DNA of 57,136 bases from positions 1 to 57,136 of the IMG/VR virus record IMGVR_UViG_3300005965_000101; one strand, 5' to 3'. Positions 1 to 57,136 of the stretch are shown here, piece after piece. Made by a program: the position numbers and the translations under genes. This DNA is from a virus. Position 1 is the first letter of the stretch, and each line of letters starts with the position of its first letter. The notes beneath the pieces are model-generated. The model saw only the letters and a list, made by a program, of their open reading frames with translations, was not told the DNA's origin and searched no databases.

Positions 1-291
1 TTATTCCATTCCTGAAATACTTATTTTATCCCTTACAAGATCTGAAACACTATTATAAGTGTAGTTCCATTCGTGGTAAACATGGCTATATCCGGCTGGC
101 AAAGTATAATATAAATAATATTTTCCTACGGTTTCTTTTGTAGTGTCTTCGCTTGTATAACTTGCCAGCTGTGTTTTGTCCGGTGTATAGATTTTTATCG
201 AATCTATTGTATCAGGATCAAATGCTGTGTTATTTGTATCTACAAAATTTGCCGTTAATTTAACAGTTGAACCGCTTTGATATGTAATCAT
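1..291 (-). CDS. Small beta-rich virion-associated protein
   Basis: 96 residues, alternating short hydrophobic and polar stretches with many Thr, Tyr and Val, as in a single Ig-like beta-sandwich. I see no catalytic motif and do not recognise a family. It is the last gene before the left edge; its ATG overlaps the TGA of the LamG-like gene upstream (ATGA), so the two are translationally coupled. Its stop codon is the very first triplet of the window. If the molecule is circular, the next gene in the operon begins immediately afterwards at the right edge. Position among fibre genes suggests an appendage or baseplate-like accessory protein; that is inference. Confidence 0.75.
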   Translation of the reverse strand: MITYQSGSTVKLTANFVDTNNTAFDPDTIDSIKIYTPDKTQLASYTSEDTTKETVGKYYLYYTLPAGYSHVYHEWNYTYNSVSDLVRDKISISGME

Positions 292-1196
292 CAGCTTGAA
301 ACCTCCAAATATGAATTAGTATATTTTGATACGCTTAAAGAATTATTGTTGTATTTACAAGAAAAAACAGAATTATTCGCAAATTTTTCAGTGCTTAAAG
401 TACAGAATACTCTCTCTATGACCGGTGCGGACGACCAGATTAACCCTGCATTATAATTTTGCTGGACTTCTGCTTGTGATAGTTTTTTATTATAAATAGC
501 CAGGTTGTATAATCGCATATCTATCCCGCTAGAAGTACCTACAAAAATATCCTCAATTAATCCGGACATACTTCTATTGATAGTACCCTGGGAAATTCCA
601 TCCACATATATATCAGCTTCTGTTTCCAGGCTGTTATCAAATGTAAGAGCAAAGTTAAACAAACCCTGTCCACTGTCAAAAGTAAACTTTCCGCTTGATG
701 ATTCATTTTCCCATATGTCAAAATTAGTTTCCCCCCAGTGATACTGAATAGTAAACCCTCTATTAACCGACCATCCCCCTGATTTAATAATATTTTTATA
801 AGATGCCCATGGTGAAATATACACTGTTATTTGAATAGTAAATTTTGTTACTCCTGTCAGGTTTCCTATTAGAATTTTTCCATAATCATTGCTGTTATCA
901 AATTTTATATAAGATTCACTTCCCTCGGTATTATCACCGTTTGCACCACTACTTGATGTACCTGCAAAATTATACAAACTGAGCGAATATTCATTTTCAG
1001 TTAAATCTGTTAGCTGATTAGGGAATGGACTGTTTGTTATGTAATTTCCGTTACCATCATGATTACCAGCGTGATAAAACGCTGAAAGTCCATCTATGAC
1101 AAAGCCGTTGCGGGATATAGCATCTAATCCTATTTGAGGGAGAGCAGCCCCGCTAACATAAATCAAACCCATCATGCTCGGAATAATTATACTCAT
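291..1196 (-). CDS. Tail appendage protein with LamG/concanavalin-like domain
   Basis: 301 residues. From about residue 85 to 250 the pattern is that of a LamG/concanavalin-A-type jelly roll: strand-rich sequence, 'DIYVDGISQGTINRS' (the typical loop describing a small ligand) and the closing 'MRLYNLAIYNKKLSQAEVQ' that ends many LamG_3 domains. Such domains bind carbohydrate and are common on phage fibres. The start ATG overlaps the stop of the preceding gene (TAATG). It probably contributes to host-surface binding on the virion. The family is recognised by pattern only; the ligand is unknown. Confidence 0.8.
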   Translation of the reverse strand: MSIIIPSMMGLIYVSGAALPQIGLDAISRNGFVIDGLSAFYHAGNHDGNGNYITNSPFPNQLTDLTENEYSLSLYNFAGTSSSGANGDNTEGSESYIKFDNSNDYGKILIGNLTGVTKFTIQITVYISPWASYKNIIKSGGWSVNRGFTIQYHWGETNFDIWENESSSGKFTFDSGQGLFNFALTFDNSLETEADIYVDGISQGTINRSMSGLIEDIFVGTSSGIDMRLYNLAIYNKKLSQAEVQQNYNAGLIWSSAPVIERVFCTLSTEKFANNSVFSCKYNNNSLSVSKYTNSYLEVSS

Positions 1197-1645
1197 TATG
1201 CCATATACCCCGATAACACAGCTAGATTAGTATCTAGGACAGTTAATTGAACAGGTGCGTATTGTTTTGCTGAACTGCTATACTCATCAGCATTCACAAC
1301 AGTCATATCCCCATCACCAACAAAAATTAATTGCCCTGCCCCACCTTGCCAAAAAGTACCTGTCCAACCTTCTGTTAGAGTATCAGGGACAGTTATTGTA
1401 ATGTCCGAGGCATTAGTCATTACAAAGGATGTACCCATCTCAGAATCTTGGAGGGTATAGGTAGTATCTGTAATTTTAGTGATTTTAGCTTTGAAGTTTT
1501 GGAGTTGTTGCCCATTACAATCACCATTCATTATGGTAGAGGGGAGTTTACCATCAGTCCCTATAAGGGGGAGTCTGTTAGCTTGATTGAAAATATTACC
1601 TTTGCGGGTTATTTCTCCGCCATTGGTTCCTTCTTTATAGCCCAT
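1196..1645 (-). CDS. Tail-fibre-like structural protein
   Basis: 149 residues from ATG 1645. An in-frame start nine codons upstream exists, but GGAGG lies 7 bases before the ATG at 1645, immediately after the upstream stop, so this start is preferred. The N-terminus 'GYKEGTNGGEITRKGN' and central 'DGKLPSTIMNG' resemble the repeating head of phage fibre proteins. The C-terminal half (about residues 65-149) is beta-rich, resembling the small C-terminal domain seen in many fibre tips. No enzyme motif is visible. It lies between two other fibre-like genes in the late operon. Confidence 0.75.
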   Translation of the reverse strand: MGYKEGTNGGEITRKGNIFNQANRLPLIGTDGKLPSTIMNGDCNGQQLQNFKAKITKITDTTYTLQDSEMGTSFVMTNASDITITVPDTLTEGWTGTFWQGGAGQLIFVGDGDMTVVNADEYSSSAKQYAPVQLTVLDTNLAVLSGYMA

Positions 1646-1647
1646 TA

Positions 1648-2541
1648 TTAAGCCTCCACAACATAATTCCACGGCTCGGCAGAGTTAGCGCAGGTTACTG
1701 TAAACTCAGTAAATTGTGCATAATCAAAAGTTTCAGAATCTCCAAAGTCAAGAATAGATGTAAACCCACCTACCGCAATAGTAAGGTCACTTGATTGAGA
1801 CCTGTTCTTTATGGTCAACCTTGTTCCTGTAGCCGTGATAGTTGCTGAGCCTGTACGACTCGCCTTCGCTGTAACTACTTTTTTCTTCGCATACCCAGCT
1901 CCGTTTAAAGTTGCCAAAGCTGCCGCAATGGTTGCCGCACTGGATTCAGTGGTTAATAACTTTCCCCCGCTTATGATGGCCGCCAAAGCCTCAACCGCAG
2001 TCTTTATCGCAGAACCAGAAGTTTCTGTAACAAGTAATTTCCCTCCGGAAATTATTGCCGCTAAAGCTTCCGTAGCCGTTTTAATTGCCGCTGCGCTTGT
2101 CTCGGTTGTAAGAAGTTTGCCGCCAGAGATAATTGCCGCTAAAGCTTCCGTAGCCGTTTTAATTGCCGCTGCGCTTGTCTCGGTTGTAAGAAGTTTGCCG
2201 CCAGAGATAATTGCCGCCACTGCCTCTGTCGCTGTCTTTATTGACCCTGAATTATCTTCCGTGGTTAACATTTTTGTCCCGGATATAGCTCCGGCTAATG
2301 CCTGTAATGCTGTTAAAGCGTCCCCGTTTATACCAACATCGGCAGGAACATTAAGAGTAGCCCCCGTTGCATCAATAGATGTCTGAACAACAAGCTCTCC
2401 ATCTTCATTGACGGTTAATCCAATATTACTTGCCCACTGGGTAATGGCTTGCAGTATTTTGTATATATCCTTGTAGTCCGCCCCAGAGCATTCCGGCTGC
2501 GCTAAAACATCTGTTGGAATTTGATTAACAATATTTGTCAC
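1648..2541 (-). CDS. Repeat-containing tail-fibre-like protein
   Basis: 297 residues from a GTG start, with AAGGAG six bases upstream. Residues 1-86 are a non-repetitive head. Residues 87 to about 213 are five 26-residue repeats of the form SGGKLLTTETSAAAIKTATE plus ALAAII; two copies are identical at DNA level. Residues 214-297 form a beta-rich tail. The Ala/Ile/Leu periodicity suggests a helical or trimeric shaft. It follows the terminase large subunit by 11 bases. Repeat number probably sets shaft length and can change by recombination. Role as fibre is inferred from composition and neighbours. Confidence 0.75.
   Translation of the reverse strand: MTNIVNQIPTDVLAQPECSGADYKDIYKILQAITQWASNIGLTVNEDGELVVQTSIDATGATLNVPADVGINGDALTALQALAGAISGTKMLTTEDNSGSIKTATEAVAAIISGGKLLTTETSAAAIKTATEALAAIISGGKLLTTETSAAAIKTATEALAAIISGGKLLVTETSGSAIKTAVEALAAIISGGKLLTTESSAATIAAALATLNGAGYAKKKVVTAKASRTGSATITATGTRLTIKNRSQSSDLTIAVGGFTSILDFGDSETFDYAQFTEFTVTCANSAEPWNYVVEA
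1903..2283 (-). repeat. Five 78-bp tandem repeats inside the fibre-like gene
   Basis: The unit is 78 bp (26 codons), in frame. The copies spanning 2054-2131 and 2132-2209 are essentially identical, while the outer copies have diverged. This points to a recent duplication of one unit in an older array. Confidence 0.85.
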
Positions 2542-2552
2542 TTTTGTCTCCT

Positions 2553-4598
2553 TTAATAGTGGGCCTTAAAACTTACCTGCTTTTTATTTTTTCTTCCTGC
2601 TTCTACTTTTTGAGCAAGAAAAACTTCATAAATTAATTGATGTACCGCATTAATGAGATTTGTGTATGGATATATTTCTTTCAGTTTTCTTTCCGGTCTA
2701 TCTGCGTCATTTTCTTTGGGTTCGTATGTTACTCCGCCTTCAAAAGCCTTAATTAACATTTCATTTTGCGGATGGATAACCAGTCGTTTTTCTTCCTGCC
2801 CGTTAAGAGGATTAATCACAACTTCACGCAAAAGCCGTGCAGTTAAGTCTATGATATCATTTTTTGCAGCTTTTATTTCTGACGATTTTGGGCTCTGTCC
2901 AAACTCCTGTTTCAGGAAATAGTCAAAACTAAACGGGTTTTCAAACTCTTTTTTCTCTGTATAAGTGTACAATCGGACTTTATTCTGGCTTTCAGGATAG
3001 TTAATAATCTGTTTTGTCAGACACTTCCTGATTATTTCCTCTTTCTGCACATCGTCCGAAAAATCAGAATCAAGTATTCTTAACTGCCCCCACTCGGTAA
3101 GCTGCCCGAACACGTATGCTGGCTGATTAACAGTGTTGAAACAAATTAATAATGGATGTATATTTTTGTAACAAAAATCAGACACATTTCGGACAATTGA
3201 AAACTCGTCATATAACATAAAACCCTCTCCTGCAAGTAAAACCTTAACCGCTAAACTGAGACAATCAACACAATCGTCGTGTTTAGCGTTTGGAAAATTC
3301 CGACAATCGCTCAAAAAGTCGCTTAACCACTCTGCGCTTTTTCGCAGATATACATAACCGTTTTGAATATAAGTCAGTATTTCGTTAACCCGCTCAATTT
3401 TGGACCTGTGCTGCTTAACCCCGATGACAGGCTTACCCTCTTTTTTCCACCTGTTGATAAGGCCCGTGCCGATATTAGCTTTTTCCACATATGCGACACG
3501 AGGTTGATGTTTTCCGTAAAAAGCGTCAGCTATCGGGTTAATTTCTTCAGAATCGGCCCTGACCTTAACCTGATCAAGAAAATACACACGATTAAGCCTC
3601 TTTCCCCATGCCTGCATACAGGTATAATCAGCCGTTTCTTTTTCTCCTTCCGAGGTATCAATGGTAATTATTTTGTACTCAAGATCCGGCTCCCCCTCAA
3701 AATACTGCCAGTATTTGTCTTTCAAAATTCCGCCTTCAGCTGGTGCTGGTCGCTGTTCATACTGCCCTGCAAACTCTGCTCCCATTTCTTTTCTGATTAA
3801 CTGCAAGTCAGAAAGAGTATGCTTTTCATTCCATAGGACCGTTTCCTCATCTTCCGCTATCGCTGGTAAGCACAGGTGGTGAAAGTCGTAATGACAATCA
3901 TCCGACAGACAGTATCCCGACAAGTCCTCTTCGTGTAACCTCTGCATAATAATTACTATGGGCACTTGCTCATTGTTCCTCCGGGATAACAATGTCCCTT
4001 TGAAATAATCAATACACGCTGGGCGTGTTATATCAGATTCTTTATCCTGCGGCTTTAATGGATCGTCAATAATTATTGCCCCGTTAAACTGCCCCGATTC
4101 TATTGTGCCAGCACCAAATCCTGTTATACCCATGCCGGTTGATACAGCCTTATATCCACCGTCCTTTATATTTTCCCATTCTTCTTTAGCGGTGCTTCGC
4201 TTTTTAAGTACAGTTTTCGGAAACAACTCCTGAAACTCTTTGAGTTTTATAATGTCCTGAACAAATGCAGAGTTACGCAAAGTCAGGTTTTGGTTGTAAG
4301 ACACATTAATAAACCTGCTTGCGGCATTTAGGGCGAAGCCGTAAGCAGGAAAAAATATACTCCATATTTCGGTCTTAGAATATCGAGGAGGGATATTAAC
4401 GACAAGATACTGGATTTCACCTCGGACAACTTTGTCCACATAACTGCACATTAAATGGTGGTGCCAGTTCCACTTAAACTTATGCCCGTATCTTAACTCA
4501 AAAAAATAGTCCACAAAGTTCTCAAACTTTGATAACAAGTAGCTCTTGAACCATTCTTTCTGAATCTCTTTTGTCTTTATATTCGCTGTATCTATCAT
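2553..4598 (-). CDS. terL: Terminase large subunit with extra C-terminal domain
   Basis: 681 residues from ATG 4598 (a GTG one codon upstream is also possible). It is the packaging motor ATPase and nuclease. Numbering from the GTG, the ATPase has Walker A-like NIPPRYSKTE at 69-78 and Walker B GAIIIDDP at 174-181. The nuclease has Asp in TIDTSEG (about 315), Glu in YVEKAN (about 373) and HDDCVD (about 441-446). A typical enzyme of this type would end near residue 460. Residues 480-650 instead form a second, RNase H-like segment resembling another terminase class, but its expected acidic residues are replaced (for example CFNTV where that class has an Asp). It sits directly after terS across a repeat-rich gap. 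Confidence 0.93.
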   Translation of the reverse strand: MIDTANIKTKEIQKEWFKSYLLSKFENFVDYFFELRYGHKFKWNWHHHLMCSYVDKVVRGEIQYLVVNIPPRYSKTEIWSIFFPAYGFALNAASRFINVSYNQNLTLRNSAFVQDIIKLKEFQELFPKTVLKKRSTAKEEWENIKDGGYKAVSTGMGITGFGAGTIESGQFNGAIIIDDPLKPQDKESDITRPACIDYFKGTLLSRRNNEQVPIVIIMQRLHEEDLSGYCLSDDCHYDFHHLCLPAIAEDEETVLWNEKHTLSDLQLIRKEMGAEFAGQYEQRPAPAEGGILKDKYWQYFEGEPDLEYKIITIDTSEGEKETADYTCMQAWGKRLNRVYFLDQVKVRADSEEINPIADAFYGKHQPRVAYVEKANIGTGLINRWKKEGKPVIGVKQHRSKIERVNEILTYIQNGYVYLRKSAEWLSDFLSDCRNFPNAKHDDCVDCLSLAVKVLLAGEGFMLYDEFSIVRNVSDFCYKNIHPLLICFNTVNQPAYVFGQLTEWGQLRILDSDFSDDVQKEEIIRKCLTKQIINYPESQNKVRLYTYTEKKEFENPFSFDYFLKQEFGQSPKSSEIKAAKNDIIDLTARLLREVVINPLNGQEEKRLVIHPQNEMLIKAFEGGVTYEPKENDADRPERKLKEIYPYTNLINAVHQLIYEVFLAQKVEAGRKNKKQVSFKAHY

Positions 4599-4636
4599 CA
4601 CAACGATAATAGCAAATCACAACGATAATAGCAAAT
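4599..4636. repeat. 19-bp tandem direct repeat abutting the terL start
   Basis: CACAACGATAATAGCAAAT occurs twice head to tail (4599-4617 and 4618-4636), ending at the terL start codon. The second copy displaces any normal ribosome-binding site; no good Shine-Dalgarno sequence is visible upstream of terL. Confidence 0.85.
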
Positions 4637-5119
4637 TGAGCGGATTATTTTTTTAGAGCTTTAATATTTCGTTTTTACTTGAAATCCTTTTATAGTGATA
4701 GCTTTTTTATTTGTTTTTATTAAAACAAAGTAATATCCTAAAATTATTGGGTGAGAATTTTACGAGAATTTTAAAACCCTTATTATTATTATATTATATT
4801 ATTATAATTATTAAATTATTATAATTATCTATATAGTATATTATTAAGAAAACATATAAACACACTTAATCCCCCATTTGTTATTTTTTTTAAAACACAT
4901 GGGGGTGTGAGAATTTTGAGAATTTGAGAATTTCACCTCTGAAAACCAATTATAGTTTGAATTTTAAAATTCTCATAGAATTATCAGTTGAGAACTTTAA
5001 ACTGGCTGAAATTCAGTTTTCAAGGTGCTTTTAGTATAATAACAAAAATTGAGAATTTTGCAATATTTTTTGAAAAATTAAAAAACAACAGCTCACACAA
5101 AGCCCGTAGGGCGACGTTT
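4637..5119. repeat. terS-terL gap with iteron-like GAGAATTTT repeats and a hairpin
   Basis: A 483-bp AT-rich gap with no convincing gene. GAGAATTT(T) occurs at 4753, 4764, 4909, 4918, 4926 and 5051, inverted at 4966-4974, with a near copy at 4990. An imperfect inverted repeat, CCCCCATTTGT at 4871-4881 against ACACATGGGGG at 4895-4905, sits beside the densest cluster. About 4785-4855 is almost pure A/T. Position between the two terminase genes fits a packaging (pac/cos) recognition region; iteron-like spacing plus the AT-rich tract would also fit a replication origin. Neither is shown. Confidence 0.7.
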
Positions 5120-5740
5120 TTAATCCTTCTCGTATGTTTCTACCCCGAATTTTTTCTTCATTTCCAAAATTTCTGATTCTGGAGTTCGGTTTTCCATAAG
5201 TTTTGGCAATACCTGCTCGGTCATTTTTTGGAAAATTTCTGTAATTTCATCACGGTTGGCGTTAATATTAATTTGGTTGTAAGTATTTTGGTTGTCTTTC
5301 CAGAGTCCCAGCTGCTCTCCAAGCTTTACAAGGGCTTTTGTCTTATCCCAGAACTTTACCTCAACAGTCTTATTACCTTCCTTGTCCGTGGTCTCCTTGA
5401 CCGAAGACACTACTTTGGCGGTTACATCGTCAAACTCTGAAGGGTGTTTCATTGTGCCGTCCTCGTGGTACAGTCTGCGAACATCAAAAAAACCTATATT
5501 AGCGAATTCCCCAACGATTCTATCCTGTGATATTTGAATTCTTCTCTTCTGTTTTTCCTGAATTTCAGAAATGCGTTTCTGTATTGAAGGATTTTGTATA
5601 AGTTGATAGCCTTGCTCGCCGCAATTTTTACTAGAATACCCGGCTCGTTGAGCGGCAAAAGTTGCTTCGTAGTGGATACAGTATTCCTGACAAAACCGTT
5701 CTTGCTTGTCAGTCAGCCCTGTTTTGGACAGTTTACCCAT
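5120..5740 (-). CDS. terS: Terminase small subunit
   Basis: 206 residues, ATG preceded by AAAGGAGG. The N-terminus 'GLTDKQERFCQEYCIHYEAT' followed by 'AAQRAGYSSKN' and 'LIQNPSIQKRISEIQEKQ' is the classic Terminase_2 helix-turn-helix that binds packaging sites. Residues 60-150 are the usual oligomerisation region and contain 'KTKALVKLGEQLGLW'. It recognises viral DNA and loads the large subunit. It is the first gene of the late operon, with a TATAAT box just upstream, and terL follows after a 480-bp repeat region, an unusually long gap for this pair. Confidence 0.93.
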   Translation of the reverse strand: MGKLSKTGLTDKQERFCQEYCIHYEATFAAQRAGYSSKNCGEQGYQLIQNPSIQKRISEIQEKQKRRIQISQDRIVGEFANIGFFDVRRLYHEDGTMKHPSEFDDVTAKVVSSVKETTDKEGNKTVEVKFWDKTKALVKLGEQLGLWKDNQNTYNQININANRDEITEIFQKMTEQVLPKLMENRTPESEILEMKKKFGVETYEKD

Positions 5741-5760
5741 AAAACCTCCTTTTTTTTTAT

Positions 5761-5766
5761 ATTATA
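5761..5766 (-). promoter_or_regulatory. Candidate late promoter -10 box
   Basis: On the minus strand TATAAT lies about 20 bases upstream of the terS start. The region 16-18 bases further upstream has no good TTGACA (TACAAA at best). A strong -10 without a -35 fits a promoter that needs an activator, which would suit late genes. No other strong promoter was noticed for the roughly 35-kb late unit. Confidence 0.5.
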
Positions 5767-5815
5767 ACGTTTTTGGAGGCATATTTGTATTTATGGAAAC
5801 CTAAAACGAAATTCA

Positions 5816-5861
5816 GAACTTCTGAAATATTTAGGAAGTTCCAAAAGGGGTTTAGGAAGTT
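5816..5861. promoter_or_regulatory. Operator-like repeats between terS and the rightward regulator
   Basis: An inverted repeat GAACTTC (5816-5822) / GAAGTTC (5835-5841) with a 12-bp spacer, and a direct repeat TTTAGGAAGTT at 5830-5840 and 5851-5861, exactly two helical turns apart. They lie between the divergent terS and HTH genes, where a dimeric Cro/C1-type protein would bind. Confidence 0.5.
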
Positions 5862-5983
5862 ATGAAATTATCCGCATATAAAAAATTGAAAGCATCCCTG
5901 TTTTTTGGTATGCTCTAAACGTCTAAAAATAGTTATAGTAGGGATTGTAGGGGAATTTGAATTAAAAATCAAGTCCCTTAATT

Positions 5984-6280
5984 ATGAGTACTGAATTTAA
6001 AAAAATAGTTGGCGAGAGAGTTTATATAATAAGAAAAAAGCTAAACCTCACACAGGGAGAATTAGGTGAATCGTTAGGCTGCTCTCAGGGCAAGGTTAAA
6101 GATATAGAAAAAGGACGGATTGGTATAATCCCAGAAACAGCAATAGTACTGGCAGAAAAATACAAAATATCTTTAGATTGGCTTTATTTAGGGCGTGGCG
6201 AGATGTTTGACAGGATTTATGCCTTATCAGAACAGGATAGAGAGTTAGTTGAAAAATTACTAACCAGGTTGAGTAAATAA
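5984..6280 (+). CDS. Cro/C1-type (XRE) helix-turn-helix regulator
   Basis: 98 residues. 'RVYIIRKKLNLTQGELGESL' followed by 'GCSQGKVKDIEKGRI' is a standard XRE helix-turn-helix (residues 10-48), and 'AEKYKISLDWLYLGRGEMF' is the usual helix and short tail of C1-like proteins. The C-terminus (about 80-98) is a charged helix. There is no autocleavage (S24) domain, so any induction would not go through RecA-stimulated cleavage of this protein. It diverges from the late operon across a gap with operator-like repeats and so probably controls the late promoter, itself, or both. Confidence 0.88.
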   Translation: MSTEFKKIVGERVYIIRKKLNLTQGELGESLGCSQGKVKDIEKGRIGIIPETAIVLAEKYKISLDWLYLGRGEMFDRIYALSEQDRELVEKLLTRLSK

Positions 6281-6410
6281 CTCAAATTGAACTATTTTTT
6301 GTAAACAATTTTAAACCTTTTATAAAATTGCGTTAAATATAATTTACATAAAACTGTTTAAATCCATGTAAATAGTTTTATGGAGTATAAATAAATGCAT
6401 CAAAAGTTTA

Positions 6411-6839
6411 TTATTGAGATCGTTGTTTTTTTGACTGCAGTAGCTCAAAAATCAGATCATCAATCATCTCTGGATTTTCAGCAAGAAGAAAAAGAAGATA
6501 AGGAATTTTTTCTTTATAACCAAAAACAAACTTAAAAATGTTGTCCATTTTTTCGTAAGAATAGCCTAATTTTTCAGCGCAAGCAATGCAGATGTTTTCG
6601 TAAGAGAAATTAGGCTTATCTTCTATGAACATATTTCCTTTACCAGTAAGCAGCCAGTTAATGTCAATATTTAAATTCTCATATAGTGCAAGTAAAATTT
6701 CACTGGAAGGATTTTCTTTGGATCCACTTTCCAGCTTATTGACGTAACTGGTGGATTTACCTATTAGTTTTGCCAATTCTTCAGTGTTTTTTATATTTTT
6801 AGCTTTTTTTATTTCTTTTATTCTATTAGCTATTGTCAT
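6411..6839 (-). CDS. Cro/C1-type repressor candidate
   Basis: 142 residues from ATG 6839 (a TTG precedes it directly). 'ELAKLIGKSTSYVNKLESGS' is a clear XRE recognition segment, followed by the C1-like 'NLNIDINWLLTGKGNMF'. The C-terminal half (75-142) is helical with no peptidase motif. The gene is convergent with the regulator at 5984 and transcribed leftward, divergent from the early operon, which is where a lysogeny repressor normally sits. Upstream are 9-bp tandem repeats that may be its operator. Repressor identity is inferred from domain and position. Confidence 0.85.
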   Translation of the reverse strand: MTIANRIKEIKKAKNIKNTEELAKLIGKSTSYVNKLESGSKENPSSEILLALYENLNIDINWLLTGKGNMFIEDKPNFSYENICIACAEKLGYSYEKMDNIFKFVFGYKEKIPYLLFLLAENPEMIDDLIFELLQSKKQRSQ

Positions 6840-6910
6840 CAAAAAGGTTTCTTTCTTTTGCCATTGTGACCAATTTAAAAATTAAGTTTACGAGTTTAGT
6901 TGTTCCCATA

Positions 6911-6928
6911 ATGATAAATATGATAAAT
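6911..6928. promoter_or_regulatory. Tandem 9-bp repeats upstream of the repressor gene
   Basis: ATGATAAAT is repeated head to tail (6911-6919, 6920-6928), about 70 bases upstream of the leftward repressor start, in an AT-rich stretch that could hold its promoter. Possible operator half-sites. Confidence 0.35.
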
Positions 6929-6978
6929 ATTACAAACGTGAAAGCGAAAATTAAAACAGGTAGTGTTAATATTTATAC

Positions 6979-7251
6979 TCATCTCTTTAAATAATTATAA
7001 TTAGGTCTACCTGTCCCGCCTAATGGTGCAGTATTTACACTATTACGTTTTTGAACAGGAGGGGAATAAACAGGGACCTGATTATAACTCCTTTGCGGTT
7101 TATAGTTATTATAAAGATTTCCATCTGGATGGCTACGACGATAAGGTTGCACATAAGTTCCATTTTTTTTGTAATATCCGCTAACCCATTGCTGGGCGAG
7201 CGACGGGTAAGATATGAATAAAATTAAAGTTAATATTAAAATTTTTTTCAT
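6979..7251 (-). CDS. Small secreted protein, possible lysogeny (moron) gene
   Basis: 90 residues from ATG 7251; AAGGA lies 8 bases upstream, favouring this start over one ten codons earlier. 'MKKILILTLILFISYPSLAQ' is a typical Sec signal peptide, with cleavage probably after SLA. The mature part begins 'QWVSGYYKKNGTYVQPYRRS', continues 'HPDGNLYNNY', and is rich in Tyr, Pro and Asn. This 'GYY-K-GTYV-P-R-PDGN-NN' pattern recurs in small exported proteins of many bacteria, function unknown. It lies upstream of and co-oriented with the repressor, so it is probably expressed in the lysogen. Confidence 0.8.
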   Translation of the reverse strand: MKKILILTLILFISYPSLAQQWVSGYYKKNGTYVQPYRRSHPDGNLYNNYKPQRSYNQVPVYSPPVQKRNSVNTAPLGGTGRPNYNYLKR

Positions 7252-7333
7252 AATCATTTTCCTTTTATATTTAAATATCACTTATTTTTATAAATAAAAT
7301 TTCTTTAATCATTAAATTTTTCCTCATGTAGTA

Positions 7334-7361
7334 TTGACATCTTTCGCTATAGTGATATACT
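7334..7361 (+). promoter_or_regulatory. Early rightward sigma-70-type promoter
   Basis: TTGACA (7334-7339), a 16-bp spacer, then TATACT (7356-7361). This is the best consensus promoter I see in the window. It would start a transcript near 7368, about 50 bases upstream of the first early gene, and should be a main target of the lysogeny repressor. Confidence 0.75.
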
Positions 7362-7418
7362 GAATAATATCAAATAAATTTTATAGATTTACCCTTAAAA
7401 ACAAAGGAGGTGAAACAG

Positions 7419-7610
7419 TTGGCATCGGATTTACCTTTAATAAATTTCAGGCTCGCCCCTGAGTTAGTTGAAAAGGTTGACAGGATCGCCAGTACGTTTG
7501 AAAGAGATCGTTCTTATACAGTACGTAAATTTCTTCAGTACTGCGTTGACCTTAACCTTGAAAAAATAGAGGGGATAATGAATCCCCCCATAAAAAATAC
7601 AAATATTTAA
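7419..7610 (+). CDS. Ribbon-helix-helix (Arc/CopG-like) DNA-binding protein
   Basis: 63 residues from TTG 7419; AAGGAGGTG ends six bases upstream. An in-frame GTG three codons earlier lies inside that Shine-Dalgarno sequence and is less likely. 'LPLINFRLAPELVEKVDRIA' supplies the beta strand and first helix, and 'DRSYTVRKFLQYCVDLNLEK' the second, the layout of Arc/CopG repressors. It is the first gene after the early promoter and may be an autoregulator or a Cro-like switch. Target unknown. Confidence 0.8.
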   Translation: MASDLPLINFRLAPELVEKVDRIASTFERDRSYTVRKFLQYCVDLNLEKIEGIMNPPIKNTNI

Positions 7611-7680
7611 TTCTAGTTGTAATTCTAATTTGAATACAAATTAAAGTCAATAGTTATAAAAATTGACGAGTTTTATAGTA

Positions 7681-7930
7681 CCCTCTTGCGGTTTGTTATT
7701 TTTAAGCCGCAAAAGGGTGGTATAAGCCACCCCGGACGCACCCAAAGTGCCGTGGACAGGAGGTCCTTTCAGGAAACAGGAAAGTTTCTAACAAGGGTAC
7801 AAATCAAATAGCGGTAAATTGCACTGACACCGAAGAAACAAGCAGCACGTTATGGTGAAGGACGATACACCCGTGAGCCTGTACCCCATTAAGATGGCAG
7901 GACAACGAATGGTAGCCGTTGGGGATTAGT
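7681..7930 (+). ncRNA. Candidate structured noncoding RNA or leader
   Basis: A 463-bp stretch (7611-8073) holds no convincing gene, and this part is much richer in G/C pairs than other gaps. Hairpins readable by eye: 7681-7691 with 7707-7717 (one mismatch); GGGTGG 7715-7720 with CCACCC 7727-7732, which competes with the first for the same GGG; GCAC 7738-7741 with GTGC 7747-7750; GGAC 7754-7757 with GTCC 7763-7766; long-range GGGTACA 7795-7801 with TGTACCC 7880-7886; CACC 7828-7831 with GGTG 7854-7857. I recognise no known RNA class. It could be a leader or attenuator for the next genes or a free RNA. Confidence 0.5.
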
Positions 7931-8073
7931 AACTTAAAAGAAATTGAACACAAATATTTAATTCTATATATGTGTTTTTCATCAGGGTTTGGGAGGAAAG
8001 GAGTTGGATATTAGAAGGAATATACGGCACTCTAACTAAACCCTGGACTAAAAACACGTTTTTGGAGGTGTCT

Positions 8074-8232
8074 ATGGTATTAGAGAAAATTTCAAAACAC
8101 AAAGCACGAAAAATTTATTCCTGCTGTGTTTGCGGAAAACCGATTCAAAAAGGGCAGGAATATTCAAGGTTATTTAGGAAATTTACAGACACAGTGGAAA
8201 CAAACACGGCTTGTTTGAGTTGCAGGAGATAA
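8074..8232 (+). CDS. Small zinc-finger-like protein
   Basis: 52 residues from ATG 8074; GGAGGTG is five bases upstream, which decides this start over more upstream in-frame codons. Four cysteines in two pairs ('CCVCGKPI' near residue 17 and 'CLSCRR' at the C-terminus) form a probable zinc-binding site. The rest is basic. Such tiny treble-clef or ribbon proteins are common in phage early regions; function unknown. It is followed after 5 bases by another small gene. Confidence 0.7.
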   Translation: MVLEKISKHKARKIYSCCVCGKPIQKGQEYSRLFRKFTDTVETNTACLSCRR

Positions 8233-8237
8233 AGAGG

Positions 8238-8411
8238 ATGAAACAGTTATTAATGGGTTTCTGTATAGGGATTGTAGTTTTCAGCTATGCAGATGATATC
8301 AAAACAGGCATGCAGCCAACACCAAATGAAAACATAACAGCAATAAAGGAGTTAATAAATTATGGACAACAAGCAAAAGAATCCCCAAAAATCGCAATTT
8401 CAGGTTATTGA
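8238..8411 (+). CDS. Small protein with N-terminal signal or membrane segment
   Basis: 57 residues from ATG 8238, with AGGAG nine bases upstream. Residues 1-17 (MKQLLMGFCIGIVVFSY) are hydrophobic, like a signal peptide or single membrane anchor, followed by 'ADD' and a polar tail. No family recognised. Its last 50 bases overlap the next gene in another frame, so either could be shortened; both have ribosome-binding sites. Confidence 0.55.
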   Translation: MKQLLMGFCIGIVVFSYADDIKTGMQPTPNENITAIKELINYGQQAKESPKIAISGY

Positions 8412-8598
8412 GGGAAGTAAAAACATTATAAAAACCACAGAAGACGCTGAAATTAAACTCGATGTAGCAATCGAGATACTTAAAGAAGCCCTTGAGTCTG
8501 AGAGTATCTCAACAAAGGATCTGTATATAGATTCTGTCAGAGAAAACCTGATAAAAGTCCAAGACTTTTTAGGTTACAGAAGTTATTACAGGAGGTGA
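8362..8598 (+). CDS. Small acidic helical protein, unknown function
   Basis: 78 residues; AAGGAG lies ten bases before the ATG. The first 20 residues are polar and Gln-rich; the rest is helix-forming ('EIKLDVAIEILKEALESESI'). No motif recognised. It belongs to a run of small early genes closely followed by a gene with its own strong Shine-Dalgarno site. Confidence 0.65.
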   Translation: MDNKQKNPQKSQFQVIEGSKNIIKTTEDAEIKLDVAIEILKEALESESISTKDLYIDSVRENLIKVQDFLGYRSYYRR

Positions 8599-8602
8599 CT
8601 TC

Positions 8603-8917
8603 ATGAGCTTTGATTTAATTCTTGACAGTCAGGATCACAGTTACGAATTAACCTGGGGCGTGATAGTCCCGGAATACACAAGTCATTTTCTTACATTAAG
8701 AAAAGGTAAGATATATCACTATAATGACATTTCTTATAAAAAAGACACTATTGAATTAATGCAAAAAATAATCCCGCAGGCTTTTGCCTCAACAGAAGCC
8801 CAACCGGAAATAACTTATGCACAAGCAATTGAACTGGCTGAACATTTTAACCCTTATATTATTTCTGAGCTTGATGAATACATTGAAGCTTGGGAGCAGG
8901 CAGAAAAAGTTGCATAA
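8603..8917 (+). CDS. Hypothetical early protein
   Basis: 104 residues; ATG preceded by GGAGGTGACTTC. The N-terminal half is strand-rich, the C-terminal half helical and acidic ('EHFNPYIISELDEYIEAWEQ'). I do not recognise a family. A short hairpin with a T-run follows it, so it may end a sub-transcript. Confidence 0.7.
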   Translation: MSFDLILDSQDHSYELTWGVIVPEYTSHFLTLRKGKIYHYNDISYKKDTIELMQKIIPQAFASTEAQPEITYAQAIELAEHFNPYIISELDEYIEAWEQAEKVA

Positions 8918-8943
8918 CACTCATAAACTCAAAACTCTTAAAT

Positions 8944-8961
8944 AGCCCACACGGGCTTTTT
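8944..8961 (+). terminator. Weak Rho-independent terminator
   Basis: AGCCC-ACAC-GGGCT (8944-8957) followed by five T. The five-base-pair stem is short, so read-through into the recombination genes is expected. Confidence 0.5.
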
Positions 8962-9014
8962 CCTCAAAGTCTTATTTTTTAAAGGTTTTGAATTAAAAGC
9001 CAGAAGGAAAAATT

Positions 9015-9227
9015 ATGGTATCAAAATTAAGAGAAAATCCTACTTTCAGAAGAATTCTTGATGTATTAGACCATATCCAGTCTATAAACAAAAAGTTTGA
9101 AAAAGAAAAAGCTCAAAAAGAAATGGAAAATGCTCTTAAAAACATTCAAAGGGCAATACATCTTGAATTTAATGTTAGCCCTGATGTGGCAATGATTTTG
9201 AAAGATGAATTATTAAACAAGGAGTAA
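9015..9227 (+). CDS. Small coiled-coil-like protein before the exonuclease
   Basis: 70 residues, strongly helical and charged ('KKFEKEKAQKEMENALKNIQ'), no cysteine or membrane segment. It is followed after 4 bases by the YqaJ exonuclease, so it is co-transcribed with the recombination genes and may assist them. No homologue recognised. Confidence 0.65.
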   Translation: MVSKLRENPTFRRILDVLDHIQSINKKFEKEKAQKEMENALKNIQRAIHLEFNVSPDVAMILKDELLNKE

Positions 9228-9231
9228 TAAA

Positions 9232-10242
9232 ATGCAAACCAAAGAAAAAAAATCAGAACAAAGCCACCAGCAGTGGCTTGAAGAAAGACAAAAAGGTATT
9301 GGCGGAAGCGATTCTGCTGCTATTTGTTTAAAGGTTGTCCACAAGGGCAGACCTTATGAAAAAACAGTCTTGGACGTGTATTTTGAAAAAGTCGAACCTG
9401 TCCAGGAAAAACAGTCTAGTATTGCTATTGATTTAGGCAAGATTCTTGAACCTTATATTATTGAAATGTTCTTGAAAGAAAACCCTGACTGGGCAGCGCA
9501 GCCAGATGTTAATTTTGCCAGTATAGAGTATGACTTTTTAAGGGCGAATATTGACGCAATAGTTACAGATATAAACACAGGTGAAACAGCTGTACTTGAG
9601 TGCAAGACCACAGATTCTACAATGAAGTCTTATTGGGAAAACGAAGTCCCCTTGCCTTATTATTTACAGGTGCAACACTATCTGGCAGTAACAGGATATC
9701 AAAGAGGTTTTATAGCTGTGCTTTTTGGCAACAGGGGGTATCAGCAATACGAAATTACCCGTGATGACGAACTCATAAATACGATGATCCATGAGCATTA
9801 TATCCCCTTCTGGGATTGTGTGAAGACTAAAACTCCACCGGAACTGGAAGGGGATGCTCTTACTTTGAATGCTGTTAAAAAAGCGTATCCTGAAGCAAAA
9901 GAGCCGGGAATTTTTCTTGGACGGGAATGTGAGTCTGTCATAAAAGAGTACATGGATGTAAATGACCAGATTAAAGAATTATCCGGCAGGAAAGATGAAT
10001 TGCAAGCCCAGCTTATCGCTGAGCTTAAAGAAGCCGAAGCAGGAATGCTGGACAATTATATAGTTAGCTACAAAAACAGGACTGGCATTGATACAGAAAG
10101 GTTACTTGCAGAAAAACCGGAAGTTTTTCAGAAGTATAAAAAACCAACCTTGAATACAACGGAATTTCGTAAAAAAGAAAAAGAATTAGCTAAAGAATAC
10201 GCAACGGTTACAGGTAGAACTTTTAGTGTTAAAGAGAAATAA
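9232..10242 (+). CDS. YqaJ-type viral exonuclease (recombination)
   Basis: 336 residues; AAGGAG seven bases before ATG. It carries the YqaJ/lambda-exonuclease core: 'QKGIGGSDSAAI' (20-31), 'DLGKILEPYIIEMF' with the conserved Glu (68-81), 'ANIDAIV' with catalytic Asp about 108, 'VLECKTTD' giving E-x-K about 123-125, and 'YLQVQHYLAVTG' (about 142-153). The C-terminal third is helical. The enzyme would digest one DNA strand from ends to expose 3' single strands for the RecT annealase encoded next door. A two-gene exonuclease/annealase module is typical of temperate phages. Confidence 0.92.
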   Translation: MQTKEKKSEQSHQQWLEERQKGIGGSDSAAICLKVVHKGRPYEKTVLDVYFEKVEPVQEKQSSIAIDLGKILEPYIIEMFLKENPDWAAQPDVNFASIEYDFLRANIDAIVTDINTGETAVLECKTTDSTMKSYWENEVPLPYYLQVQHYLAVTGYQRGFIAVLFGNRGYQQYEITRDDELINTMIHEHYIPFWDCVKTKTPPELEGDALTLNAVKKAYPEAKEPGIFLGRECESVIKEYMDVNDQIKELSGRKDELQAQLIAELKEAEAGMLDNYIVSYKNRTGIDTERLLAEKPEVFQKYKKPTLNTTEFRKKEKELAKEYATVTGRTFSVKEK

Positions 10243-10489
10243 ATTAATAAACCTTGGACACTTTACTCTTTTTAGGAAGGTTTTCAATCTAAACGGCAAA
10301 GTTGCTTATGTAAAAAATGCTAAAACCAATGAATCTATTGTCCAAATGGCTTTAGATCAGCAACCATATATTCCTATTTTTTCAAAACAAGAAGAAGGTG
10401 ATAAAGACGCAATAATAAAACAGTTAATGATATTCATTGCTAATAAATACAGAAAAACGTTTAGCCAAATAAAAGATACGGAGGAATAG
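10226..10489 (+). CDS. Hypothetical protein between exonuclease and RecT
   Basis: 87 residues if started at the non-ATG codon at 10226, overlapping the exonuclease end by 17 bases. The first 20 residues may not be translated, since a purine-rich AGGAAGG occurs inside without a good start after it. The C-terminal part is helical ('DAIIKQLMIFIANKYRKTFS'). It ends 3 bases before RecT and overlaps the RecT ribosome-binding site, so it is probably coupled to recT. No known domain seen. Confidence 0.5.
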   Translation: MLKRNKLINLGHFTLFRKVFNLNGKVAYVKNAKTNESIVQMALDQQPYIPIFSKQEEGDKDAIIKQLMIFIANKYRKTFSQIKDTEE

Positions 10490-10492
10490 CCC

Positions 10493-11392
10493 ATGAGTAA
10501 CACAGCAATGCAGGTGAAGCAGAATACCAGAAAAGCTCCAACACATACACAGAATAATAACAAAGTTGTTATTTACAACCAGCTTGATAAGCCGGAAGTA
10601 AGAAACAATCTTGTTAAACTTTTCAGGAACGAACAAAAAGCAAACAGATTTATCGCAGAAGCCAGGATAAATTTAAGTACGAATCCAGAGCTTGCAGACT
10701 GTTCGCCTGAAAGTTTTGTAAGGGCAGCCCTGCAAACTGCGCAGTTAAATTTAAGCATTAACCCTTTAATAGGGGAGGCTTATTTAATGCCGAGGTGGAA
10801 TGGCGACAAAGGATGCAAGGAAGCCACTTTTCAGTTAGGTTATAAAGCATATTTAAACATGGCACGAAAAACAAAAGAAGTACTTGATGTTGATGGAGCT
10901 ATTGTCCGTAAGGGAGATACCTTTTCTCACAGCTATACAGAAGAAATTGATGAAAAAGGCAAATTTACCTATATTGTCCAGCCTCTAGAGCACGAAACCA
11001 GTGATGAGCATGGCGACATTATTGGAGCTTACGCAAAGGCTATTATAAAAAACGACAATGTAATTATTAAAAAACATATTTATATGACGGTTGCCCAGCT
11101 TGAAGCCCACATGAAAAAATATGCCACCAAGAACAAAAAAGGCGAAGTTGTAGGCTTGGCGGTAAAAGATTTTGAAGCTTGGGCTTTAAAAACCGTGCTA
11201 GGACGTTTAAGCAAAAAACTTCCTTTAACCACTGAAGACAAAACAGCAATTGAACTTCAGGAAGAATACAGGCAGCCTGATGAAGTTAACGAATATATCG
11301 ATGCTGAAATTCAGGAAACCGTACCTGAAGCAACTGAAATAGAACCGGAGCATCCACAACAGGAAGCCCAACAAGAAGAAATTCCAGTATAA
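10493..11392 (+). CDS. recT: RecT-family single-strand annealing protein
   Basis: 299 residues. 'SPESFVRAALQTAQLNLSIN', then 'PLIGEAYLMPR', 'ATFQLGYKAYLNMARK' and 'DFEAWALKTVLGRLSKKLP' are the hallmark segments of RecT/RedB-like annealases (about residues 60-245). Residues 1-30 and the acidic, Gln-rich tail from about 260 are low complexity. The protein coats single-stranded DNA made by the YqaJ exonuclease and anneals it to complementary strands. A terminator hairpin follows. Confidence 0.93.
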   Translation: MSNTAMQVKQNTRKAPTHTQNNNKVVIYNQLDKPEVRNNLVKLFRNEQKANRFIAEARINLSTNPELADCSPESFVRAALQTAQLNLSINPLIGEAYLMPRWNGDKGCKEATFQLGYKAYLNMARKTKEVLDVDGAIVRKGDTFSHSYTEEIDEKGKFTYIVQPLEHETSDEHGDIIGAYAKAIIKNDNVIIKKHIYMTVAQLEAHMKKYATKNKKGEVVGLAVKDFEAWALKTVLGRLSKKLPLTTEDKTAIELQEEYRQPDEVNEYIDAEIQETVPEATEIEPEHPQQEAQQEEIPV

Positions 11393-11398
11393 GATATC

Positions 11399-11468
11399 AG
11401 GCAGAGGGCTATATCACTCCCAAAATTAAATAACTAAAGCTAATTTCACCCTCTGCCTTAGTTTTTTT
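11399..11468 (+). terminator. Rho-independent terminator after recT
   Basis: AGGCAGAGGG (11399-11408) pairs with CCCTCTGCCT (11449-11458), followed by TAGTTTTTTT. The 40-base interior is long and can form an inner GCT/AGC pairing. It marks the end of the recombination module. Confidence 0.75.
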
Positions 11469-11483
11469 GAAAGCGAGGCAAAT

Positions 11484-12308
11484 ATGGCAAAAATAATCAG
11501 CGTTGAACCTAGAGAAAAGTATCATTTAATAAAGTTTGCGGCAGAATCGGACAGAGAACCCTGGGGAACTCTGGAGGCAAAAGTATGGAATAGTGAACCG
11601 GATTTAATAAAAAAATTAAAACTTAATTCCAGCGTTAATTGTGTACTGACTTCTACAAAGTATGGTGAAGTTATAAACGATGTAGAGATAATTAAGGAAG
11701 GCCGCCTGGGGTTGAGTGATAAGCAAAAAAATGATGCTTATGTCGGGCTTAGAAATAGGCTTGAAAACATTTATTGCGATGAAAGAGAGCCAGAAAAAAT
11801 AAGGCAAATGGCCAAAGAGATTGAAAAATTGATAATTAACAATAATTGGGCTTTCATCAATGCGCCTGCCGCTAAAACCCATCATCATAACTACATCGGA
11901 GGATTAATACAGCATACCGAAGAAGTTGTTATTGATGTACCCTGTTATAATCCTTTGGCTGTTATGGGCGCAATCCTCCACGACTTCGGTAAGATTTACG
12001 AATATAAAATAGACACTGAAACCGGAATTGTTGAATATAACACGGATTTCCGGGACAAATTAGGATTAACCAAAGAAAGTAAAATCTACCCGCATATACT
12101 CTGGGCGTATAACTGGTGTATTGAAAGAGGGTTTAAGGAGCTTGCCCATATTGTCGGCAGCCATCACGGAACTGTTGAACACGGCTCAATATTTAAGCCT
12201 GCAACTCCAGAAGCTCATCTACTTTATATTGCGGATTACAAAAGTGCGCATTTAGGGGCGTTAACTGTTGATGAATTGCCTGAAGAAATCACTGTTGAAA
12301 ATTTATAA
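11484..12308 (+). CDS. HD-domain phosphohydrolase with OB-fold-like N-terminus (YhaM-like)
   Basis: 274 residues. The first ~70 residues are strand-rich ('WGTLEAKVWN', 'SSVNCVLTSTKYGEVINDVE'), like the OB fold of YhaM-type 3'-5' exonucleases. The rest is an HD domain: His in 'GGLIQHTEEV' (about 144), 'AILHDFGKIYEY' (His-Asp 166-167), 'IVGSHHGTVEHGS' and the final Asp in 'YIADYKSAH'. The metal ligands are intact, so it should be active on RNA or DNA ends or on nucleotides. It sits between RecT and the replication genes. Substrate is inferred from the YhaM resemblance. Confidence 0.83.
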   Translation: MAKIISVEPREKYHLIKFAAESDREPWGTLEAKVWNSEPDLIKKLKLNSSVNCVLTSTKYGEVINDVEIIKEGRLGLSDKQKNDAYVGLRNRLENIYCDEREPEKIRQMAKEIEKLIINNNWAFINAPAAKTHHHNYIGGLIQHTEEVVIDVPCYNPLAVMGAILHDFGKIYEYKIDTETGIVEYNTDFRDKLGLTKESKIYPHILWAYNWCIERGFKELAHIVGSHHGTVEHGSIFKPATPEAHLLYIADYKSAHLGALTVDELPEEITVENL

Positions 12309-12336
12309 AAACTTACACAAAAAGGAAAGAAGATAA

Positions 12337-12558
12337 ATGATTAAATTAATCCGTAATCTGAGTGTTGATATACAGCATTTTTTATACAAACGGAAAATTT
12401 ATTGGCATAACTTTATAAAAGATGAATACACAGCTGGTTTTGAGTGCTGCCTCCATAAGCACACAAAAGAGGAACAGAATCTTTTAAAAAGCATTGCAAG
12501 AGCCAGTATGGAGAATATGGACACAGTTTATGTCAGTAAAGATCTAAAAATAATTTAA
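12337..12558 (+). CDS. Small hypothetical protein
   Basis: 73 residues with an AAGGAAAGAAG purine run before ATG. Basic, with Trp, His and two adjacent cysteines ('ECCLHKHTKEEQ'); a zinc site is possible but not clear. No family recognised. A strong structured hairpin follows within 20 bases. Confidence 0.6.
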   Translation: MIKLIRNLSVDIQHFLYKRKIYWHNFIKDEYTAGFECCLHKHTKEEQNLLKSIARASMENMDTVYVSKDLKII

Positions 12559-12577
12559 TTATAAAGAATTGCACCGA

Positions 12578-12653
12578 GGACGGGGCAGTAATCGCATTTA
12601 GTTGCCGTAAGGCACACCCTCTTTTGAGGTTGTAAGTATCCCCGTCCGTTTTT
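12578..12653 (+). ncRNA. Three-way-junction RNA element ending in a terminator
   Basis: GGACGGGG (12578-12585) pairs with CCCCGTCC (12640-12647), enclosing two small hairpins: TGCC-GTAA-GGCA (12603-12614, a GNRA loop) and CCTC-TTTT-GAGG (12618-12629). GTTTTT follows at once. This is more elaborate than an ordinary terminator and may be a small RNA or a regulated terminator. No known class is recognised. Confidence 0.55.
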
Positions 12654-12955
12654 ATAGCGAAAGAAAGACACAAAAAGTTTGCTAAAATGGAGGAGTATTG
12701 GTCTTTTTTTTATTAAAGAAAGTATTTTGAAAAGAAAGGAGGCTGCCCATGTAGTGGTTGTTTTAATGTATCGGTGCGCCAATCATCAGGTCATGAACTG
12801 ATTGAAGAAGCAACCCCGAAGTTAAAACGTAAATGATAAAGCCACTTGTTAAATCAAATCCGAGAGCGTATTTTTAATTTTATTTTGTATGAATTTTTAC
12901 TCAGGCAGCGAGGGAACTTGCTGTCTGGGATAAAAATTCGCAGAGGTGTTTTATT
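12654..12955 (+). other. Gap with a start-stop element and a possible degraded Cys-rich reading frame
   Basis: About 300 bases without a clear gene. A strong AAAGGAGG (12735-12742) leads to ATG TAG at 12749-12754, a start followed at once by a stop; a GTG at 12754 would instead give a 15-residue peptide ending at 12801. In a third frame the same DNA reads 'GGCPCSGCFNVSVRQSSGHE' and continues to a TGA near 12837 without a start codon, looking like the end of a zinc-finger protein. A hairpin CAGGCAGC / GCTGTCTG lies at about 12903-12928, just before the next gene. Confidence 0.4.
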
Positions 12956-13486
12956 ATGGAGGTTTTTATAATAAGCGGGCTTTTTGCCTGCATTTTTGTA
13001 TGTATCCAAAACCAGAAGTCCCTATATAAACTTGTTTTTAAACAGAACGTAATACTTCGCAGGGTTGCGGAAAAGTTTGTGGACAAACTTGAGGAAACAA
13101 CAGATTTTTATCTGGACGAACTGGATGAAAGAGAAGGCAACGATGGCATTGAGGTCCAGGTAATAGGAGTTGCAGGATTCAACAATTTTCCCTCTCCGGC
13201 ACCGTCACCCCCACCCACTAAAAAAGATGTTTTTATTTTCAACCTGAGAGAATTTCCAAGAAAACAGCTTGATGTATTGGAAAAACAGATTTTGCAAGGA
13301 ACAGGCTGCTGGATAGAGACAAACCAATCAAGTTTAAGAAACATAGAAGGACAAATTTTTATAGATGTTTATGTGATGGCATATACATTACAGGAAGTTA
13401 AGTTCGCTAAATATTTAATAGAAAAGCGGATAGAAAAAATTAACAAACTAAACGTGATCTACAAAAGAGGAGGAGAAGGAATATGA
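12956..13486 (+). CDS. Membrane-anchored hypothetical protein
   Basis: 176 residues; GAGGTG precedes the ATG. Residues 3-18 (VFIISGLFACIFVCIQ) form one membrane segment, followed by a basic stretch and then an acidic helix. A Pro-rich linker ('NFPSPAPSPPPTKKD', about 77-91) separates a C-terminal alpha/beta domain. No known family. The stop overlaps the next gene's start (ATGA), so it is coupled to the HTH protein. A membrane-bound partner of a regulator is one reading; unproven. Confidence 0.65.
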   Translation: MEVFIISGLFACIFVCIQNQKSLYKLVFKQNVILRRVAEKFVDKLEETTDFYLDELDEREGNDGIEVQVIGVAGFNNFPSPAPSPPPTKKDVFIFNLREFPRKQLDVLEKQILQGTGCWIETNQSSLRNIEGQIFIDVYVMAYTLQEVKFAKYLIEKRIEKINKLNVIYKRGGEGI

Positions 13487-13998
13487 AATTGGTAACGGGT
13501 GCAAGCTCATTAAACGCTTTTATGAAAAAAACAGGCTTGAAGAAAAAAGAGTTAGCTGAGATGACAGGAATAACCCTATCTTACGCCTATATGCTTTGTG
13601 AAGATTTTACGACCAGGGCATCAACAATAGAACGATTGGCAGTAATAATGGGAACTTGCCCTGAACAATTCCCTGAGTATGAAGGAGAGCCACAGGAATT
13701 TCCGGAAGCAGTCTACTGGGTTCAGAAGAAAGTCCGGCAGTCCGAGTTGTCAAGCCTTGAGTTTATCAAAAAATTCCCTCAAAAAAGACGGCTTGAGGTG
13801 GTTGATTTTTTAAGAGGATCAGCTCCATTACCTTTGAATTATTCTTTTTTCGATACGGTTACTACCGCACTTGACGTGTTGCCAGAAGAGCTTTTTGTTT
13901 TTGTGGCAAAGGAAATCAAAAATCTTTTAGCGAACAGGGGAGTGGAAGAAGGAGCTTTGTCTTCTGCAATAGAATCGATAAAAAAGTATTATTTATAA
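13483..13998 (+). CDS. Helix-turn-helix regulator of the early operon
   Basis: 171 residues. 'LNAFMKKTGLKKKELAEMTG' then 'ITLSYAYMLCEDFTTRASTI' gives an XRE-like helix-turn-helix (about 10-52). Residues 60-171 are a helical domain with no recognised family, perhaps for dimerisation. It is translationally coupled to the membrane-anchored protein upstream and precedes a zinc protein. It may control middle genes; it differs from the two short regulators at 5984 and 6411 by its long C-terminus. Confidence 0.75.
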   Translation: MKLVTGASSLNAFMKKTGLKKKELAEMTGITLSYAYMLCEDFTTRASTIERLAVIMGTCPEQFPEYEGEPQEFPEAVYWVQKKVRQSELSSLEFIKKFPQKRRLEVVDFLRGSAPLPLNYSFFDTVTTALDVLPEELFVFVAKEIKNLLANRGVEEGALSSAIESIKKYYL

Positions 13999-14016
13999 AT
14001 AAAAGGAATTTTGACA

Positions 14017-14604
14017 ATGAAGGCTAGTCCCGGACAATTGGGTTTATTTTCGCATTTGAATGATGTTACCGCTCCTGTGGTTGAGCAGGAAAAGCCAGTT
14101 ATGCAAGAACCCAAAACTAAACACCCATCAAATGTTGGTAATGCTGATCCCGGCCTGAATGTTGACCCTTATTGTTATTACGATGAATTCACTGAGGAAC
14201 AAAAAGAGCTTAAAAAGGCTTGTCCTTTAAGGGATGAATGCGGCTGTTGTTGTCATCAGTCCTGTTACGAATGGGCTTTAAAACAAAAACAGGAAAAGAA
14301 CGAACGAAAGTTTGAAAACTGGCATATGTGCGCAAAATGCGTAAGAGGGAATTTTGTCGGTGCTGAATTCTGTGGGAAAGATGAAAAAACTAATAAATGG
14401 GAATGCTGGAATAATAATTTTAAGTTTTATGAGCCAGACTTTCTTGAAAACAAAGCAGAAGAAAAGCCATTACCTTTTTATACCTGCCCACGGTGCGGTA
14501 AGAATAAAGGCAAGGCGTTAGTCCCTAATTTTAGTAGAAATGTTTTTGACAGTGATTTGGTCTGTGCGGAATGCATGCAGGAAATGGAATGTCTTGAGGA
14601 GTAA
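14017..14604 (+). CDS. Cys-rich zinc-binding protein with N-terminal clamp-binding-like motif
   Basis: 195 residues from ATG 14017 (AAGGA nine bases upstream; a TTG two codons earlier is less likely). The N-terminus reads MKASPGQLGLFSHL: QLGLF matches the bacterial beta-clamp-binding consensus QL(S/D)LF and is followed by a Pro/Lys-rich, probably disordered linker. From about residue 50 there are many cysteines: a CPLRDECGCCCHQSC cluster, CAKC, and a C-terminal zinc ribbon CPRCGKNKG...CAEC. It precedes the replication genes, consistent with a role at forks, but clamp binding is inference from a short motif. Confidence 0.75.
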   Translation: MKASPGQLGLFSHLNDVTAPVVEQEKPVMQEPKTKHPSNVGNADPGLNVDPYCYYDEFTEEQKELKKACPLRDECGCCCHQSCYEWALKQKQEKNERKFENWHMCAKCVRGNFVGAEFCGKDEKTNKWECWNNNFKFYEPDFLENKAEEKPLPFYTCPRCGKNKGKALVPNFSRNVFDSDLVCAECMQEMECLEE

Positions 14605-14607
14605 ATT

Positions 14608-15543
14608 ATGTCCTTATGTGGTGAAAGAATTTATAAACATAAAGATCAAGTGGCTGCCGACACACTTGACTATTTGAGAAAAAATATAACTATTTTCCTT
14701 GGAATTTTTGATGACAAGGAAATAAAAAATCTTAAAAAGCTTGAAAAGTGGCTTCAGAAAAAGACAGGAGGAAGGAAATTGGAATTACCTAAATTATCGG
14801 ATTATGAATGGAATGTTGTAAAATTATTAAGCCAAGGCTTTGATACTCCTGAAATAGCTGAAAAATTGAATAAAACCAAGGGTTCTGTGTCAGGGGTCAT
14901 AACGTTTATTTGCAGTAAATTTGAATTTAAGGGTTTAATTAAATTTAATTCGGAATTAAGTAAAAAACACCAGCTTATTGAATTTTTAAAGAAAAATAAA
15001 AAGCTGATCTTCCCAGATGAATCTCATGAAGATATCGAAGATATAAAAGAAGAAGTGATAGAGCAACCAACAGAAGGACAAGATGAGCACAGCAATAAAT
15101 TAATAGAACCTTTAACTAATCAGGAAATGAAAGTACTGGAATTACTTTGTCAGGGGTATGGGTATAAAGAGGCTGCAAACCAGCTAATTTGCGCAGATAC
15201 CACTTTGAAGACCCACGTTAATAATATTTTCCAGAAATTACAGGTTAATAACAGGATACAGGCGGTCCTTTACGCAATTAAGTCGGGGCTGGTTGATATT
15301 GGAGTGGCAATTCCTAGACCTGCTCAAGTCCCCTCGAAAAGCCCGCCTGATTTATCAGCGACAATAACTAAATTCAAAGAAAAATATGCACAAAAGATTA
15401 AAGATCTCGCTACTGAAGCGGGTCTTCTTCTTTTTAAAGGGGAGTTTAGTGAGGAAACCGCAACCCCTATTCAAGACCAGGCTAAAAAAATAAAAGAAAA
15501 AATTGACCTACTGGAAGAAATTCAGCAGGAGATAACAGCTTAA
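14608..15543 (+). CDS. Protein with two LuxR-type helix-turn-helix domains
   Basis: 311 residues. Two GerE/LuxR-like segments are visible: residues ~66-125 ('LSDYEWNVVKLLSQGFDTPE', 'IAEKLNKTKGSVSGVITFIC') and residues ~168-228 ('LTNQEMKVLELLCQGYGYKE', 'AANQLICADTTLKTHVNNIF'). The second is a near-classic LuxR domain; the first is divergent. An acidic linker joins them, and the C-terminal ~70 residues are charged helix. No receiver or ligand domain is seen. It could be an activator of middle or late transcription, which would fit the late promoter lacking a -35 box. Role inferred. Confidence 0.8.
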   Translation: MSLCGERIYKHKDQVAADTLDYLRKNITIFLGIFDDKEIKNLKKLEKWLQKKTGGRKLELPKLSDYEWNVVKLLSQGFDTPEIAEKLNKTKGSVSGVITFICSKFEFKGLIKFNSELSKKHQLIEFLKKNKKLIFPDESHEDIEDIKEEVIEQPTEGQDEHSNKLIEPLTNQEMKVLELLCQGYGYKEAANQLICADTTLKTHVNNIFQKLQVNNRIQAVLYAIKSGLVDIGVAIPRPAQVPSKSPPDLSATITKFKEKYAQKIKDLATEAGLLLFKGEFSEETATPIQDQAKKIKEKIDLLEEIQQEITA

Positions 15544-15574
15544 AATATTTTGCGAGGAGAAGGGAATAATATAA

Positions 15575-17182
15575 ATGACTTTTCAGTTAAGGGATTATCA
15601 GGAGCAGATAATCCGGGAGGTAAAGGAGGCTTTTCAGGGCGGTAGTCAATATGTATGCGCAACTGCCCCAACAGGCGCAGGAAAGACGGTTATTTCATTT
15701 GCCCTGGTAAAAGACCTTGTAGAACAAGGTAAAAGAGTTCTTTTTGTGGTTAACAGGGAAGAGCTTGTATTTCAGACAGTGGATAAATTTCATGGCATTA
15801 GACAGCATTTAAGTATTCTTAAAGCTGGTTATGAAACTATGTATAACCCTAAAAAACAGATACAAATTGCCATGTTACAAACTTGGCACGCCCGGAAAAT
15901 TGCAGAGCTTGAACCTGACTATATTTTTATAGACGAAATCCATGACGGATGGGGAGCAAAAAGAGTTTCTGAGCTTTTGGAAACGTACCCAGATACGAAA
16001 GTATTAGGATTAACCGCTACCCCGATAGACGAAAAAGGTTTTTTACTTCCCGGATTTAACAAATATATCCAGACTGTTCAGGTTTGCGAGCTTATAGAAA
16101 AGGGACATCTTGTCCAACCTGAAGTGTATGCTCCAGTCCAACTGGATTTATCAGAAGTAAGGACAACGGGAAACGATTACAACGAAAAAGACCTGGATAA
16201 AATTCTTACCCAGGTTAAAGAGGTTGAAAACGTTGTTCGCCAGTATCAAAAATTTGCAGATGGCTTAAAAGCAATAGTTTTTGCCAATACCATAGAACAC
16301 GCCGAAGCCCTGAAAGGGGCTTTTTTAAAATCCGGCCATAACGCAGAAGTAATTCATTCTAAACTTCAGGATCTGAAAAACGAAAGAAAAAGACTGATAG
16401 GCGACTTTAAAAACGGGACAACACCGATTTTAATAAATGTGGGAATCCTGACTACTGGATTTGATGAAGGTTCTGTGGAATGTGTATTACTTGCAAGACC
16501 AACAAAAATTCTCAGGCTATATATACAGATTGCCGGACGTGGGTTAAGAACCCATCCGGGGAAGGAAAAATGTCTTTTCCTGGACTGCGCTAACATTGTT
16601 CAGATGCACGGGTACCCCGATGATATTCGGATATTTGAACATAAACCTGTAAAGGTTAATACGGTGCGGGCAGAATACAAGCTCTGTCCGCAGTGCGAAT
16701 TTGCGTGTAAAATCAATGTTTCTGACTGTCCGGCCTGCGGGTATAAGTTTACACCGGAAGATGCGCCGGAAGAAGTTAGCCATAAGGAAGCAGAAAAACT
16801 TGAGCAACTTAGAAATTTACAGAAAGATTGTTACCTAAATGTTGTAAAAGAAGTTGAGGAGCGTGGCTATAAAAAAGGCTATGCTTTCTTTTTAATGAAG
16901 GATATAGCAAGAATAAAACCGCCGACATTCAGTGCAAAAAGATATTACGGCAAAGTCTCAACATTGGTTGATAGGCTCGCTAACGGGAGGAAAACATTAA
17001 AAAAATGCCCGAAGTGCAATTATTTTTCAATGCACTATCCACCGTTTTTTACGGAATGCCCAAAATGCGGTCATTCTGAAAAGTTTAAACCGCAGTGGTT
17101 GATATTCAAATTAAAAGACCATTATCGGTATAAAGGCGAACTTAACTGTGTAGGAGGAAAGAAGGAACAAAGTGCAAATTAA
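15575..17182 (+). CDS. SF2 DNA helicase with two zinc fingers
   Basis: 535 residues. SF2 motifs: Q-like 'LRDYQEQIIREV' (5-16), Walker A APTGAGKT (31-38), 'LFVVNREELV' (56-65), DEIH (120-123), 'LGLTATP' (144-150), and in the second RecA domain 'ILTTGFDEGSVECVLLARPT' and 'QIAGRGLRTHPGK'. After residue 370 come a zinc ribbon CPQC...CPAC and, near the end, CPKCNYF...CPKCGH. The layout resembles RecG/UvsW-like phage replication and recombination helicases with added DNA-binding zinc fingers. It overlaps the next gene by 11 bases. Likely roles are replication initiation or fork remodelling. Confidence 0.9.
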   Translation: MTFQLRDYQEQIIREVKEAFQGGSQYVCATAPTGAGKTVISFALVKDLVEQGKRVLFVVNREELVFQTVDKFHGIRQHLSILKAGYETMYNPKKQIQIAMLQTWHARKIAELEPDYIFIDEIHDGWGAKRVSELLETYPDTKVLGLTATPIDEKGFLLPGFNKYIQTVQVCELIEKGHLVQPEVYAPVQLDLSEVRTTGNDYNEKDLDKILTQVKEVENVVRQYQKFADGLKAIVFANTIEHAEALKGAFLKSGHNAEVIHSKLQDLKNERKRLIGDFKNGTTPILINVGILTTGFDEGSVECVLLARPTKILRLYIQIAGRGLRTHPGKEKCLFLDCANIVQMHGYPDDIRIFEHKPVKVNTVRAEYKLCPQCEFACKINVSDCPACGYKFTPEDAPEEVSHKEAEKLEQLRNLQKDCYLNVVKEVEERGYKKGYAFFLMKDIARIKPPTFSAKRYYGKVSTLVDRLANGRKTLKKCPKCNYFSMHYPPFFTECPKCGHSEKFKPQWLIFKLKDHYRYKGELNCVGGKKEQSAN

Positions 17183-18617
17183 TTATAACAAGCTACCGTC
17201 CCTTGTAAGAGAAACCCTGCAAGGATTTTTTCATCCTTTGGCGATGGATATTGACGATCTGTCCCTGCTTAACGTAATTAACGTTAAATTGTCCCAGCTT
17301 TTTTCTGCAAAAAGAATAAAGTTTGAAGGCAACCAAGGACAGAGTTTAATTAATTATTACGCTATCAATATCTGTCCTTCAGGCGGAGGGAAAGACCAGA
17401 GTTTAAACCTTCTTAACAAATGGGTTTTTAAGGATTTCAAGAACGATTTTTACAAGGAAAGGGAAACCTTCCTTGACCAGAAAGAAACGGATATAAGGAT
17501 GGAAGCCTGCAATCGTTATAAAAAAAATGAGGCTAAAATAAACGCTTATATTGAAGAAAAACTCGGAGATATAAGAACGCTTCATTTTGAGGAAAATCCA
17601 AAAACCCCTGAAGGTTTTTATTCCAGCTGCTTGGGGTTCCTTAATTACGAGCAGGGTAGTGTATTTGTAAGAAATTCCGAATTTGCATCTACCATGAAAA
17701 ACCCGAAACCGGAAAAACTTACTTCTTATGATGCAATAATGGAAGCCTCAGAAGGAAACTTGGCTGTAACGACAACAAAAGGGGACAAAAAATCCAAGCA
17801 AATTGAAGGTGTTCCCGTCAATGTTATTTTTGTTACTGACGGGGCAATCCTTGTTGAGGACAAAAAGGCGAAAGACTTGTTTCTTTCATACTTACAAAAA
17901 GGTTTTGCCAGAAGGAGTAACATTTGTTACCAAAAGTTTCCTGAAATAAAGTACCAGCCGGACTTTGAAAAAGCTGAAGCTGATAAACAACAGGCTTTTC
18001 GCAATGCAAGGACCATAGCTGGGCAACTTGAAATTATTTATAACAAAATCCCTTTTAACGCTGTTATAAAGATGGATATAGAGGCTAAAAAAACACTTCA
18101 TTCTTATAACGAGCTTTGTAAAAAGCAGGCGGAGGAATTACAGGGCAATGAAAAAGACATTGTTCTTGTGGATATCCGGCAGAGGTTCTGGAAAGCCTAT
18201 AAGATGGCTGCTTTAATAGCCTGTATTAACAATCCTGAAAAAATGGTTGTAACCGATCAGGAAGCTAATATGGCTATTTATCAGATTGAGCTTTTCCACC
18301 AGTCATTTAAGGATTATATCGGTACAAAGCCCAAGGCCGACCATGAAAAAGTTTATTACTTTTTATACCAGAACCAGGGCAGCTGGGTTTCTAAAACTGC
18401 CCTGCGGGAACAAAACTTTGTCCACCCTAATAATTTCAAGAAATGGTGGGAAGAAGTTTATGAACACGTTGAGTCCTTTGCAGAGAGCAAGGGCTTTACT
18501 TTGGTTTCTGAAAAAGGCAAAGGAATCAAAGTAAATTATAAACTGGTAAAAAACAATATTGGCGGAGAGTTGAGCGAAGGCACAATGCCGCCTGAAAAAA
18601 TGATGGAGGTAATGTAA
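17172..18617 (+). CDS. DUF3987-like P-loop replication protein
   Basis: 481 residues from GTG 17172, with AAGGA five bases upstream. 'NICPSGGGKDQS' (about 67-77) is a P-loop-like segment in the place where DUF3987 proteins carry theirs. 'NSEFASTMKNPKPEKLTSYD' and 'VNVIFVTDGAIL' fit the following strands, and 'SYLQKGFARRSNI' looks like the arginine-bearing part of the ATPase core. The C-terminal ~100 residues may be a winged helix. DUF3987 proteins sit beside primases in many phages and are thought to act as replicative helicase-like ATPases. It directly precedes the primase here. The family assignment is from pattern and context. Confidence 0.7.
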   Translation: MQINYNKLPSLVRETLQGFFHPLAMDIDDLSLLNVINVKLSQLFSAKRIKFEGNQGQSLINYYAINICPSGGGKDQSLNLLNKWVFKDFKNDFYKERETFLDQKETDIRMEACNRYKKNEAKINAYIEEKLGDIRTLHFEENPKTPEGFYSSCLGFLNYEQGSVFVRNSEFASTMKNPKPEKLTSYDAIMEASEGNLAVTTTKGDKKSKQIEGVPVNVIFVTDGAILVEDKKAKDLFLSYLQKGFARRSNICYQKFPEIKYQPDFEKAEADKQQAFRNARTIAGQLEIIYNKIPFNAVIKMDIEAKKTLHSYNELCKKQAEELQGNEKDIVLVDIRQRFWKAYKMAALIACINNPEKMVVTDQEANMAIYQIELFHQSFKDYIGTKPKADHEKVYYFLYQNQGSWVSKTALREQNFVHPNNFKKWWEEVYEHVESFAESKGFTLVSEKGKGIKVNYKLVKNNIGGELSEGTMPPEKMMEVM

Positions 18618-18618
18618 G

Positions 18619-18717
18619 TTGGTAAACGATTGGAACAATCCAGAGAGCTTTAAAATTATTGGTAATGTTTATGAAAACCCGGAGCTTTTAAACAGAAGGG
18701 GGGCGGAAAATGCTTAA
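18619..18717 (+). CDS. 32-residue protein between the ATPase and the primase
   Basis: TTG start at 18619, with GGAGG nine bases upstream at the end of the previous gene. It reads 'VNDWNNPESFKIIGNVYENP' then 'ELLNRR...', protein-like and similar in flavour to 'IGN-YENPELL' openings of small phage proteins. It overlaps the primase start by 8 bases and supplies GGGGGCGG upstream of it, so translation of this peptide may set primase expression. Function unknown. Confidence 0.5.
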   Translation: MVNDWNNPESFKIIGNVYENPELLNRRGAENA

Positions 18718-19588
18718 CGAATTAATAGATTATCTTGGGCAGCCTGAAAAGGAATCTGGCGGACATCGCTATTGGCAGTGTCCTTTCTGTAGGGATAAAG
18801 GTAAAGATAATTTAATATATACCGAATCAAAAAACTTGGTGAAGTGTTTCGCTGACCCCGACCATGCGACATTGGTTCTAAAAGAAATAAACAAGCGTAA
18901 ACCCAAAGAAGAAAAGCAGGATTATAAAAGAGAAGAGAGAAAAAAGCCTGAATTTAACATGGAAGAAGGAATCCTGTACTGGTGCGAAAAAAACGAAGAG
19001 TTGATTAAGGATCCTAGAGCTCTTGCTTTTCTTGAAAAAACTCGTGGAATTAAAAAACATACCGTGAAAACCTTAGGTATAGGTTTTGACAGGAAAAACA
19101 AAAAATGGGTACTACCTGTTTTAGGGATGGATGGAGCCTTAAAAGGGTTTGAGTATAGACCGCCTGACTTTAAGGTTTTTAAATACCCACCGGATAATCC
19201 CCCTAAGTGCAGGAAAGAACCGGGAACCCCGTCGATACTATCGCAGATAGGCGTATATATTGAAAATGAATCAGAAGTCCTCGTAATAATCGAGGGCTTT
19301 TTAGATGGATACATTTACTGGCAATTTCTTCAGGAAAAGGGAATTAAAGGTTATCACGTTGTTACTCCCAGCAATGGTGTAGGAACAACATTATCTAGTA
19401 TCGAAAAAGAAAAGGAAATATTCAGCAGGTATAAACAGGTTGTTATTTTCCTTGATAACGATCCACCTGGGCAAAAAGAAACAGAAAAAATTATAAAAGC
19501 ATACCCGGACTTTAAGCCAATGAAACTTAAATGTGGGTGTGAAGATTTTACAGATCATTATATGAAGTGCAAGGAGAAGAAAAAGTAA
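18710..19588 (+). CDS. DnaG-like primase (CHC2 zinc finger plus Toprim)
   Basis: 292 residues. The N-terminal zinc motif uses CPFC (24-27) with a second pair near Cys46 and His52 ('CFADPDH'), as in CHC2 primases. The Toprim domain has 'VLVIIEGFLDGYIYW' (Glu about 195) and 'VVIFLDNDPPGQKETEK' (Asp-Asn-Asp about 249-251). It is shorter than host DnaG and lacks the helicase-binding domain. It would make RNA primers at phage forks with the neighbouring helicase and P-loop protein. Its stop overlaps the next start (TAATG). No phage DNA polymerase gene was found, so the host polymerase is probably used. Confidence 0.88.
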   Translation: MLNELIDYLGQPEKESGGHRYWQCPFCRDKGKDNLIYTESKNLVKCFADPDHATLVLKEINKRKPKEEKQDYKREERKKPEFNMEEGILYWCEKNEELIKDPRALAFLEKTRGIKKHTVKTLGIGFDRKNKKWVLPVLGMDGALKGFEYRPPDFKVFKYPPDNPPKCRKEPGTPSILSQIGVYIENESEVLVIIEGFLDGYIYWQFLQEKGIKGYHVVTPSNGVGTTLSSIEKEKEIFSRYKQVVIFLDNDPPGQKETEKIIKAYPDFKPMKLKCGCEDFTDHYMKCKEKKK

Positions 19589-19986
19589 TGACAGAACCAA
19601 GAAAAATTGATCCGATAAAAGAAAAGGCTATTCGCAGGTTTGAAAGGACATTTGAAAGAATGCTGCCGCTTCTGAGTGCAGAAGAAAAAAGCCTACTTGT
19701 AAAAGAAGTAATTATGATGATTGAACCAAAATTCAAGACCACTTCTTTTGCGGTTGTGGATTTGGCGGATTTACTATTGCCGGCCAATAAGTCAAATTAT
19801 ACAAAAATTTCTGTACCTATATGGAATTGGTTACAGGAGCAGGCAAAAATAAACTTGGAATATTTTGACAAGCAAAAAGAAAAGGGCGAGGACCTGCCCG
19901 ACCATGAAACCGTGGAGCACTGGGCAAATATCAGGAATGGTATTGTGCCGTTTGGTTTGAGGGTAGAAAAAGGAGAGCAGGGATGA
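19588..19986 (+). CDS. Hypothetical early protein
   Basis: 132 residues from ATG 19588, which overlaps the primase stop; AGGAG lies upstream. Highly charged and helical, with 'LPLLSAEEKSLLVKEVIMMI' and 'WANIRNGIVPFGLRVEKGEQ' at the end. No motif recognised. It overlaps the next gene by ATGA. Position suggests a replication accessory, but nothing in the sequence shows what it does. Confidence 0.7.
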   Translation: MTEPRKIDPIKEKAIRRFERTFERMLPLLSAEEKSLLVKEVIMMIEPKFKTTSFAVVDLADLLLPANKSNYTKISVPIWNWLQEQAKINLEYFDKQKEKGEDLPDHETVEHWANIRNGIVPFGLRVEKGEQG

Positions 19987-20396
19987 ACGCAAAAGAATTA
20001 GCACAGGAACTCAACGGGAGGGATAGAGCAAGACAAGCGGAAATTTCCGAAAAAGAACAACAATTAGCAAAAGAAAAAAATCTCGTAGTTGTCTTTGGAG
20101 CTTCTGATGACCTTATGGAATTCAGGGGTGCAATTGAAGATGAATTTGACTGTTATAACGGCGGAACAGCTTACATTAACAAAAAAGGCTTACTCGAAAA
20201 TGAGTGCGACGATGAGGATTGCCCATATTTTGCAAAAAAGCAAAAACAGGCTTCGCAAATTGAGGCTGTATGGGATGAGGATTCAGACTTTGTTTGGTCT
20301 TATCGAACAGATATACCACACGAAACTTTTGAAATTTTTGAAGAAGGCGAAAACTATTGCAAAGGCATAGTGTTTTCCTTAGACGACATTAAATAA
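19983..20396 (+). CDS. Conserved-type phage hypothetical protein ('ASDDLMEFRG')
   Basis: 137 residues, ATGA overlap with the previous gene. After a charged helical N-terminus (1-32) comes 'NLVVVFGASDDLMEFRGAIE', a segment I associate with a widespread small phage protein of unknown function. Then 'CDDEDCPYF' and an acidic C-terminal domain with several aromatics. The protein is strongly acidic, as seen in DNA-mimic or inhibitor proteins, but that is only a possibility. Confidence 0.72.
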   Translation: MNAKELAQELNGRDRARQAEISEKEQQLAKEKNLVVVFGASDDLMEFRGAIEDEFDCYNGGTAYINKKGLLENECDDEDCPYFAKKQKQASQIEAVWDEDSDFVWSYRTDIPHETFEIFEEGENYCKGIVFSLDDIK

Positions 20397-20415
20397 GACG
20401 GCAACGGAGAGAGGG

Positions 20416-20811
20416 ATGGAGAAAGGTAAAGAAGAGTGGTTCTTTACTGTGGGCGCCGCTGACGGGTGGGGTAATCCCTGCCCGTATAAGCGCACAACAC
20501 AGCGTGGAAAAAAACTGGATAAAGATTACCGAAGGTATCTTAACTGGAAAACCCACGCAAGAAGTTGTTTCATAGATATGTTTGAAGAACCCCCGGAAAA
20601 CATCTTTGACAATGAAACAAAATATTTTCTGGAAATAACTATATATTTTAAAAACGAGCACCGGGCGGACTGCACAAACGTTCTCAAGGGTCTTGAGGAT
20701 GCTATTTTTGCAGACCCGCTTAATGACAAAAACGTAGTTGGTAGAACGAAGGATTTTTTCTTTGACAAGAAAAACCCAAGAGTAGAAGTGAGAATATGGA
20801 GCAAAAAATGA
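20416..20811 (+). CDS. RusA-like Holliday junction resolvase
   Basis: 131 residues. The segment 'HRADCTNVLKGLEDAIFADP', followed by 'LNDKNVVG', matches the RusA active-site region, in which Asp residues bind metal and a Lys contacts DNA. Upstream basic residues ('KRTTQRGKKLDKDYRRY') and the closing 'PRVEVRIWSKK' fit the family, and the length is normal. It would resolve branched DNA made by recombination before packaging. The gene overlaps the next start (ATGA). Confidence 0.8.
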   Translation: MEKGKEEWFFTVGAADGWGNPCPYKRTTQRGKKLDKDYRRYLNWKTHARSCFIDMFEEPPENIFDNETKYFLEITIYFKNEHRADCTNVLKGLEDAIFADPLNDKNVVGRTKDFFFDKKNPRVEVRIWSKK

Positions 20812-21539
20812 AAGGATATAAAGCTTTTAATAAAGACTGGAGCTGCAACGGCTTTAAGTACGAAATAGGGCAGACCTACAAACATGATGACAAAATAGGA
20901 ATGTGTGAAAGTGGATTTCATTTCTGTGAACAGCCACTAGATGTGTTTAAATACTATAATGACGCTTTTAATCAGAAATATGCGGAAATTGAGGCATCAG
21001 GAGAAATAATAAAAGGTGATGACAAACATTGCTGTTCGAAAATTAAAATAATTAAAGAACTAACATACCAAGAATTATATGCACAACAGTTTTTAATTAA
21101 TTTACAAAACATACAAGCATCTAAAGAAACTACCAACACCTCTGGGTATAGGGCACACGCCAACACCTCTGGGTATAGGGCACACGCCAACACCTCTGGG
21201 GACGGGGCACACGCCAACACCTCTGGGGACGGGGCACACGCCAACACCTCTGGGTATAGGGCACACGCCAACACCTCTGGGGACGGGGCACACGCCAACA
21301 CCTCTGGGGACTGGGCTATTGCTTGCTCTTTTGGCGTGAACAGCAAATCAAAAGCAAATAAGGGATGGATAGTTCTTGTTGATTGGCAACAAGATGAAGA
21401 TTATAACTGGTTTATTAATGAAATTTATCGAGCAAAGGTGGGCACGCACAAAATTAAAGGTGTAAAAATACAGCCTGACACTTGGTATTGGTTTGAAGAC
21501 GGTGAATTAAAAAATAAAAAGGAGGAACAACAACAATGA
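20808..21539 (+). CDS. DUF7666-like protein with 9-residue tandem repeats
   Basis: 243 residues from ATG 20808 (GGAG six bases upstream; an ATG four codons earlier lacks one). The N-terminal ~85 residues ('MKGYKAFNKDWSCNGFKYEI', 'MCESGFHFCEQPLDVFKYY') form the domain seen in DUF7666 phage proteins. Residues 110-172 are seven copies of NTSG(Y/D)(R/G)AHA, expected to fold as a small beta-helix or solenoid. The C-terminus ('WIVLVDWQQDEDYNWFINEI') closes the fold. Function unknown. Repeat number may vary between relatives. Confidence 0.8.
   Translation: MKGYKAFNKDWSCNGFKYEIGQTYKHDDKIGMCESGFHFCEQPLDVFKYYNDAFNQKYAEIEASGEIIKGDDKHCCSKIKIIKELTYQELYAQQFLINLQNIQASKETTNTSGYRAHANTSGYRAHANTSGDGAHANTSGDGAHANTSGYRAHANTSGDGAHANTSGDWAIACSFGVNSKSKANKGWIVLVDWQQDEDYNWFINEIYRAKVGTHKIKGVKIQPDTWYWFEDGELKNKKEEQQQ
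21135..21320 (+). repeat. 27-bp in-frame tandem repeats (six full, one partial)
   Basis: Unit starts at 21135, 21162, 21189, 21216, 21243, 21270 and 21297. There are two unit types, one coding GYRAHA and one GDGAHA, in the order Y, Y, D, D, Y, D, then GDWAIA. Near-identity of copies points to recent expansion. Confidence 0.92.
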
Positions 21540-22183
21540 GTTTAATTAAACTGAACGCAAAAGACAGAAAGATACAGTGTGATGGACAATATGCTACAAG
21601 CGGAAAGTGGATAGTTGACCTGGACAAAGACCCATTTGGGGAACTTTTAAAAACAAGGTTGGGATTTTATGCCAATAAAAAATCCCCTCAGTTAAATTTG
21701 TTACCCGAAGAAGAATGGGATTACAAAAAATTAATTCCCGGACGTTTTGATTCTTGCGAAGAAATTTACATTACTCCGTTAAAATATGCTTTTGACGGGG
21801 AAAAAGAACTGGCAACAGCTTTTATAAACAAGTCAAGTGATGTTGTTGCTTGGATAAGTGATGAATACTTAAAACTTTTCAACGACATTAAATGGGATAG
21901 CGCATACACTGAAGGTAATTCCAAGCTGGTATGTTTTACCAACGAAGAAAGAGAATTTTTGTTTGGAATTATGCCTGTAAAAATTGACAATTCGTTTAAA
22001 TACTTTGATTTTCTTTCTCAGCATTATTGGAATCTGGAAAACAGAGAAAAACTCAAAGCAAAAGGCTGGTTTGGCGATGAAGAGCCAGAAGAAAATCAAA
22101 AAGTAACAATTTCCACTCAAGAAGGTTCTGTAGAAACGGACACAAAAACCATTAAGCAAGCGGCTAAAAGTTTGAAGAAATAG
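21536..22183 (+). CDS. Hypothetical protein before a strong terminator
   Basis: 215 residues; AAAGGAGG before ATG, ATGA overlap with the upstream gene. Mixed alpha/beta with many aromatics; the final 35 residues are low-complexity Glu/Thr/Lys. I see no catalytic motif. It ends at a TAG that lies within the stem of a terminator hairpin, so it closes the replication transcript. Confidence 0.7.
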   Translation: MSLIKLNAKDRKIQCDGQYATSGKWIVDLDKDPFGELLKTRLGFYANKKSPQLNLLPEEEWDYKKLIPGRFDSCEEIYITPLKYAFDGEKELATAFINKSSDVVAWISDEYLKLFNDIKWDSAYTEGNSKLVCFTNEEREFLFGIMPVKIDNSFKYFDFLSQHYWNLENREKLKAKGWFGDEEPEENQKVTISTQEGSVETDTKTIKQAAKSLKK

Positions 22184-22209
22184 GGAAGGGAAACCTTCCC
22201 TATTTTATT
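22180..22209 (+). terminator. Rho-independent terminator
   Basis: ATAGGGAAGG-GAAA-CCTTCCCTAT, a perfect 10-bp stem with a GAAA loop (22180-22203), then TTTATT. It overlaps the stop codon of the preceding gene. Confidence 0.8.
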
Positions 22210-22223
22210 AGGGAGGATAAGGG

Positions 22224-22553
22224 TTGCGCAATAAAGAATCGATTATTGCAAGTACGGTTAAAGATATTCTCCAGAAGGATGAAGAGGAGAGAGATAAAAA
22301 AGATTCAATCATCCTTGCGCTTTTTCAGTATGTCAAAAATTTAAATCTAAAGATGAAGCGAATAAGGGGAGAGCTTTTCCGGCAGAAAAACTGGTCAAGG
22401 ATTGAGGAAAACTTTTTGAAAGAAAAAGTAGGGGTTTTGTCCATGGATGAAATTCTTACTTTTTTTAAAGGACGCAGAAGTAAAGGCGCAGTGTTAAAGA
22501 AAATAAAAAGGCTTGGATTTTGGGAGAAATGGAATCAAATAAACACAAAATAA
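22224..22553 (+). CDS. Small protein with C-terminal Myb/SANT-like helix-turn-helix
   Basis: 109 residues from TTG 22224, with GGAGG upstream. The N-terminal 50 residues are charged helix; 'NWSRIEENFLKEKVGVLSMD', then 'EILTFFKGRRSKGAVLKKIK' and 'RLGFW', looks like a SANT/homeodomain-like DNA-binding fold found in phage regulators. It overlaps the methyltransferase remnant by about 30 bases. DNA binding is inferred from pattern only. Confidence 0.65.
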   Translation: MRNKESIIASTVKDILQKDEEERDKKDSIILALFQYVKNLNLKMKRIRGELFRQKNWSRIEENFLKEKVGVLSMDEILTFFKGRRSKGAVLKKIKRLGFWEKWNQINTK

Positions 22554-23140
22554 TTCTGGATTTAAGTGGAGGAACTGGCGCATGGTCAGAGCCTTATGCT
22601 GAAGCCGGTTATGACAGAAGAATCATAACTCTGCCAGAATGGGATATTAAGGATTACCTTAATTCCAAAGTTTTACCTAGAAAAGTTTATGGTGTGCTGT
22701 TTGCAAAGGAATGCACTCATTACACAGTTTCCGGGGCGCAATACTGGGAAGAAAAAGACAAAGACGGCAGGACTTTGGAAGACACAAAAGACTTAACTGC
22801 CGGGCCTATGATAATTGCTTTAACTCAACCTGTCTTCTGGTGTATTGAGAATCCGGCTGGAAGGTTAAAAGATTAGATAGGTAAACCTGTTTTTAGTTTT
22901 AATCCCTGTGATTTTGGTGATCCTTACACAAAGAAAACTTTGCTCTGGGGAAAGTTTAATATTCCAATACCGCTTTTATCAGGTATTTGTCCGGTAGTAC
23001 CCAAGTTTATAACAGCAAGTAACGGTGATAGATACAGTCCTATTCATTGGAGTACTGGCGGGAAATCCTCAAAAACTAAGGAAAAACGGAGTGTTACCCC
23101 ACCCGGATTCGCAAAAGCATTTTTTGACGCAAATAGGTGA
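22520..23140 (+). pseudogene. C5-cytosine-methyltransferase-like gene split by an in-frame amber codon
   Basis: Two reading frames in the same phase, 22520-22876 and the continuation to 23140, are separated only by TAG at 22874-22876. Before it: 'ILDLSGGTGAWSEPYAEAGY' (SAM-binding motif I), 'FAKECTHYTVSGAQYW' (where the family has Pro-Cys) and 'FWCIENPAGRLKD'. After it: 'IGKPVFSFNPCDFGDPYTKK', then 'TLLWGKFNIP', the normal continuation of this phage methylase family. The Pro-Cys motif reads Glu-Cys. TAG is used as an ordinary stop elsewhere in this genome. So this is an inactivated gene, a suppressible amber, or a consensus error. The start may be ATG 22529. Confidence 0.78.
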
Positions 23141-23143
23141 AGT

Positions 23144-23869
23144 ATGAAAGTAAGAGTATGGTTTTCCTGTGGTGTGGCTTCTTTTGTCGCAGGAATTTAC
23201 GCATTAAAAAAATACAAAAGTGTTGAATTTATCAGGAATCATATTTATGGAGAACATCCTGATAACGGAAGAATTCATAACGAAGCGGAAAAGGTCTATA
23301 AGCAACCGATAAAAATAATTTTATCTCCATATAAAGACCATTTTGAAGTTATCGAAAAAACAAAGTGGATAAAAGGCAAAGGAGCAAGATGCACACAGGA
23401 GCTTAAAATAAGACCCCGCCAAAGACTGGAATATGAAGAACCAGCAGATATTAATATTTTAGGCTTTACCGTTGATGAAACTGTCAGGGCAGAAAGATTT
23501 AAAGAAAGGCTTCCTGATACTCCTGTCGAGTTTCCCTTGATTGAAAAGAATTTAACTAAAGAAAACTGCTTGTGCCAATTTAAAAAATATGGGATAAAGC
23601 AGCCCGCTATGTATGAACTTGGTTATGAAAACAACAACTGCATTGGCTGTATAAAAGGCGGGGCTGGCTACTGGAACAAAATAAAAAAAGACTTTCCCGA
23701 GATATTTGACAGAATGGCGAAACTGGAAAGAGAAATAGGGTTTTCGATATTAAGAAATAATGATGTTGAAAAAGATTATAAACTTTTTCTTGATGAATTA
23801 CCTGAACTTAAAGGGAAGCCACCAAAGCCAATAGTTGCACAGTGCAGTATTTTTTGCGGGCAAATATAG
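23144..23869 (+). CDS. PP-loop ATPase (PAPS-reductase-like)
   Basis: 241 residues. 'VRVWFSCGVASFVAGIYALK' is a PP-loop of the N-type ATP pyrophosphatase fold (SGG-x-S/T variant). 'ILGFTVDETVRAERF' and 'NNCIGCIKGGAGYWNKIKKD' follow; the Cys pair and Gly-rich segment match phage PAPS-reductase-like proteins. Such enzymes activate a substrate by adenylation, often in sulfur or nucleic-acid modification. It follows the split methylase by 3 bases and shares the neighbourhood with a second methyltransferase. True sulfate reduction is unlikely here; modification or anti-defence is inference. Confidence 0.8.
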   Translation: MKVRVWFSCGVASFVAGIYALKKYKSVEFIRNHIYGEHPDNGRIHNEAEKVYKQPIKIILSPYKDHFEVIEKTKWIKGKGARCTQELKIRPRQRLEYEEPADINILGFTVDETVRAERFKERLPDTPVEFPLIEKNLTKENCLCQFKKYGIKQPAMYELGYENNNCIGCIKGGAGYWNKIKKDFPEIFDRMAKLEREIGFSILRNNDVEKDYKLFLDELPELKGKPPKPIVAQCSIFCGQI

Positions 23870-23879
23870 CAGGTGATTT

Positions 23880-24056
23880 ATGAACGACCTCAGGGGTTAT
23901 ATCGAAAGATGGGTGGACGGAGAGATAAAACTTCAGGAAAAAGGATTATTTAAGCCCGACCATCCCATGATAACAAAAGAAAACAGGGACTACTGGATTG
24001 AGTATTATTATCAGCTTAATTTCAAAGAGGATAAAAATGGGAAAGAGGCAAGATAG
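23880..24056 (+). CDS. 58-residue hypothetical protein
   Basis: ATG 23880 with AGGTG upstream, ten bases after the PP-loop gene. It reads 'NDLRGYIERWVDGEIKLQEK', then 'GLFKPDHPMITKENRDYWIE', and is protein-like, with aromatic and charged residues. It overlaps the next gene by 20 bases and carries that gene's GAGG site. No family recognised. Confidence 0.6.
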   Translation: MNDLRGYIERWVDGEIKLQEKGLFKPDHPMITKENRDYWIEYYYQLNFKEDKNGKEAR

Positions 24057-24342
24057 ATGGTTTAAAAAGCAGAGGACGTGGAGTTGTAACAGGTTAATAC
24101 ATTTTATGCGGAGGGCAAAAGAAAGACATAACCTTGACATCTCCGCTTTTGATTACAACGACATGATAGAGCAGGTTAAAAACGGATCTGCAGAGCAAGT
24201 GAATAAGTCCATTTATGGTGTTAGTTGCCAGTGTAAAAAAGTTTATATCGTAACGAGTTTATGTAAAGGCAAAATTTCTTTAAAGACAATGCTGCCAGAA
24301 AATTTTGAAGTTTATAAAGAAAAAGGAGAAGAAAATGAATAG
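24037..24342 (+). CDS. Basic hypothetical protein
   Basis: 101 residues from ATG 24037 (GAGG six bases upstream, better than an in-frame codon further upstream). Very basic at the N-terminus ('MGKRQDRWFKKQRTWSCNRL'), then 'HNLDISAFDYNDMIEQVKNG' and a Cys-containing core 'SCQCKKVYIVTSLCKG'. It has the flavour of small nuclease-inhibitor or RNA-binding proteins, but no family is recognised. Confidence 0.65.
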   Translation: MGKRQDRWFKKQRTWSCNRLIHFMRRAKERHNLDISAFDYNDMIEQVKNGSAEQVNKSIYGVSCQCKKVYIVTSLCKGKISLKTMLPENFEVYKEKGEENE

Positions 24343-24523
24343 TTGCTGCGAAACAGTTTTAAAAGCTCTGAAAGAGCAGAAAAAACAGCTTGAGAATACT
24401 TTAATGGAGTTTGAATTAACCATTGAACAAATTGAAGACGGATATTGTGAAGGTGGCTTCTGTACAGAAAGATTTGTTAGTTTAGCCCAAAAGGTTGCTG
24501 GAGGGGAAAATGCTAAGAATTAA
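24335..24523 (+). CDS. 62-residue coiled-coil protein with cysteines
   Basis: ATG 24335 with AAGGAG six bases upstream. 'NSCCETVLKALKEQKKQLEN' leads a helix, followed by 'GYCEGGFCTERFV'. Two cysteine pairs flank the helix and could bind metal or form a disulfide. Overlaps both neighbours. Function unknown. Confidence 0.6.
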   Translation: MNSCCETVLKALKEQKKQLENTLMEFELTIEQIEDGYCEGGFCTERFVSLAQKVAGGENAKN

Positions 24524-24833
24524 ATTTCAAAAAGATTATTTTAAGTTGCATAGACAAAAAACAGCAGAGTTACTTACTGTCAGAGAAATCAAAATAGACA
24601 AAAATACCCCACAGGAATTTATGGATTATGACACCGTTATGTGGGATGGAACATGCTATGACCTAAAGCCCGGTGTTTATCTGCAATTAATTTTCCTGGG
24701 AGATAAGCGAATCCCTTTTTGCACAGTAAGACCAAAGTTTGGGAAATTCGGAAACAAGGAAGAGTATTACAAAAACCAAATAGGAAAAATCTTTGAAATA
24801 GAAATAGAGGAAATTGGCAATGGAGCTAAATAA
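24510..24833 (+). CDS. Hypothetical beta-barrel-like protein (ASCH/PUA-like?)
   Basis: 107 residues from ATG 24510 (GGAGG five bases upstream). 'KTAELLTVREIKIDKNTPQE', 'YDLKPGVYLQLIFLGDKRIP' and 'YYKNQIGKIFEIEIEEI' give a run of strands like a small barrel of the PUA/ASCH type. I cannot confirm the family. It overlaps the start of the methyltransferase by 14 bases, and its end carries that gene's GAGG site, so the two are coupled. Confidence 0.6.
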   Translation: MLRIKFQKDYFKLHRQKTAELLTVREIKIDKNTPQEFMDYDTVMWDGTCYDLKPGVYLQLIFLGDKRIPFCTVRPKFGKFGNKEEYYKNQIGKIFEIEIEEIGNGAK

Positions 24834-25752
24834 GATACACCATGGAGACTGCTTGGAAGTTCTTAAATCTTTCCCTGATGAAAGTGTGGATTTATGCGTT
24901 ACATCTCCCCCGTACTGGGGAGGGCTAAGGGATTATGAAGTTGAGGGACAGCTTGGTTTAGAAAAAGATTTCCTGGAGTATATAGAAAAACTTTGTAATA
25001 TCTTTGATGAAGTTTACAGGGTTTTACGTCAGGCCGGAACTTGTTGGGTAAACTTAGGAGATACTTATTCTGGGAGTAACCACGGATATGGCGATAAAAC
25101 TCCTGATCCTATTCTTAAGGAAAACTCTCGTCCGAGGAATATAAAGCCAATAAAAACTCCCTTGCCAAAGAAATGTTTATGTAAAATTCCTGACAGGTTC
25201 GCTATAAAAATGTGTGATAGCCATAAATGGATTTTACGAAATGACATTATATGGCACAAGCCTAACCAAACTCCGAGTAGCGTAAAAGATAGGTTCACCG
25301 TTGATTTTGAGTATTTATTTTTCTTTGTGAAAAATCAAAAATATTATTTCAAACAACAGTTAGAACCTCATATATCAAAAACGCGCAAAGATCATATGGT
25401 AGGACATCGAGCGTGGAACAATGATTCAATGATGCAAAGAGGAAAAGATGCAGTCATGAAGTATAATCCTTTGGGAAGGAATAAGCGTACTGTATGGAGT
25501 ATTAACACAAAACCCTGTCCTGAATCTCATTACGCTGCTTTTCCGGATGATTTGATTAATCCCATTATTGATTCAAGTTGTCCGCCTGAAGGACTTGTCC
25601 TTGACCCTTTTATGGGATCAGGAACCACAGCAGAAGCCGCCCTAAAAAACGGGCGGTTTTTTATTGGCGTTGAGTTAAACGAAAACTACGTGAAAATGGC
25701 ACAAAAAAGAGTGCAGGGAATTGGAAGGCAGTTAAGACTTGGAGGCGCTTAA
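24820..25752 (+). CDS. Beta-class DNA methyltransferase (N4-C or N6-A)
   Basis: 310 residues from ATG 24820. The catalytic motif 'VTSPPYWGGLRDY' (about 27-39) comes first and the SAM-binding 'DPFMGSGTTAEAAL' near residue 260 second, the beta-class order. Ser-Pro-Pro-Tyr is most common in N4-cytosine enzymes, though N6-adenine enzymes share it. A central ~110-residue target-recognition region lies between. No partner endonuclease is present, so it is an orphan methylase, probably protecting phage DNA. The stop overlaps the next micro-gene (TAATG). Confidence 0.9.
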   Translation: MELNKIHHGDCLEVLKSFPDESVDLCVTSPPYWGGLRDYEVEGQLGLEKDFLEYIEKLCNIFDEVYRVLRQAGTCWVNLGDTYSGSNHGYGDKTPDPILKENSRPRNIKPIKTPLPKKCLCKIPDRFAIKMCDSHKWILRNDIIWHKPNQTPSSVKDRFTVDFEYLFFFVKNQKYYFKQQLEPHISKTRKDHMVGHRAWNNDSMMQRGKDAVMKYNPLGRNKRTVWSINTKPCPESHYAAFPDDLINPIIDSSCPPEGLVLDPFMGSGTTAEAALKNGRFFIGVELNENYVKMAQKRVQGIGRQLRLGGA

Positions 25753-25826
25753 TGTATGAAGCTATATTTTTAATTTTCATATTTCTGGCAATAGGTTACA
25801 TACAGCACCGTAAAGGCTTGCACTAA
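25752..25826 (+). CDS. 24-residue membrane micropeptide
   Basis: ATG overlaps the methyltransferase stop; GGAGG lies six bases upstream. 'MYEAIFLIFIFLAIGYIQHR' is one membrane span with a short basic tail. Its clear ribosome-binding site supports translation. Function unknown. Confidence 0.55.
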   Translation: MYEAIFLIFIFLAIGYIQHRKGLH

Positions 25827-25836
25827 GGAGGATAGT

Positions 25837-25986
25837 ATGAAGTTTCCGTTTGGAAAATACAAGAGCGAGGATATAAAGGAAGTTTCACAGACTGAAGACG
25901 GGGAGCAATATTGCCGCTGGCTTGTAGGGCAAAGTTTTTGTCCTCAAGAAATCTATGACTATATAGTTTACGAATTAGAAATTTAA
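25837..25986 (+). CDS. 49-residue DUF3820-like protein
   Basis: ATG preceded by AAGGAGGATAGT. The start 'MKFPFGKYKSEDIKEV' and the following 'YCRWLVGQSFCPQEIYDYI' follow the pattern of DUF3820-type proteins (FGKYKG...YLRWL). Members are small and occur in phages and beside exonuclease domains; function unknown. Confidence 0.65.
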   Translation: MKFPFGKYKSEDIKEVSQTEDGEQYCRWLVGQSFCPQEIYDYIVYELEI

Positions 25987-26002
25987 GGAAAGGATATATA
26001 AA

Positions 26003-26308
26003 ATGCCAAGGTCGGAATGCAATATACCCTGTAATGGGTTCAAACAGCTTGAAGGTAAACTTAAAAACCAAAAAACTCTTACCGCAAAATTTGCGGCAGA
26101 TGCCGACAGGCTTGAAAGAGAAAATAAAAAACTAAAAGAAGAAAACGATTTTTATAAAGACTTTGAAAATTTCAGAATAAGCAAGGAAACAGATGTTGTT
26201 TGCTGCGAAAAAGCCGAACAGGGCAAATGCTATCCGTTAAGAAAGGCTATTGAAAAATCTAATGAAATTCAGGAGGGATGGCATGCAGTCCGAAGAAACC
26301 AGAAATAA
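26003..26308 (+). CDS. Coiled-coil protein with four cysteines
   Basis: 101 residues; AAAGGA run before ATG. 'ECNIPCNGF' at the start, then a coiled coil ('DADRLERENKKLKEENDFYK'), then 'CCEKAEQGKC'. The paired cysteines at both ends may bind metal. No family recognised. It overlaps the next gene, whose GGAGG site lies in its end. Confidence 0.65.
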   Translation: MPRSECNIPCNGFKQLEGKLKNQKTLTAKFAADADRLERENKKLKEENDFYKDFENFRISKETDVVCCEKAEQGKCYPLRKAIEKSNEIQEGWHAVRRNQK

Positions 26309-26486
26309 AGCAATGAATGAAGGGTGGCTTGCTGATTATTACCAGCAGGTCATGGAATATGACAGGAAAGCAAAAAAACTGCCGGAATTAAAAAGAAAAA
26401 AAGCGCAATTATTTACATTAAAGCGTGAAATTGAAAAGAAGATTTATGAATTAACATTACAGATACAAGAAATGGAGAATAAGTAA
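26283..26486 (+). CDS. 67-residue coiled-coil protein
   Basis: ATG 26283 with GGAGG six bases upstream; in-frame codons further up lack a site. Almost wholly helix with heptads ('LKRKKAQLFTLKREIEKKIY'). Its stop overlaps the excisionase start (TAATG), so it is coupled to it. Function unknown. Confidence 0.62.
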   Translation: MQSEETRNKAMNEGWLADYYQQVMEYDRKAKKLPELKRKKAQLFTLKREIEKKIYELTLQIQEMENK

Positions 26487-26656
26487 TGGAAAGAGAATTG
26501 CTCACGCCTGAAGAAGCTGCAGAATATTTTACAGTAAAACCATCCACATTCAGAAGTTGGATAAATAGAGGTGATATTCCGCCAGATATCATAAAAAAAA
26601 TAGGCGGCACAGTGCGAATAAAAAAAAGCAAACTTAAAGAATTTATACAAAAATAA
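26486..26656 (+). CDS. xis: Excisionase-like MerR/HTH_17 protein
   Basis: 56 residues. 'LLTPEEAAEYFTVKPSTFRS' then 'WINRGDIPPDIIKKIGGTVR' is the winged helix-turn-helix of excisionases and DNA-binding domains of the HTH_17 type. It is the last gene before a strong terminator and lies 70 bases upstream of the integrase. Small size, fold and position all fit a recombination directionality factor that binds attP or attR. Excision function is inferred. Confidence 0.8.
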   Translation: MERELLTPEEAAEYFTVKPSTFRSWINRGDIPPDIIKKIGGTVRIKKSKLKEFIQK

Positions 26657-26661
26657 AAATG

Positions 26662-26687
26662 CCTCCCTACGGGGAGGTCTTTTTTTG
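26662..26687 (+). terminator. Strong terminator between xis and int
   Basis: CCTCCC (26662-26667), loop TACG, GGGAGG (26672-26677), then TC and seven T. The C(TACG)G closing is a stable UNCG-type tetraloop. It separates the early operon from integrase, which then needs its own promoter. Confidence 0.88.
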
Positions 26688-26725
26688 TGTTAAATTTTTT
26701 ATAAGTAAAAAATATTTTGTATTTT

Positions 26726-27745
26726 ATGAGTGTATCACAAAAAGGTAAAAATGGCAGGTGGTACTGCGAATTTATGATTGCCGGAGAACGGTATTATTTT
26801 ACCTGCGAAGGAGCAAAAGACAAGAACGAAGCAAAAAAATTTGAAACTAAAATAAAGGCAAAAATTCTTGAAGGGGAAGAAAAGAAAAAAAATAATAAAA
26901 ACAAAATCCTCCTCTCTGAAATGACAGAAAAATATTTAAATTATTCAAGAGTAAATAAGCCAGCAAGCTACAGTCATGATAAATATTATAAAAATTACTG
27001 GTTATCTTTTTTTGGTGATAAACCTTTAAATGAAATAAAACCAATTGATATAGAGTGCTATAAAACTCATAGACTGGAAGAAGATGGCAAAAGCCCTGCA
27101 ACAGTAAATAGAGAAAAAAACTCTTTAAGCAAAATGTTTTCTTTAGCAGTTCAAAATGGATATATCAAAGAAAACCCATGTTCAGGGGTTAAAAATCTTA
27201 GGGTTCAAAATCATAAAATTAGATTCCTTACAAAAGAAGAAGAAAAAAGGTTTTTGAAAAGAACAGAAGGGCATTGGATTAAACCCTTATTAATTACTGC
27301 CTTACACACAGGAATGAGGCAAGGAGAAATTTTAAGTCTAACCTGGGATTGTGTTAATTTTGAACAGAATTATATTGATGTTTTAAGGACCAAAAATGGG
27401 GTGCCTCGACAAATCCCCATGTCAGCAAAATTGCGAACCACATTGCAGGAGCTTTTTGAGATAACAGAAAGTGATTATGTTTTCGTAAATCCCATAAGCA
27501 AAAATAGGCACTGTGCAAGGAATATACAGGAAGTATTTAATTTTTTTACGGAAAAAGCAGAAATTAAAAAACTTACTTTTCACGATTTAAGGCATACAGC
27601 TGCAACCAGGATGGTAGAAAAAGGAACTGATCTGGTTGTAGTTAAAGAAATTTTAGGGCATAAGAATATTACAACAACAATGAGATATGCCCACCCTGTA
27701 CCTGAAATCAAAGCAAAAGCTATACAATTTTTAAATGATTACTAG
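26726..27745 (+). CDS. int: Tyrosine integrase
   Basis: 339 residues from ATG 26726 (a TTG three codons upstream is possible; neither has a good ribosome-binding site). The N-terminal arm-binding domain starts 'VSQKGKNGRWYCEFMIAGER'. A SAM-like core-binding domain follows (about 65-150), and the catalytic domain has 'HTGMRQGEILSL' (Arg about 197), 'FHDLRHTAATRM' (His-x-x-Arg about 285-288) and 'LGHKNITTTMRYAH' (nucleophile Tyr about 320). All catalytic residues are present. It directly adjoins an attP core made of a tRNA 3' end and TACGGAA arm-type repeats, and integrates the phage at a tRNA-Ala gene. Confidence 0.94.
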   Translation: MSVSQKGKNGRWYCEFMIAGERYYFTCEGAKDKNEAKKFETKIKAKILEGEEKKKNNKNKILLSEMTEKYLNYSRVNKPASYSHDKYYKNYWLSFFGDKPLNEIKPIDIECYKTHRLEEDGKSPATVNREKNSLSKMFSLAVQNGYIKENPCSGVKNLRVQNHKIRFLTKEEEKRFLKRTEGHWIKPLLITALHTGMRQGEILSLTWDCVNFEQNYIDVLRTKNGVPRQIPMSAKLRTTLQELFEITESDYVFVNPISKNRHCARNIQEVFNFFTEKAEIKKLTFHDLRHTAATRMVEKGTDLVVVKEILGHKNITTTMRYAHPVPEIKAKAIQFLNDY

Positions 27746-27775
27746 TATTTTATGAATGCGGACATAATTTAAAAC

Positions 27776-27968
27776 TACGGAAAATTTTACGGAAAAAACT
27801 AAAAAATGGAGCGTACGAGATTCGAACTCGTGGCCTCCTGAATGCCAATTTTTGCATTTTTTACACAACCCTCTTTTTAAAAAATCCAACATTTTCAATA
27901 TTTTTGGGGTTATGCAAAAAATTATACGTCATATAAAAAACATATTAATTACGGAAGAAATTACGGAA
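27776..27968. repeat. Paired TACGGAA repeats flanking the attP core (arm-type sites)
   Basis: TACGGAA occurs at 27776 and 27789 on the integrase side and at 27950 and 27962 on the far side, two on each side, 13 and 12 bp apart and all in the same orientation. This is the classic layout of integrase N-domain arm sites (P and P'). A further copy at about 27548 lies inside int. The interior contains A/T runs suited to a bending protein. Confidence 0.7.
27808..27848 (-). other. attP: attP core: 3' part of a tRNA-Ala(GGC) gene
   Basis: On the minus strand the 41 bases run from the anticodon loop (TTGGCAT, anticodon GGC) through the 3' anticodon stem, variable loop, T arm (ACGAG TTCGAAT CTCGT) and acceptor 3' strand ending CGCTCCA. 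The 5' half of the tRNA is absent, so this is not a functional tRNA. Phages using tRNA genes carry such 3' ends so that integration restores the host tRNA. It predicts the host attB: a tRNA-Ala(GGC) gene with this 3' end. Confidence 0.85.
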
Positions 27969-27971
27969 TTT

Positions 27972-28145
27972 TTATCTTTTATTTAAATTATTAGCGAGTC
28001 CTTCACCTACGCCCTGTCCAAAGCCTTTTGCGGCTGAGGTGATTGCGTTAAGAGCGAATTGCTGAAATTCTTCATTAGTAACAACTTCTCTGACCACGCT
28101 GTCTTTAAGTAACTCTTTTACGTCTTCCGCTTTTATAAAAATCAT
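27972..28145 (-). CDS. 57-residue last gene of the late operon
   Basis: ATG 28145 overlaps the stop of the upstream gene by one base. 'KAEDVKELLKDSVVREVVTN' is helical; 'AAKGFGQGVGEGLANNLNKR' is Gly/Ala-rich and could insert in or associate with membrane. Being last in the lysis cluster it could be a lysis accessory, but no family is recognised. Confidence 0.6.
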   Translation of the reverse strand: MIFIKAEDVKELLKDSVVREVVTNEEFQQFALNAITSAAKGFGQGVGEGLANNLNKR

Positions 28146-28639
28146 TATTTTAGATTCCTCCTGCGCTTATAGTCCAGATTAAATATATCTTTAGGGGTAT
28201 ATAGTGAAGTATTTACATCTTTCAGTATGCCAACCTTTTCAAACAAGTAGGCCACCAGCTCCGAGCATACGTTTAGTTTGTTATCTTCCGCAGGTTTATA
28301 CGCACCGAAGGAAAAAATGTTCAATACAAACTGTCCTATCTGCCGGAAATCATAAGGTTTATGCAACTCCTCTTCCACGCAGTCGTCAAACAGTTTCTGA
28401 TTATGGACTATTTTATTATAATCCTCGTTTTTCAACTGACAATGGATGATTTTTTGTTTACGCTTCAGGGCTTTTGATATTAAGGAAATCCTGACACCCC
28501 GGACGCTGGACTCTAAAAAATATCTCGGACCAAGACAAATTCCCACGTGGACCACATCGCTACCTGTAAATACGGATATAGCCTGGCCAAAAATATGCCT
28601 CGTTTTTAAAAAGCATAAAACATCGCCCTTACGAAACAT
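28145..28639 (-). CDS. Permuted papain-like (YiiX/NlpC-P60-type) peptidase
   Basis: 164 residues. 'GDVLCFLKTRHIFGQAISVF' and 'SDVVHVGICLGP' place the His (about 31) before the Cys in 'VCSELVAYLFEKVGIL' (Cys about 125). This order, His first and Cys later, is that of circularly permuted papain-like enzymes such as YiiX. It overlaps the M15 peptidase start by 11 bases. In the lysis cluster it may cut peptidoglycan cross-links or lipoprotein bonds; substrate not shown. No signal peptide is visible. Confidence 0.78.
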   Translation of the reverse strand: MFRKGDVLCFLKTRHIFGQAISVFTGSDVVHVGICLGPRYFLESSVRGVRISLISKALKRKQKIIHCQLKNEDYNKIVHNQKLFDDCVEEELHKPYDFRQIGQFVLNIFSFGAYKPAEDNKLNVCSELVAYLFEKVGILKDVNTSLYTPKDIFNLDYKRRRNLK

Positions 28640-29087
28640 TTTCCACCTCCTGTTTAATTATCTGAACTCCTTTGTTAATTCCCACATATCTGCCAACCAC
28701 GTGCGACCAGCGAGCTTTCCATCCTCTTACGTCAAGATGGAATCCCGGTTTTTTCCAGTCAGGATACACGCCAAACCCGACGTGGTTCTCAACCTGGTTA
28801 TCCTCCAACACTTTTTGAATTACCGTATAGACTTCATACGCCGATATGTTTTCAAAGTGAAAATCTGCGGCGCTTCCTTTATAGTGCTGAGAGCCGTCGG
28901 AATGCCCATCCGTAGCATACGCACAGTGGATAATGCACGGGGTAATTGTTTTATATTTTCGCCACGCATAGTTTTTAACCTCCTCAGTGATTTTGTCCAG
29001 GAGAAGCAAAAGAAGCCCGTTAACCCTGTCCGGTTCTCCCCAGTTTTCCCACCTTTCAAAATGCTTCAGTTTATTCCAAATAGCCAA
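28629..29087 (-). CDS. M15-type peptidase endolysin
   Basis: 152 residues. 'GSQHYKGSAADFHF' gives zinc ligands His68 and Asp75, and 'KPGFHLDVRGWKARW' gives His117 with Asp119, the Peptidase_M15_3 pattern. It should cleave D-Ala-containing peptide bonds of peptidoglycan and release virions. No signal peptide, so it needs a holin or other export route. It follows a small membrane protein by 4 bases and overlaps a second peptidase. Confidence 0.87.
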   Translation of the reverse strand: MAIWNKLKHFERWENWGEPDRVNGLLLLLLDKITEEVKNYAWRKYKTITPCIIHCAYATDGHSDGSQHYKGSAADFHFENISAYEVYTVIQKVLEDNQVENHVGFGVYPDWKKPGFHLDVRGWKARWSHVVGRYVGINKGVQIIKQEVENVS

Positions 29088-29091
29088 AGAA

Positions 29092-29361
29092 CTACTCCTT
29101 TATATCCTTTTTAGATTCAACTTTTATGTTTAGCCCCATTAAAAGCAGGTCCATTTTTGCGTTCATCTGAACAATCATTTCATTGTAAATGGATTGGTTT
29201 TCATGGGCTTTTGAGATTTTGTCGAATACTTCTGTCCTGCACTTACTCTGACACTGCCCGCAGTCGTTTTTTGTGCGAAAAACAAAAGCCATTAGGCTGC
29301 CAAAGACAACGAGTATGCCGACTATTGTGCCTATATCTCCCCACGTCAAAGTTAAAGACAT
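29092..29361 (-). CDS. Small membrane protein, holin or spanin-like
   Basis: 89 residues. One membrane span at about 7-28 ('WGDIGTIVGILVVFGSLMAF'), then 'CGQCQSKC' and a polar helical tail with a coiled-coil look. One span with a long soluble tail resembles i-spanins or class III holins, and the four-base gap to the endolysin supports a lysis role. It could also anchor the endolysin. Topology and function are inferred. Confidence 0.68.
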   Translation of the reverse strand: MSLTLTWGDIGTIVGILVVFGSLMAFVFRTKNDCGQCQSKCRTEVFDKISKAHENQSIYNEMIVQMNAKMDLLLMGLNIKVESKKDIKE

Positions 29362-29362
29362 C

Positions 29363-29791
29363 TTATCCCCCTTGTTTTAGTTTCATATACTTGTTATAAA
29401 TTGCCTCAGCAATTGGCTGTACGTCAGGCTCAAGATTGTCCTTAGCTTCCAATAATAGAGCTTCTATTTTATCAAACTCTCCTGATTCAAGATATTCCTG
29501 AACAGCATCTCTTACAGGTTTGTATTTTGCTTGCTGGAGTAAGGTAGCATCTTCATAAATTTCGGAAAGTTCTTTATGGATATCTTTTTGTTTTTGCTTT
29601 GCCAAATACTCGGGGCTGTCCCCAATAACAAACTCGCCATTGGAATAAAACCACGCCTGTTCTACTGGCAAGTCATGCAGTGCATTAGCTTCTCCCTCTG
29701 TAATTTCCACAAAAGGCTGAGGTACATCAATGCTTGCAGGGTATCTTTTCAAAACCTGCCCTGTATTTGCGTTATATCTAACCTTAATCAT
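29363..29791 (-). CDS. Hypothetical protein, tail-fibre-assembly-like
   Basis: 142 residues. 'VRYNANTGQVLKRYPASIDV' opens a short strand-rich part, then 'ITEGEANALHDLPVEQAWFY', followed by two acidic helices. The layout resembles small tail-fibre assembly chaperones encoded just after fibre genes, but the match is loose. It overlaps the preceding gene's end by 8 bases. Located between the DGR cassette and the lysis genes. Confidence 0.6.
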   Translation of the reverse strand: MIKVRYNANTGQVLKRYPASIDVPQPFVEITEGEANALHDLPVEQAWFYSNGEFVIGDSPEYLAKQKQKDIHKELSEIYEDATLLQQAKYKPVRDAVQEYLESGEFDKIEALLLEAKDNLEPDVQPIAEAIYNKYMKLKQGG

Positions 29792-30071
29792 TTATTACTC
29801 CCCCCACTTCTGTAACTGTGAAACCCAGTCTAAAAATCCTTGCGTTAGAGTCTTCTGTATATTCCTGTTGGATACGCTCCCCGTCTTGCTCAACTATTCT
29901 ATGTATGCTGTCCTCAATTCCTGTTTCATCTTCAGCAAGTACTTTTGTGTCTTGCCAGATGTAACGGGTATCTAATAACTTTTGCAACTCCTGCTTTGTT
30001 TTGGCAGGGTAATCAATTAACAGGTTGTAATAATCCTGTTTTGTATTTAATTTCTTCGGAAATCCTCGCAT
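29784..30071 (-). CDS. Small conserved-looking phage protein near the DGR
   Basis: 95 residues starting 'MRGFPKKLNTKQDYYNLLID', with 'TRYIWQDTKVLAEDETGIED' and 'ARIFRLGFTVTEV'. I recall this layout from small hypothetical proteins downstream of phage fibre genes, function unknown. AGGAGG lies upstream. It follows the 99-residue DGR-adjacent gene and could belong with either the DGR or the fibre-assembly genes. Confidence 0.65.
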   Translation of the reverse strand: MRGFPKKLNTKQDYYNLLIDYPAKTKQELQKLLDTRYIWQDTKVLAEDETGIEDSIHRIVEQDGERIQQEYTEDSNARIFRLGFTVTEVGGVIND

Positions 30072-30080
30072 ATAGCCTCC

Positions 30081-30380
30081 TTATGTTAATGTGTAATATT
30101 TACCGATTTTTTGTATTGTTGCTAAAAATGGAATTTTATCACCGTATTTTTCAAGCTGTTCTATAAGGACTTTTGAGCCTAAGAAAAATACTCTTTTTTC
30201 GTTGTAATCGTCTTCAAATTGTACTGTCAGGCACTTGGGGTTTTTGTCCTTGTACTTTGAATTTTGAACTTTGTAGCCTGTAATTTTTATTTCTTTGTTT
30301 AGTATTTTTTCTATGCTGATTTTATCCCCGGTTAAGGGAAAACAATTTTCTGCAAATTCTGAAAACTTAGGCACTGACAA
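30081..30380 (-). CDS. DGR-associated small protein
   Basis: 99 residues from TTG 30380, which lies 10 bases after GGAGGAG; a GTG at 30374 would give 'MPKFSEFAENCF'. Segments 'SIEKILNKEIKITGYKVQNS', 'CLTVQFEDDYNEKRVFFLGS' and 'YGDKIPFLATIQKIGKYYTL' suggest a compact beta barrel, OB-like. It overlaps the end of the reverse-transcriptase remnant, and its ribosome-binding site is inside it. No Avd-like four-helix gene is present, so this may be the DGR accessory factor, perhaps binding single-stranded nucleic acid. That role is inference from position. Confidence 0.65.
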   Translation of the reverse strand: MSVPKFSEFAENCFPLTGDKISIEKILNKEIKITGYKVQNSKYKDKNPKCLTVQFEDDYNEKRVFFLGSKVLIEQLEKYGDKIPFLATIQKIGKYYTLT

Positions 30381-30663
30381 CTCTCTGTAACTCCTCCAAC
30401 TGTAATACTATTCGGTCAGGACTAAAAGGCAAAACGTAAATTGTCCGCTCTTTAGGCTCATAAACTTTCTTTTCATTGTATTTCGCTGTGGTAAAAGTTT
30501 TGTTTATTAAAGACTGCCTGACTTTTTCAAGATTATTCTCTCTGTCCTGTTCAAATTTTTGTATAGCCCTGTATTTACTCTTATGCCTTTTAGCTTTTTC
30601 ATAAGCAAGAGCGATGTTTTCCTTTGATGTTATTTTTTCCCAAAGTTTTCCGTGCCTTCTCAT
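30367..30663 (-). pseudogene. Reverse transcriptase of the DGR, lacking its catalytic core
   Basis: 98 residues. The first ~86 match the N-terminus of DGR reverse transcriptases: 'MRRHGKLWEKITSKENIALA', 'RQSLINKTFTTAKYNEKKVY', 'IYVLPFSPDRIV'. A full enzyme then continues for more than 200 residues with the palm and YxDD motif. Here 'RIV' runs straight into 'LQLEELQRVVSA' and a stop. The tail holds the GGAGGAG site of the next gene, so it looks like the native C-terminus, implying an in-frame internal deletion. No other reverse transcriptase is in the window. The protein cannot polymerise. Confidence 0.82.
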
Positions 30664-30718
30664 TTTAAATAAAAGCCCCCGCTTTCGCTAAGGTTATGAA
30701 TTCAGCTGGAGTTTCACC

Positions 30719-30838
30719 CCATATCGCCTCCCGACTGCCGATATTCGCATTCGCATTCGAACGGACGTTATTCGCATTCCGACAACGGGAACTGCAAGAC
30801 GCACCATTATTCCAATTACCGCCTGCAATAAGAGCGTT
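30719..30838 (-). repeat. TR: DGR template repeat (TR)
   Basis: 120 bp that align without gaps to the end of the fibre gene at 30883-31002. There are 21 mismatches, 18 of which are adenine in TR (minus strand). The other three (30723, 30741, 30747) lie near the 3' end. AAY codons at the variable sites are typical of DGR templates. TR also lies inside a 62-codon frame (30665-30853) that has AAGGAG before its ATG. Confidence 0.93.
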
Positions 30839-30867
30839 GCATTCATAACTCATAACCTGAAATCTCC

Positions 30868-32379
30868 TTATACCGCTTTCGTCCAGCTCGCCCCCCGACC
30901 GCCGGCATGCTCATGCGCAGCCGAACGGACGTGATCCGCATGCCGACAACGGGAACCGCAAGACGCACCATGAGTCCAAGTACCGCCCGCAAGAAGAGCG
31001 TAAATAGAGCCATAGACTTGCCCTTTATCTCCTGACAAGCTGTCATAATTAGACCAGCTTGAGCCACCTGTAGGAGCTGATTCATTCAGCCATTGTTGGA
31101 GATAACCGCAACATTCTTCAACTCCGTAATTACTAACCATCCTTCTGGAGGCAGTATCTACGTGCCCACCTGATGTTTTCGGGGATGGTTCTGCTGCCCC
31201 TGATATAACAGTTTTTTGGTTACTCCCTTCTGCTGCGACTGAAAACTCTATATCAGTAAGCATGCGCTTGTTGGCTCTAAATAAATCTTCTGCGTGGTCA
31301 GGCCATGCCCTGGTGTCTGTTACAGTAGCTCCGTATTCCGAGGCTGTGGTTAACGTGTCTGTTGATACGTCATAAGTGCCAGACTGCAAATATATATCTA
31401 CCCAACTATCGGTTTCGGGAATGTATACCATGCCTTCTGGGCTTGCCACTGGCCTGTGAGATAAGCACCACACTGATTGAGGGAGTATATCCCCTGCTAC
31501 ATAATCCGATAACGGGTGGTCTGATATAGTTCCCACATCCACGCAAAGAGTATGGAAACCGCCTATTTTTCTTGACGTATCCGCTGCGTATCCATCAGGG
31601 TAAGTGGAATTTAGAGAAACTTTTATTTCAGACCCGCCAGAACCATCTTTGACCAAGTACACATAGTAATCTTTTCCCACGTCAAGGCTTGAGCCTGTGT
31701 CTAATAAGGTAACTATATCAAGTATGGTATCAGTATTAACGGTGTAATACCTTACATCAATATCTGTTTCAAACCTGACTTTAGTTCCTGCTTTTACTTC
31801 TAACTTCTTTTTGTCGCTGAATTGCAAGAATTGTTTGGTTAAGAAGGTGAAAGATTCAATATAACCATTTAAGAATGCTCCTATTTCCTGGACTTGTCCC
31901 CCAGAAAATTCAAAAATACTTACTTCATTTTTTTGTACCTGCCTGGATCCATAACGACTTAATTTGAGACTTGCTCCTTCTGTTAAGAGCCTAGCCTCAT
32001 TCCATTTAACATATACAATCCCTTTTGCTCTTCCAGTTATTGAGGTGATTTCGCTGGAACCAGTAACACTAAAAAAATTAGAATCTTTATCTAAACTTAA
32101 AACACTACTAGATACACTTATACTTTTTTGAGACCCCAGGGTAATTAATTGCCACCCAGTAGCAAGCGCATCTCCAGAGATTTTTTGATATAACTCTCCA
32201 TTAAGAGTGTTAACGCATAAAGCCCCTATATTGGCAACTGCAGATCCTTCTGGATTCCCTGCGTATTCAGTTATCCTGTTTTCTATCTTTCCGTTATTGC
32301 TGTTAATTTTAGTAAAAGCTTGTTTTAGGTTATCCCCTCCTTCACCTACAGTTAAATTTATTGATTGCAAATCAGACAT
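30868..32379 (-). CDS. DGR-diversified tail fibre / receptor-binding protein
   Basis: 503 residues. The N-terminal ~100 residues resemble fibre heads, and the middle (about 150-330) is beta-rich stalk. From about residue 400 a C-type-lectin/FGE-like fold common in DGR targets appears: 'SNYGVEECCGYLQQWLNESA', 'DKGQVYGSIYALLAGGTWTH' and 'GASCGSRCRHADHVRSAAHE'. Variable residues sit at about 460-499 (for example Thr, His, Asp, His, Ala, His where TR codes Asn). It ends four residues after the conserved Trp. It is expected at the tail tip, where diversification would retarget host receptors. Confidence 0.93.
   Translation of the reverse strand: MSDLQSINLTVGEGGDNLKQAFTKINSNNGKIENRITEYAGNPEGSAVANIGALCVNTLNGELYQKISGDALATGWQLITLGSQKSISVSSSVLSLDKDSNFFSVTGSSEITSITGRAKGIVYVKWNEARLLTEGASLKLSRYGSRQVQKNEVSIFEFSGGQVQEIGAFLNGYIESFTFLTKQFLQFSDKKKLEVKAGTKVRFETDIDVRYYTVNTDTILDIVTLLDTGSSLDVGKDYYVYLVKDGSGGSEIKVSLNSTYPDGYAADTSRKIGGFHTLCVDVGTISDHPLSDYVAGDILPQSVWCLSHRPVASPEGMVYIPETDSWVDIYLQSGTYDVSTDTLTTASEYGATVTDTRAWPDHAEDLFRANKRMLTDIEFSVAAEGSNQKTVISGAAEPSPKTSGGHVDTASRRMVSNYGVEECCGYLQQWLNESAPTGGSSWSNYDSLSGDKGQVYGSIYALLAGGTWTHGASCGSRCRHADHVRSAAHEHAGGRGASWTKAV
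30883..31002 (-). repeat. VR: DGR variable repeat (VR)
   Basis: Last 120 bp of homology with TR inside the fibre gene. The GC-rich 3' end (about 30883-30900; TCGGGGGGCGAGCTGG on the minus strand, against TCGGGAGGCGATATGG in TR) has the place and character of the IMH/IMH* pair that sets the direction of retrohoming. Confidence 0.9.
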
Positions 32380-32389
32380 TATTTTCTCC

Positions 32390-32911
32390 TTATACGGTAC
32401 TTAAACTTCCGCCACTGTTGTTCAAAATTAACCATCTCCCTGAAGCTAACGCTTTCAAGTGAATAAAATCATCAGCGTCATCCAGTGTTATTGTGTTATT
32501 CCCTGCAGCATTCACGGTATCACCTGAATAACAGCTTATTACTGCGTTATATCCTCCATCAGATTCAAGACAAATGATTATTTCCTTGCCCACAATATTT
32601 GCCGTCTGCGGTAATGTTAGGGCAATTTCCTCCGATGAAGTTGTAACCCCTATAAATCCCTGGTTATTTGTTATTGTTGTCGGAGTTGAAGTAACTGAAG
32701 TTTTCCCTGTTTGCATTCCTCCCGACAAGATAGTGTTTTTTGAAAAAGTGTTTTCTTCTGTATACGTGTTAGTATCAGCCAGTCCGGCTTTTTCCTCGTT
32801 TAATGTATTAAAATTCGTTGCCAGTTTGGTTATGAAATTAATCATGTCTTCGGAAAAATTACCGCCTTCCTCGGTAGGAAAAAACTTTAAAGTTTCAAGA
32901 GATGAAGTCAT
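32390..32911 (-). CDS. Tail-fibre-like structural protein
   Basis: 173 residues. The helical head 'MINFITKLATNFNTLNEEKA' is followed by 'NTYTEENTFSKNTILSGGMQ' and a beta domain ('EEIALTLPQTANIVGKEIII', 'ASGRWLILNNSGG') like the C-terminal domain of small phage fibre proteins, also seen in the fibre-like gene at 1196. It lies between the nozzle and DGR target genes, so it probably joins the fibre to the tail. Confidence 0.72.
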   Translation of the reverse strand: MTSSLETLKFFPTEEGGNFSEDMINFITKLATNFNTLNEEKAGLADTNTYTEENTFSKNTILSGGMQTGKTSVTSTPTTITNNQGFIGVTTSSEEIALTLPQTANIVGKEIIICLESDGGYNAVISCYSGDTVNAAGNNTITLDDADDFIHLKALASGRWLILNNSGGSLSTV

Positions 32912-32913
32912 AT

Positions 32914-34473
32914 CTATATCCCCCTGCTTGCATCAGCTTCTAAATATATTTCGTTTATTTTAAAGTTTGTATCTGCATCAAAATTGGAGATTATAATCTT
33001 TGTCTTGTCGAAACAGCCTTTAAAATCCAGATATTTTTTAATTGTCCTACTGTCGTCAAAAACACTGAGATCATATTGAGAATCGTCATAAATCGCTTTA
33101 TAGTTTTCAATATCAAACTCAAAAGTATCCAGCAAAACTGCACTTCCAATTTTGTCCTGTTTCTCTATCTTGATATTATCAACTCCGCCAGTGGGAGCTT
33201 CTATTTCAATATAAGACCTTGCAGAATGAGTTTTTGTTGAACTTGGAAGTCTGAAATCAACATCTCCAAGGCTGATAACTTTTTTATAACCTTCTCCGTT
33301 GTAATTGTATCCTGTATTAAACTCATATATATTGCCGTTTACATCTCCTGCAAAAACCTGTCCTGTTTGTGGGTCTTTAGTTATGCAGGTAAAAGCATAA
33401 TGATGGTACTCTCTCCTGAACCATCCTCCAGAGAAGTCATAAACAAAAGAAACATTGTTTTTATCATATCCGACAAATGGAACAAAAGAATACAATCTGC
33501 CATTTTCACCTTCATCCAAAAAAGCCATAAAAGAATTTTCCAGGTAATCAGGATTCATCCTGTCTTTTAATAAGGGTCTTATGGGTTTAGAAATATCCTG
33601 TGGTCTTATATATCCTTGATTATTTAGAGTTGAGAAAGGAACTATATTATCTTTGCAAAGAATAAATAATTCGCTTCCCGCTTTCTGAAGCCCTCGGGGT
33701 GAACTTGTCCCAACTCTTTCTTTTGAATATTCATACTGCCTGAACCTGTTAGCGTCGGAAGAATCACCAGAATTTCCTGTTACAGCATGCATCTCATCCT
33801 CTTTAGCTAGAACAATATTTGTTGATTGATATGCGGGAACAAACATGGATGACATGGCAGTTAACGGTTTTAAACTGCTTCCTATTAAAAGGCTTCCCGA
33901 GTTGTCAACTGTAGTAAAATTATCGGGAATTCCTGCGGCTGACCATCGGACTCTAGCAGGCTCATCAACATCATCAGTCCAGAGCCGGTCATTTACAAAC
34001 ACACCGAAATTGGCTTTATGATTGCTGGTTAATTGAGTTACAGAGTTAAAATCATATTTCTGCGGGTAATCAGTCCCGCTTAAGAGTACAAGATAACTTG
34101 CCACCCCCGTTTCTGTTGCCGGTACTATATGGGTGTATGTATCAGTTAACCCGGAATGTTTTTCTGTTTTAGCTATCGTTCCGCTTCGCCAGTTTGTAAT
34201 ATCAAAAACTTTTCCGTTCTGAATGGCGGTAAACTTATAATTCCCACTCCCATCCTTTGTTATATTAATGTTTCTTACAGGATTTCGTGTTCCAAGATGT
34301 ATTTTTTCAACAAAACCTTTGGATACTCTTAAAACCCCTGTTTTATAATCAGGCTCTATATTAATAAGACTATCAACGCTGGTTATCCCAACAGTAGTAT
34401 TCCTTTTCGTTGCTTTCTGCGAACGGTCTTCGCTTTTTATATATGTAAATAGTTCACTTACGATTCTACCCAT
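32914..34473 (-). CDS. Tail nozzle / tail tubular protein B-like
   Basis: 519 residues from ATG 34473, which overlaps the previous stop (TAATG) and has GAGGTGG five bases upstream. Strand-rich throughout with recurring blades: 'VFVNDRLWTDDVDEPARVRW', 'LFILCKDNIVPFSTLNNQG', 'RLYSFVPFVGYDKNNVSFVY', 'GQVFAGDVNGNIYEFNTG'. This is the pattern of the beta-propeller nozzle proteins of podoviruses (P22 gp10, T7 gp12 type). It closes the tail channel below the adaptor. Position after the two adaptor-like genes supports it. Confidence 0.78.
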   Translation of the reverse strand: MGRIVSELFTYIKSEDRSQKATKRNTTVGITSVDSLINIEPDYKTGVLRVSKGFVEKIHLGTRNPVRNINITKDGSGNYKFTAIQNGKVFDITNWRSGTIAKTEKHSGLTDTYTHIVPATETGVASYLVLLSGTDYPQKYDFNSVTQLTSNHKANFGVFVNDRLWTDDVDEPARVRWSAAGIPDNFTTVDNSGSLLIGSSLKPLTAMSSMFVPAYQSTNIVLAKEDEMHAVTGNSGDSSDANRFRQYEYSKERVGTSSPRGLQKAGSELFILCKDNIVPFSTLNNQGYIRPQDISKPIRPLLKDRMNPDYLENSFMAFLDEGENGRLYSFVPFVGYDKNNVSFVYDFSGGWFRREYHHYAFTCITKDPQTGQVFAGDVNGNIYEFNTGYNYNGEGYKKVISLGDVDFRLPSSTKTHSARSYIEIEAPTGGVDNIKIEKQDKIGSAVLLDTFEFDIENYKAIYDDSQYDLSVFDDSRTIKKYLDFKGCFDKTKIIISNFDADTNFKINEIYLEADASRGI

Positions 34474-36248
34474 TAATTCCACCTCACTGAACTTGCCCGT
34501 TGATATTCCTCGGACATATCAACAGCATCGTTATAAGTTAAATTGCTAAGTGTCTTTTTAGCCCATATTTCAAAATACTCCCTGAGGTTATTTCCCCTGT
34601 TTAATGCCACTTCTTTGGCAACATGCCACTTAAGTACATGTGCCCAAGATTCGGGGAGTAATGACGGAATTTTGGCATAATTCAGGCTGCTATCTTCAAG
34701 CTTGTAGTGCCATATCTTAATGGAATAATCCCTATCCGGCGTGTAATAAAGATAAAGTTTGTTTTGATTTACAGCAAAGTATATTGGTGCTCTGGTGTTT
34801 GAGCTGTCCTTATTTCTGTATTCCAGAAGTTTGCTGTAACTTATTTCTGTTATTTCTTCCCAGCACCCGTTAGAGTTGTAATATCCCAAGCATTCTATCC
34901 TGTGCGGGTCTATTCCTAAAGCGTCGAGACTATACTCATAAACCCCGGAAGAATAAGTTAACTGTGTTTCAGTATGGGTAAATTCAAAATACCGTTTGGT
35001 TAGTATGTCGTTTATCTGCTCTTTGCAAAAATCAAGGGCGTTTTTTTGAAAATGGGTTGTGCGATTGGTTTCGTTAATCCTGTCAATGTTTAAAAGATTA
35101 AAAGCTTCATTTACAATGTCGTAATAAGATTTTTTAGTCAGGCTCTCATACATAGCAAAAGCCATATAGGTATAACTCTGGGCTTCAAGCTCTGTTCCGC
35201 TTGTATAATTAAAACTGCCATCTGTAAATTGATTTGAAATAAGAGTAGATAAAATTGAAACTATATAAGAAAATACATTATCTTCTTTATCAACTTTAAA
35301 TTTTAATATTCCGGCCACTGCGAGCAGTGCGGCATATTTATAGTTATAATCGCCGTAAGTTATATCATAAAGATTTTCTTGACCTGCATAAATATCTTCA
35401 TTTCCTGCATAAATATCTTCGCTCCCTGCATAAAGAACAGGAAATGACACTTCAGTAGGAATATTAGCATTGGCAATAATGTACTCAAAAAACTTGTCCA
35501 GGATTAATTTTACGTTTAAGTCTCTTTTGCCTTTTAGTCTGTACTTTTCCCAATAATACAGGGCAAGGTTAAAGACAGTTTTGTATTGATGAAAAAAGTC
35601 TGTTTCATCCCCGGAAGGTCCGTCAAAATACCATTCGTTCGGGCTGCCGTAAGTGCCGTTTTCTTCAAGGTCAAGATTATAAAAAGGGGTAAAGCCTAAT
35701 TTTATTCCTGATTTCCCTGCAAAGTCGTCAAAAGAATTTTTTAAATAAGTTATACATTGAGAAGCGTTTGTAGAATAACTGCTTGCTAGATACCAGATAG
35801 CAGGGAATGAATCTGAGGCATAAAAGCCGCTTCTAAAATCAGGCACAAGAATAGAACTTGAATCATATAAAAGCACAAAAGAAGAGAGTCCGGCATTAGT
35901 GTCTCCTATATCCATATTAGTGTTCAAGCGGGAAAGAATTGCAGTATATTCCGATTGATAGCTTGCTATGCCTGTCATTTCGTATAATTTCTTTAAAGCA
36001 TACGCAAATTGTAATTTTATATATGGAGTTTCTCCAGAATTATAGGAAACCCCAACAGGAATTTTTGAACTTCTTGTAAAAGAAAAACTGTTAGAGATTA
36101 AATAATCCGCAAGGGATTTTGCGCTCTCAATATCCCCAATAAAAATATCTCCCAATAAAATATTAACTACAGCTTGGTCATTGCTATAGCTTATATTGTT
36201 ATCAATGTAATACTTGAGTTTTCTTTTTGAAAATTTAGTGTTTATCAT
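34473..36248 (-). CDS. Tail adaptor fused to an alpha-toroid, glycosidase-like domain
   Basis: 591 residues from ATG 36248 (a TTG two codons upstream overlaps the previous stop). Residues 1-390 show repeated helix pairs with 'LQFAYALKKLYEMTGIASYQ', 'GFYASDSFPAIWYLASSYST' and 'DGSFNYTSGTELEAQSYTYM', as in (alpha/alpha)6 toroids of glycosidases and lyases. In the middle is a YAG-x-ED triplet repeat (about 280-300). Residues ~400-590 ('TETQLTYSSGVYEYSLDALG', 'SIKIWHYKLEDSSL') resemble head-tail adaptors and echo the next gene upstream. A polysaccharide-degrading or structural ring domain is possible; catalytic residues cannot be assigned. Confidence 0.65.
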   Translation of the reverse strand: MINTKFSKRKLKYYIDNNISYSNDQAVVNILLGDIFIGDIESAKSLADYLISNSFSFTRSSKIPVGVSYNSGETPYIKLQFAYALKKLYEMTGIASYQSEYTAILSRLNTNMDIGDTNAGLSSFVLLYDSSSILVPDFRSGFYASDSFPAIWYLASSYSTNASQCITYLKNSFDDFAGKSGIKLGFTPFYNLDLEENGTYGSPNEWYFDGPSGDETDFFHQYKTVFNLALYYWEKYRLKGKRDLNVKLILDKFFEYIIANANIPTEVSFPVLYAGSEDIYAGNEDIYAGQENLYDITYGDYNYKYAALLAVAGILKFKVDKEDNVFSYIVSILSTLISNQFTDGSFNYTSGTELEAQSYTYMAFAMYESLTKKSYYDIVNEAFNLLNIDRINETNRTTHFQKNALDFCKEQINDILTKRYFEFTHTETQLTYSSGVYEYSLDALGIDPHRIECLGYYNSNGCWEEITEISYSKLLEYRNKDSSNTRAPIYFAVNQNKLYLYYTPDRDYSIKIWHYKLEDSSLNYAKIPSLLPESWAHVLKWHVAKEVALNRGNNLREYFEIWAKKTLSNLTYNDAVDMSEEYQRASSVRWN

Positions 36249-36250
36249 TT

Positions 36251-36913
36251 TCAATAAAACCGTATTCTACTAGGGGCGATGTTTTTCTTGTTAAAATACT
36301 GTTGATTTATTTTCTTTACTTTTGATAATGATCTTTTACTTTGCTCATGCTGTCCTTCTGCGTTTTCCTTATCAAGGATTGCTGTCATAACTGCGTTTAC
36401 ATATTCAGGGATAGGATGCTGGTATCTTTCCGGAATCATTTCAATTTCATCACTTTGTGATAAAAGGACCGGAATTTGCTTATAATGCCTTATTTTTAAT
36501 CCGTAGTCCTTGTTTAGTTTTGGGTAAAATCTTATAACATCATTATTTATTGAATAGACTTGAGGCTTTCCTGTATCTAGAAGCCCTGCGTATAATCTTC
36601 TAAATTTTTTATAAGAAATGCGATTTGCCTTTATTTTTTCCGCTCCGTCAAAAAAGAAAACCTCTTTTACCCTGTTATAATCAATACCAAAATCAGACAG
36701 GTAATAGCTTGTAAAAGCAGAAAAATACTCCAGGTCTGTTACTGTTTCCGTCCAGTTCCAGACCTGGCTCCGGCTAAAAGTGTGTATGCTTTCTTCCAAA
36801 AGATGTTCTATATTGTTAAAAGGGTAAACTTCCAGTATTTTATCCCCTGAGGTTGTTAATTCCCCAAGCCTTGATTTGGACAAGATTTCATTCTGTACTG
36901 AAAGTTTATTCAT
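36251..36913 (-). CDS. Head-tail adaptor (tail tubular protein A-like)
   Basis: 220 residues. 'EESIHTFSRSQVWNWTETVT', 'ISYKKFRRLYAGLLDTGKPQ' and 'GLKIRHYKQIPVLLSQSDEI', ending in a helix with 'IPERYQHPIPEYVNAVMTAI', follow the layout of P22 gp4/T7 gp11-type adaptors that sit under the portal. The stop overlaps the following gene. Its closing domain is related in layout to the end of the 591-residue protein next door, suggesting duplication. Confidence 0.75.
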   Translation of the reverse strand: MNKLSVQNEILSKSRLGELTTSGDKILEVYPFNNIEHLLEESIHTFSRSQVWNWTETVTDLEYFSAFTSYYLSDFGIDYNRVKEVFFFDGAEKIKANRISYKKFRRLYAGLLDTGKPQVYSINNDVIRFYPKLNKDYGLKIRHYKQIPVLLSQSDEIEMIPERYQHPIPEYVNAVMTAILDKENAEGQHEQSKRSLSKVKKINQQYFNKKNIAPSRIRFY

Positions 36914-36914
36914 A

Positions 36915-37811
36915 TTACCTGTTTCCTATAACAACAGAAGATAATGCGTTTGACTGAATTATCTGCCCGTTAATAAGCTGATTTTGAGGAGGCGGCGGCA
37001 CGTTGGGAGGAGTGTAAGTTTCTCCCGTTTGCGGGTTTTGAATAGTCTGCCCCAAAGACCTGGCAATAACTTTTGCGATTGACCACGGCACATCTTTTAT
37101 ATAAGCGTATGCCCTTGAACCGTCATCTATACCGAGGTCAAAAGTGAATTTAAGCCCGTTTAATTCCACAGGGAACACATCTTTTAAAACAGGATTACCG
37201 TTAATAAGCATCGGAACACGGTCTTTCATGACTGCCTGTTTATTCATAATACTTTTGTTTTCTTTAAAAATATTTCTTTCGATAGGAATAACCATTAATA
37301 ACTTTGGCTCTTTGTCCAATCTTTTGCGCAGCTCCAAGTCTTCTGTCATTGCCGCTTCAATCATATGGGTATCTTTATTAAGTTCATTTCTTCTTGTCTC
37401 GGCAATATTTCCGGCCGCACCTCCAGCTGCGGCAAGAAGAGTTTTCATAATCTCATTGGCCACTGCCTCAGTAGTTGAACTCTCTTTTTGTTTTGCCTCA
37501 GTTTCATTAATTTCCTCGGCTTCTTCTTCAGAGATAACCTCATGTCCGGCATCAATAAGTCTTTCCCTGTAATCGTCCATATTGGATTCAGTTTCTTTAT
37601 GTTTATGGATTGCAGGGGCAGAAGGCTTTTGTTCTTTTTCTTCTGAAGGTTGCTGGCCTTGTTCTTCTTTCTCACCAATTAAGCCAACAGTGTCAATGTT
37701 TTCTTTTGCCAATTTTCTTAAAGTCCTTACATCACTTGCCGGGTCAAAATCAATTTTGTTCAGTTGTAAAATTTTAATAACGTCTTCTTTTTTTAGATTA
37801 TCTAAGCTCAT
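36915..37811 (-). CDS. Virion-associated protein with N-terminal SAP/HeH-like motif
   Basis: 298 residues. 'NLKKEDVIKILQLNKIDFDP' leading into 'LRKLAKENI' is a small helix-extended-helix motif (SAP/HeH) that can bind nucleic acid or protein. Residues 45-120 are acidic and Gln/Glu-rich. From about 125 there is a helical then mixed region with 'LKFTFDLGIDDGSRAYAYIK' and a Pro/Gln-rich end. It lies between capsid and adaptor genes and may be a minor head protein. Function not known. Confidence 0.65.
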   Translation of the reverse strand: MSLDNLKKEDVIKILQLNKIDFDPASDVRTLRKLAKENIDTVGLIGEKEEQGQQPSEEKEQKPSAPAIHKHKETESNMDDYRERLIDAGHEVISEEEAEEINETEAKQKESSTTEAVANEIMKTLLAAAGGAAGNIAETRRNELNKDTHMIEAAMTEDLELRKRLDKEPKLLMVIPIERNIFKENKSIMNKQAVMKDRVPMLINGNPVLKDVFPVELNGLKFTFDLGIDDGSRAYAYIKDVPWSIAKVIARSLGQTIQNPQTGETYTPPNVPPPPQNQLINGQIIQSNALSSVVIGNR

Positions 37812-37837
37812 ATCTTTTTAATCCTTTCTTTTCTTTT

Positions 37838-37864
37838 TAAAAAGAAGGGGGAAGAACCCCCTTC
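37838..37864 (-). terminator. Terminator after the capsid genes
   Basis: On the minus strand GAAGGGGG-TTCTT-CCCCCTTC (37864-37844) is followed by five T. It lies between the capsid-decoration-like gene and the next gene inside the late operon. Partial termination here would make capsid transcripts more abundant than downstream ones. Confidence 0.78.
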
Positions 37865-37874
37865 CCTGCCTAAC

Positions 37875-38366
37875 TTACATTCTTGTATCGTCAACTTCTT
37901 CAAAGCTTGCCATAACACCACGAATATCAATACCGCACGTGCTTGCGCAGGCTGCGCTTAATGCGGCAAAATACTTAGATTTTCCGTCAACAACAGGTTC
38001 GTCAACATCCGCCTTGGCTGTAAACTCTCCAACTTCTGTCGGGACACCTGTAGTTCCTACGGCAATAGAATTCGTGGTTGCATTGGCATTTCCAAGAATG
38101 GTCTTGTAAATATCAATACTTAACGAGCTTTGAACGGCATCAGCTATAACGCCTGAGAATTCTACTGATTTAAGCCTGTGTCCCACAAAAGGTTCTCTTT
38201 GCGCCGGAACAGGAGGAGTTATTTCTGCGGCGACTTTTCCGGTTTCAGCTGCTTTTGTTTTGGTAAGTTTCAACTGATTAGTGGATCCGTCCATAGAAAT
38301 AGCCCATGACCCTGTTAGTGGGATGAGAGACTTTAAAGGGACTTGTTGCCTTTTTGTGTTTTTCAT
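37875..38366 (-). CDS. Head decoration-like protein
   Basis: 163 residues. Strand-rich and Ala/Thr/Val-rich ('NATTNSIAVGTTGVPTEVGE') with a basic start 'MKNTKRQQVPLKSLIPLTGS'. No enzyme motif. It follows the major capsid protein by 80 bases and is followed by a terminator, so the two share a high-expression transcript. A cement or decoration protein is the best guess from position; family not recognised. Confidence 0.65.
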   Translation of the reverse strand: MKNTKRQQVPLKSLIPLTGSWAISMDGSTNQLKLTKTKAAETGKVAAEITPPVPAQREPFVGHRLKSVEFSGVIADAVQSSLSIDIYKTILGNANATTNSIAVGTTGVPTEVGEFTAKADVDEPVVDGKSKYFAALSAACASTCGIDIRGVMASFEEVDDTRM

Positions 38367-38445
38367 ATTAACCTCTCAAAATTATTCTGTATCCTTATGC
38401 AAGTCAGGCGGAGTTTAAAACCCCGCTCTGCTTACAATACTAAAG

Positions 38446-39441
38446 TTACTCTGAAACAGTGTGTTCGATTCTGTACATTCTGTTGTTATCAAGAATTTTT
38501 GCAAGAGCAAACACCTTGTAGCCAACAGTTGACAGTTGATTTAAGGGGTCGGCTGTTCCAGAAGAACCCAACTGCTTTACAATGAGTTCAGGGGTATTTT
38601 GCCCGTCAACACCGACAATACCGTATGCCTCAGGGCAGAAAAGCAGGGAGTTATGAACATCTGCTTTGTTGCCTGAATCATCAGTGTACTGAATTCCGGT
38701 AAGACCGGTTGAAGCACCGCCAGCTGAATCTACATAGGCATTTGAAGTTACAATAAATTTAATGCCGTCGATTTCTCCAATTTCACCTTTATAGATAGCT
38801 TGGGGCATACCTGCCTTTTTAGCTTCAATCCATTCTGGGTCGTTTTTAAGATCGTGGGCTGTATCAACGCTAATGAAAGCCATAATATAACCATTCGGGA
38901 ACGGCTTATTATGAATTTTCAAAAGGTTTCTACCAGCTCTCTTGAACAGAGCAACAGAAGCCCGGCAAGTGTTGTCAAGCTCGTTAGTAGCGGACTTGCC
39001 GCCTGCGTAAAGAACTTTTGTGCCTAACACAAGAGCGTTTCTATAGACAACATCAAGAGTCTCTCCGCCCAGGTCGCCAACCAAGTTTACGGCTTCTTTA
39101 ATATTGTCATCCTGACCTTGAAGAATTAACCTGTCAGAAAGTTTTACATAGTCGCCATATTGACTTGGAGTAGCTGTAATTGGGGTTACAGTCATTGTTT
39201 GGGCAGAACCCGCAGAACCTTCGGTTAATGCGGTTGGAGAGGATGAAGGAACAATCCTTTCAAATCTTCTGAACTGAACTACCGTACCGGAATTTCTCGG
39301 TATGCTCTTTTTTATCCCTGCCTGATCGTGAATCAGGTTAGGGTTTAAACGGGAAAGCAAACCCTTTTCGTAATAAGTTCTATCCTCGGCGGAAAGTTGG
39401 TTCTCTCCTCCGACACTTGTAATTGTATTTAAACCAGCCAT
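38446..39441 (-). CDS. Major capsid protein, N4-gp56-like
   Basis: 331 residues. 'YYEKGLLSRLNPNLIHDQAG', 'IPRNSGTVVQFRRFERI', 'QYGDYVKLSDRLILQGQDD' and 'FISVDTAHDLKNDPEWIEAK' match the N4-gp56 family of HK97-fold coat proteins. The Arg-rich 'FRRFERI' and following 'LTEGSAGSAQTMTVTPITAT' are typical. It is encoded between a Gln-rich scaffold and a decoration-like protein. The N4-gp56 family and the absence of tail-sheath and tape-measure genes place this phage among short-tailed types. Confidence 0.9.
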   Translation of the reverse strand: MAGLNTITSVGGENQLSAEDRTYYEKGLLSRLNPNLIHDQAGIKKSIPRNSGTVVQFRRFERIVPSSSPTALTEGSAGSAQTMTVTPITATPSQYGDYVKLSDRLILQGQDDNIKEAVNLVGDLGGETLDVVYRNALVLGTKVLYAGGKSATNELDNTCRASVALFKRAGRNLLKIHNKPFPNGYIMAFISVDTAHDLKNDPEWIEAKKAGMPQAIYKGEIGEIDGIKFIVTSNAYVDSAGGASTGLTGIQYTDDSGNKADVHNSLLFCPEAYGIVGVDGQNTPELIVKQLGSSGTADPLNQLSTVGYKVFALAKILDNNRMYRIEHTVSE

Positions 39442-39463
39442 TTTGAACTCCTTTTACTGATTA

Positions 39464-40522
39464 TTACCAATGATTTTTCAGGAATTCCTCATCAGGCATA
39501 TTTGTCCAATCGGTTTTTGCCTGAGGTGGATTTCCCTGCCCGGAAACTACCGGGTTCATATTTTGCCTAACCACGTTGTTAGGAGTTCCTGCCTGTGTAT
39601 TTACATTCCTGCCTGATTGCTGGGTTGCCAGCTGAACTGAATAATTAATAGCGAAGTCAATTCCGCTTAAAGGGCTACCGTCTTTATTTACAGGGAAAGA
39701 AGCCGGGTTTAATTGACCTGAAGATTTTAATGCATTGTAATTTTGTATGTAATTTTGGTACATAGGGACCACAGTTTGGTCAACTTGACTCATTAATGCC
39801 TGCTGTTGCCACTGGTTAAGGTTAATATTATTCTTAACTAATTCCTGTTGAACCCCGTTCACAATGCTATTTATGGTCTGTTGTTCCTGTTGCTGCTGGA
39901 ATTGTTTTTGAATATTTTGATTAACTGATTCATTAACAATTCTCTGTACTTCTTCTTTTTGCTGAGAAACAGTTAAGTCTGTCCTTTGCTGCACAATTTT
40001 ATCAATCGCCTCTGCAAATCCTTTTCCGTCCCCATCGTCTAAATATTTGCCAAGATCATCATAATTAATCTCGACCTGTTTCGGTTGCGGGGACTGTTGC
40101 TGCTCTTGTTGTTGACTCGGTTGTTGTTCCTGCTGGGGCTGCTGAAACTGTTGTTGTGGTTGATAAAATTGATGCGGAGACTGTTGCTGAAATCCCTGCT
40201 GTTGAGAAAAAGGATCATACCCTTGATTAAACTGAGGATACTGAGGTGGATGCTGAGGTTGATAGGCAGGTGAATTAAACGGCATTTGAGGATTGCCAAA
40301 ATTTTGCCCCATGCCCTGTTGAATGTTGCTGTAATATTGAGCAAAAGCATTATCGCTTACCTGCTCTACGGCATTATTCTGTGCCTGCTGTCCCCCTTGT
40401 TCTCTTCCTTGAACAGCCTGCTCTCCTGCGGGTTGTTGATTTTCCGCAGGTTGACCTTCCTGGCTATTGACCTGTGAATTCTGATTTAATGCTTCTTGTT
40501 CTGCATTATCCGGTAAAGACAT
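39464..40522 (-). CDS. Gln-rich scaffold-like protein
   Basis: 352 residues. Residues 1-150 are very rich in Gln, Pro and Asn (long PQQQF-type runs); residues 150-240 are helical ('DLGKYLDDGDGKGFAEAIDK', 'IQKQFQQQQEQQTINSIVNG'); the end is 'TDWTNMPDEEFLKNHW', a charged/aromatic tail like those that bind coat protein in scaffolds. Encoded just before the major capsid gene, the usual place for scaffold. Low-complexity composition makes family assignment impossible by eye. Confidence 0.75.
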   Translation of the reverse strand: MSLPDNAEQEALNQNSQVNSQEGQPAENQQPAGEQAVQGREQGGQQAQNNAVEQVSDNAFAQYYSNIQQGMGQNFGNPQMPFNSPAYQPQHPPQYPQFNQGYDPFSQQQGFQQQSPHQFYQPQQQFQQPQQEQQPSQQQEQQQSPQPKQVEINYDDLGKYLDDGDGKGFAEAIDKIVQQRTDLTVSQQKEEVQRIVNESVNQNIQKQFQQQQEQQTINSIVNGVQQELVKNNINLNQWQQQALMSQVDQTVVPMYQNYIQNYNALKSSGQLNPASFPVNKDGSPLSGIDFAINYSVQLATQQSGRNVNTQAGTPNNVVRQNMNPVVSGQGNPPQAKTDWTNMPDEEFLKNHW

Positions 40523-40646
40523 AGAAAAACCTCTCCTAAATGAACTGACTCTCTCTTAACTAAAAGCTCATTCCTAACTGTGAAAAATATTCGGTCTTTC
40601 CTGTCTTTTAAAACTTTGCGTTTACATTCCTATCTGAAAAATATAT

Positions 40647-40934
40647 TTATTTGCCTTTTGTCTGCTCTTCAATTAATTTTTCTGAATCTTTTTTGACAGA
40701 GCGGAGAAACTCATATACACCTTTAATTTTAGCAGAGGTTACTTTGAATTTGTGGTCATCCTCTTCATCCATAGCACTTATACCAAAAAGATGGTTGGCT
40801 TTGTTTTGAAGATACAGCCATATATCAGGCGACTGTATTATCTTCAGAGCCGCTTCCTTGCTGTAATTGCTGTTGCTGTTGTGCACCTGCGGCTGGGTTT
40901 GGCTGTAAAATGTATTGCCCTGTTGCGACTGCAT
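40647..40934 (-). CDS. Small protein overlapping the 3' end of the portal gene
   Basis: 95 residues from ATG 40934. AGAAGGAGG lies nine bases upstream, inside portal, and the first 110 bases overlap portal in another frame. 'SKEAALKIIQSPDIWLYLQN' and 'KANHLFGISAMDEEDDHKF' look like a compact helical protein. Such small proteins between portal and scaffold exist in podoviruses, but I do not recognise this one. Confidence 0.7.
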   Translation of the reverse strand: MQSQQGNTFYSQTQPQVHNSNSNYSKEAALKIIQSPDIWLYLQNKANHLFGISAMDEEDDHKFKVTSAKIKGVYEFLRSVKKDSEKLIEEQTKGK

Positions 40935-43059
40935 TAAATATTGCCTCCTTCTGGTTTATTCTCATCATTTCTTCCTGTGCTGCTTTGTCCTCTCTTACCA
41001 AGTTCGGGTTATCCAATTCTGTATTTTTGAAAAATTCCTGTATTACTTCGCTCAAGCTCACCTTTGAATGCAATTCGGGATTCTGAGGATTATTGACCAG
41101 CATTTGTATTATTTCTTTTAATATATTTAATTGTACCTGCTTGTTTAATGCAGGGGTTACAGAAGTTATTTTAGGAACAAAATTCTTTCCTCTAAGCTCT
41201 CCAAAATCAAAAGTCTTAAAGTAAGTTTGCTTGGATTCGTTGTCATAATAAGGAACCTTATCAACCTTTACTCCTCTTTGAATAAGGTCATCAAGCATTC
41301 TCTGGTAAATCTCGGTTAAACATCTGGTTATATGCCTACTGATTTTTCCGGTTATTGCGTTCGCTTGGCTTGCTAAAATGCCTGCCTGTGTAGCTGTTTC
41401 CTGAGGGTTGGACTGCATATAAGGGTGAGGAGCAGCACTGGCAACACTGTGCATTTGGTCTTTTACGACAGTAGTGGCTTGAAAAGCCGCCATTGTATCC
41501 TGAACGTTCCCCTCTATTTTGTTATAAGCATGTCTTACGTCCTTAATGCCTTTTTGCCTGGCTTCTTCTCCGTCAACCTCAACCATAGTTGCAGTGCCAC
41601 CGTTGGCTGTTTTTATATCCACCATGTCTGTAAAATAAGCCCACTGTCCCCCGTTTCTGGAAAGGTTATCAAGTGCCCAATTTACAAGGATGTTGGCGTA
41701 TTTCGCCAAATCCAGCAAGTCATGCGATGGAGATGTCCCTATATTTTCATTAAAATTTTTATTAAAAGTTGTAACGATTAAAGGGCTTTTAGAAACTTTT
41801 CCAAAGGCTGTCTCCATAGAACCTACATTAGGCCTGCATTCTATTAAAATCTTGTCACTTACAGTGGTTACTATAAAGTTTCTTAACTCGGTGCCGTCCT
41901 CAAAACGGAAATGGTCAAAATAAGCTGTTCTTGTTTCCACCATCAAATCGGAAGCTTCGTAAGAAGCATTAGAACTTTTTTTCGTATTATCGCTTTCTTT
42001 CTGGTTAACATTGGTAGTCCCTATTGGCTTACCGTCCTGGTTTAATAATTTTTCCTTATTTATATAATCAGGATTATCTATAAGGGTTTGTGTTTTTACC
42101 CAGTCGCAGGACACAAATTTATAAGTGTCCGGGTTGCTGTCTTCATCTGGAGGGACTATAAAAGTTCTTAAAATATCTTTTACTTCAGGGCGTGGTAGTC
42201 CTTCAATCCATTTTTCAGTGGTCTTTACCTGCTGGTCAATGATTTTTATACGCCTAATATCTATACCAAGAGATTGTAAAAACTGATGCGCCTGTTCTAA
42301 TGCACTAACCCCTGTTTCTTCATCATCAGTGAATCTTTGAAGTTCAAAACCGGTTTCAGAAACAAGCCTTATTCCTGTGAACTGGTCTTCATCCGTCTGC
42401 ACGTCTTCTTCATGGAAAACAACTTTAGAGCCTACATCTAAAGGCAAGGTGCTGGCAAGCATTGTCCGATCAGGTTCAGGAATATCAAACATCTTTTGGT
42501 GAGCATCATATACAAATCCTGCATTTAGAAGGTGCCTTACATCATCAGATATTTCCGCTTCATACGTGGGGACTATTTCATGGACAGAATTAAACCTCCC
42601 CCTGTTAGTAATTATCACAGGTACAGTTCCGTCATAAACGCAGTTTGTTATTATTTGTGATTCCTGATCGTCTGTTCCCGATTGTTCCCTGACAAAATCA
42701 AAAGCATCGGTCAGGTCTTCCACCATATATTGAAGGTTAGGGTCAGAAGGTATCCAAGTAAGAAAGCCTGGAGTGAATATTGCTTTTTCAAGTTCCGCCT
42801 CAAGGGAATTCCCAACTGCTTTTATCCACGGAAAACAGATATTCGGCCTGTTATCAAGAGTATCTCCGTCAGTTATAAGAATAGGGAGAAGGTCCTTTTC
42901 AAAGTTTTCAACTTCCTTTGCAGCTCTGGTTCTTTTTACGTTGGTTAAATATTTTGAATAATAAGTCTCCAGACTTTCTTTAGTCTTTTTTATGGAATCT
43001 ATCAATTCTTTTTGGTGCTTTTCTTCTATTTGAAAATGCGGGATGCTGACAAACTGCAT
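40825..43059 (-). CDS. Portal protein
   Basis: 744 residues, the size of podovirus (P22/N4-like) portals. 'NICFPWIKAVGNSLEAELEK' near residue 75 begins the crown/wing region. 'HDLLDLAKYANILVNWALDN' and 'HPYMQSNPQETATQAGILAS' (about 450-580) are typical stem-clip segments. The C-terminus is helical, ending in a Gln-rich tail. It forms the ring through which DNA enters and leaves the head. It follows the giant polyvalent gene and overlaps the next small gene. Confidence 0.85.
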   Translation of the reverse strand: MQFVSIPHFQIEEKHQKELIDSIKKTKESLETYYSKYLTNVKRTRAAKEVENFEKDLLPILITDGDTLDNRPNICFPWIKAVGNSLEAELEKAIFTPGFLTWIPSDPNLQYMVEDLTDAFDFVREQSGTDDQESQIITNCVYDGTVPVIITNRGRFNSVHEIVPTYEAEISDDVRHLLNAGFVYDAHQKMFDIPEPDRTMLASTLPLDVGSKVVFHEEDVQTDEDQFTGIRLVSETGFELQRFTDDEETGVSALEQAHQFLQSLGIDIRRIKIIDQQVKTTEKWIEGLPRPEVKDILRTFIVPPDEDSNPDTYKFVSCDWVKTQTLIDNPDYINKEKLLNQDGKPIGTTNVNQKESDNTKKSSNASYEASDLMVETRTAYFDHFRFEDGTELRNFIVTTVSDKILIECRPNVGSMETAFGKVSKSPLIVTTFNKNFNENIGTSPSHDLLDLAKYANILVNWALDNLSRNGGQWAYFTDMVDIKTANGGTATMVEVDGEEARQKGIKDVRHAYNKIEGNVQDTMAAFQATTVVKDQMHSVASAAPHPYMQSNPQETATQAGILASQANAITGKISRHITRCLTEIYQRMLDDLIQRGVKVDKVPYYDNESKQTYFKTFDFGELRGKNFVPKITSVTPALNKQVQLNILKEIIQMLVNNPQNPELHSKVSLSEVIQEFFKNTELDNPNLVREDKAAQEEMMRINQKEAIFNAVATGQYILQPNPAAGAQQQQQLQQGSGSEDNTVA

Positions 43060-43087
43060 TTTTTTAATCCCCCTGTATTAAACAATT

Positions 43088-46000
43088 TTATTTCTCTTTC
43101 TCTTCCATCCTGTCTAAAATGTTATTAATGTCTGCAAGGTACTCATCTTCATTTCCATTGTAGTATTTTTCAAGGACATTTTTTTTCTTGTTATTGTATT
43201 GAGACATTTTTCCATCAAGGTAATCCTTTGCGGCTTTTTCCAGTTCACCGTTTATTTCCCTGGTTATCATCCCGTTAATAGTGCTTAAGTATGTGGATTC
43301 ATCTTTATAATAGCCAGAGTCCAAAATTTCTTTTTTTAATTTTTTATATTTTTTCATATCGCCTTTAAAGTATGCATCAATAGCACTGTGCATTCGTTTG
43401 CTGTTTTTGTCCTTAAAAGCCCTTGTTTTTCCCCCACCAAATCTCCAGTACCAGGGGCGACCTATTACCGGAATATAGTTCCAGAAATACACATCCTTAG
43501 GGTTAGCTTTCCCACTGGCAATTCTTTTCGAGTCTCTTACTGCGGTATCTGCCATACTTGCGGTGGGAGGAGTTACATAATCCACAAAGGTACTTCCTAT
43601 TCCATCCCTGCCTGCTTTTTTAATCGTGTACCTGTTTAAAACAATAAATAACAGAATATTATCCAAAACTGTTTCCGGTATATCCACATCCCTGCCTAAG
43701 AGCCAGTCAATAACAAGGTCTTTGGGAACTCCGAACAACATCATGAAGAATTGTAATAAAGCAAGGTTTTTAAGCCCTTCAACAATTAATTTTTTATTTT
43801 TGGTTTTAACGCCGTCCGTTATCTTCATTCTGACATCACGCCTTACTACGTCCAGAATTTTCAGAGTGTAAGTTTTTAACATGTACGCAAGTCTGTATAT
43901 GCCGCCTTTTGCATAAACTTCTGGCAGCTGGTCAAGAGTTATCGGCTGAATGTCTGCAAGAGAATCAAAGGCAAGGAACAAAACCCTGTCGGTCCTCTTA
44001 TCGTTAATTAAATCCTGTTTAGCCTGCTCTGCTTCCTTTCCGAAAAGCGTTTTTAATTTTTTATTCAATTCAGGACTGTTCAACTTTGCCTGCCTTTTAG
44101 CCTTGGCAATATAACCGTTCATTAAAGTATTTTTACCCAGGGAATCTATGGCATCAAAGCCTATTATTTTGAACAATTTATTAACGGTTTCAGAAAGAGC
44201 GGTCTTGGTTTTAAATTCTTCTGCGATAGTTTCAAGCCCTAAATCTTCCCTTGTTATTTTCTGTCTTTCGGTTATTCCCTTAACAGAATCTAAAAACCCG
44301 TTTTTATAAAACGCTAATCCCATATCCCCAAACTGAACAATGGTGTTTCCAAAGTCATTAAGAGTCCCTATATAGCCTAAATCCCTTAAAGCTGCGGTTG
44401 CTCCTGTTACTTTTCCAAAATTAAACTTGGATAATAAAAGCTCTCTTACTATTCGCTCGTCCTTTGCGTATATAACCCCCTCGTTAACCATATTGTTGAC
44501 CATGGCGCCGATACTGTTCTCAACATTAAACTCATCGTTATTCAGGATTTCTTCCTGAATCTCTTCTTGAGTCTTTCTTGTATCGTTAACAAGTCTTTTT
44601 AATACAATTTCTTTTACTTTTTCAGGCTTTGCCCGTTTTATATAGCGGATCTGTTTTTCCATTTTTTCTATCCGCTCTTTTATTTTTTCAACAATTTTTT
44701 CATCAGGATTATTTTTATTGTTTTCCAATTTTGCTTTAAGTCCGTAAAACTCGTAATTAAGTCTTGTTATTTCTTTACCCTTTGCCTGCCCTGGGGTTCT
44801 TTTCTTTACTTCATAAAGGGTGTTTTTCTTCTGTTTTAAAGTGTTTCTTAATTTCCTGATGTTTTCGTTTTCCCCTCCAAAAAACTGTCTTTCTTCAATA
44901 CTTTTTCTGGTAGTGGGAACATAATGAGCCAGTGCCTCAGTAAAAGGTTTATAAAAAAGGTTCATTTCAGGAGTTAAAGTTTCTATTTTTCTGCTTGACC
45001 TTAACTGTCCGGGGCGGTTAAGTAAAATGTTATTTTTACCAAAACCCCTGATTTTTGAGTTTATAAACTTGGCTTTTTCTTCTGTGTTCCAGTTTTTATA
45101 TTTATCGTTTTCTTTTAATTCTTTTTTTATCAGGCTGTATTTTGCCTCACTGGGATCTAACACCTGTTTTTTAATATCTATTTCTTCCTGCCGGGCAAGT
45201 TTTTCAAAATACTCAAGATAAGCGTCCAGCTTATTGTTTTTAATCATCCTGGGGTAATAATTATCTATAAAACCTACATCTATGCCAGCCAGTATTGCCT
45301 GGTCATGAAGTTCCTCAAGAAGTCCCTTAACTACATTGTATTCTTTTTGAATACCGTATTTTTCAACGATTTCATTGATTTTGTCCACATCCCCGTTTTT
45401 AAGAGCAAGATCAAAGGTAAGAAAATCTTCCATCTCCATTTCTTTACTTTTCTTTAAAAACGGAGTTATAACCGCATCATCTTTCTTGGTCATCTGGAGC
45501 AGGTCAAATGTAAATCTTCTTACCTTGTTCTGAAGCATTGGAGATATTCTATGTAGTCTGGTATCAATAGGCAGGAACAGTCTGTCGTATAATAATCTGC
45601 TGTCCTTCCCGAACTCAATCAGGCTGTTTTTAATTCTGGCGGCAAGACTGTTTGCGTCTTCTAAGTCAAGCTGGGTATTTATATTTTGACTGTAAATATC
45701 ATCGCCTGTTTGTCTTTGAGGCTGTCCTTTGACAATATGAGCTTTCCCCCTTGCCTTGGCTATAAAATACTGCCCGGGATTATAGGAAAACTTTAAAAAC
45801 TCTGCAAGGGCTTCTTTTGCGGAATTAAAGGTTTTAACAATTCTGCCCTTAATTTCCTCCCATGAAGAAGGTTCTCCTATGTAGATTGAGCCTCTTCTTT
45901 TTCGTCTATCTCTTGAAGTTTCTTTACCACTATCTTGTATGCCTCTTCGTCCGTTAAATTCGGATCGTTGCCTTTCTCCCAAGCTATGCCTTGATCTATT

Positions 46001-49000
46001 GTACGCAAAAGCGATACTTCTTTTTGGATCGGTGAAAGTTTTTCCATCTCTTTCTCCATTTATTATTTCATTTAGCAAAAACACCATTTCTCTGGCGTGT
46101 CGCTCTAACCTGTTGTTCTTGTATAAATTATAGTTTTTAAAATATTTTTTGTTAATCTTGTAAATAAAATCATCAAGTTTTATTTGTAACGAATCCTGAT
46201 TAAATTGCCAAATGTGTGTTAATTCGTGTATTAAAGTATTTTGAATATCTTCGTTTGATAGCTTGTCAATGTTTATAGCAATCTCTTTATGGGTTTTCGA
46301 GGCAGCACCCTTTTTGGTATAAATATCTTTTTCTGTAAGTTTTTTAACTTTTATGTTTTTAAAATCCGCAAAAACATCTTTAATAACTGAATCTTGTACA
46401 ATTTCATCAACCGTAGCGGATTCAATTTCTCCATTTTTTAGTTTTTCAATAGCTTTTTTGTTTAAATAGACCTCTTTAGGCTTGCTGTATTCTTCACCTA
46501 TAGACAAATAAGTATTTTTTTTTCTAACAGTACTTTCTTTTATAGCCTCCTTGAACTCTTCCACAAAATCATCAAGCGGTTTTTTAGATGCCTGCTGTTT
46601 TTTGTACTGCTGTTCGTAATCAGCAAGTTTTTTCTTTTTTGTTTCCTCCAAATTTTCTTCCTGTTTTTTAAGGCTTTCAAGCTCTTGGTCAATATCCTCA
46701 ATAAGCTTTTCCTGTTTTTTGATATCAATATCAAGTCTTTTTAAAATGGAATCTAAACCTTTTAACCGCTTTTCTGTTTTTTTAAGCTCTTTTTTATTTG
46801 CCTGAAGCCTTTTTTCAAGCCTGTTAAATTCCATTTCATCTTCAGGAGAAAGTTTTGATTTTTGCTCTTGGAATTTTTCCACTTCGCTTTTGTACCATTT
46901 TTTAGAATCTTCTGCCTTTTCGTACTCATTGGCATAATATTCAATAGTTTCTTTTCTTCCTTCCAGTTCAGCTTTTCTGTTTGAAATACTCTGTCTTTCA
47001 ATACTTTCAAACATTTTTACTTTTTTATCAGGAAGAGAAATCATATTTAATTTTTCTTCAGCAGTGTTCAGCTCTCCTGTGTCAATGTATTCTTTATTCT
47101 CGTCCATTATGTTGTTAATTCTTGACGTTTTTTCATCAAGTTTCTGGAACATAAAGGGATCTGAAGAATTTTTTAACAAAGGTGTTACTATTCTTACTTT
47201 TTCATAAGCGTTTCCCTGCCTCCAAACACGTCCTATTATTTGTATAAAATCAGTAGGGTTCCAGTCGATAAAAGGAATATAAAGCGCACTGGTGTTTTTG
47301 TTAAGGTTCATCCCTTCTTTAATTTTTTGTGTGCCTATAATAAGCTTTACTTTGCCTTTAGGGTCATTAAAAGAATCTGTGATTTCAGGTATTTTGTCGT
47401 CTTTAACCTGTGAAGAAATAACCGCCACTTCATCAGCCTTAAAGATTCCTTTATCCACAAAATATTGTTTTAATTTCGGAATAAATTTTAACCCAAGAGG
47501 GAAATATATAAGCTGTGAAGTTTGCGGATCTTGATTTTTCATTGTCTGTACTGTTTTGGCTACATATTCAAGTTTAGGCGAATTTTCCACAAACTCTTCA
47601 GGGGATACCTCAAGATTGTTTTCTGCTATGTCAGGAGATAATGTTGTTGCCCTTGCCTGGTTGATTTTTTTAAGGATGGCCCCGTCTTCATCAGAATTAA
47701 CCGCTTCTTCTTCAAATTTTGAAATTAAATCCAACTGCCCTTGGCTTGGCTCTAGTACTACTTTGTCAACAACTTTTTCCGGTCTTTGCACTCCTGCATC
47801 ATCAGCAGAACGAATAAGCATCGCAGATTTGATAAGGTTTCTTAAACTTCCCGCATTCTTAAACCCTTTAACCACCTGCGAATAAGCAACGTTATTATCG
47901 CTGTCCACAACCCAGTCCGCTGTCATATCAGCGTATGATTCCATAAACTGATAAACATTATATAAACCCATCTTGTCCAACTTATCCTTGGCGATAAAGG
48001 AAAGCATATTAAATACTTCCAGAGGGCTATTATTAAACGGTGTGGCAGTAGCCATAAACACATTTCTATTGTTGTTCTGTTTGAGAATATGCTGGACTAA
48101 AAGGAATAACCTCGCTGCCCTTGCAGAAGGATTGCCTCCCCTGCCAACACTCTGGTAAGCGTTATTATCCCTGCCGTGCGCTTTTGCCTGTCTGAACAGG
48201 TTTCTAAAATTATGAGCCTCATCAACAGTAATATGGTCAAAACCTAATTCGTTTATTGTGAATTGCTTTTTATTACCTTTTTCTGCAATCCCTATCATTT
48301 TCTCAATATCTTCTTTTAGCTGCTCCCTGCCTCTTTCTGTGGATGACTTATTGAAATCTGTACCAACCCTGAAAAGCTCGTCAATAAGTTCTCTTATCTG
48401 TCCGGTCCTGAAGGTTTCACCATCTTCTGTTTTATGCAATGTCTCGTCATACCACATATTGCCAAGAGCTTCATATGTGGCTACTGTAAGGGAGCCTTCT
48501 TTTATTTCCCCATTAAATTTAGATAAATTCCCTACGTCATTAACCTGCATATTAGGGAAAAGTTCTTTAATCTCTCTAATCCAGTTATCTTTTACCTGCT
48601 TGGGAACCAAAATAAGCGGCTTTTTACACCTGCCCATCTGCATGTTCTGAACGGTGGCGACAATAGAAGCTAAGGTTTTACCCACTCCGACCTCTGCACC
48701 AAACAAGCCCACCCCTGTATTAGTCATGAAATTAATAGCTTCTGTCTGGACATCAAGAAGATTTAAGGTTTTCTCGTAAAATTCTGAATTAAGTTCTTTA
48801 ACCATTAACGGGATTTTCTTAAAGTCAGGAACATATCTATTATTAAACTTTCTGTTCCACTCGCTTCTTAGCTTTTGCTTTTCCTCTCTGGTTAATTGAG
48901 TATTAATATAATCGTTAAAAAGTTTGTCAGCTGTATTTTTTATTTTTGTAAGTTTATCAACCTTTTGTGCTGCCTTTTGTTCTTCATTACCGTATGTTTT

Positions 49001-52000
49001 TACCTGTAATCTTCCCCCTCGAATATAATCATAAAGATCATAAGCTGAAACTCCGTTTCTTTCGCTAGCTGATACTTCATAGATATATTCTTTAAACCTT
49101 TCGGCAAGAGTATCCTGTTTGGTGAAGACCTCATTTTCCCCTTTGTAGTAATTATAAATTTCTGTTTTTGTTTCTCCAAAGGAAAACTCCTGGGTGAAAT
49201 CAGAAGTGGGGGTGAATTCTACCTCTGAAACCTCTTTGGGCTTTGGAAGGACTTCAGTTAATTTTTTCTTTTGCCATGATCTTTGTTCTTCAGAAATGTC
49301 CTCTTTTTCAAGCTGCTCAAGTTTTTCGTAAATATCACCCTGAAGATAATTAAAATCGTTATAAAGCTCGCCTTTGTATTGACTTACTGTCTTACTTGGG
49401 GAATATTTGTTTTTTGGCAGAGTTCCATCAACCTGCGTATCAGCCCATAGCTTATACTCCTCTTTGGAAATTTTTTGCTCAGGAACATAAGGAGTGTATT
49501 CAATTGTTTGTATATTGCTTTTTTCCGGGGTCGTTTTTTTCGCACTTGTTTTTTGCGGCTGTTGCTTCTGCTCCAGTTTTTTAGTTTCTAGCTTTGCTTT
49601 AACTGTTTCTCTGATATCTTTTTCAGAAGTGTCTATTTTTTCAACCGCTGTCTTGTCGCCTTTTACATAAGTTTCCTCTTTGCCGAACCTGTTCTTCCTG
49701 GTTTCAGTTTGCCCTAAGATTTTTTCAGGGCTTTCTTTAAACCAGTTATCATTAATAATTCTTTTTGAGAGGGTCAGGTCTTTTTCTTTCCTGAGAACAA
49801 TAATATCAGTACCTATGGTTGTGGTATCAAACATTTTTTCAGGAAGCCTGTAAGCGTCAACAAGTTTTGCCTGATTACTTATTTTCGCTTTAGTTGTACT
49901 ATAAGCCCCCTTTAGGAAAGAACTTGGAACAATATAAACAAGGATCCCGTTTTCTTTTAGTATATCCAGTCCACGCTTAATAAAATATTCCTCTATTTTA
50001 GCAATGCCCTGCCCTTCGCCCATTCCTTTATATCTGCCTGAATACTGCCCGTAAGGAGGGTTCCCGATAACAATGTCGTATTCAGGAGTTACATTTTTAA
50101 CCGGCCTGTTAACTTTGTTATCAATAAACTTTTCCTGAAATTCCCCGACGTTAACATCTATTCCGGGATATAAAAGCTCTGCTATTTTTGCGCTTACCGG
50201 GTTCATTTCATAAGAATCAAACTTTATTCCAGCCGGAGCATGTTCTACAAACCTTCCAATTCCAACACTTGGCTCAAGAGCTTTAGCCTCAGATGTTTCC
50301 ACATACTGCCTTACAATACCCCACATTTTTTTAACGACATTATCAGGAGTATAATATTCAGATAAAAGCCCTCTACCGCTTGCCCCCTGTTTTTCTAAGC
50401 CGCCTGCGCCAGAATATTTTTTAAGAAAATCTTTTATTTCTTTTGGGAGTTTGTCATATTTTTTGTATTCTTCAGAATTAACAAAATCCTCAATAGCCTT
50501 ATTGAGCTCAACCTGATTTTTATATTCTTTTTCAATTATTCCTCGGTGTTCGGAACGTATCCCGGTTCTGTCTGAAGGTCTGATTCCAGAAATGCCGCTG
50601 CCTGTGTCAATGTCAGGTTGTTTTTCTCCATCATTGGTTTGAGCATCTTCATCAGATATTCCGGGTTTCTTTCCTGAATCCTGCTCAGGTGCGGAAACTT
50701 GTCTTTGTCGAGTTTTTCCATATTCTATGCCCTCTGTTTTTTTATCATTATAACCGATGTTTTCTTGGTTTTCACTATTTTTACTTATATCCTCACGTTC
50801 AGCTTCCTGTTTCTTACTTGGTGGCACTGTTCCGACGATAATCTCTCCGACAGTTTCTTCTCGGTCTTGTTCTGACTTCTCCTTGTTAACGGCTGTATTA
50901 TTCTTAGCGGTTGACAGTTTATCTTCATTTATCTCCTCCATTAAATCGTTATAGACCAATCCCAAATTCTGTTTGTTTAAATTTCCGCCATCAAGAAAAT
51001 GTCTGTAAAGCTCAAGGGAATCTTTGTCTGAAAAATCTTCTGCCAATTTTTCTGCAAGTTTAGTTTTAGACTCTCTCTCTAAGTCAATAATAGAATTCTG
51101 CTTGTCAGAGTTTTTTAACCTTGTTATTAATTTTTCATCTTGTTTTAACAGGTCAATAAGTTGTTGGTTTTTGTCGCTTACATCACTCTCGCTGGGTTGT
51201 ACTTTATTCTGCGTTTTCTCATTCTGAATACTTGGAACTCCTTGAACGACATTATCTCCACCTCGTTCGTTTTCTTGTTCTTGCGAAGTCTTGCTATTGG
51301 GTCTTTGTAACTGGGGTTCGGCCTGAACGCCTGATACATTCTTACTCTTGTCTTTGTCATTTTTTCTTTCCCTCGCTAAATTTTCAATATCTTGATCTGA
51401 AACATTTTGGTCATTAAGCAACCCTATTAATTCATCATCAGGAATTACGTCTGAATATGGATTACTTTCAATAGACTCTATCTCCGCACCCTTCTGTGCC
51501 GTCTCATCAATAACAACATCCTGCTCTTGAAAATCATCCATTTCAGGCTGTATAGCATCCTGTACACTTTTAAGCGTTTTTTCACTTCCATAATTAAATT
51601 CAGGTATTTCCGCTGGTACTGGATTAACTCGCTGCCTGTTTTTATAGAAATTCCTAAGGCCAGAAAAACCAACCTGCTTAAGTTCATTCCTGAATTCTTC
51701 ATATTCAGACTCACTTAATTCCCCCTTTAAATAGTCCCTCCACCCTGGGTATGTATTAAACTGGTTTGCATTTTCAGCATATAGCCTGTATTCATCAGGA
51801 ATACGTTTTCTTTGCGGCTTGCCCTTTACCGGAACATACTCTACCCCCTCATCTGGAGGGCTGTCGATAAATTGATTTTCTAAATAAACACCGTCAGACG
51901 GAGCAGGTTTTTTAAAATTCTTCTGGTTCTGCACCTGTTCAAGGCTGACAGTTTCACTAGAGTAGAAAGTGTCGAGAGCATCTCTGGCGAATAACTCCTC

Positions 52001-53344
52001 TTCAACCCAGATTAAATCCTCAAGCAGGGCTTTGTCTGATTCTTCGACTGTGCCTTCTGTTAAAGATTTTCTTAGTTCCCCTACATTTCCGTATTTATTG
52101 TCTATATGGCTTTTAATATTGTTTCTTTCTTCATTAAGAAGGTCAATTTCAGACTGTTCCTGCTCAAGCTGTTGTTTTAGTTTCTCGGATTCTTCAAGTC
52201 CGGCATATTCCTGCTCTTCTATAATATTATCAACAGTATTAGGACTTTTATCCTGGTCATAGGGATCCTGAACAACATCTTCAATATTTAAACCTTTTGT
52301 CTGTGCCTGCGGTTTTTGGTACTGCGCCCGTGGTAGCCTTTCAATCTCTTTTTCCTGAAATTCTTTAGTAGGTGTTTGTGCTTCAGTTAAAACATGTCCG
52401 CCTGCGCCTAATCCTAAACCTGCTAAAAACCCAGCGGCAGCCGATGAAGGAACACCATTTATGGGGCTTGTCTCAATCCCGGCTATTTTATCAACAATAT
52501 TAGCAGTTATTTGCTGGGCAGATTCTTCTAAAGATTCTTCGCCAGCAGTTTTAAAACTGCCGCCAAGGATAGAAAATCCTTTTTGAATCAAAGTTTTAAC
52601 TTCTGTTTTTGCCATTTCTTTTGTGGCTTCACTAGTGAAAAGTTTTTTAAACACAGGGACAGCACCCATAATATTTTCTAGTTTTCCTGATATAATACCT
52701 TCTCCTATTGCTAAAGGAGCGGCTTTCTCAGGCTCAATTCCATGTTCGCTAACAAGTCTGTTATATGATTCTCCTGCCAGCTGAGGATATAAAGAGACTC
52801 CCCCACTTGCGCCAGCAGCTAAAACCATAGGAAGGTTTTCTGTTGTGTACTTGCCTATAGTGGGAAATATAGAACCAGGTTTATCCAAGAAAGCTTGTCC
52901 TGCTTTCCCTAAATTCCCCTGTGCTATCTGCTCAGCAATTTCAGTATTAGGGGTTTCAAGGTGTTTATTTTTTGCCAATTCTGATAGTTGGTTTCCTGCC
53001 ATCTCTGTAATGGCAGGTCCTTCAGGTGCCAGAGGGTTAATTTTATTAAGGGCTGTTATCCCTTGAAGAAGCCCACTTCCAGTGTTTAAGGCTCCACGAG
53101 TAAAGTCTTTTGTTGTATTAGCAATAGTGTTAGTTACTGGATTTTCATAGGTGGAGACTGCAAGTTTTTCTACAGGGTTTAAATTTGCGTACGGGTCAAC
53201 AGGCTGCTTAACTTGTTGTGGTTCATAGTCATCAGAAAACTTTGTATCTGCAAATAAATCGAAATCCTTTTCGGATTTCTTTTTCTTTTTTTTATTAGAG
53301 CTTGCTTCAAACTCCGTGCCATCAAACAAATCGAATTCTGCCAT
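43088..53344 (-). CDS. 3418-residue polyvalent protein: methylase, SNF2-type helicase, metallopeptidase, virion domains
   Basis: Residues 1-340: Gly/Ala-rich ejection-like part; 340-950: charged, disordered. About 960-1230: N6-adenine-type methylase with 'VIGNPPYGQYSG' (about 1095). About 1540-2080: SNF2-like helicase with 'FGAEVGVGKTLAS' (about 1550), DEAHNF (about 1707) and 'QIIGRVWRQGNAYEKV' (about 2035). 2130-2290: coiled coil. 'NTLIHELTHIWQF' (about 2372): zinc metallopeptidase. The C-terminal 900 residues are helical with a membrane-prone stretch 'FFMMLFGVPKDLVIDWLL' (about 3195). Such polyvalent proteins are thought to be injected with the genome and to counter restriction. The frame is unbroken over 10.2 kb. 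Confidence 0.9.
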   Translation of the reverse strand: MAEFDLFDGTEFEASSNKKKKKKSEKDFDLFADTKFSDDYEPQQVKQPVDPYANLNPVEKLAVSTYENPVTNTIANTTKDFTRGALNTGSGLLQGITALNKINPLAPEGPAITEMAGNQLSELAKNKHLETPNTEIAEQIAQGNLGKAGQAFLDKPGSIFPTIGKYTTENLPMVLAAGASGGVSLYPQLAGESYNRLVSEHGIEPEKAAPLAIGEGIISGKLENIMGAVPVFKKLFTSEATKEMAKTEVKTLIQKGFSILGGSFKTAGEESLEESAQQITANIVDKIAGIETSPINGVPSSAAAGFLAGLGLGAGGHVLTEAQTPTKEFQEKEIERLPRAQYQKPQAQTKGLNIEDVVQDPYDQDKSPNTVDNIIEEQEYAGLEESEKLKQQLEQEQSEIDLLNEERNNIKSHIDNKYGNVGELRKSLTEGTVEESDKALLEDLIWVEEELFARDALDTFYSSETVSLEQVQNQKNFKKPAPSDGVYLENQFIDSPPDEGVEYVPVKGKPQRKRIPDEYRLYAENANQFNTYPGWRDYLKGELSESEYEEFRNELKQVGFSGLRNFYKNRQRVNPVPAEIPEFNYGSEKTLKSVQDAIQPEMDDFQEQDVVIDETAQKGAEIESIESNPYSDVIPDDELIGLLNDQNVSDQDIENLARERKNDKDKSKNVSGVQAEPQLQRPNSKTSQEQENERGGDNVVQGVPSIQNEKTQNKVQPSESDVSDKNQQLIDLLKQDEKLITRLKNSDKQNSIIDLERESKTKLAEKLAEDFSDKDSLELYRHFLDGGNLNKQNLGLVYNDLMEEINEDKLSTAKNNTAVNKEKSEQDREETVGEIIVGTVPPSKKQEAEREDISKNSENQENIGYNDKKTEGIEYGKTRQRQVSAPEQDSGKKPGISDEDAQTNDGEKQPDIDTGSGISGIRPSDRTGIRSEHRGIIEKEYKNQVELNKAIEDFVNSEEYKKYDKLPKEIKDFLKKYSGAGGLEKQGASGRGLLSEYYTPDNVVKKMWGIVRQYVETSEAKALEPSVGIGRFVEHAPAGIKFDSYEMNPVSAKIAELLYPGIDVNVGEFQEKFIDNKVNRPVKNVTPEYDIVIGNPPYGQYSGRYKGMGEGQGIAKIEEYFIKRGLDILKENGILVYIVPSSFLKGAYSTTKAKISNQAKLVDAYRLPEKMFDTTTIGTDIIVLRKEKDLTLSKRIINDNWFKESPEKILGQTETRKNRFGKEETYVKGDKTAVEKIDTSEKDIRETVKAKLETKKLEQKQQPQKTSAKKTTPEKSNIQTIEYTPYVPEQKISKEEYKLWADTQVDGTLPKNKYSPSKTVSQYKGELYNDFNYLQGDIYEKLEQLEKEDISEEQRSWQKKKLTEVLPKPKEVSEVEFTPTSDFTQEFSFGETKTEIYNYYKGENEVFTKQDTLAERFKEYIYEVSASERNGVSAYDLYDYIRGGRLQVKTYGNEEQKAAQKVDKLTKIKNTADKLFNDYINTQLTREEKQKLRSEWNRKFNNRYVPDFKKIPLMVKELNSEFYEKTLNLLDVQTEAINFMTNTGVGLFGAEVGVGKTLASIVATVQNMQMGRCKKPLILVPKQVKDNWIREIKELFPNMQVNDVGNLSKFNGEIKEGSLTVATYEALGNMWYDETLHKTEDGETFRTGQIRELIDELFRVGTDFNKSSTERGREQLKEDIEKMIGIAEKGNKKQFTINELGFDHITVDEAHNFRNLFRQAKAHGRDNNAYQSVGRGGNPSARAARLFLLVQHILKQNNNRNVFMATATPFNNSPLEVFNMLSFIAKDKLDKMGLYNVYQFMESYADMTADWVVDSDNNVAYSQVVKGFKNAGSLRNLIKSAMLIRSADDAGVQRPEKVVDKVVLEPSQGQLDLISKFEEEAVNSDEDGAILKKINQARATTLSPDIAENNLEVSPEEFVENSPKLEYVAKTVQTMKNQDPQTSQLIYFPLGLKFIPKLKQYFVDKGIFKADEVAVISSQVKDDKIPEITDSFNDPKGKVKLIIGTQKIKEGMNLNKNTSALYIPFIDWNPTDFIQIIGRVWRQGNAYEKVRIVTPLLKNSSDPFMFQKLDEKTSRINNIMDENKEYIDTGELNTAEEKLNMISLPDKKVKMFESIERQSISNRKAELEGRKETIEYYANEYEKAEDSKKWYKSEVEKFQEQKSKLSPEDEMEFNRLEKRLQANKKELKKTEKRLKGLDSILKRLDIDIKKQEKLIEDIDQELESLKKQEENLEETKKKKLADYEQQYKKQQASKKPLDDFVEEFKEAIKESTVRKKNTYLSIGEEYSKPKEVYLNKKAIEKLKNGEIESATVDEIVQDSVIKDVFADFKNIKVKKLTEKDIYTKKGAASKTHKEIAINIDKLSNEDIQNTLIHELTHIWQFNQDSLQIKLDDFIYKINKKYFKNYNLYKNNRLERHAREMVFLLNEIINGERDGKTFTDPKRSIAFAYNRSRHSLGERQRSEFNGRRGIQDSGKETSRDRRKRRGSIYIGEPSSWEEIKGRIVKTFNSAKEALAEFLKFSYNPGQYFIAKARGKAHIVKGQPQRQTGDDIYSQNINTQLDLEDANSLAARIKNSLIEFGKDSRLLYDRLFLPIDTRLHRISPMLQNKVRRFTFDLLQMTKKDDAVITPFLKKSKEMEMEDFLTFDLALKNGDVDKINEIVEKYGIQKEYNVVKGLLEELHDQAILAGIDVGFIDNYYPRMIKNNKLDAYLEYFEKLARQEEIDIKKQVLDPSEAKYSLIKKELKENDKYKNWNTEEKAKFINSKIRGFGKNNILLNRPGQLRSSRKIETLTPEMNLFYKPFTEALAHYVPTTRKSIEERQFFGGENENIRKLRNTLKQKKNTLYEVKKRTPGQAKGKEITRLNYEFYGLKAKLENNKNNPDEKIVEKIKERIEKMEKQIRYIKRAKPEKVKEIVLKRLVNDTRKTQEEIQEEILNNDEFNVENSIGAMVNNMVNEGVIYAKDERIVRELLLSKFNFGKVTGATAALRDLGYIGTLNDFGNTIVQFGDMGLAFYKNGFLDSVKGITERQKITREDLGLETIAEEFKTKTALSETVNKLFKIIGFDAIDSLGKNTLMNGYIAKAKRQAKLNSPELNKKLKTLFGKEAEQAKQDLINDKRTDRVLFLAFDSLADIQPITLDQLPEVYAKGGIYRLAYMLKTYTLKILDVVRRDVRMKITDGVKTKNKKLIVEGLKNLALLQFFMMLFGVPKDLVIDWLLGRDVDIPETVLDNILLFIVLNRYTIKKAGRDGIGSTFVDYVTPPTASMADTAVRDSKRIASGKANPKDVYFWNYIPVIGRPWYWRFGGGKTRAFKDKNSKRMHSAIDAYFKGDMKKYKKLKKEILDSGYYKDESTYLSTINGMITREINGELEKAAKDYLDGKMSQYNNKKKNVLEKYYNGNEDEYLADINNILDRMEEKEK

Positions 53345-53346
53345 TT

Positions 53347-54357
53347 TTATAAACCTGCTCTCCCTGTTTTCCTGCCGCTTTTAGAAATATCCAGTTCCTT
53401 CATAGGATCAACCCCGAATATTTCAATAAACTTTGCCCTGCCTGTTTCTATTTTTTCTTGACTTCCTTCTTGATAAGCTTGTAAAAACTGCGAAAGAGCT
53501 TTTCTGTAATTAGGCATATTCTCCGGCTTTTTAGCTTTAGCCTCTCCATATTTAGCAGGATTTTTCATCCTGTCCATTTCAAGGTTAGTTTTTTGGTTAA
53601 GCTTTTGTCGTCTGCCTATTAAAGAGTTTGTTCTTTCTTCAAAATCTTCTTCTCTAGCGATGTTGTGCCTTTTCTTTTCACTTGCGCCCATCCAGTCATT
53701 AAAAGACTGCCTCTGTTCATCGACAGGAATTGCGTTCAACTTGCCCAACTGTGAGAAATTAGGAGCCTGCTCAGGGGTAACATTATTTAAAACTCCGCCC
53801 ATTTGTCCCTGAGCTGCGGTTGCGTTAATATCCTTCAGGACATCTTTGTTGTAAATTCCCCTGGGATTTTCAGGGAGTTTAACCCCTAACTGTTCAGCTT
53901 TTTGTTTGGTGTATTCATCAGTTCCAATACTTTCAGCGTCTAATTCGTAAGAATTTAATATCTGCGCATTTCTTGTAGCCTGAGTAAGAATATCATCAGC
54001 CATTTGGGTGTAAAGCTTTAGATTCACGGCATCGGCTTCTTTTTTCCATTTATTCCTTGCCTGCTGAGATTTGTTCCATCCATAAGTCATGCCCGTAGCC
54101 ATACCCGCAAGAATAGTATCACCCCTGTTAAAGTCATCAGAAAACAATGCGCCTATTCCTGCGCCCATTGCTCCTGAAAGAAGGGTGTTAGCAATAGGGT
54201 GTTCTGCTTCTGCCGGTTGTTTAGGAGTACTAAACCCTGTCATTTTGCCAGCCTGATTATAAGCATCATAAACCTGTTGTGCAGGGTCTTTTGAATCCTG
54301 CAACTGCTTCGCCATTTGTTGATATGCCAGATTTCCTAAATTAGCCTCTTTAACCAT
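53347..54357 (-). CDS. Ejection-type internal virion protein
   Basis: 336 residues. Gly/Ala stretch 'LLSGAMGAGIGALF' (about 58-71) and 'GDTILAGMATGMTYGW' (about 77-92) could cross a membrane after ejection. The remainder is helical and charged ('RTNSLIGRRQKLNQKTNLEM'). It ends 3 bases before the giant gene. The cluster of such Gly-rich proteins before the giant protein resembles the ejectosome genes of T7- and P22-like phages. Assignment from composition and context. Confidence 0.68.
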   Translation of the reverse strand: MVKEANLGNLAYQQMAKQLQDSKDPAQQVYDAYNQAGKMTGFSTPKQPAEAEHPIANTLLSGAMGAGIGALFSDDFNRGDTILAGMATGMTYGWNKSQQARNKWKKEADAVNLKLYTQMADDILTQATRNAQILNSYELDAESIGTDEYTKQKAEQLGVKLPENPRGIYNKDVLKDINATAAQGQMGGVLNNVTPEQAPNFSQLGKLNAIPVDEQRQSFNDWMGASEKKRHNIAREEDFEERTNSLIGRRQKLNQKTNLEMDRMKNPAKYGEAKAKKPENMPNYRKALSQFLQAYQEGSQEKIETGRAKFIEIFGVDPMKELDISKSGRKTGRAGL

Positions 54358-54716
54358 TAATACATTCTTCCGCTTGTTCCACCGCCCATTAAACTACTCA
54401 GAAGCCCTAAACCTCCGCCAATATAACTTCCTGTCTTGCTGCCTTTATCCCCAAAAGCTCCGCCTATAAGAGAACCCAGTCCAGCACCCTGTAATCCTCC
54501 CCTAATGGAATTCCCGAAAGGCAGTTGTCCGATTATTCCGCCTAAAGGTCCGTAAGATTGTGGCATTTGTGGTGCAATACTGTTTTGCTCAGGAGAAATA
54601 ATCCCGTTAGACATCTGTCCTAACATGCCAAGCCCCATACCGACAGGGGTTCCACCTATGCCCTTATTCGTATTGTTCATCAGCATTCCTGCTCCGGTAT
54701 TGTTTAAAAAGTTCAT
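54357..54716 (-). CDS. Gly-rich small virion protein
   Basis: 119 residues, about a third Gly, with Met and Leu, for example 'GIIGQLPFGNSIRGGLQGAG' and 'KTGSYIGGGLGLLSSLMGGG'. No charged core. Overlaps both neighbours (ATGA upstream; one base downstream). Probably an ejection protein that lines a channel or coats the portal tunnel; inference from composition. Confidence 0.65.
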   Translation of the reverse strand: MNFLNNTGAGMLMNNTNKGIGGTPVGMGLGMLGQMSNGIISPEQNSIAPQMPQSYGPLGGIIGQLPFGNSIRGGLQGAGLGSLIGGAFGDKGSKTGSYIGGGLGLLSSLMGGGTSGRMY

Positions 54717-55576
54717 TTCTGACCTCCAAAATATTCAAATTTATGCGGTTCAATATAATTACATTTTTCAGACACATTCCTAACCATCTTCCCTGTTTTA
54801 GGGCATTTCACCATATCAGGGTTTCTTTTGCTTATGCAGTTAAAGCAGGTTTCAAAATAATCGGGGTTATAAGTCATATCCCTGTATTGACCACGGAATA
54901 TTTTTACACCTTCCATGCTTTTTGGCCTGTCTGCTTCACCCCTGTAATACCTATACTTATTCCACGGCAAATTGTTTTCGTTTGTGTATTTCCACAAATC
55001 TTCATCTGTCCAGTCTTTTAACGGGAATATCCAGTCCGGTGCATTATCGTTTTCCTGAATATAAGTATTAAGCTCGATGCTGTCATAAAAAACATCCGTG
55101 TCGCTTGACTTATGCCCGACAAAGCAACAATCCCAGGGGAAGGAAAACCTCCCCTTGGGCTTGAGTAAAATATCATTCAGGGCACATAGAAACGGACTGT
55201 CAGAAGACTGAGGAGTAATTATCCCTGTAGGAATAACATAAAACCTTATTAATTCAGGATTTAAACTACAATCGTGATAATTGACTATTTCTATTTCTTC
55301 GGTTTCATCATCAAGAAAGGTGGACTGAACTGCGCATTGGAAAGGAGGGAAGTCATAAACAGTTAAATCCCAGTCCTGAATAAGCTTGTTTGCAAATTCG
55401 TATTTCCTTGGAAAGAAAGGCTCTTTGTGAAAAACAACCGGAATATCTGAAAACTGTCTGATTAAATGCAAAAGAACAATAGAATCTTTTCCGAAAGAAC
55501 TGAAAACCACAGGGTTTTTATACTCCTGCAACCCCTGTTGTATTAATTCTTTTGTTTTTTCTATCTTTGCCTGCAT
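54713..55576 (-). CDS. PP-loop ATPase (PAPS-reductase/CysD-like) inside the virion operon
   Basis: 287 residues. 'NPVVFSSFGKDSIVLLHLIR' is a PP-loop (SFGKDS variant of SGGKDS). 'VGHKSSDTDVF' and 'WIFPLKDWTDEDLWKYTNEN' are standard PAPS-reductase-like segments, and a four-Cys site (CFNC...CPKTGK...KC) closes the protein. It is translated with a Gly-rich virion protein on each side (overlaps of 1 and 4 bases). A second, different PP-loop enzyme is in the early operon. Possible roles are thio-modification of nucleic acid or targeting of a host defence; neither is shown. Confidence 0.85.
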   Translation of the reverse strand: MQAKIEKTKELIQQGLQEYKNPVVFSSFGKDSIVLLHLIRQFSDIPVVFHKEPFFPRKYEFANKLIQDWDLTVYDFPPFQCAVQSTFLDDETEEIEIVNYHDCSLNPELIRFYVIPTGIITPQSSDSPFLCALNDILLKPKGRFSFPWDCCFVGHKSSDTDVFYDSIELNTYIQENDNAPDWIFPLKDWTDEDLWKYTNENNLPWNKYRYYRGEADRPKSMEGVKIFRGQYRDMTYNPDYFETCFNCISKRNPDMVKCPKTGKMVRNVSEKCNYIEPHKFEYFGGQK

Positions 55577-56382
55577 TATAATAACGCTCCTACGCCTGTG
55601 ACCAGAGCACCGCCACCACTTGCTAACGCCCCTCCTGCGGCACCTAATCCTCCCATTAACGCACCACCTGCTCCAGCTGCCATTCCTCCAAGCGAACCAA
55701 GCCCGCCCATTATGGCTCCTCCCGCAGGAGCCATAATTCCCCCAAGTTTCCCTAATCCGCTCATTATCATAGGGGCTGCGGCAGAACCTAACTGTCCGGC
55801 AAATTGTCCCATAGCAGAGCCGCCTCCTCCGGCATAACCTCCCCCCATGCTTCCTAATGAGCCTAAGCCGCTAAAATTTGGGGACGGAACCGCCGCATTT
55901 CCTCCACCCCCTGAATAAGCATTAAGAAGGGCGATACCGGTATTAACATCATTATTATACAGTCCTACTCCTGTTTGTAAGGCTGTAAGAGCGTTTTGAT
56001 TGCGAAGGTCCTCATAATTGCTTTGTAAATTTGATTGCCTTGTTGCCTGATAAGATGACCCGAATTCTCTGTTTCCGGAAGAAGTATTGAATTCTTTTGA
56101 TGCCGCTTTGTACGCATCAGAATCAAGGTTGGAATTTAATCTTTTTTCAATTTCCTGTACATTAGGACTGTCAAAATTAATCCTTTCAAAATCAGGGAGC
56201 TCCCCCAGCATATCAGTAGCTTTAGGGATAGCAGTTTTTTTATATTCTGTCTGTAACGGAAGTAGTTTATGCCCTGCTTTCATATAAGGGAGTTGCGCCC
56301 TTGCGATCTGCATTTGAAGATCCATTGCCTGTTCTTGTTTGTCCTGAATTCTTCCTTCCCGTCCGCTTTTTGTTAATCCCAT
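55576..56382 (-). CDS. Ejection-type protein with Gly/Ala-rich membrane-prone C-terminus
   Basis: 268 residues. The N-terminal ~150 are helical and polar ('QEQAMDLQMQIARAQLPYMK', 'EIEKRLNSNLDSDAYKAASK'). Residues 155-268 are Gly/Ala/Met-rich repeats such as 'GGAIMGGLGSLGGMAAGAGG', suited to inserting in a membrane. This split layout resembles pore-forming ejection proteins (gp14/gp7-like). One-base overlap with the PP-loop gene. Confidence 0.68.
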   Translation of the reverse strand: MGLTKSGREGRIQDKQEQAMDLQMQIARAQLPYMKAGHKLLPLQTEYKKTAIPKATDMLGELPDFERINFDSPNVQEIEKRLNSNLDSDAYKAASKEFNTSSGNREFGSSYQATRQSNLQSNYEDLRNQNALTALQTGVGLYNNDVNTGIALLNAYSGGGGNAAVPSPNFSGLGSLGSMGGGYAGGGGSAMGQFAGQLGSAAAPMIMSGLGKLGGIMAPAGGAIMGGLGSLGGMAAGAGGALMGGLGAAGGALASGGGALVTGVGALL

Positions 56383-56386
56383 TTTA

Positions 56387-57136
56387 TTACCTCTTACTTA
56401 TCCTTTGCCAGAATTTGCGGTGAAGTTGATATACAAAAACGTCACAAGGTCTGCCATTTTTTACTGCGTAGTTCCGTATGGGTTGATAAGGACACTTAAA
56501 TCCGGCTCCGGTTAAAATTTTATGCGCCGGTAAGTTTTTATACGCTCTTGGCTTCTTGTGACTAATCCTATCTGTGTTTTCAGTCTTATCTTTTACTGGT
56601 CGCTCTTTTAAAAACTCAGGCAACCAAGCATTAATTGTAATTATATCAGAATGCGTTTCAAAATACTCATCAATAATTTTCTTTAAAATATCGAGTTTTA
56701 TAAGTTTTTTATAATATTCCGGGGTAAAAATTTTGTTCATAAAGTCGTCTATCCTGAACGATCTGACCAACCCGTGTATAGCCTTGGCGTGGTTGTAGCC
56801 AAGGTTTGCATACTCGTTTTCTTCATCCAAAAAAGCAAAGCAGATATAATCATATCCGCCCTTTTCGTTTCTCACAAAGACAACTTTGGTGGTCGGGTTT
56901 TCAAAAACTGCCTGTACTGCTTCTTCTGTGTCTAAACCTGCGTTATCAATCTGCACCCTTTTTCCGTAAGTCTTTATTAATCCACGAATAAACCCGAAGT
57001 CGTTTTTGTGCGCTTCGAGCTCAGCCTGGTTGTTGTAAGTTTTTTGAGTTCCACGAATCATTATAAGCGGCTTTTCCTGCCCATCGTGGTATTCGATGAT
57101 ATGACCGTCTAACTTTCTTACCTTAACTAACTCCAT
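56387..57136 (-). CDS. Unknown protein at the right edge
   Basis: 249 residues. The N-terminal half is alpha/beta ('FGFIRGLIKTYGKRVQIDNA', 'KVVFVRNEKGGYDYICFAFL'), the middle helical ('KLIKLDILKKIIDEYFETHS'), the C-terminus basic with 'GAGFKCPYQPIRNYAVKNGR'. I do not recognise it. Its ATG is the last triplet of the window, so no upstream ribosome-binding site is visible here; if the ends join, AGGA lies nine bases upstream at the left edge. It precedes the ejection and PP-loop genes and may belong with the latter. Confidence 0.7.
   Translation of the reverse strand: MELVKVRKLDGHIIEYHDGQEKPLIMIRGTQKTYNNQAELEAHKNDFGFIRGLIKTYGKRVQIDNAGLDTEEAVQAVFENPTTKVVFVRNEKGGYDYICFAFLDEENEYANLGYNHAKAIHGLVRSFRIDDFMNKIFTPEYYKKLIKLDILKKIIDEYFETHSDIITINAWLPEFLKERPVKDKTENTDRISHKKPRAYKNLPAHKILTGAGFKCPYQPIRNYAVKNGRPCDVFVYQLHRKFWQRISKR

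Follow-up and report, generated by a model that had tools for sequence, protein, structure and literature searches.

The window analysed here, the whole 57,136-nt stretch of virus record IMGVR_UViG_3300005965_000101, most probably (roughly 87% by our estimate) carries a formerly active BPP-1-type diversity-generating retroelement (DGR) on the Mtd-like tail protein of a temperate phage, which two deletions, as judged from the sequence, would have inactivated. The cassette, which would once have altered the tail tip and with it the surfaces open to binding, is very probably inactive and the tail tip frozen. A sequence-only reading of the same DNA had identified a DGR acting on the tail-fibre gene. 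Past diversification of the target holds, and with it the wording "has diversified"; the implication that an operating DGR is in place does not, since the core of the reverse transcriptase (RT) is deleted, no other RT is present and the spacer hairpin is lost. The features of the cassette are collected in Table 1.

Table 1. Features of the DGR remnant in the window
Feature	Coordinates	Strand	Remarks
Mtd-like tail receptor-binding protein, DGR target	30868..32379	-	503 aa; from Pfam, PHROG, PDB and fold
VR	30883..31002	-	3' end of target gene; true core ~30888-31001
TR	30719..30838	-	AAY-rich, encodes NALIAGGNWNNGASCSSRCRNANNVRSNANANIGSRE; true core ~30724-30837
TR-to-RT spacer, internally deleted	30664..30723	-	60 nt; junction ~30690/30689
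DGR RT, catalytic core deleted in frame	30367..30663	-	98 aa; residues 1-86 and last 12 (LQLEELQRVVSA)
OB-fold-like gene, intact	30081..30374	-	GTG start overlaps RT stop by 8 nt

The window encodes a terminase, an integrase, RecE/RecT, a helicase and a primase, and therefore most likely derives from a temperate tailed phage. It also contains a 3418-codon ORF of 10 kb (43088-53344), for which similarity was seen only in L099 among the compared loci.

The target gene, whose start had been placed correctly, encodes a protein matched by Pfam mtd_2nd (3.8e-26, residues 188-305) and by the PHROG tail family phrog_11262 (5.9e-55). Its sequence also matches BPP-1 Mtd (PDB 1yu0-1yu4). The AlphaFold2 model is mostly confident from residue 181 onwards and poor before it. 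This model superposes on the solved Mtd structures with Z ~30 and 2.6 Å over ~295 residues, the matches to 1yu3 and 1yu4 spanning residues 178-503. The next fold matches are formylglycine-generating enzymes, other DGR variable proteins and C-type lectins. Hence, the C-type-lectin-like fold proposed earlier is supported by Mtd homology and by the structural match, and VR occupies the 3' end of a C-type-lectin-type gene. The protein has the two hallmarks of the Mtd family, the second domain and a lectin-like C-terminal domain containing VR. These data support the view that VR forms the tip of a receptor-binding protein of the Mtd type and was diversified at template adenines.

TR and VR form a 120-bp ungapped pair with an offset of 164 and 21 mismatches, exactly where the sequence-only reading had put it on the minus strand. 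Our recount agrees that 18 of the 21 mismatches fall on TR adenines, of which there are 28 in the 120 positions (hypergeometric P 1.2e-11). The pair thus shows the near-identity, with differences at template adenines, that is expected of a DGR. Twelve of the 18 adenine-site mismatches are at first and four at second codon positions. TR is translated through AAY codons to the peptide given in Table 1, and VR to YALLAGGTWTHGASCGSRCRHADHVRSAAHEHAGGRG. The 3' end of the fibre gene is GC-rich, as had been noticed (G+C 79/120 in VR vs 61/120 in TR). While the 120-bp match stands, comparison with relatives gives a shorter homologous core (~30724-30837 and ~30888-31001). When set against relatives, homology ends at GCGA, followed by GCT in VR and by TAT in TR; the relatives have GCGGA followed by GCC and TAC, respectively. 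The 3' ends of VR and TR therefore carry an IMH/IMH* difference, and the last two mismatches, 30887 and 30886, fall beyond the homologous stretch, at the IMH boundary. In the trimmed core (99 nt), 15 of 23 adenines and 2 of 76 other bases are changed. No further copy of VR or TR was found anywhere in the 57-kb window. The gap between VR and TR is 44 bp, too small for any gene, including one for an Avd accessory protein. A BPP-1-like hairpin directly 3' of VR was not evident in the fold of the window, from which nothing is inferred because the relatives are not uniform for it either.

The adjacent RT fragment reported by the sequence-only reading is genuinely homologous to RTs, with a match to PHROG reverse transcriptase 1423 (3.9e-21), but very probably does not encode a usable enzyme. 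Over residues 1-86, it shares 51-69% identity with the intact RTs of closer relatives, which have ~335-342 aa. Beyond the junction at ~30406/30405, the C-terminal LQLEELQRVVSA resembles the C-termini of other RTs, such as LSLQLEELKEMA in L095. The remnant ends in GTGCCTAA, where its stop and the start of the following gene overlap in the same way as in L040, L055 and L007; an overlap of the RT end with this gene occurs in many of the cassettes. About 240 codons are thereby lost in frame, with every RT catalytic motif, so that no RT with SQ and YxDD motifs lies near TR. The RVT_1 domain is absent throughout the 57-kb record, and a tblastn search of the record for the missing core gave no convincing trace. 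As only residues 1-86 and the last ~12 are left, we class the cassette as a DGR remnant and not as a working DGR. The branch length of the RT remnant is ordinary, with no accelerated evolution; hence, either the RT was lost recently or what remains of it is under constraint.

The second lesion concerns the spacer between TR and RT. At 60 nt, it is shorter than every other TR-RT spacing measured, those of relatives being mostly 112-180 nt. The relatives' spacers end in a hairpin, YAGUAG...GAAAG/GAACG, in which 11 of 13 pairs are changed on both sides with pairing kept (36 sequences). A covariance model of this hairpin, R1, scores 20-57 bits in 40 of 58 other loci, nearly always immediately upstream of the RT. 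Most of the positive loci are outside the set used for building the model, and those score 20-52 bits. Examples are found in L014 (5934-5990), L036 (5939-5996) and L012 (5940-5997). In the window, R1 gave no hit in the spacer, its best score being 6.1 bits elsewhere. Alignment of the spacers shows ...CAGCTGAATTCATAACCTT running straight into AGCGAAAGCGGGGGCTTTT, which is the hairpin's 3' half; this join reads in the alignment as a second deletion. Only that half, GCGAAAGC...GGGCTTTT, is retained, so the structured spacer RNA of the relatives is missing. Rfam gave no match in the window or in the five relatives scanned. The corresponding RNA of BPP-1, between TR and RT, brings in the RT complex, and an adenine within it serves as the primer for cDNA (PMC12875486). 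In this clade, the covarying hairpin is possibly the element for RT recruitment or for priming.

The comparison covered 74 distinct cassettes, the window's included, drawn from viral contigs and genomes. VR changes away from TR adenines in related genomes, which the sequence-only reading had named as evidence against itself, are not the pattern found: in 64 relatives with an intact RT, VR differs at 983 of 1576 template adenines vs 20 of 4771 other bases. No such off-adenine change occurs in 49 of the 64, and four have two or three. The fraction of template adenines changed, 65% in the window, compares with 62% in these relatives. The two interior non-A changes of the window fit decay; taken on its own, the window has a weak excess of them (Fisher P 0.046).

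The RT core is truly deleted in three of the 74 cassettes, the window and, independently of it, L014 and L025. The L014 RT (6001-6744) has an independent in-frame deletion between residues 159 and 246, an intact spacer hairpin and five interior non-A VR changes. In L025, the RT is truncated at ~residue 131 into a later gene, and VR has no non-A change. Neither record yielded another RT domain. When the three core-deleted cassettes are pooled, 7 of 228 non-A positions are changed vs 20 of 4771 (Fisher P 1.5e-4), a value that is indicative only because the grouping into dead, possibly amber-recoded and C-terminally short RTs followed sight of the ORFs and of the mismatch counts. The short RT ORFs of L072, L083, L097 and L108 were rejected as dead RTs, as homology continues in frame past their stops. 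The stop codon could be seen in three of them and is TAG, and the sequences suggest that L072, L083, L097 and also L108 possibly belong to phages reading TAG as an amino acid. The RTs of L076, L078 and L079, ~50 residues short at the end, were kept apart from the dead group. In L017 and L087, the RT ORFs are ~440 aa long and the frame seems to run into the downstream gene, a homologue of window 29784-30071, in an apparent fusion.

Could the DGR still be active, the two deletions being assembly errors or a minority variant in a population that carries an intact cassette? The window is an IMG/VR-type virus record, its RT N-terminus is conserved and its template adenines are as saturated with changes as in active relatives. 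However, two separate lesions lie ~280 bp from each other and VR has two non-A changes; moreover, the reading frame is kept across the RT junction into a genuine RT C-terminus, with the conserved overlap retained. The additional spacer lesion and the preserved frame at the end of the RT make misassembly there unlikely, and we regard an active cassette as quite improbable. L112, which comes from a different IMG/VR sample number and was found by its terminase, is 99.98% identical to the window over 5.7 kb and does not cover the DGR region; the phage is therefore real, the match lying outside the DGR junctions. No near-identical record spanning the DGR was found with a 26-base VR-flank pattern, the target protein, the RT remnant or a neighbouring structural gene. 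It is still less probable that a cassette without its own RT has its VR diversified in trans by a DGR from the host or a co-infecting phage: with the spacer hairpin gone, the local TR would scarcely serve a foreign RT, a foreign TR would have to match the window's VR, and a second RT is absent from the record. An ordinary duplication of the gene end with a chance substitution bias has a negligible probability: there are just two copies, 164 bp apart, but the A-specificity (P 1e-11), the AAY codons of the template, the Mtd target and the RT N-terminus all speak against it, and it is already refuted by ~70 relatives that share the arrangement, with 62% A-changes and almost no others.

According to the preferred reading, a past-active DGR inactivated by deletion, VR would in the past have received changes from TR by A-to-N mutagenic retrohoming. 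An in-frame deletion of ~240 codons would then have removed all catalytic motifs of the RT, and a loss of ~50-110 bp the 5' arm of the conserved hairpin in the TR-RNA spacer; we infer the order of these lesions. VR would now change by ordinary mutation only, and receptor specificity would therefore be fixed. The overlap of the RT stop with the start of the next gene may explain, presumably through translational coupling, why the in-frame RT deletion was tolerated.

That next gene is unnamed by Pfam, NCBIfam and PADLOC, the last giving one weak Cas5 match (E 4e-4). The protein model (mean pLDDT 88) bears a weak likeness to OB folds, including single-strand-binding proteins (Z up to 7). A homologue lies 3' of the RT start, usually right after the RT, in 74 records, which include the window and some near-duplicates. 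In seven loci (L072, L091, L101, L104, L105, L106 and L110), it is upstream of the RT, the side on which avd is found in BPP-1. This position makes the protein a candidate DGR accessory factor. It is unlikely, if slightly less so than an active cassette, that RT-core deletions in this Mtd-DGR clade were selected: by losing the catalytic core in frame, phages would lock a good receptor-binding tip and still translate the coupled OB-fold-like gene, whose product would have its own function.

The cassette resembles the BPP-1 DGR (mtd-avd-TR-brt) in its Mtd target with a C-terminal VR, followed by TR and then RT, and in that VR, outside the IMH end, is changed at template adenines. Unlike BPP-1, it has an RT without its core and a partly deleted spacer, has no avd between VR and TR and has the OB-fold-like gene after the RT; in addition, the relatives' hairpin R1 is undetected in the BPP-1 spacer. 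Among the closest relatives by RT N-terminus (66%) is L007 (IMGVR_UViG_3300005201_000721), which shares the Mtd-type target, TR, RT and OB-fold-like gene with the same stop/start overlap. In contrast, L007 has an intact 342-aa RT, a 149-nt spacer with the hairpin and a VR-TR distance of 858 bp with a gene between.

Inactivated DGRs are already known. The DiGReF survey of 2012 (PMC3521204, Figure 4) described DGRs disabled by nonsense, frameshift or insertion, whose VRs have A-changes only, and in Treponema DGR target remnants without RT or TR have been described (PMC4891356). As in the DiGReF cases, a disabled RT stands beside a recognisable TR/VR pair in the window, which differs in having an in-frame internal deletion, a TR-RNA lesion and interior non-A changes. 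The window thus adds a well-documented case. New features are that the core was deleted in frame, that the template RNA suffered a matching loss and that the core deletion recurs in L014. An A-specific TR/VR pair with nearby RT homology does not imply an active DGR; the RT core and the spacer hairpin provide two simple tests for telling live from dead cassettes in metagenomes. Together, the window, L014 and L025 indicate that loss of the RT with retention of a diversified VR recurs in phages.
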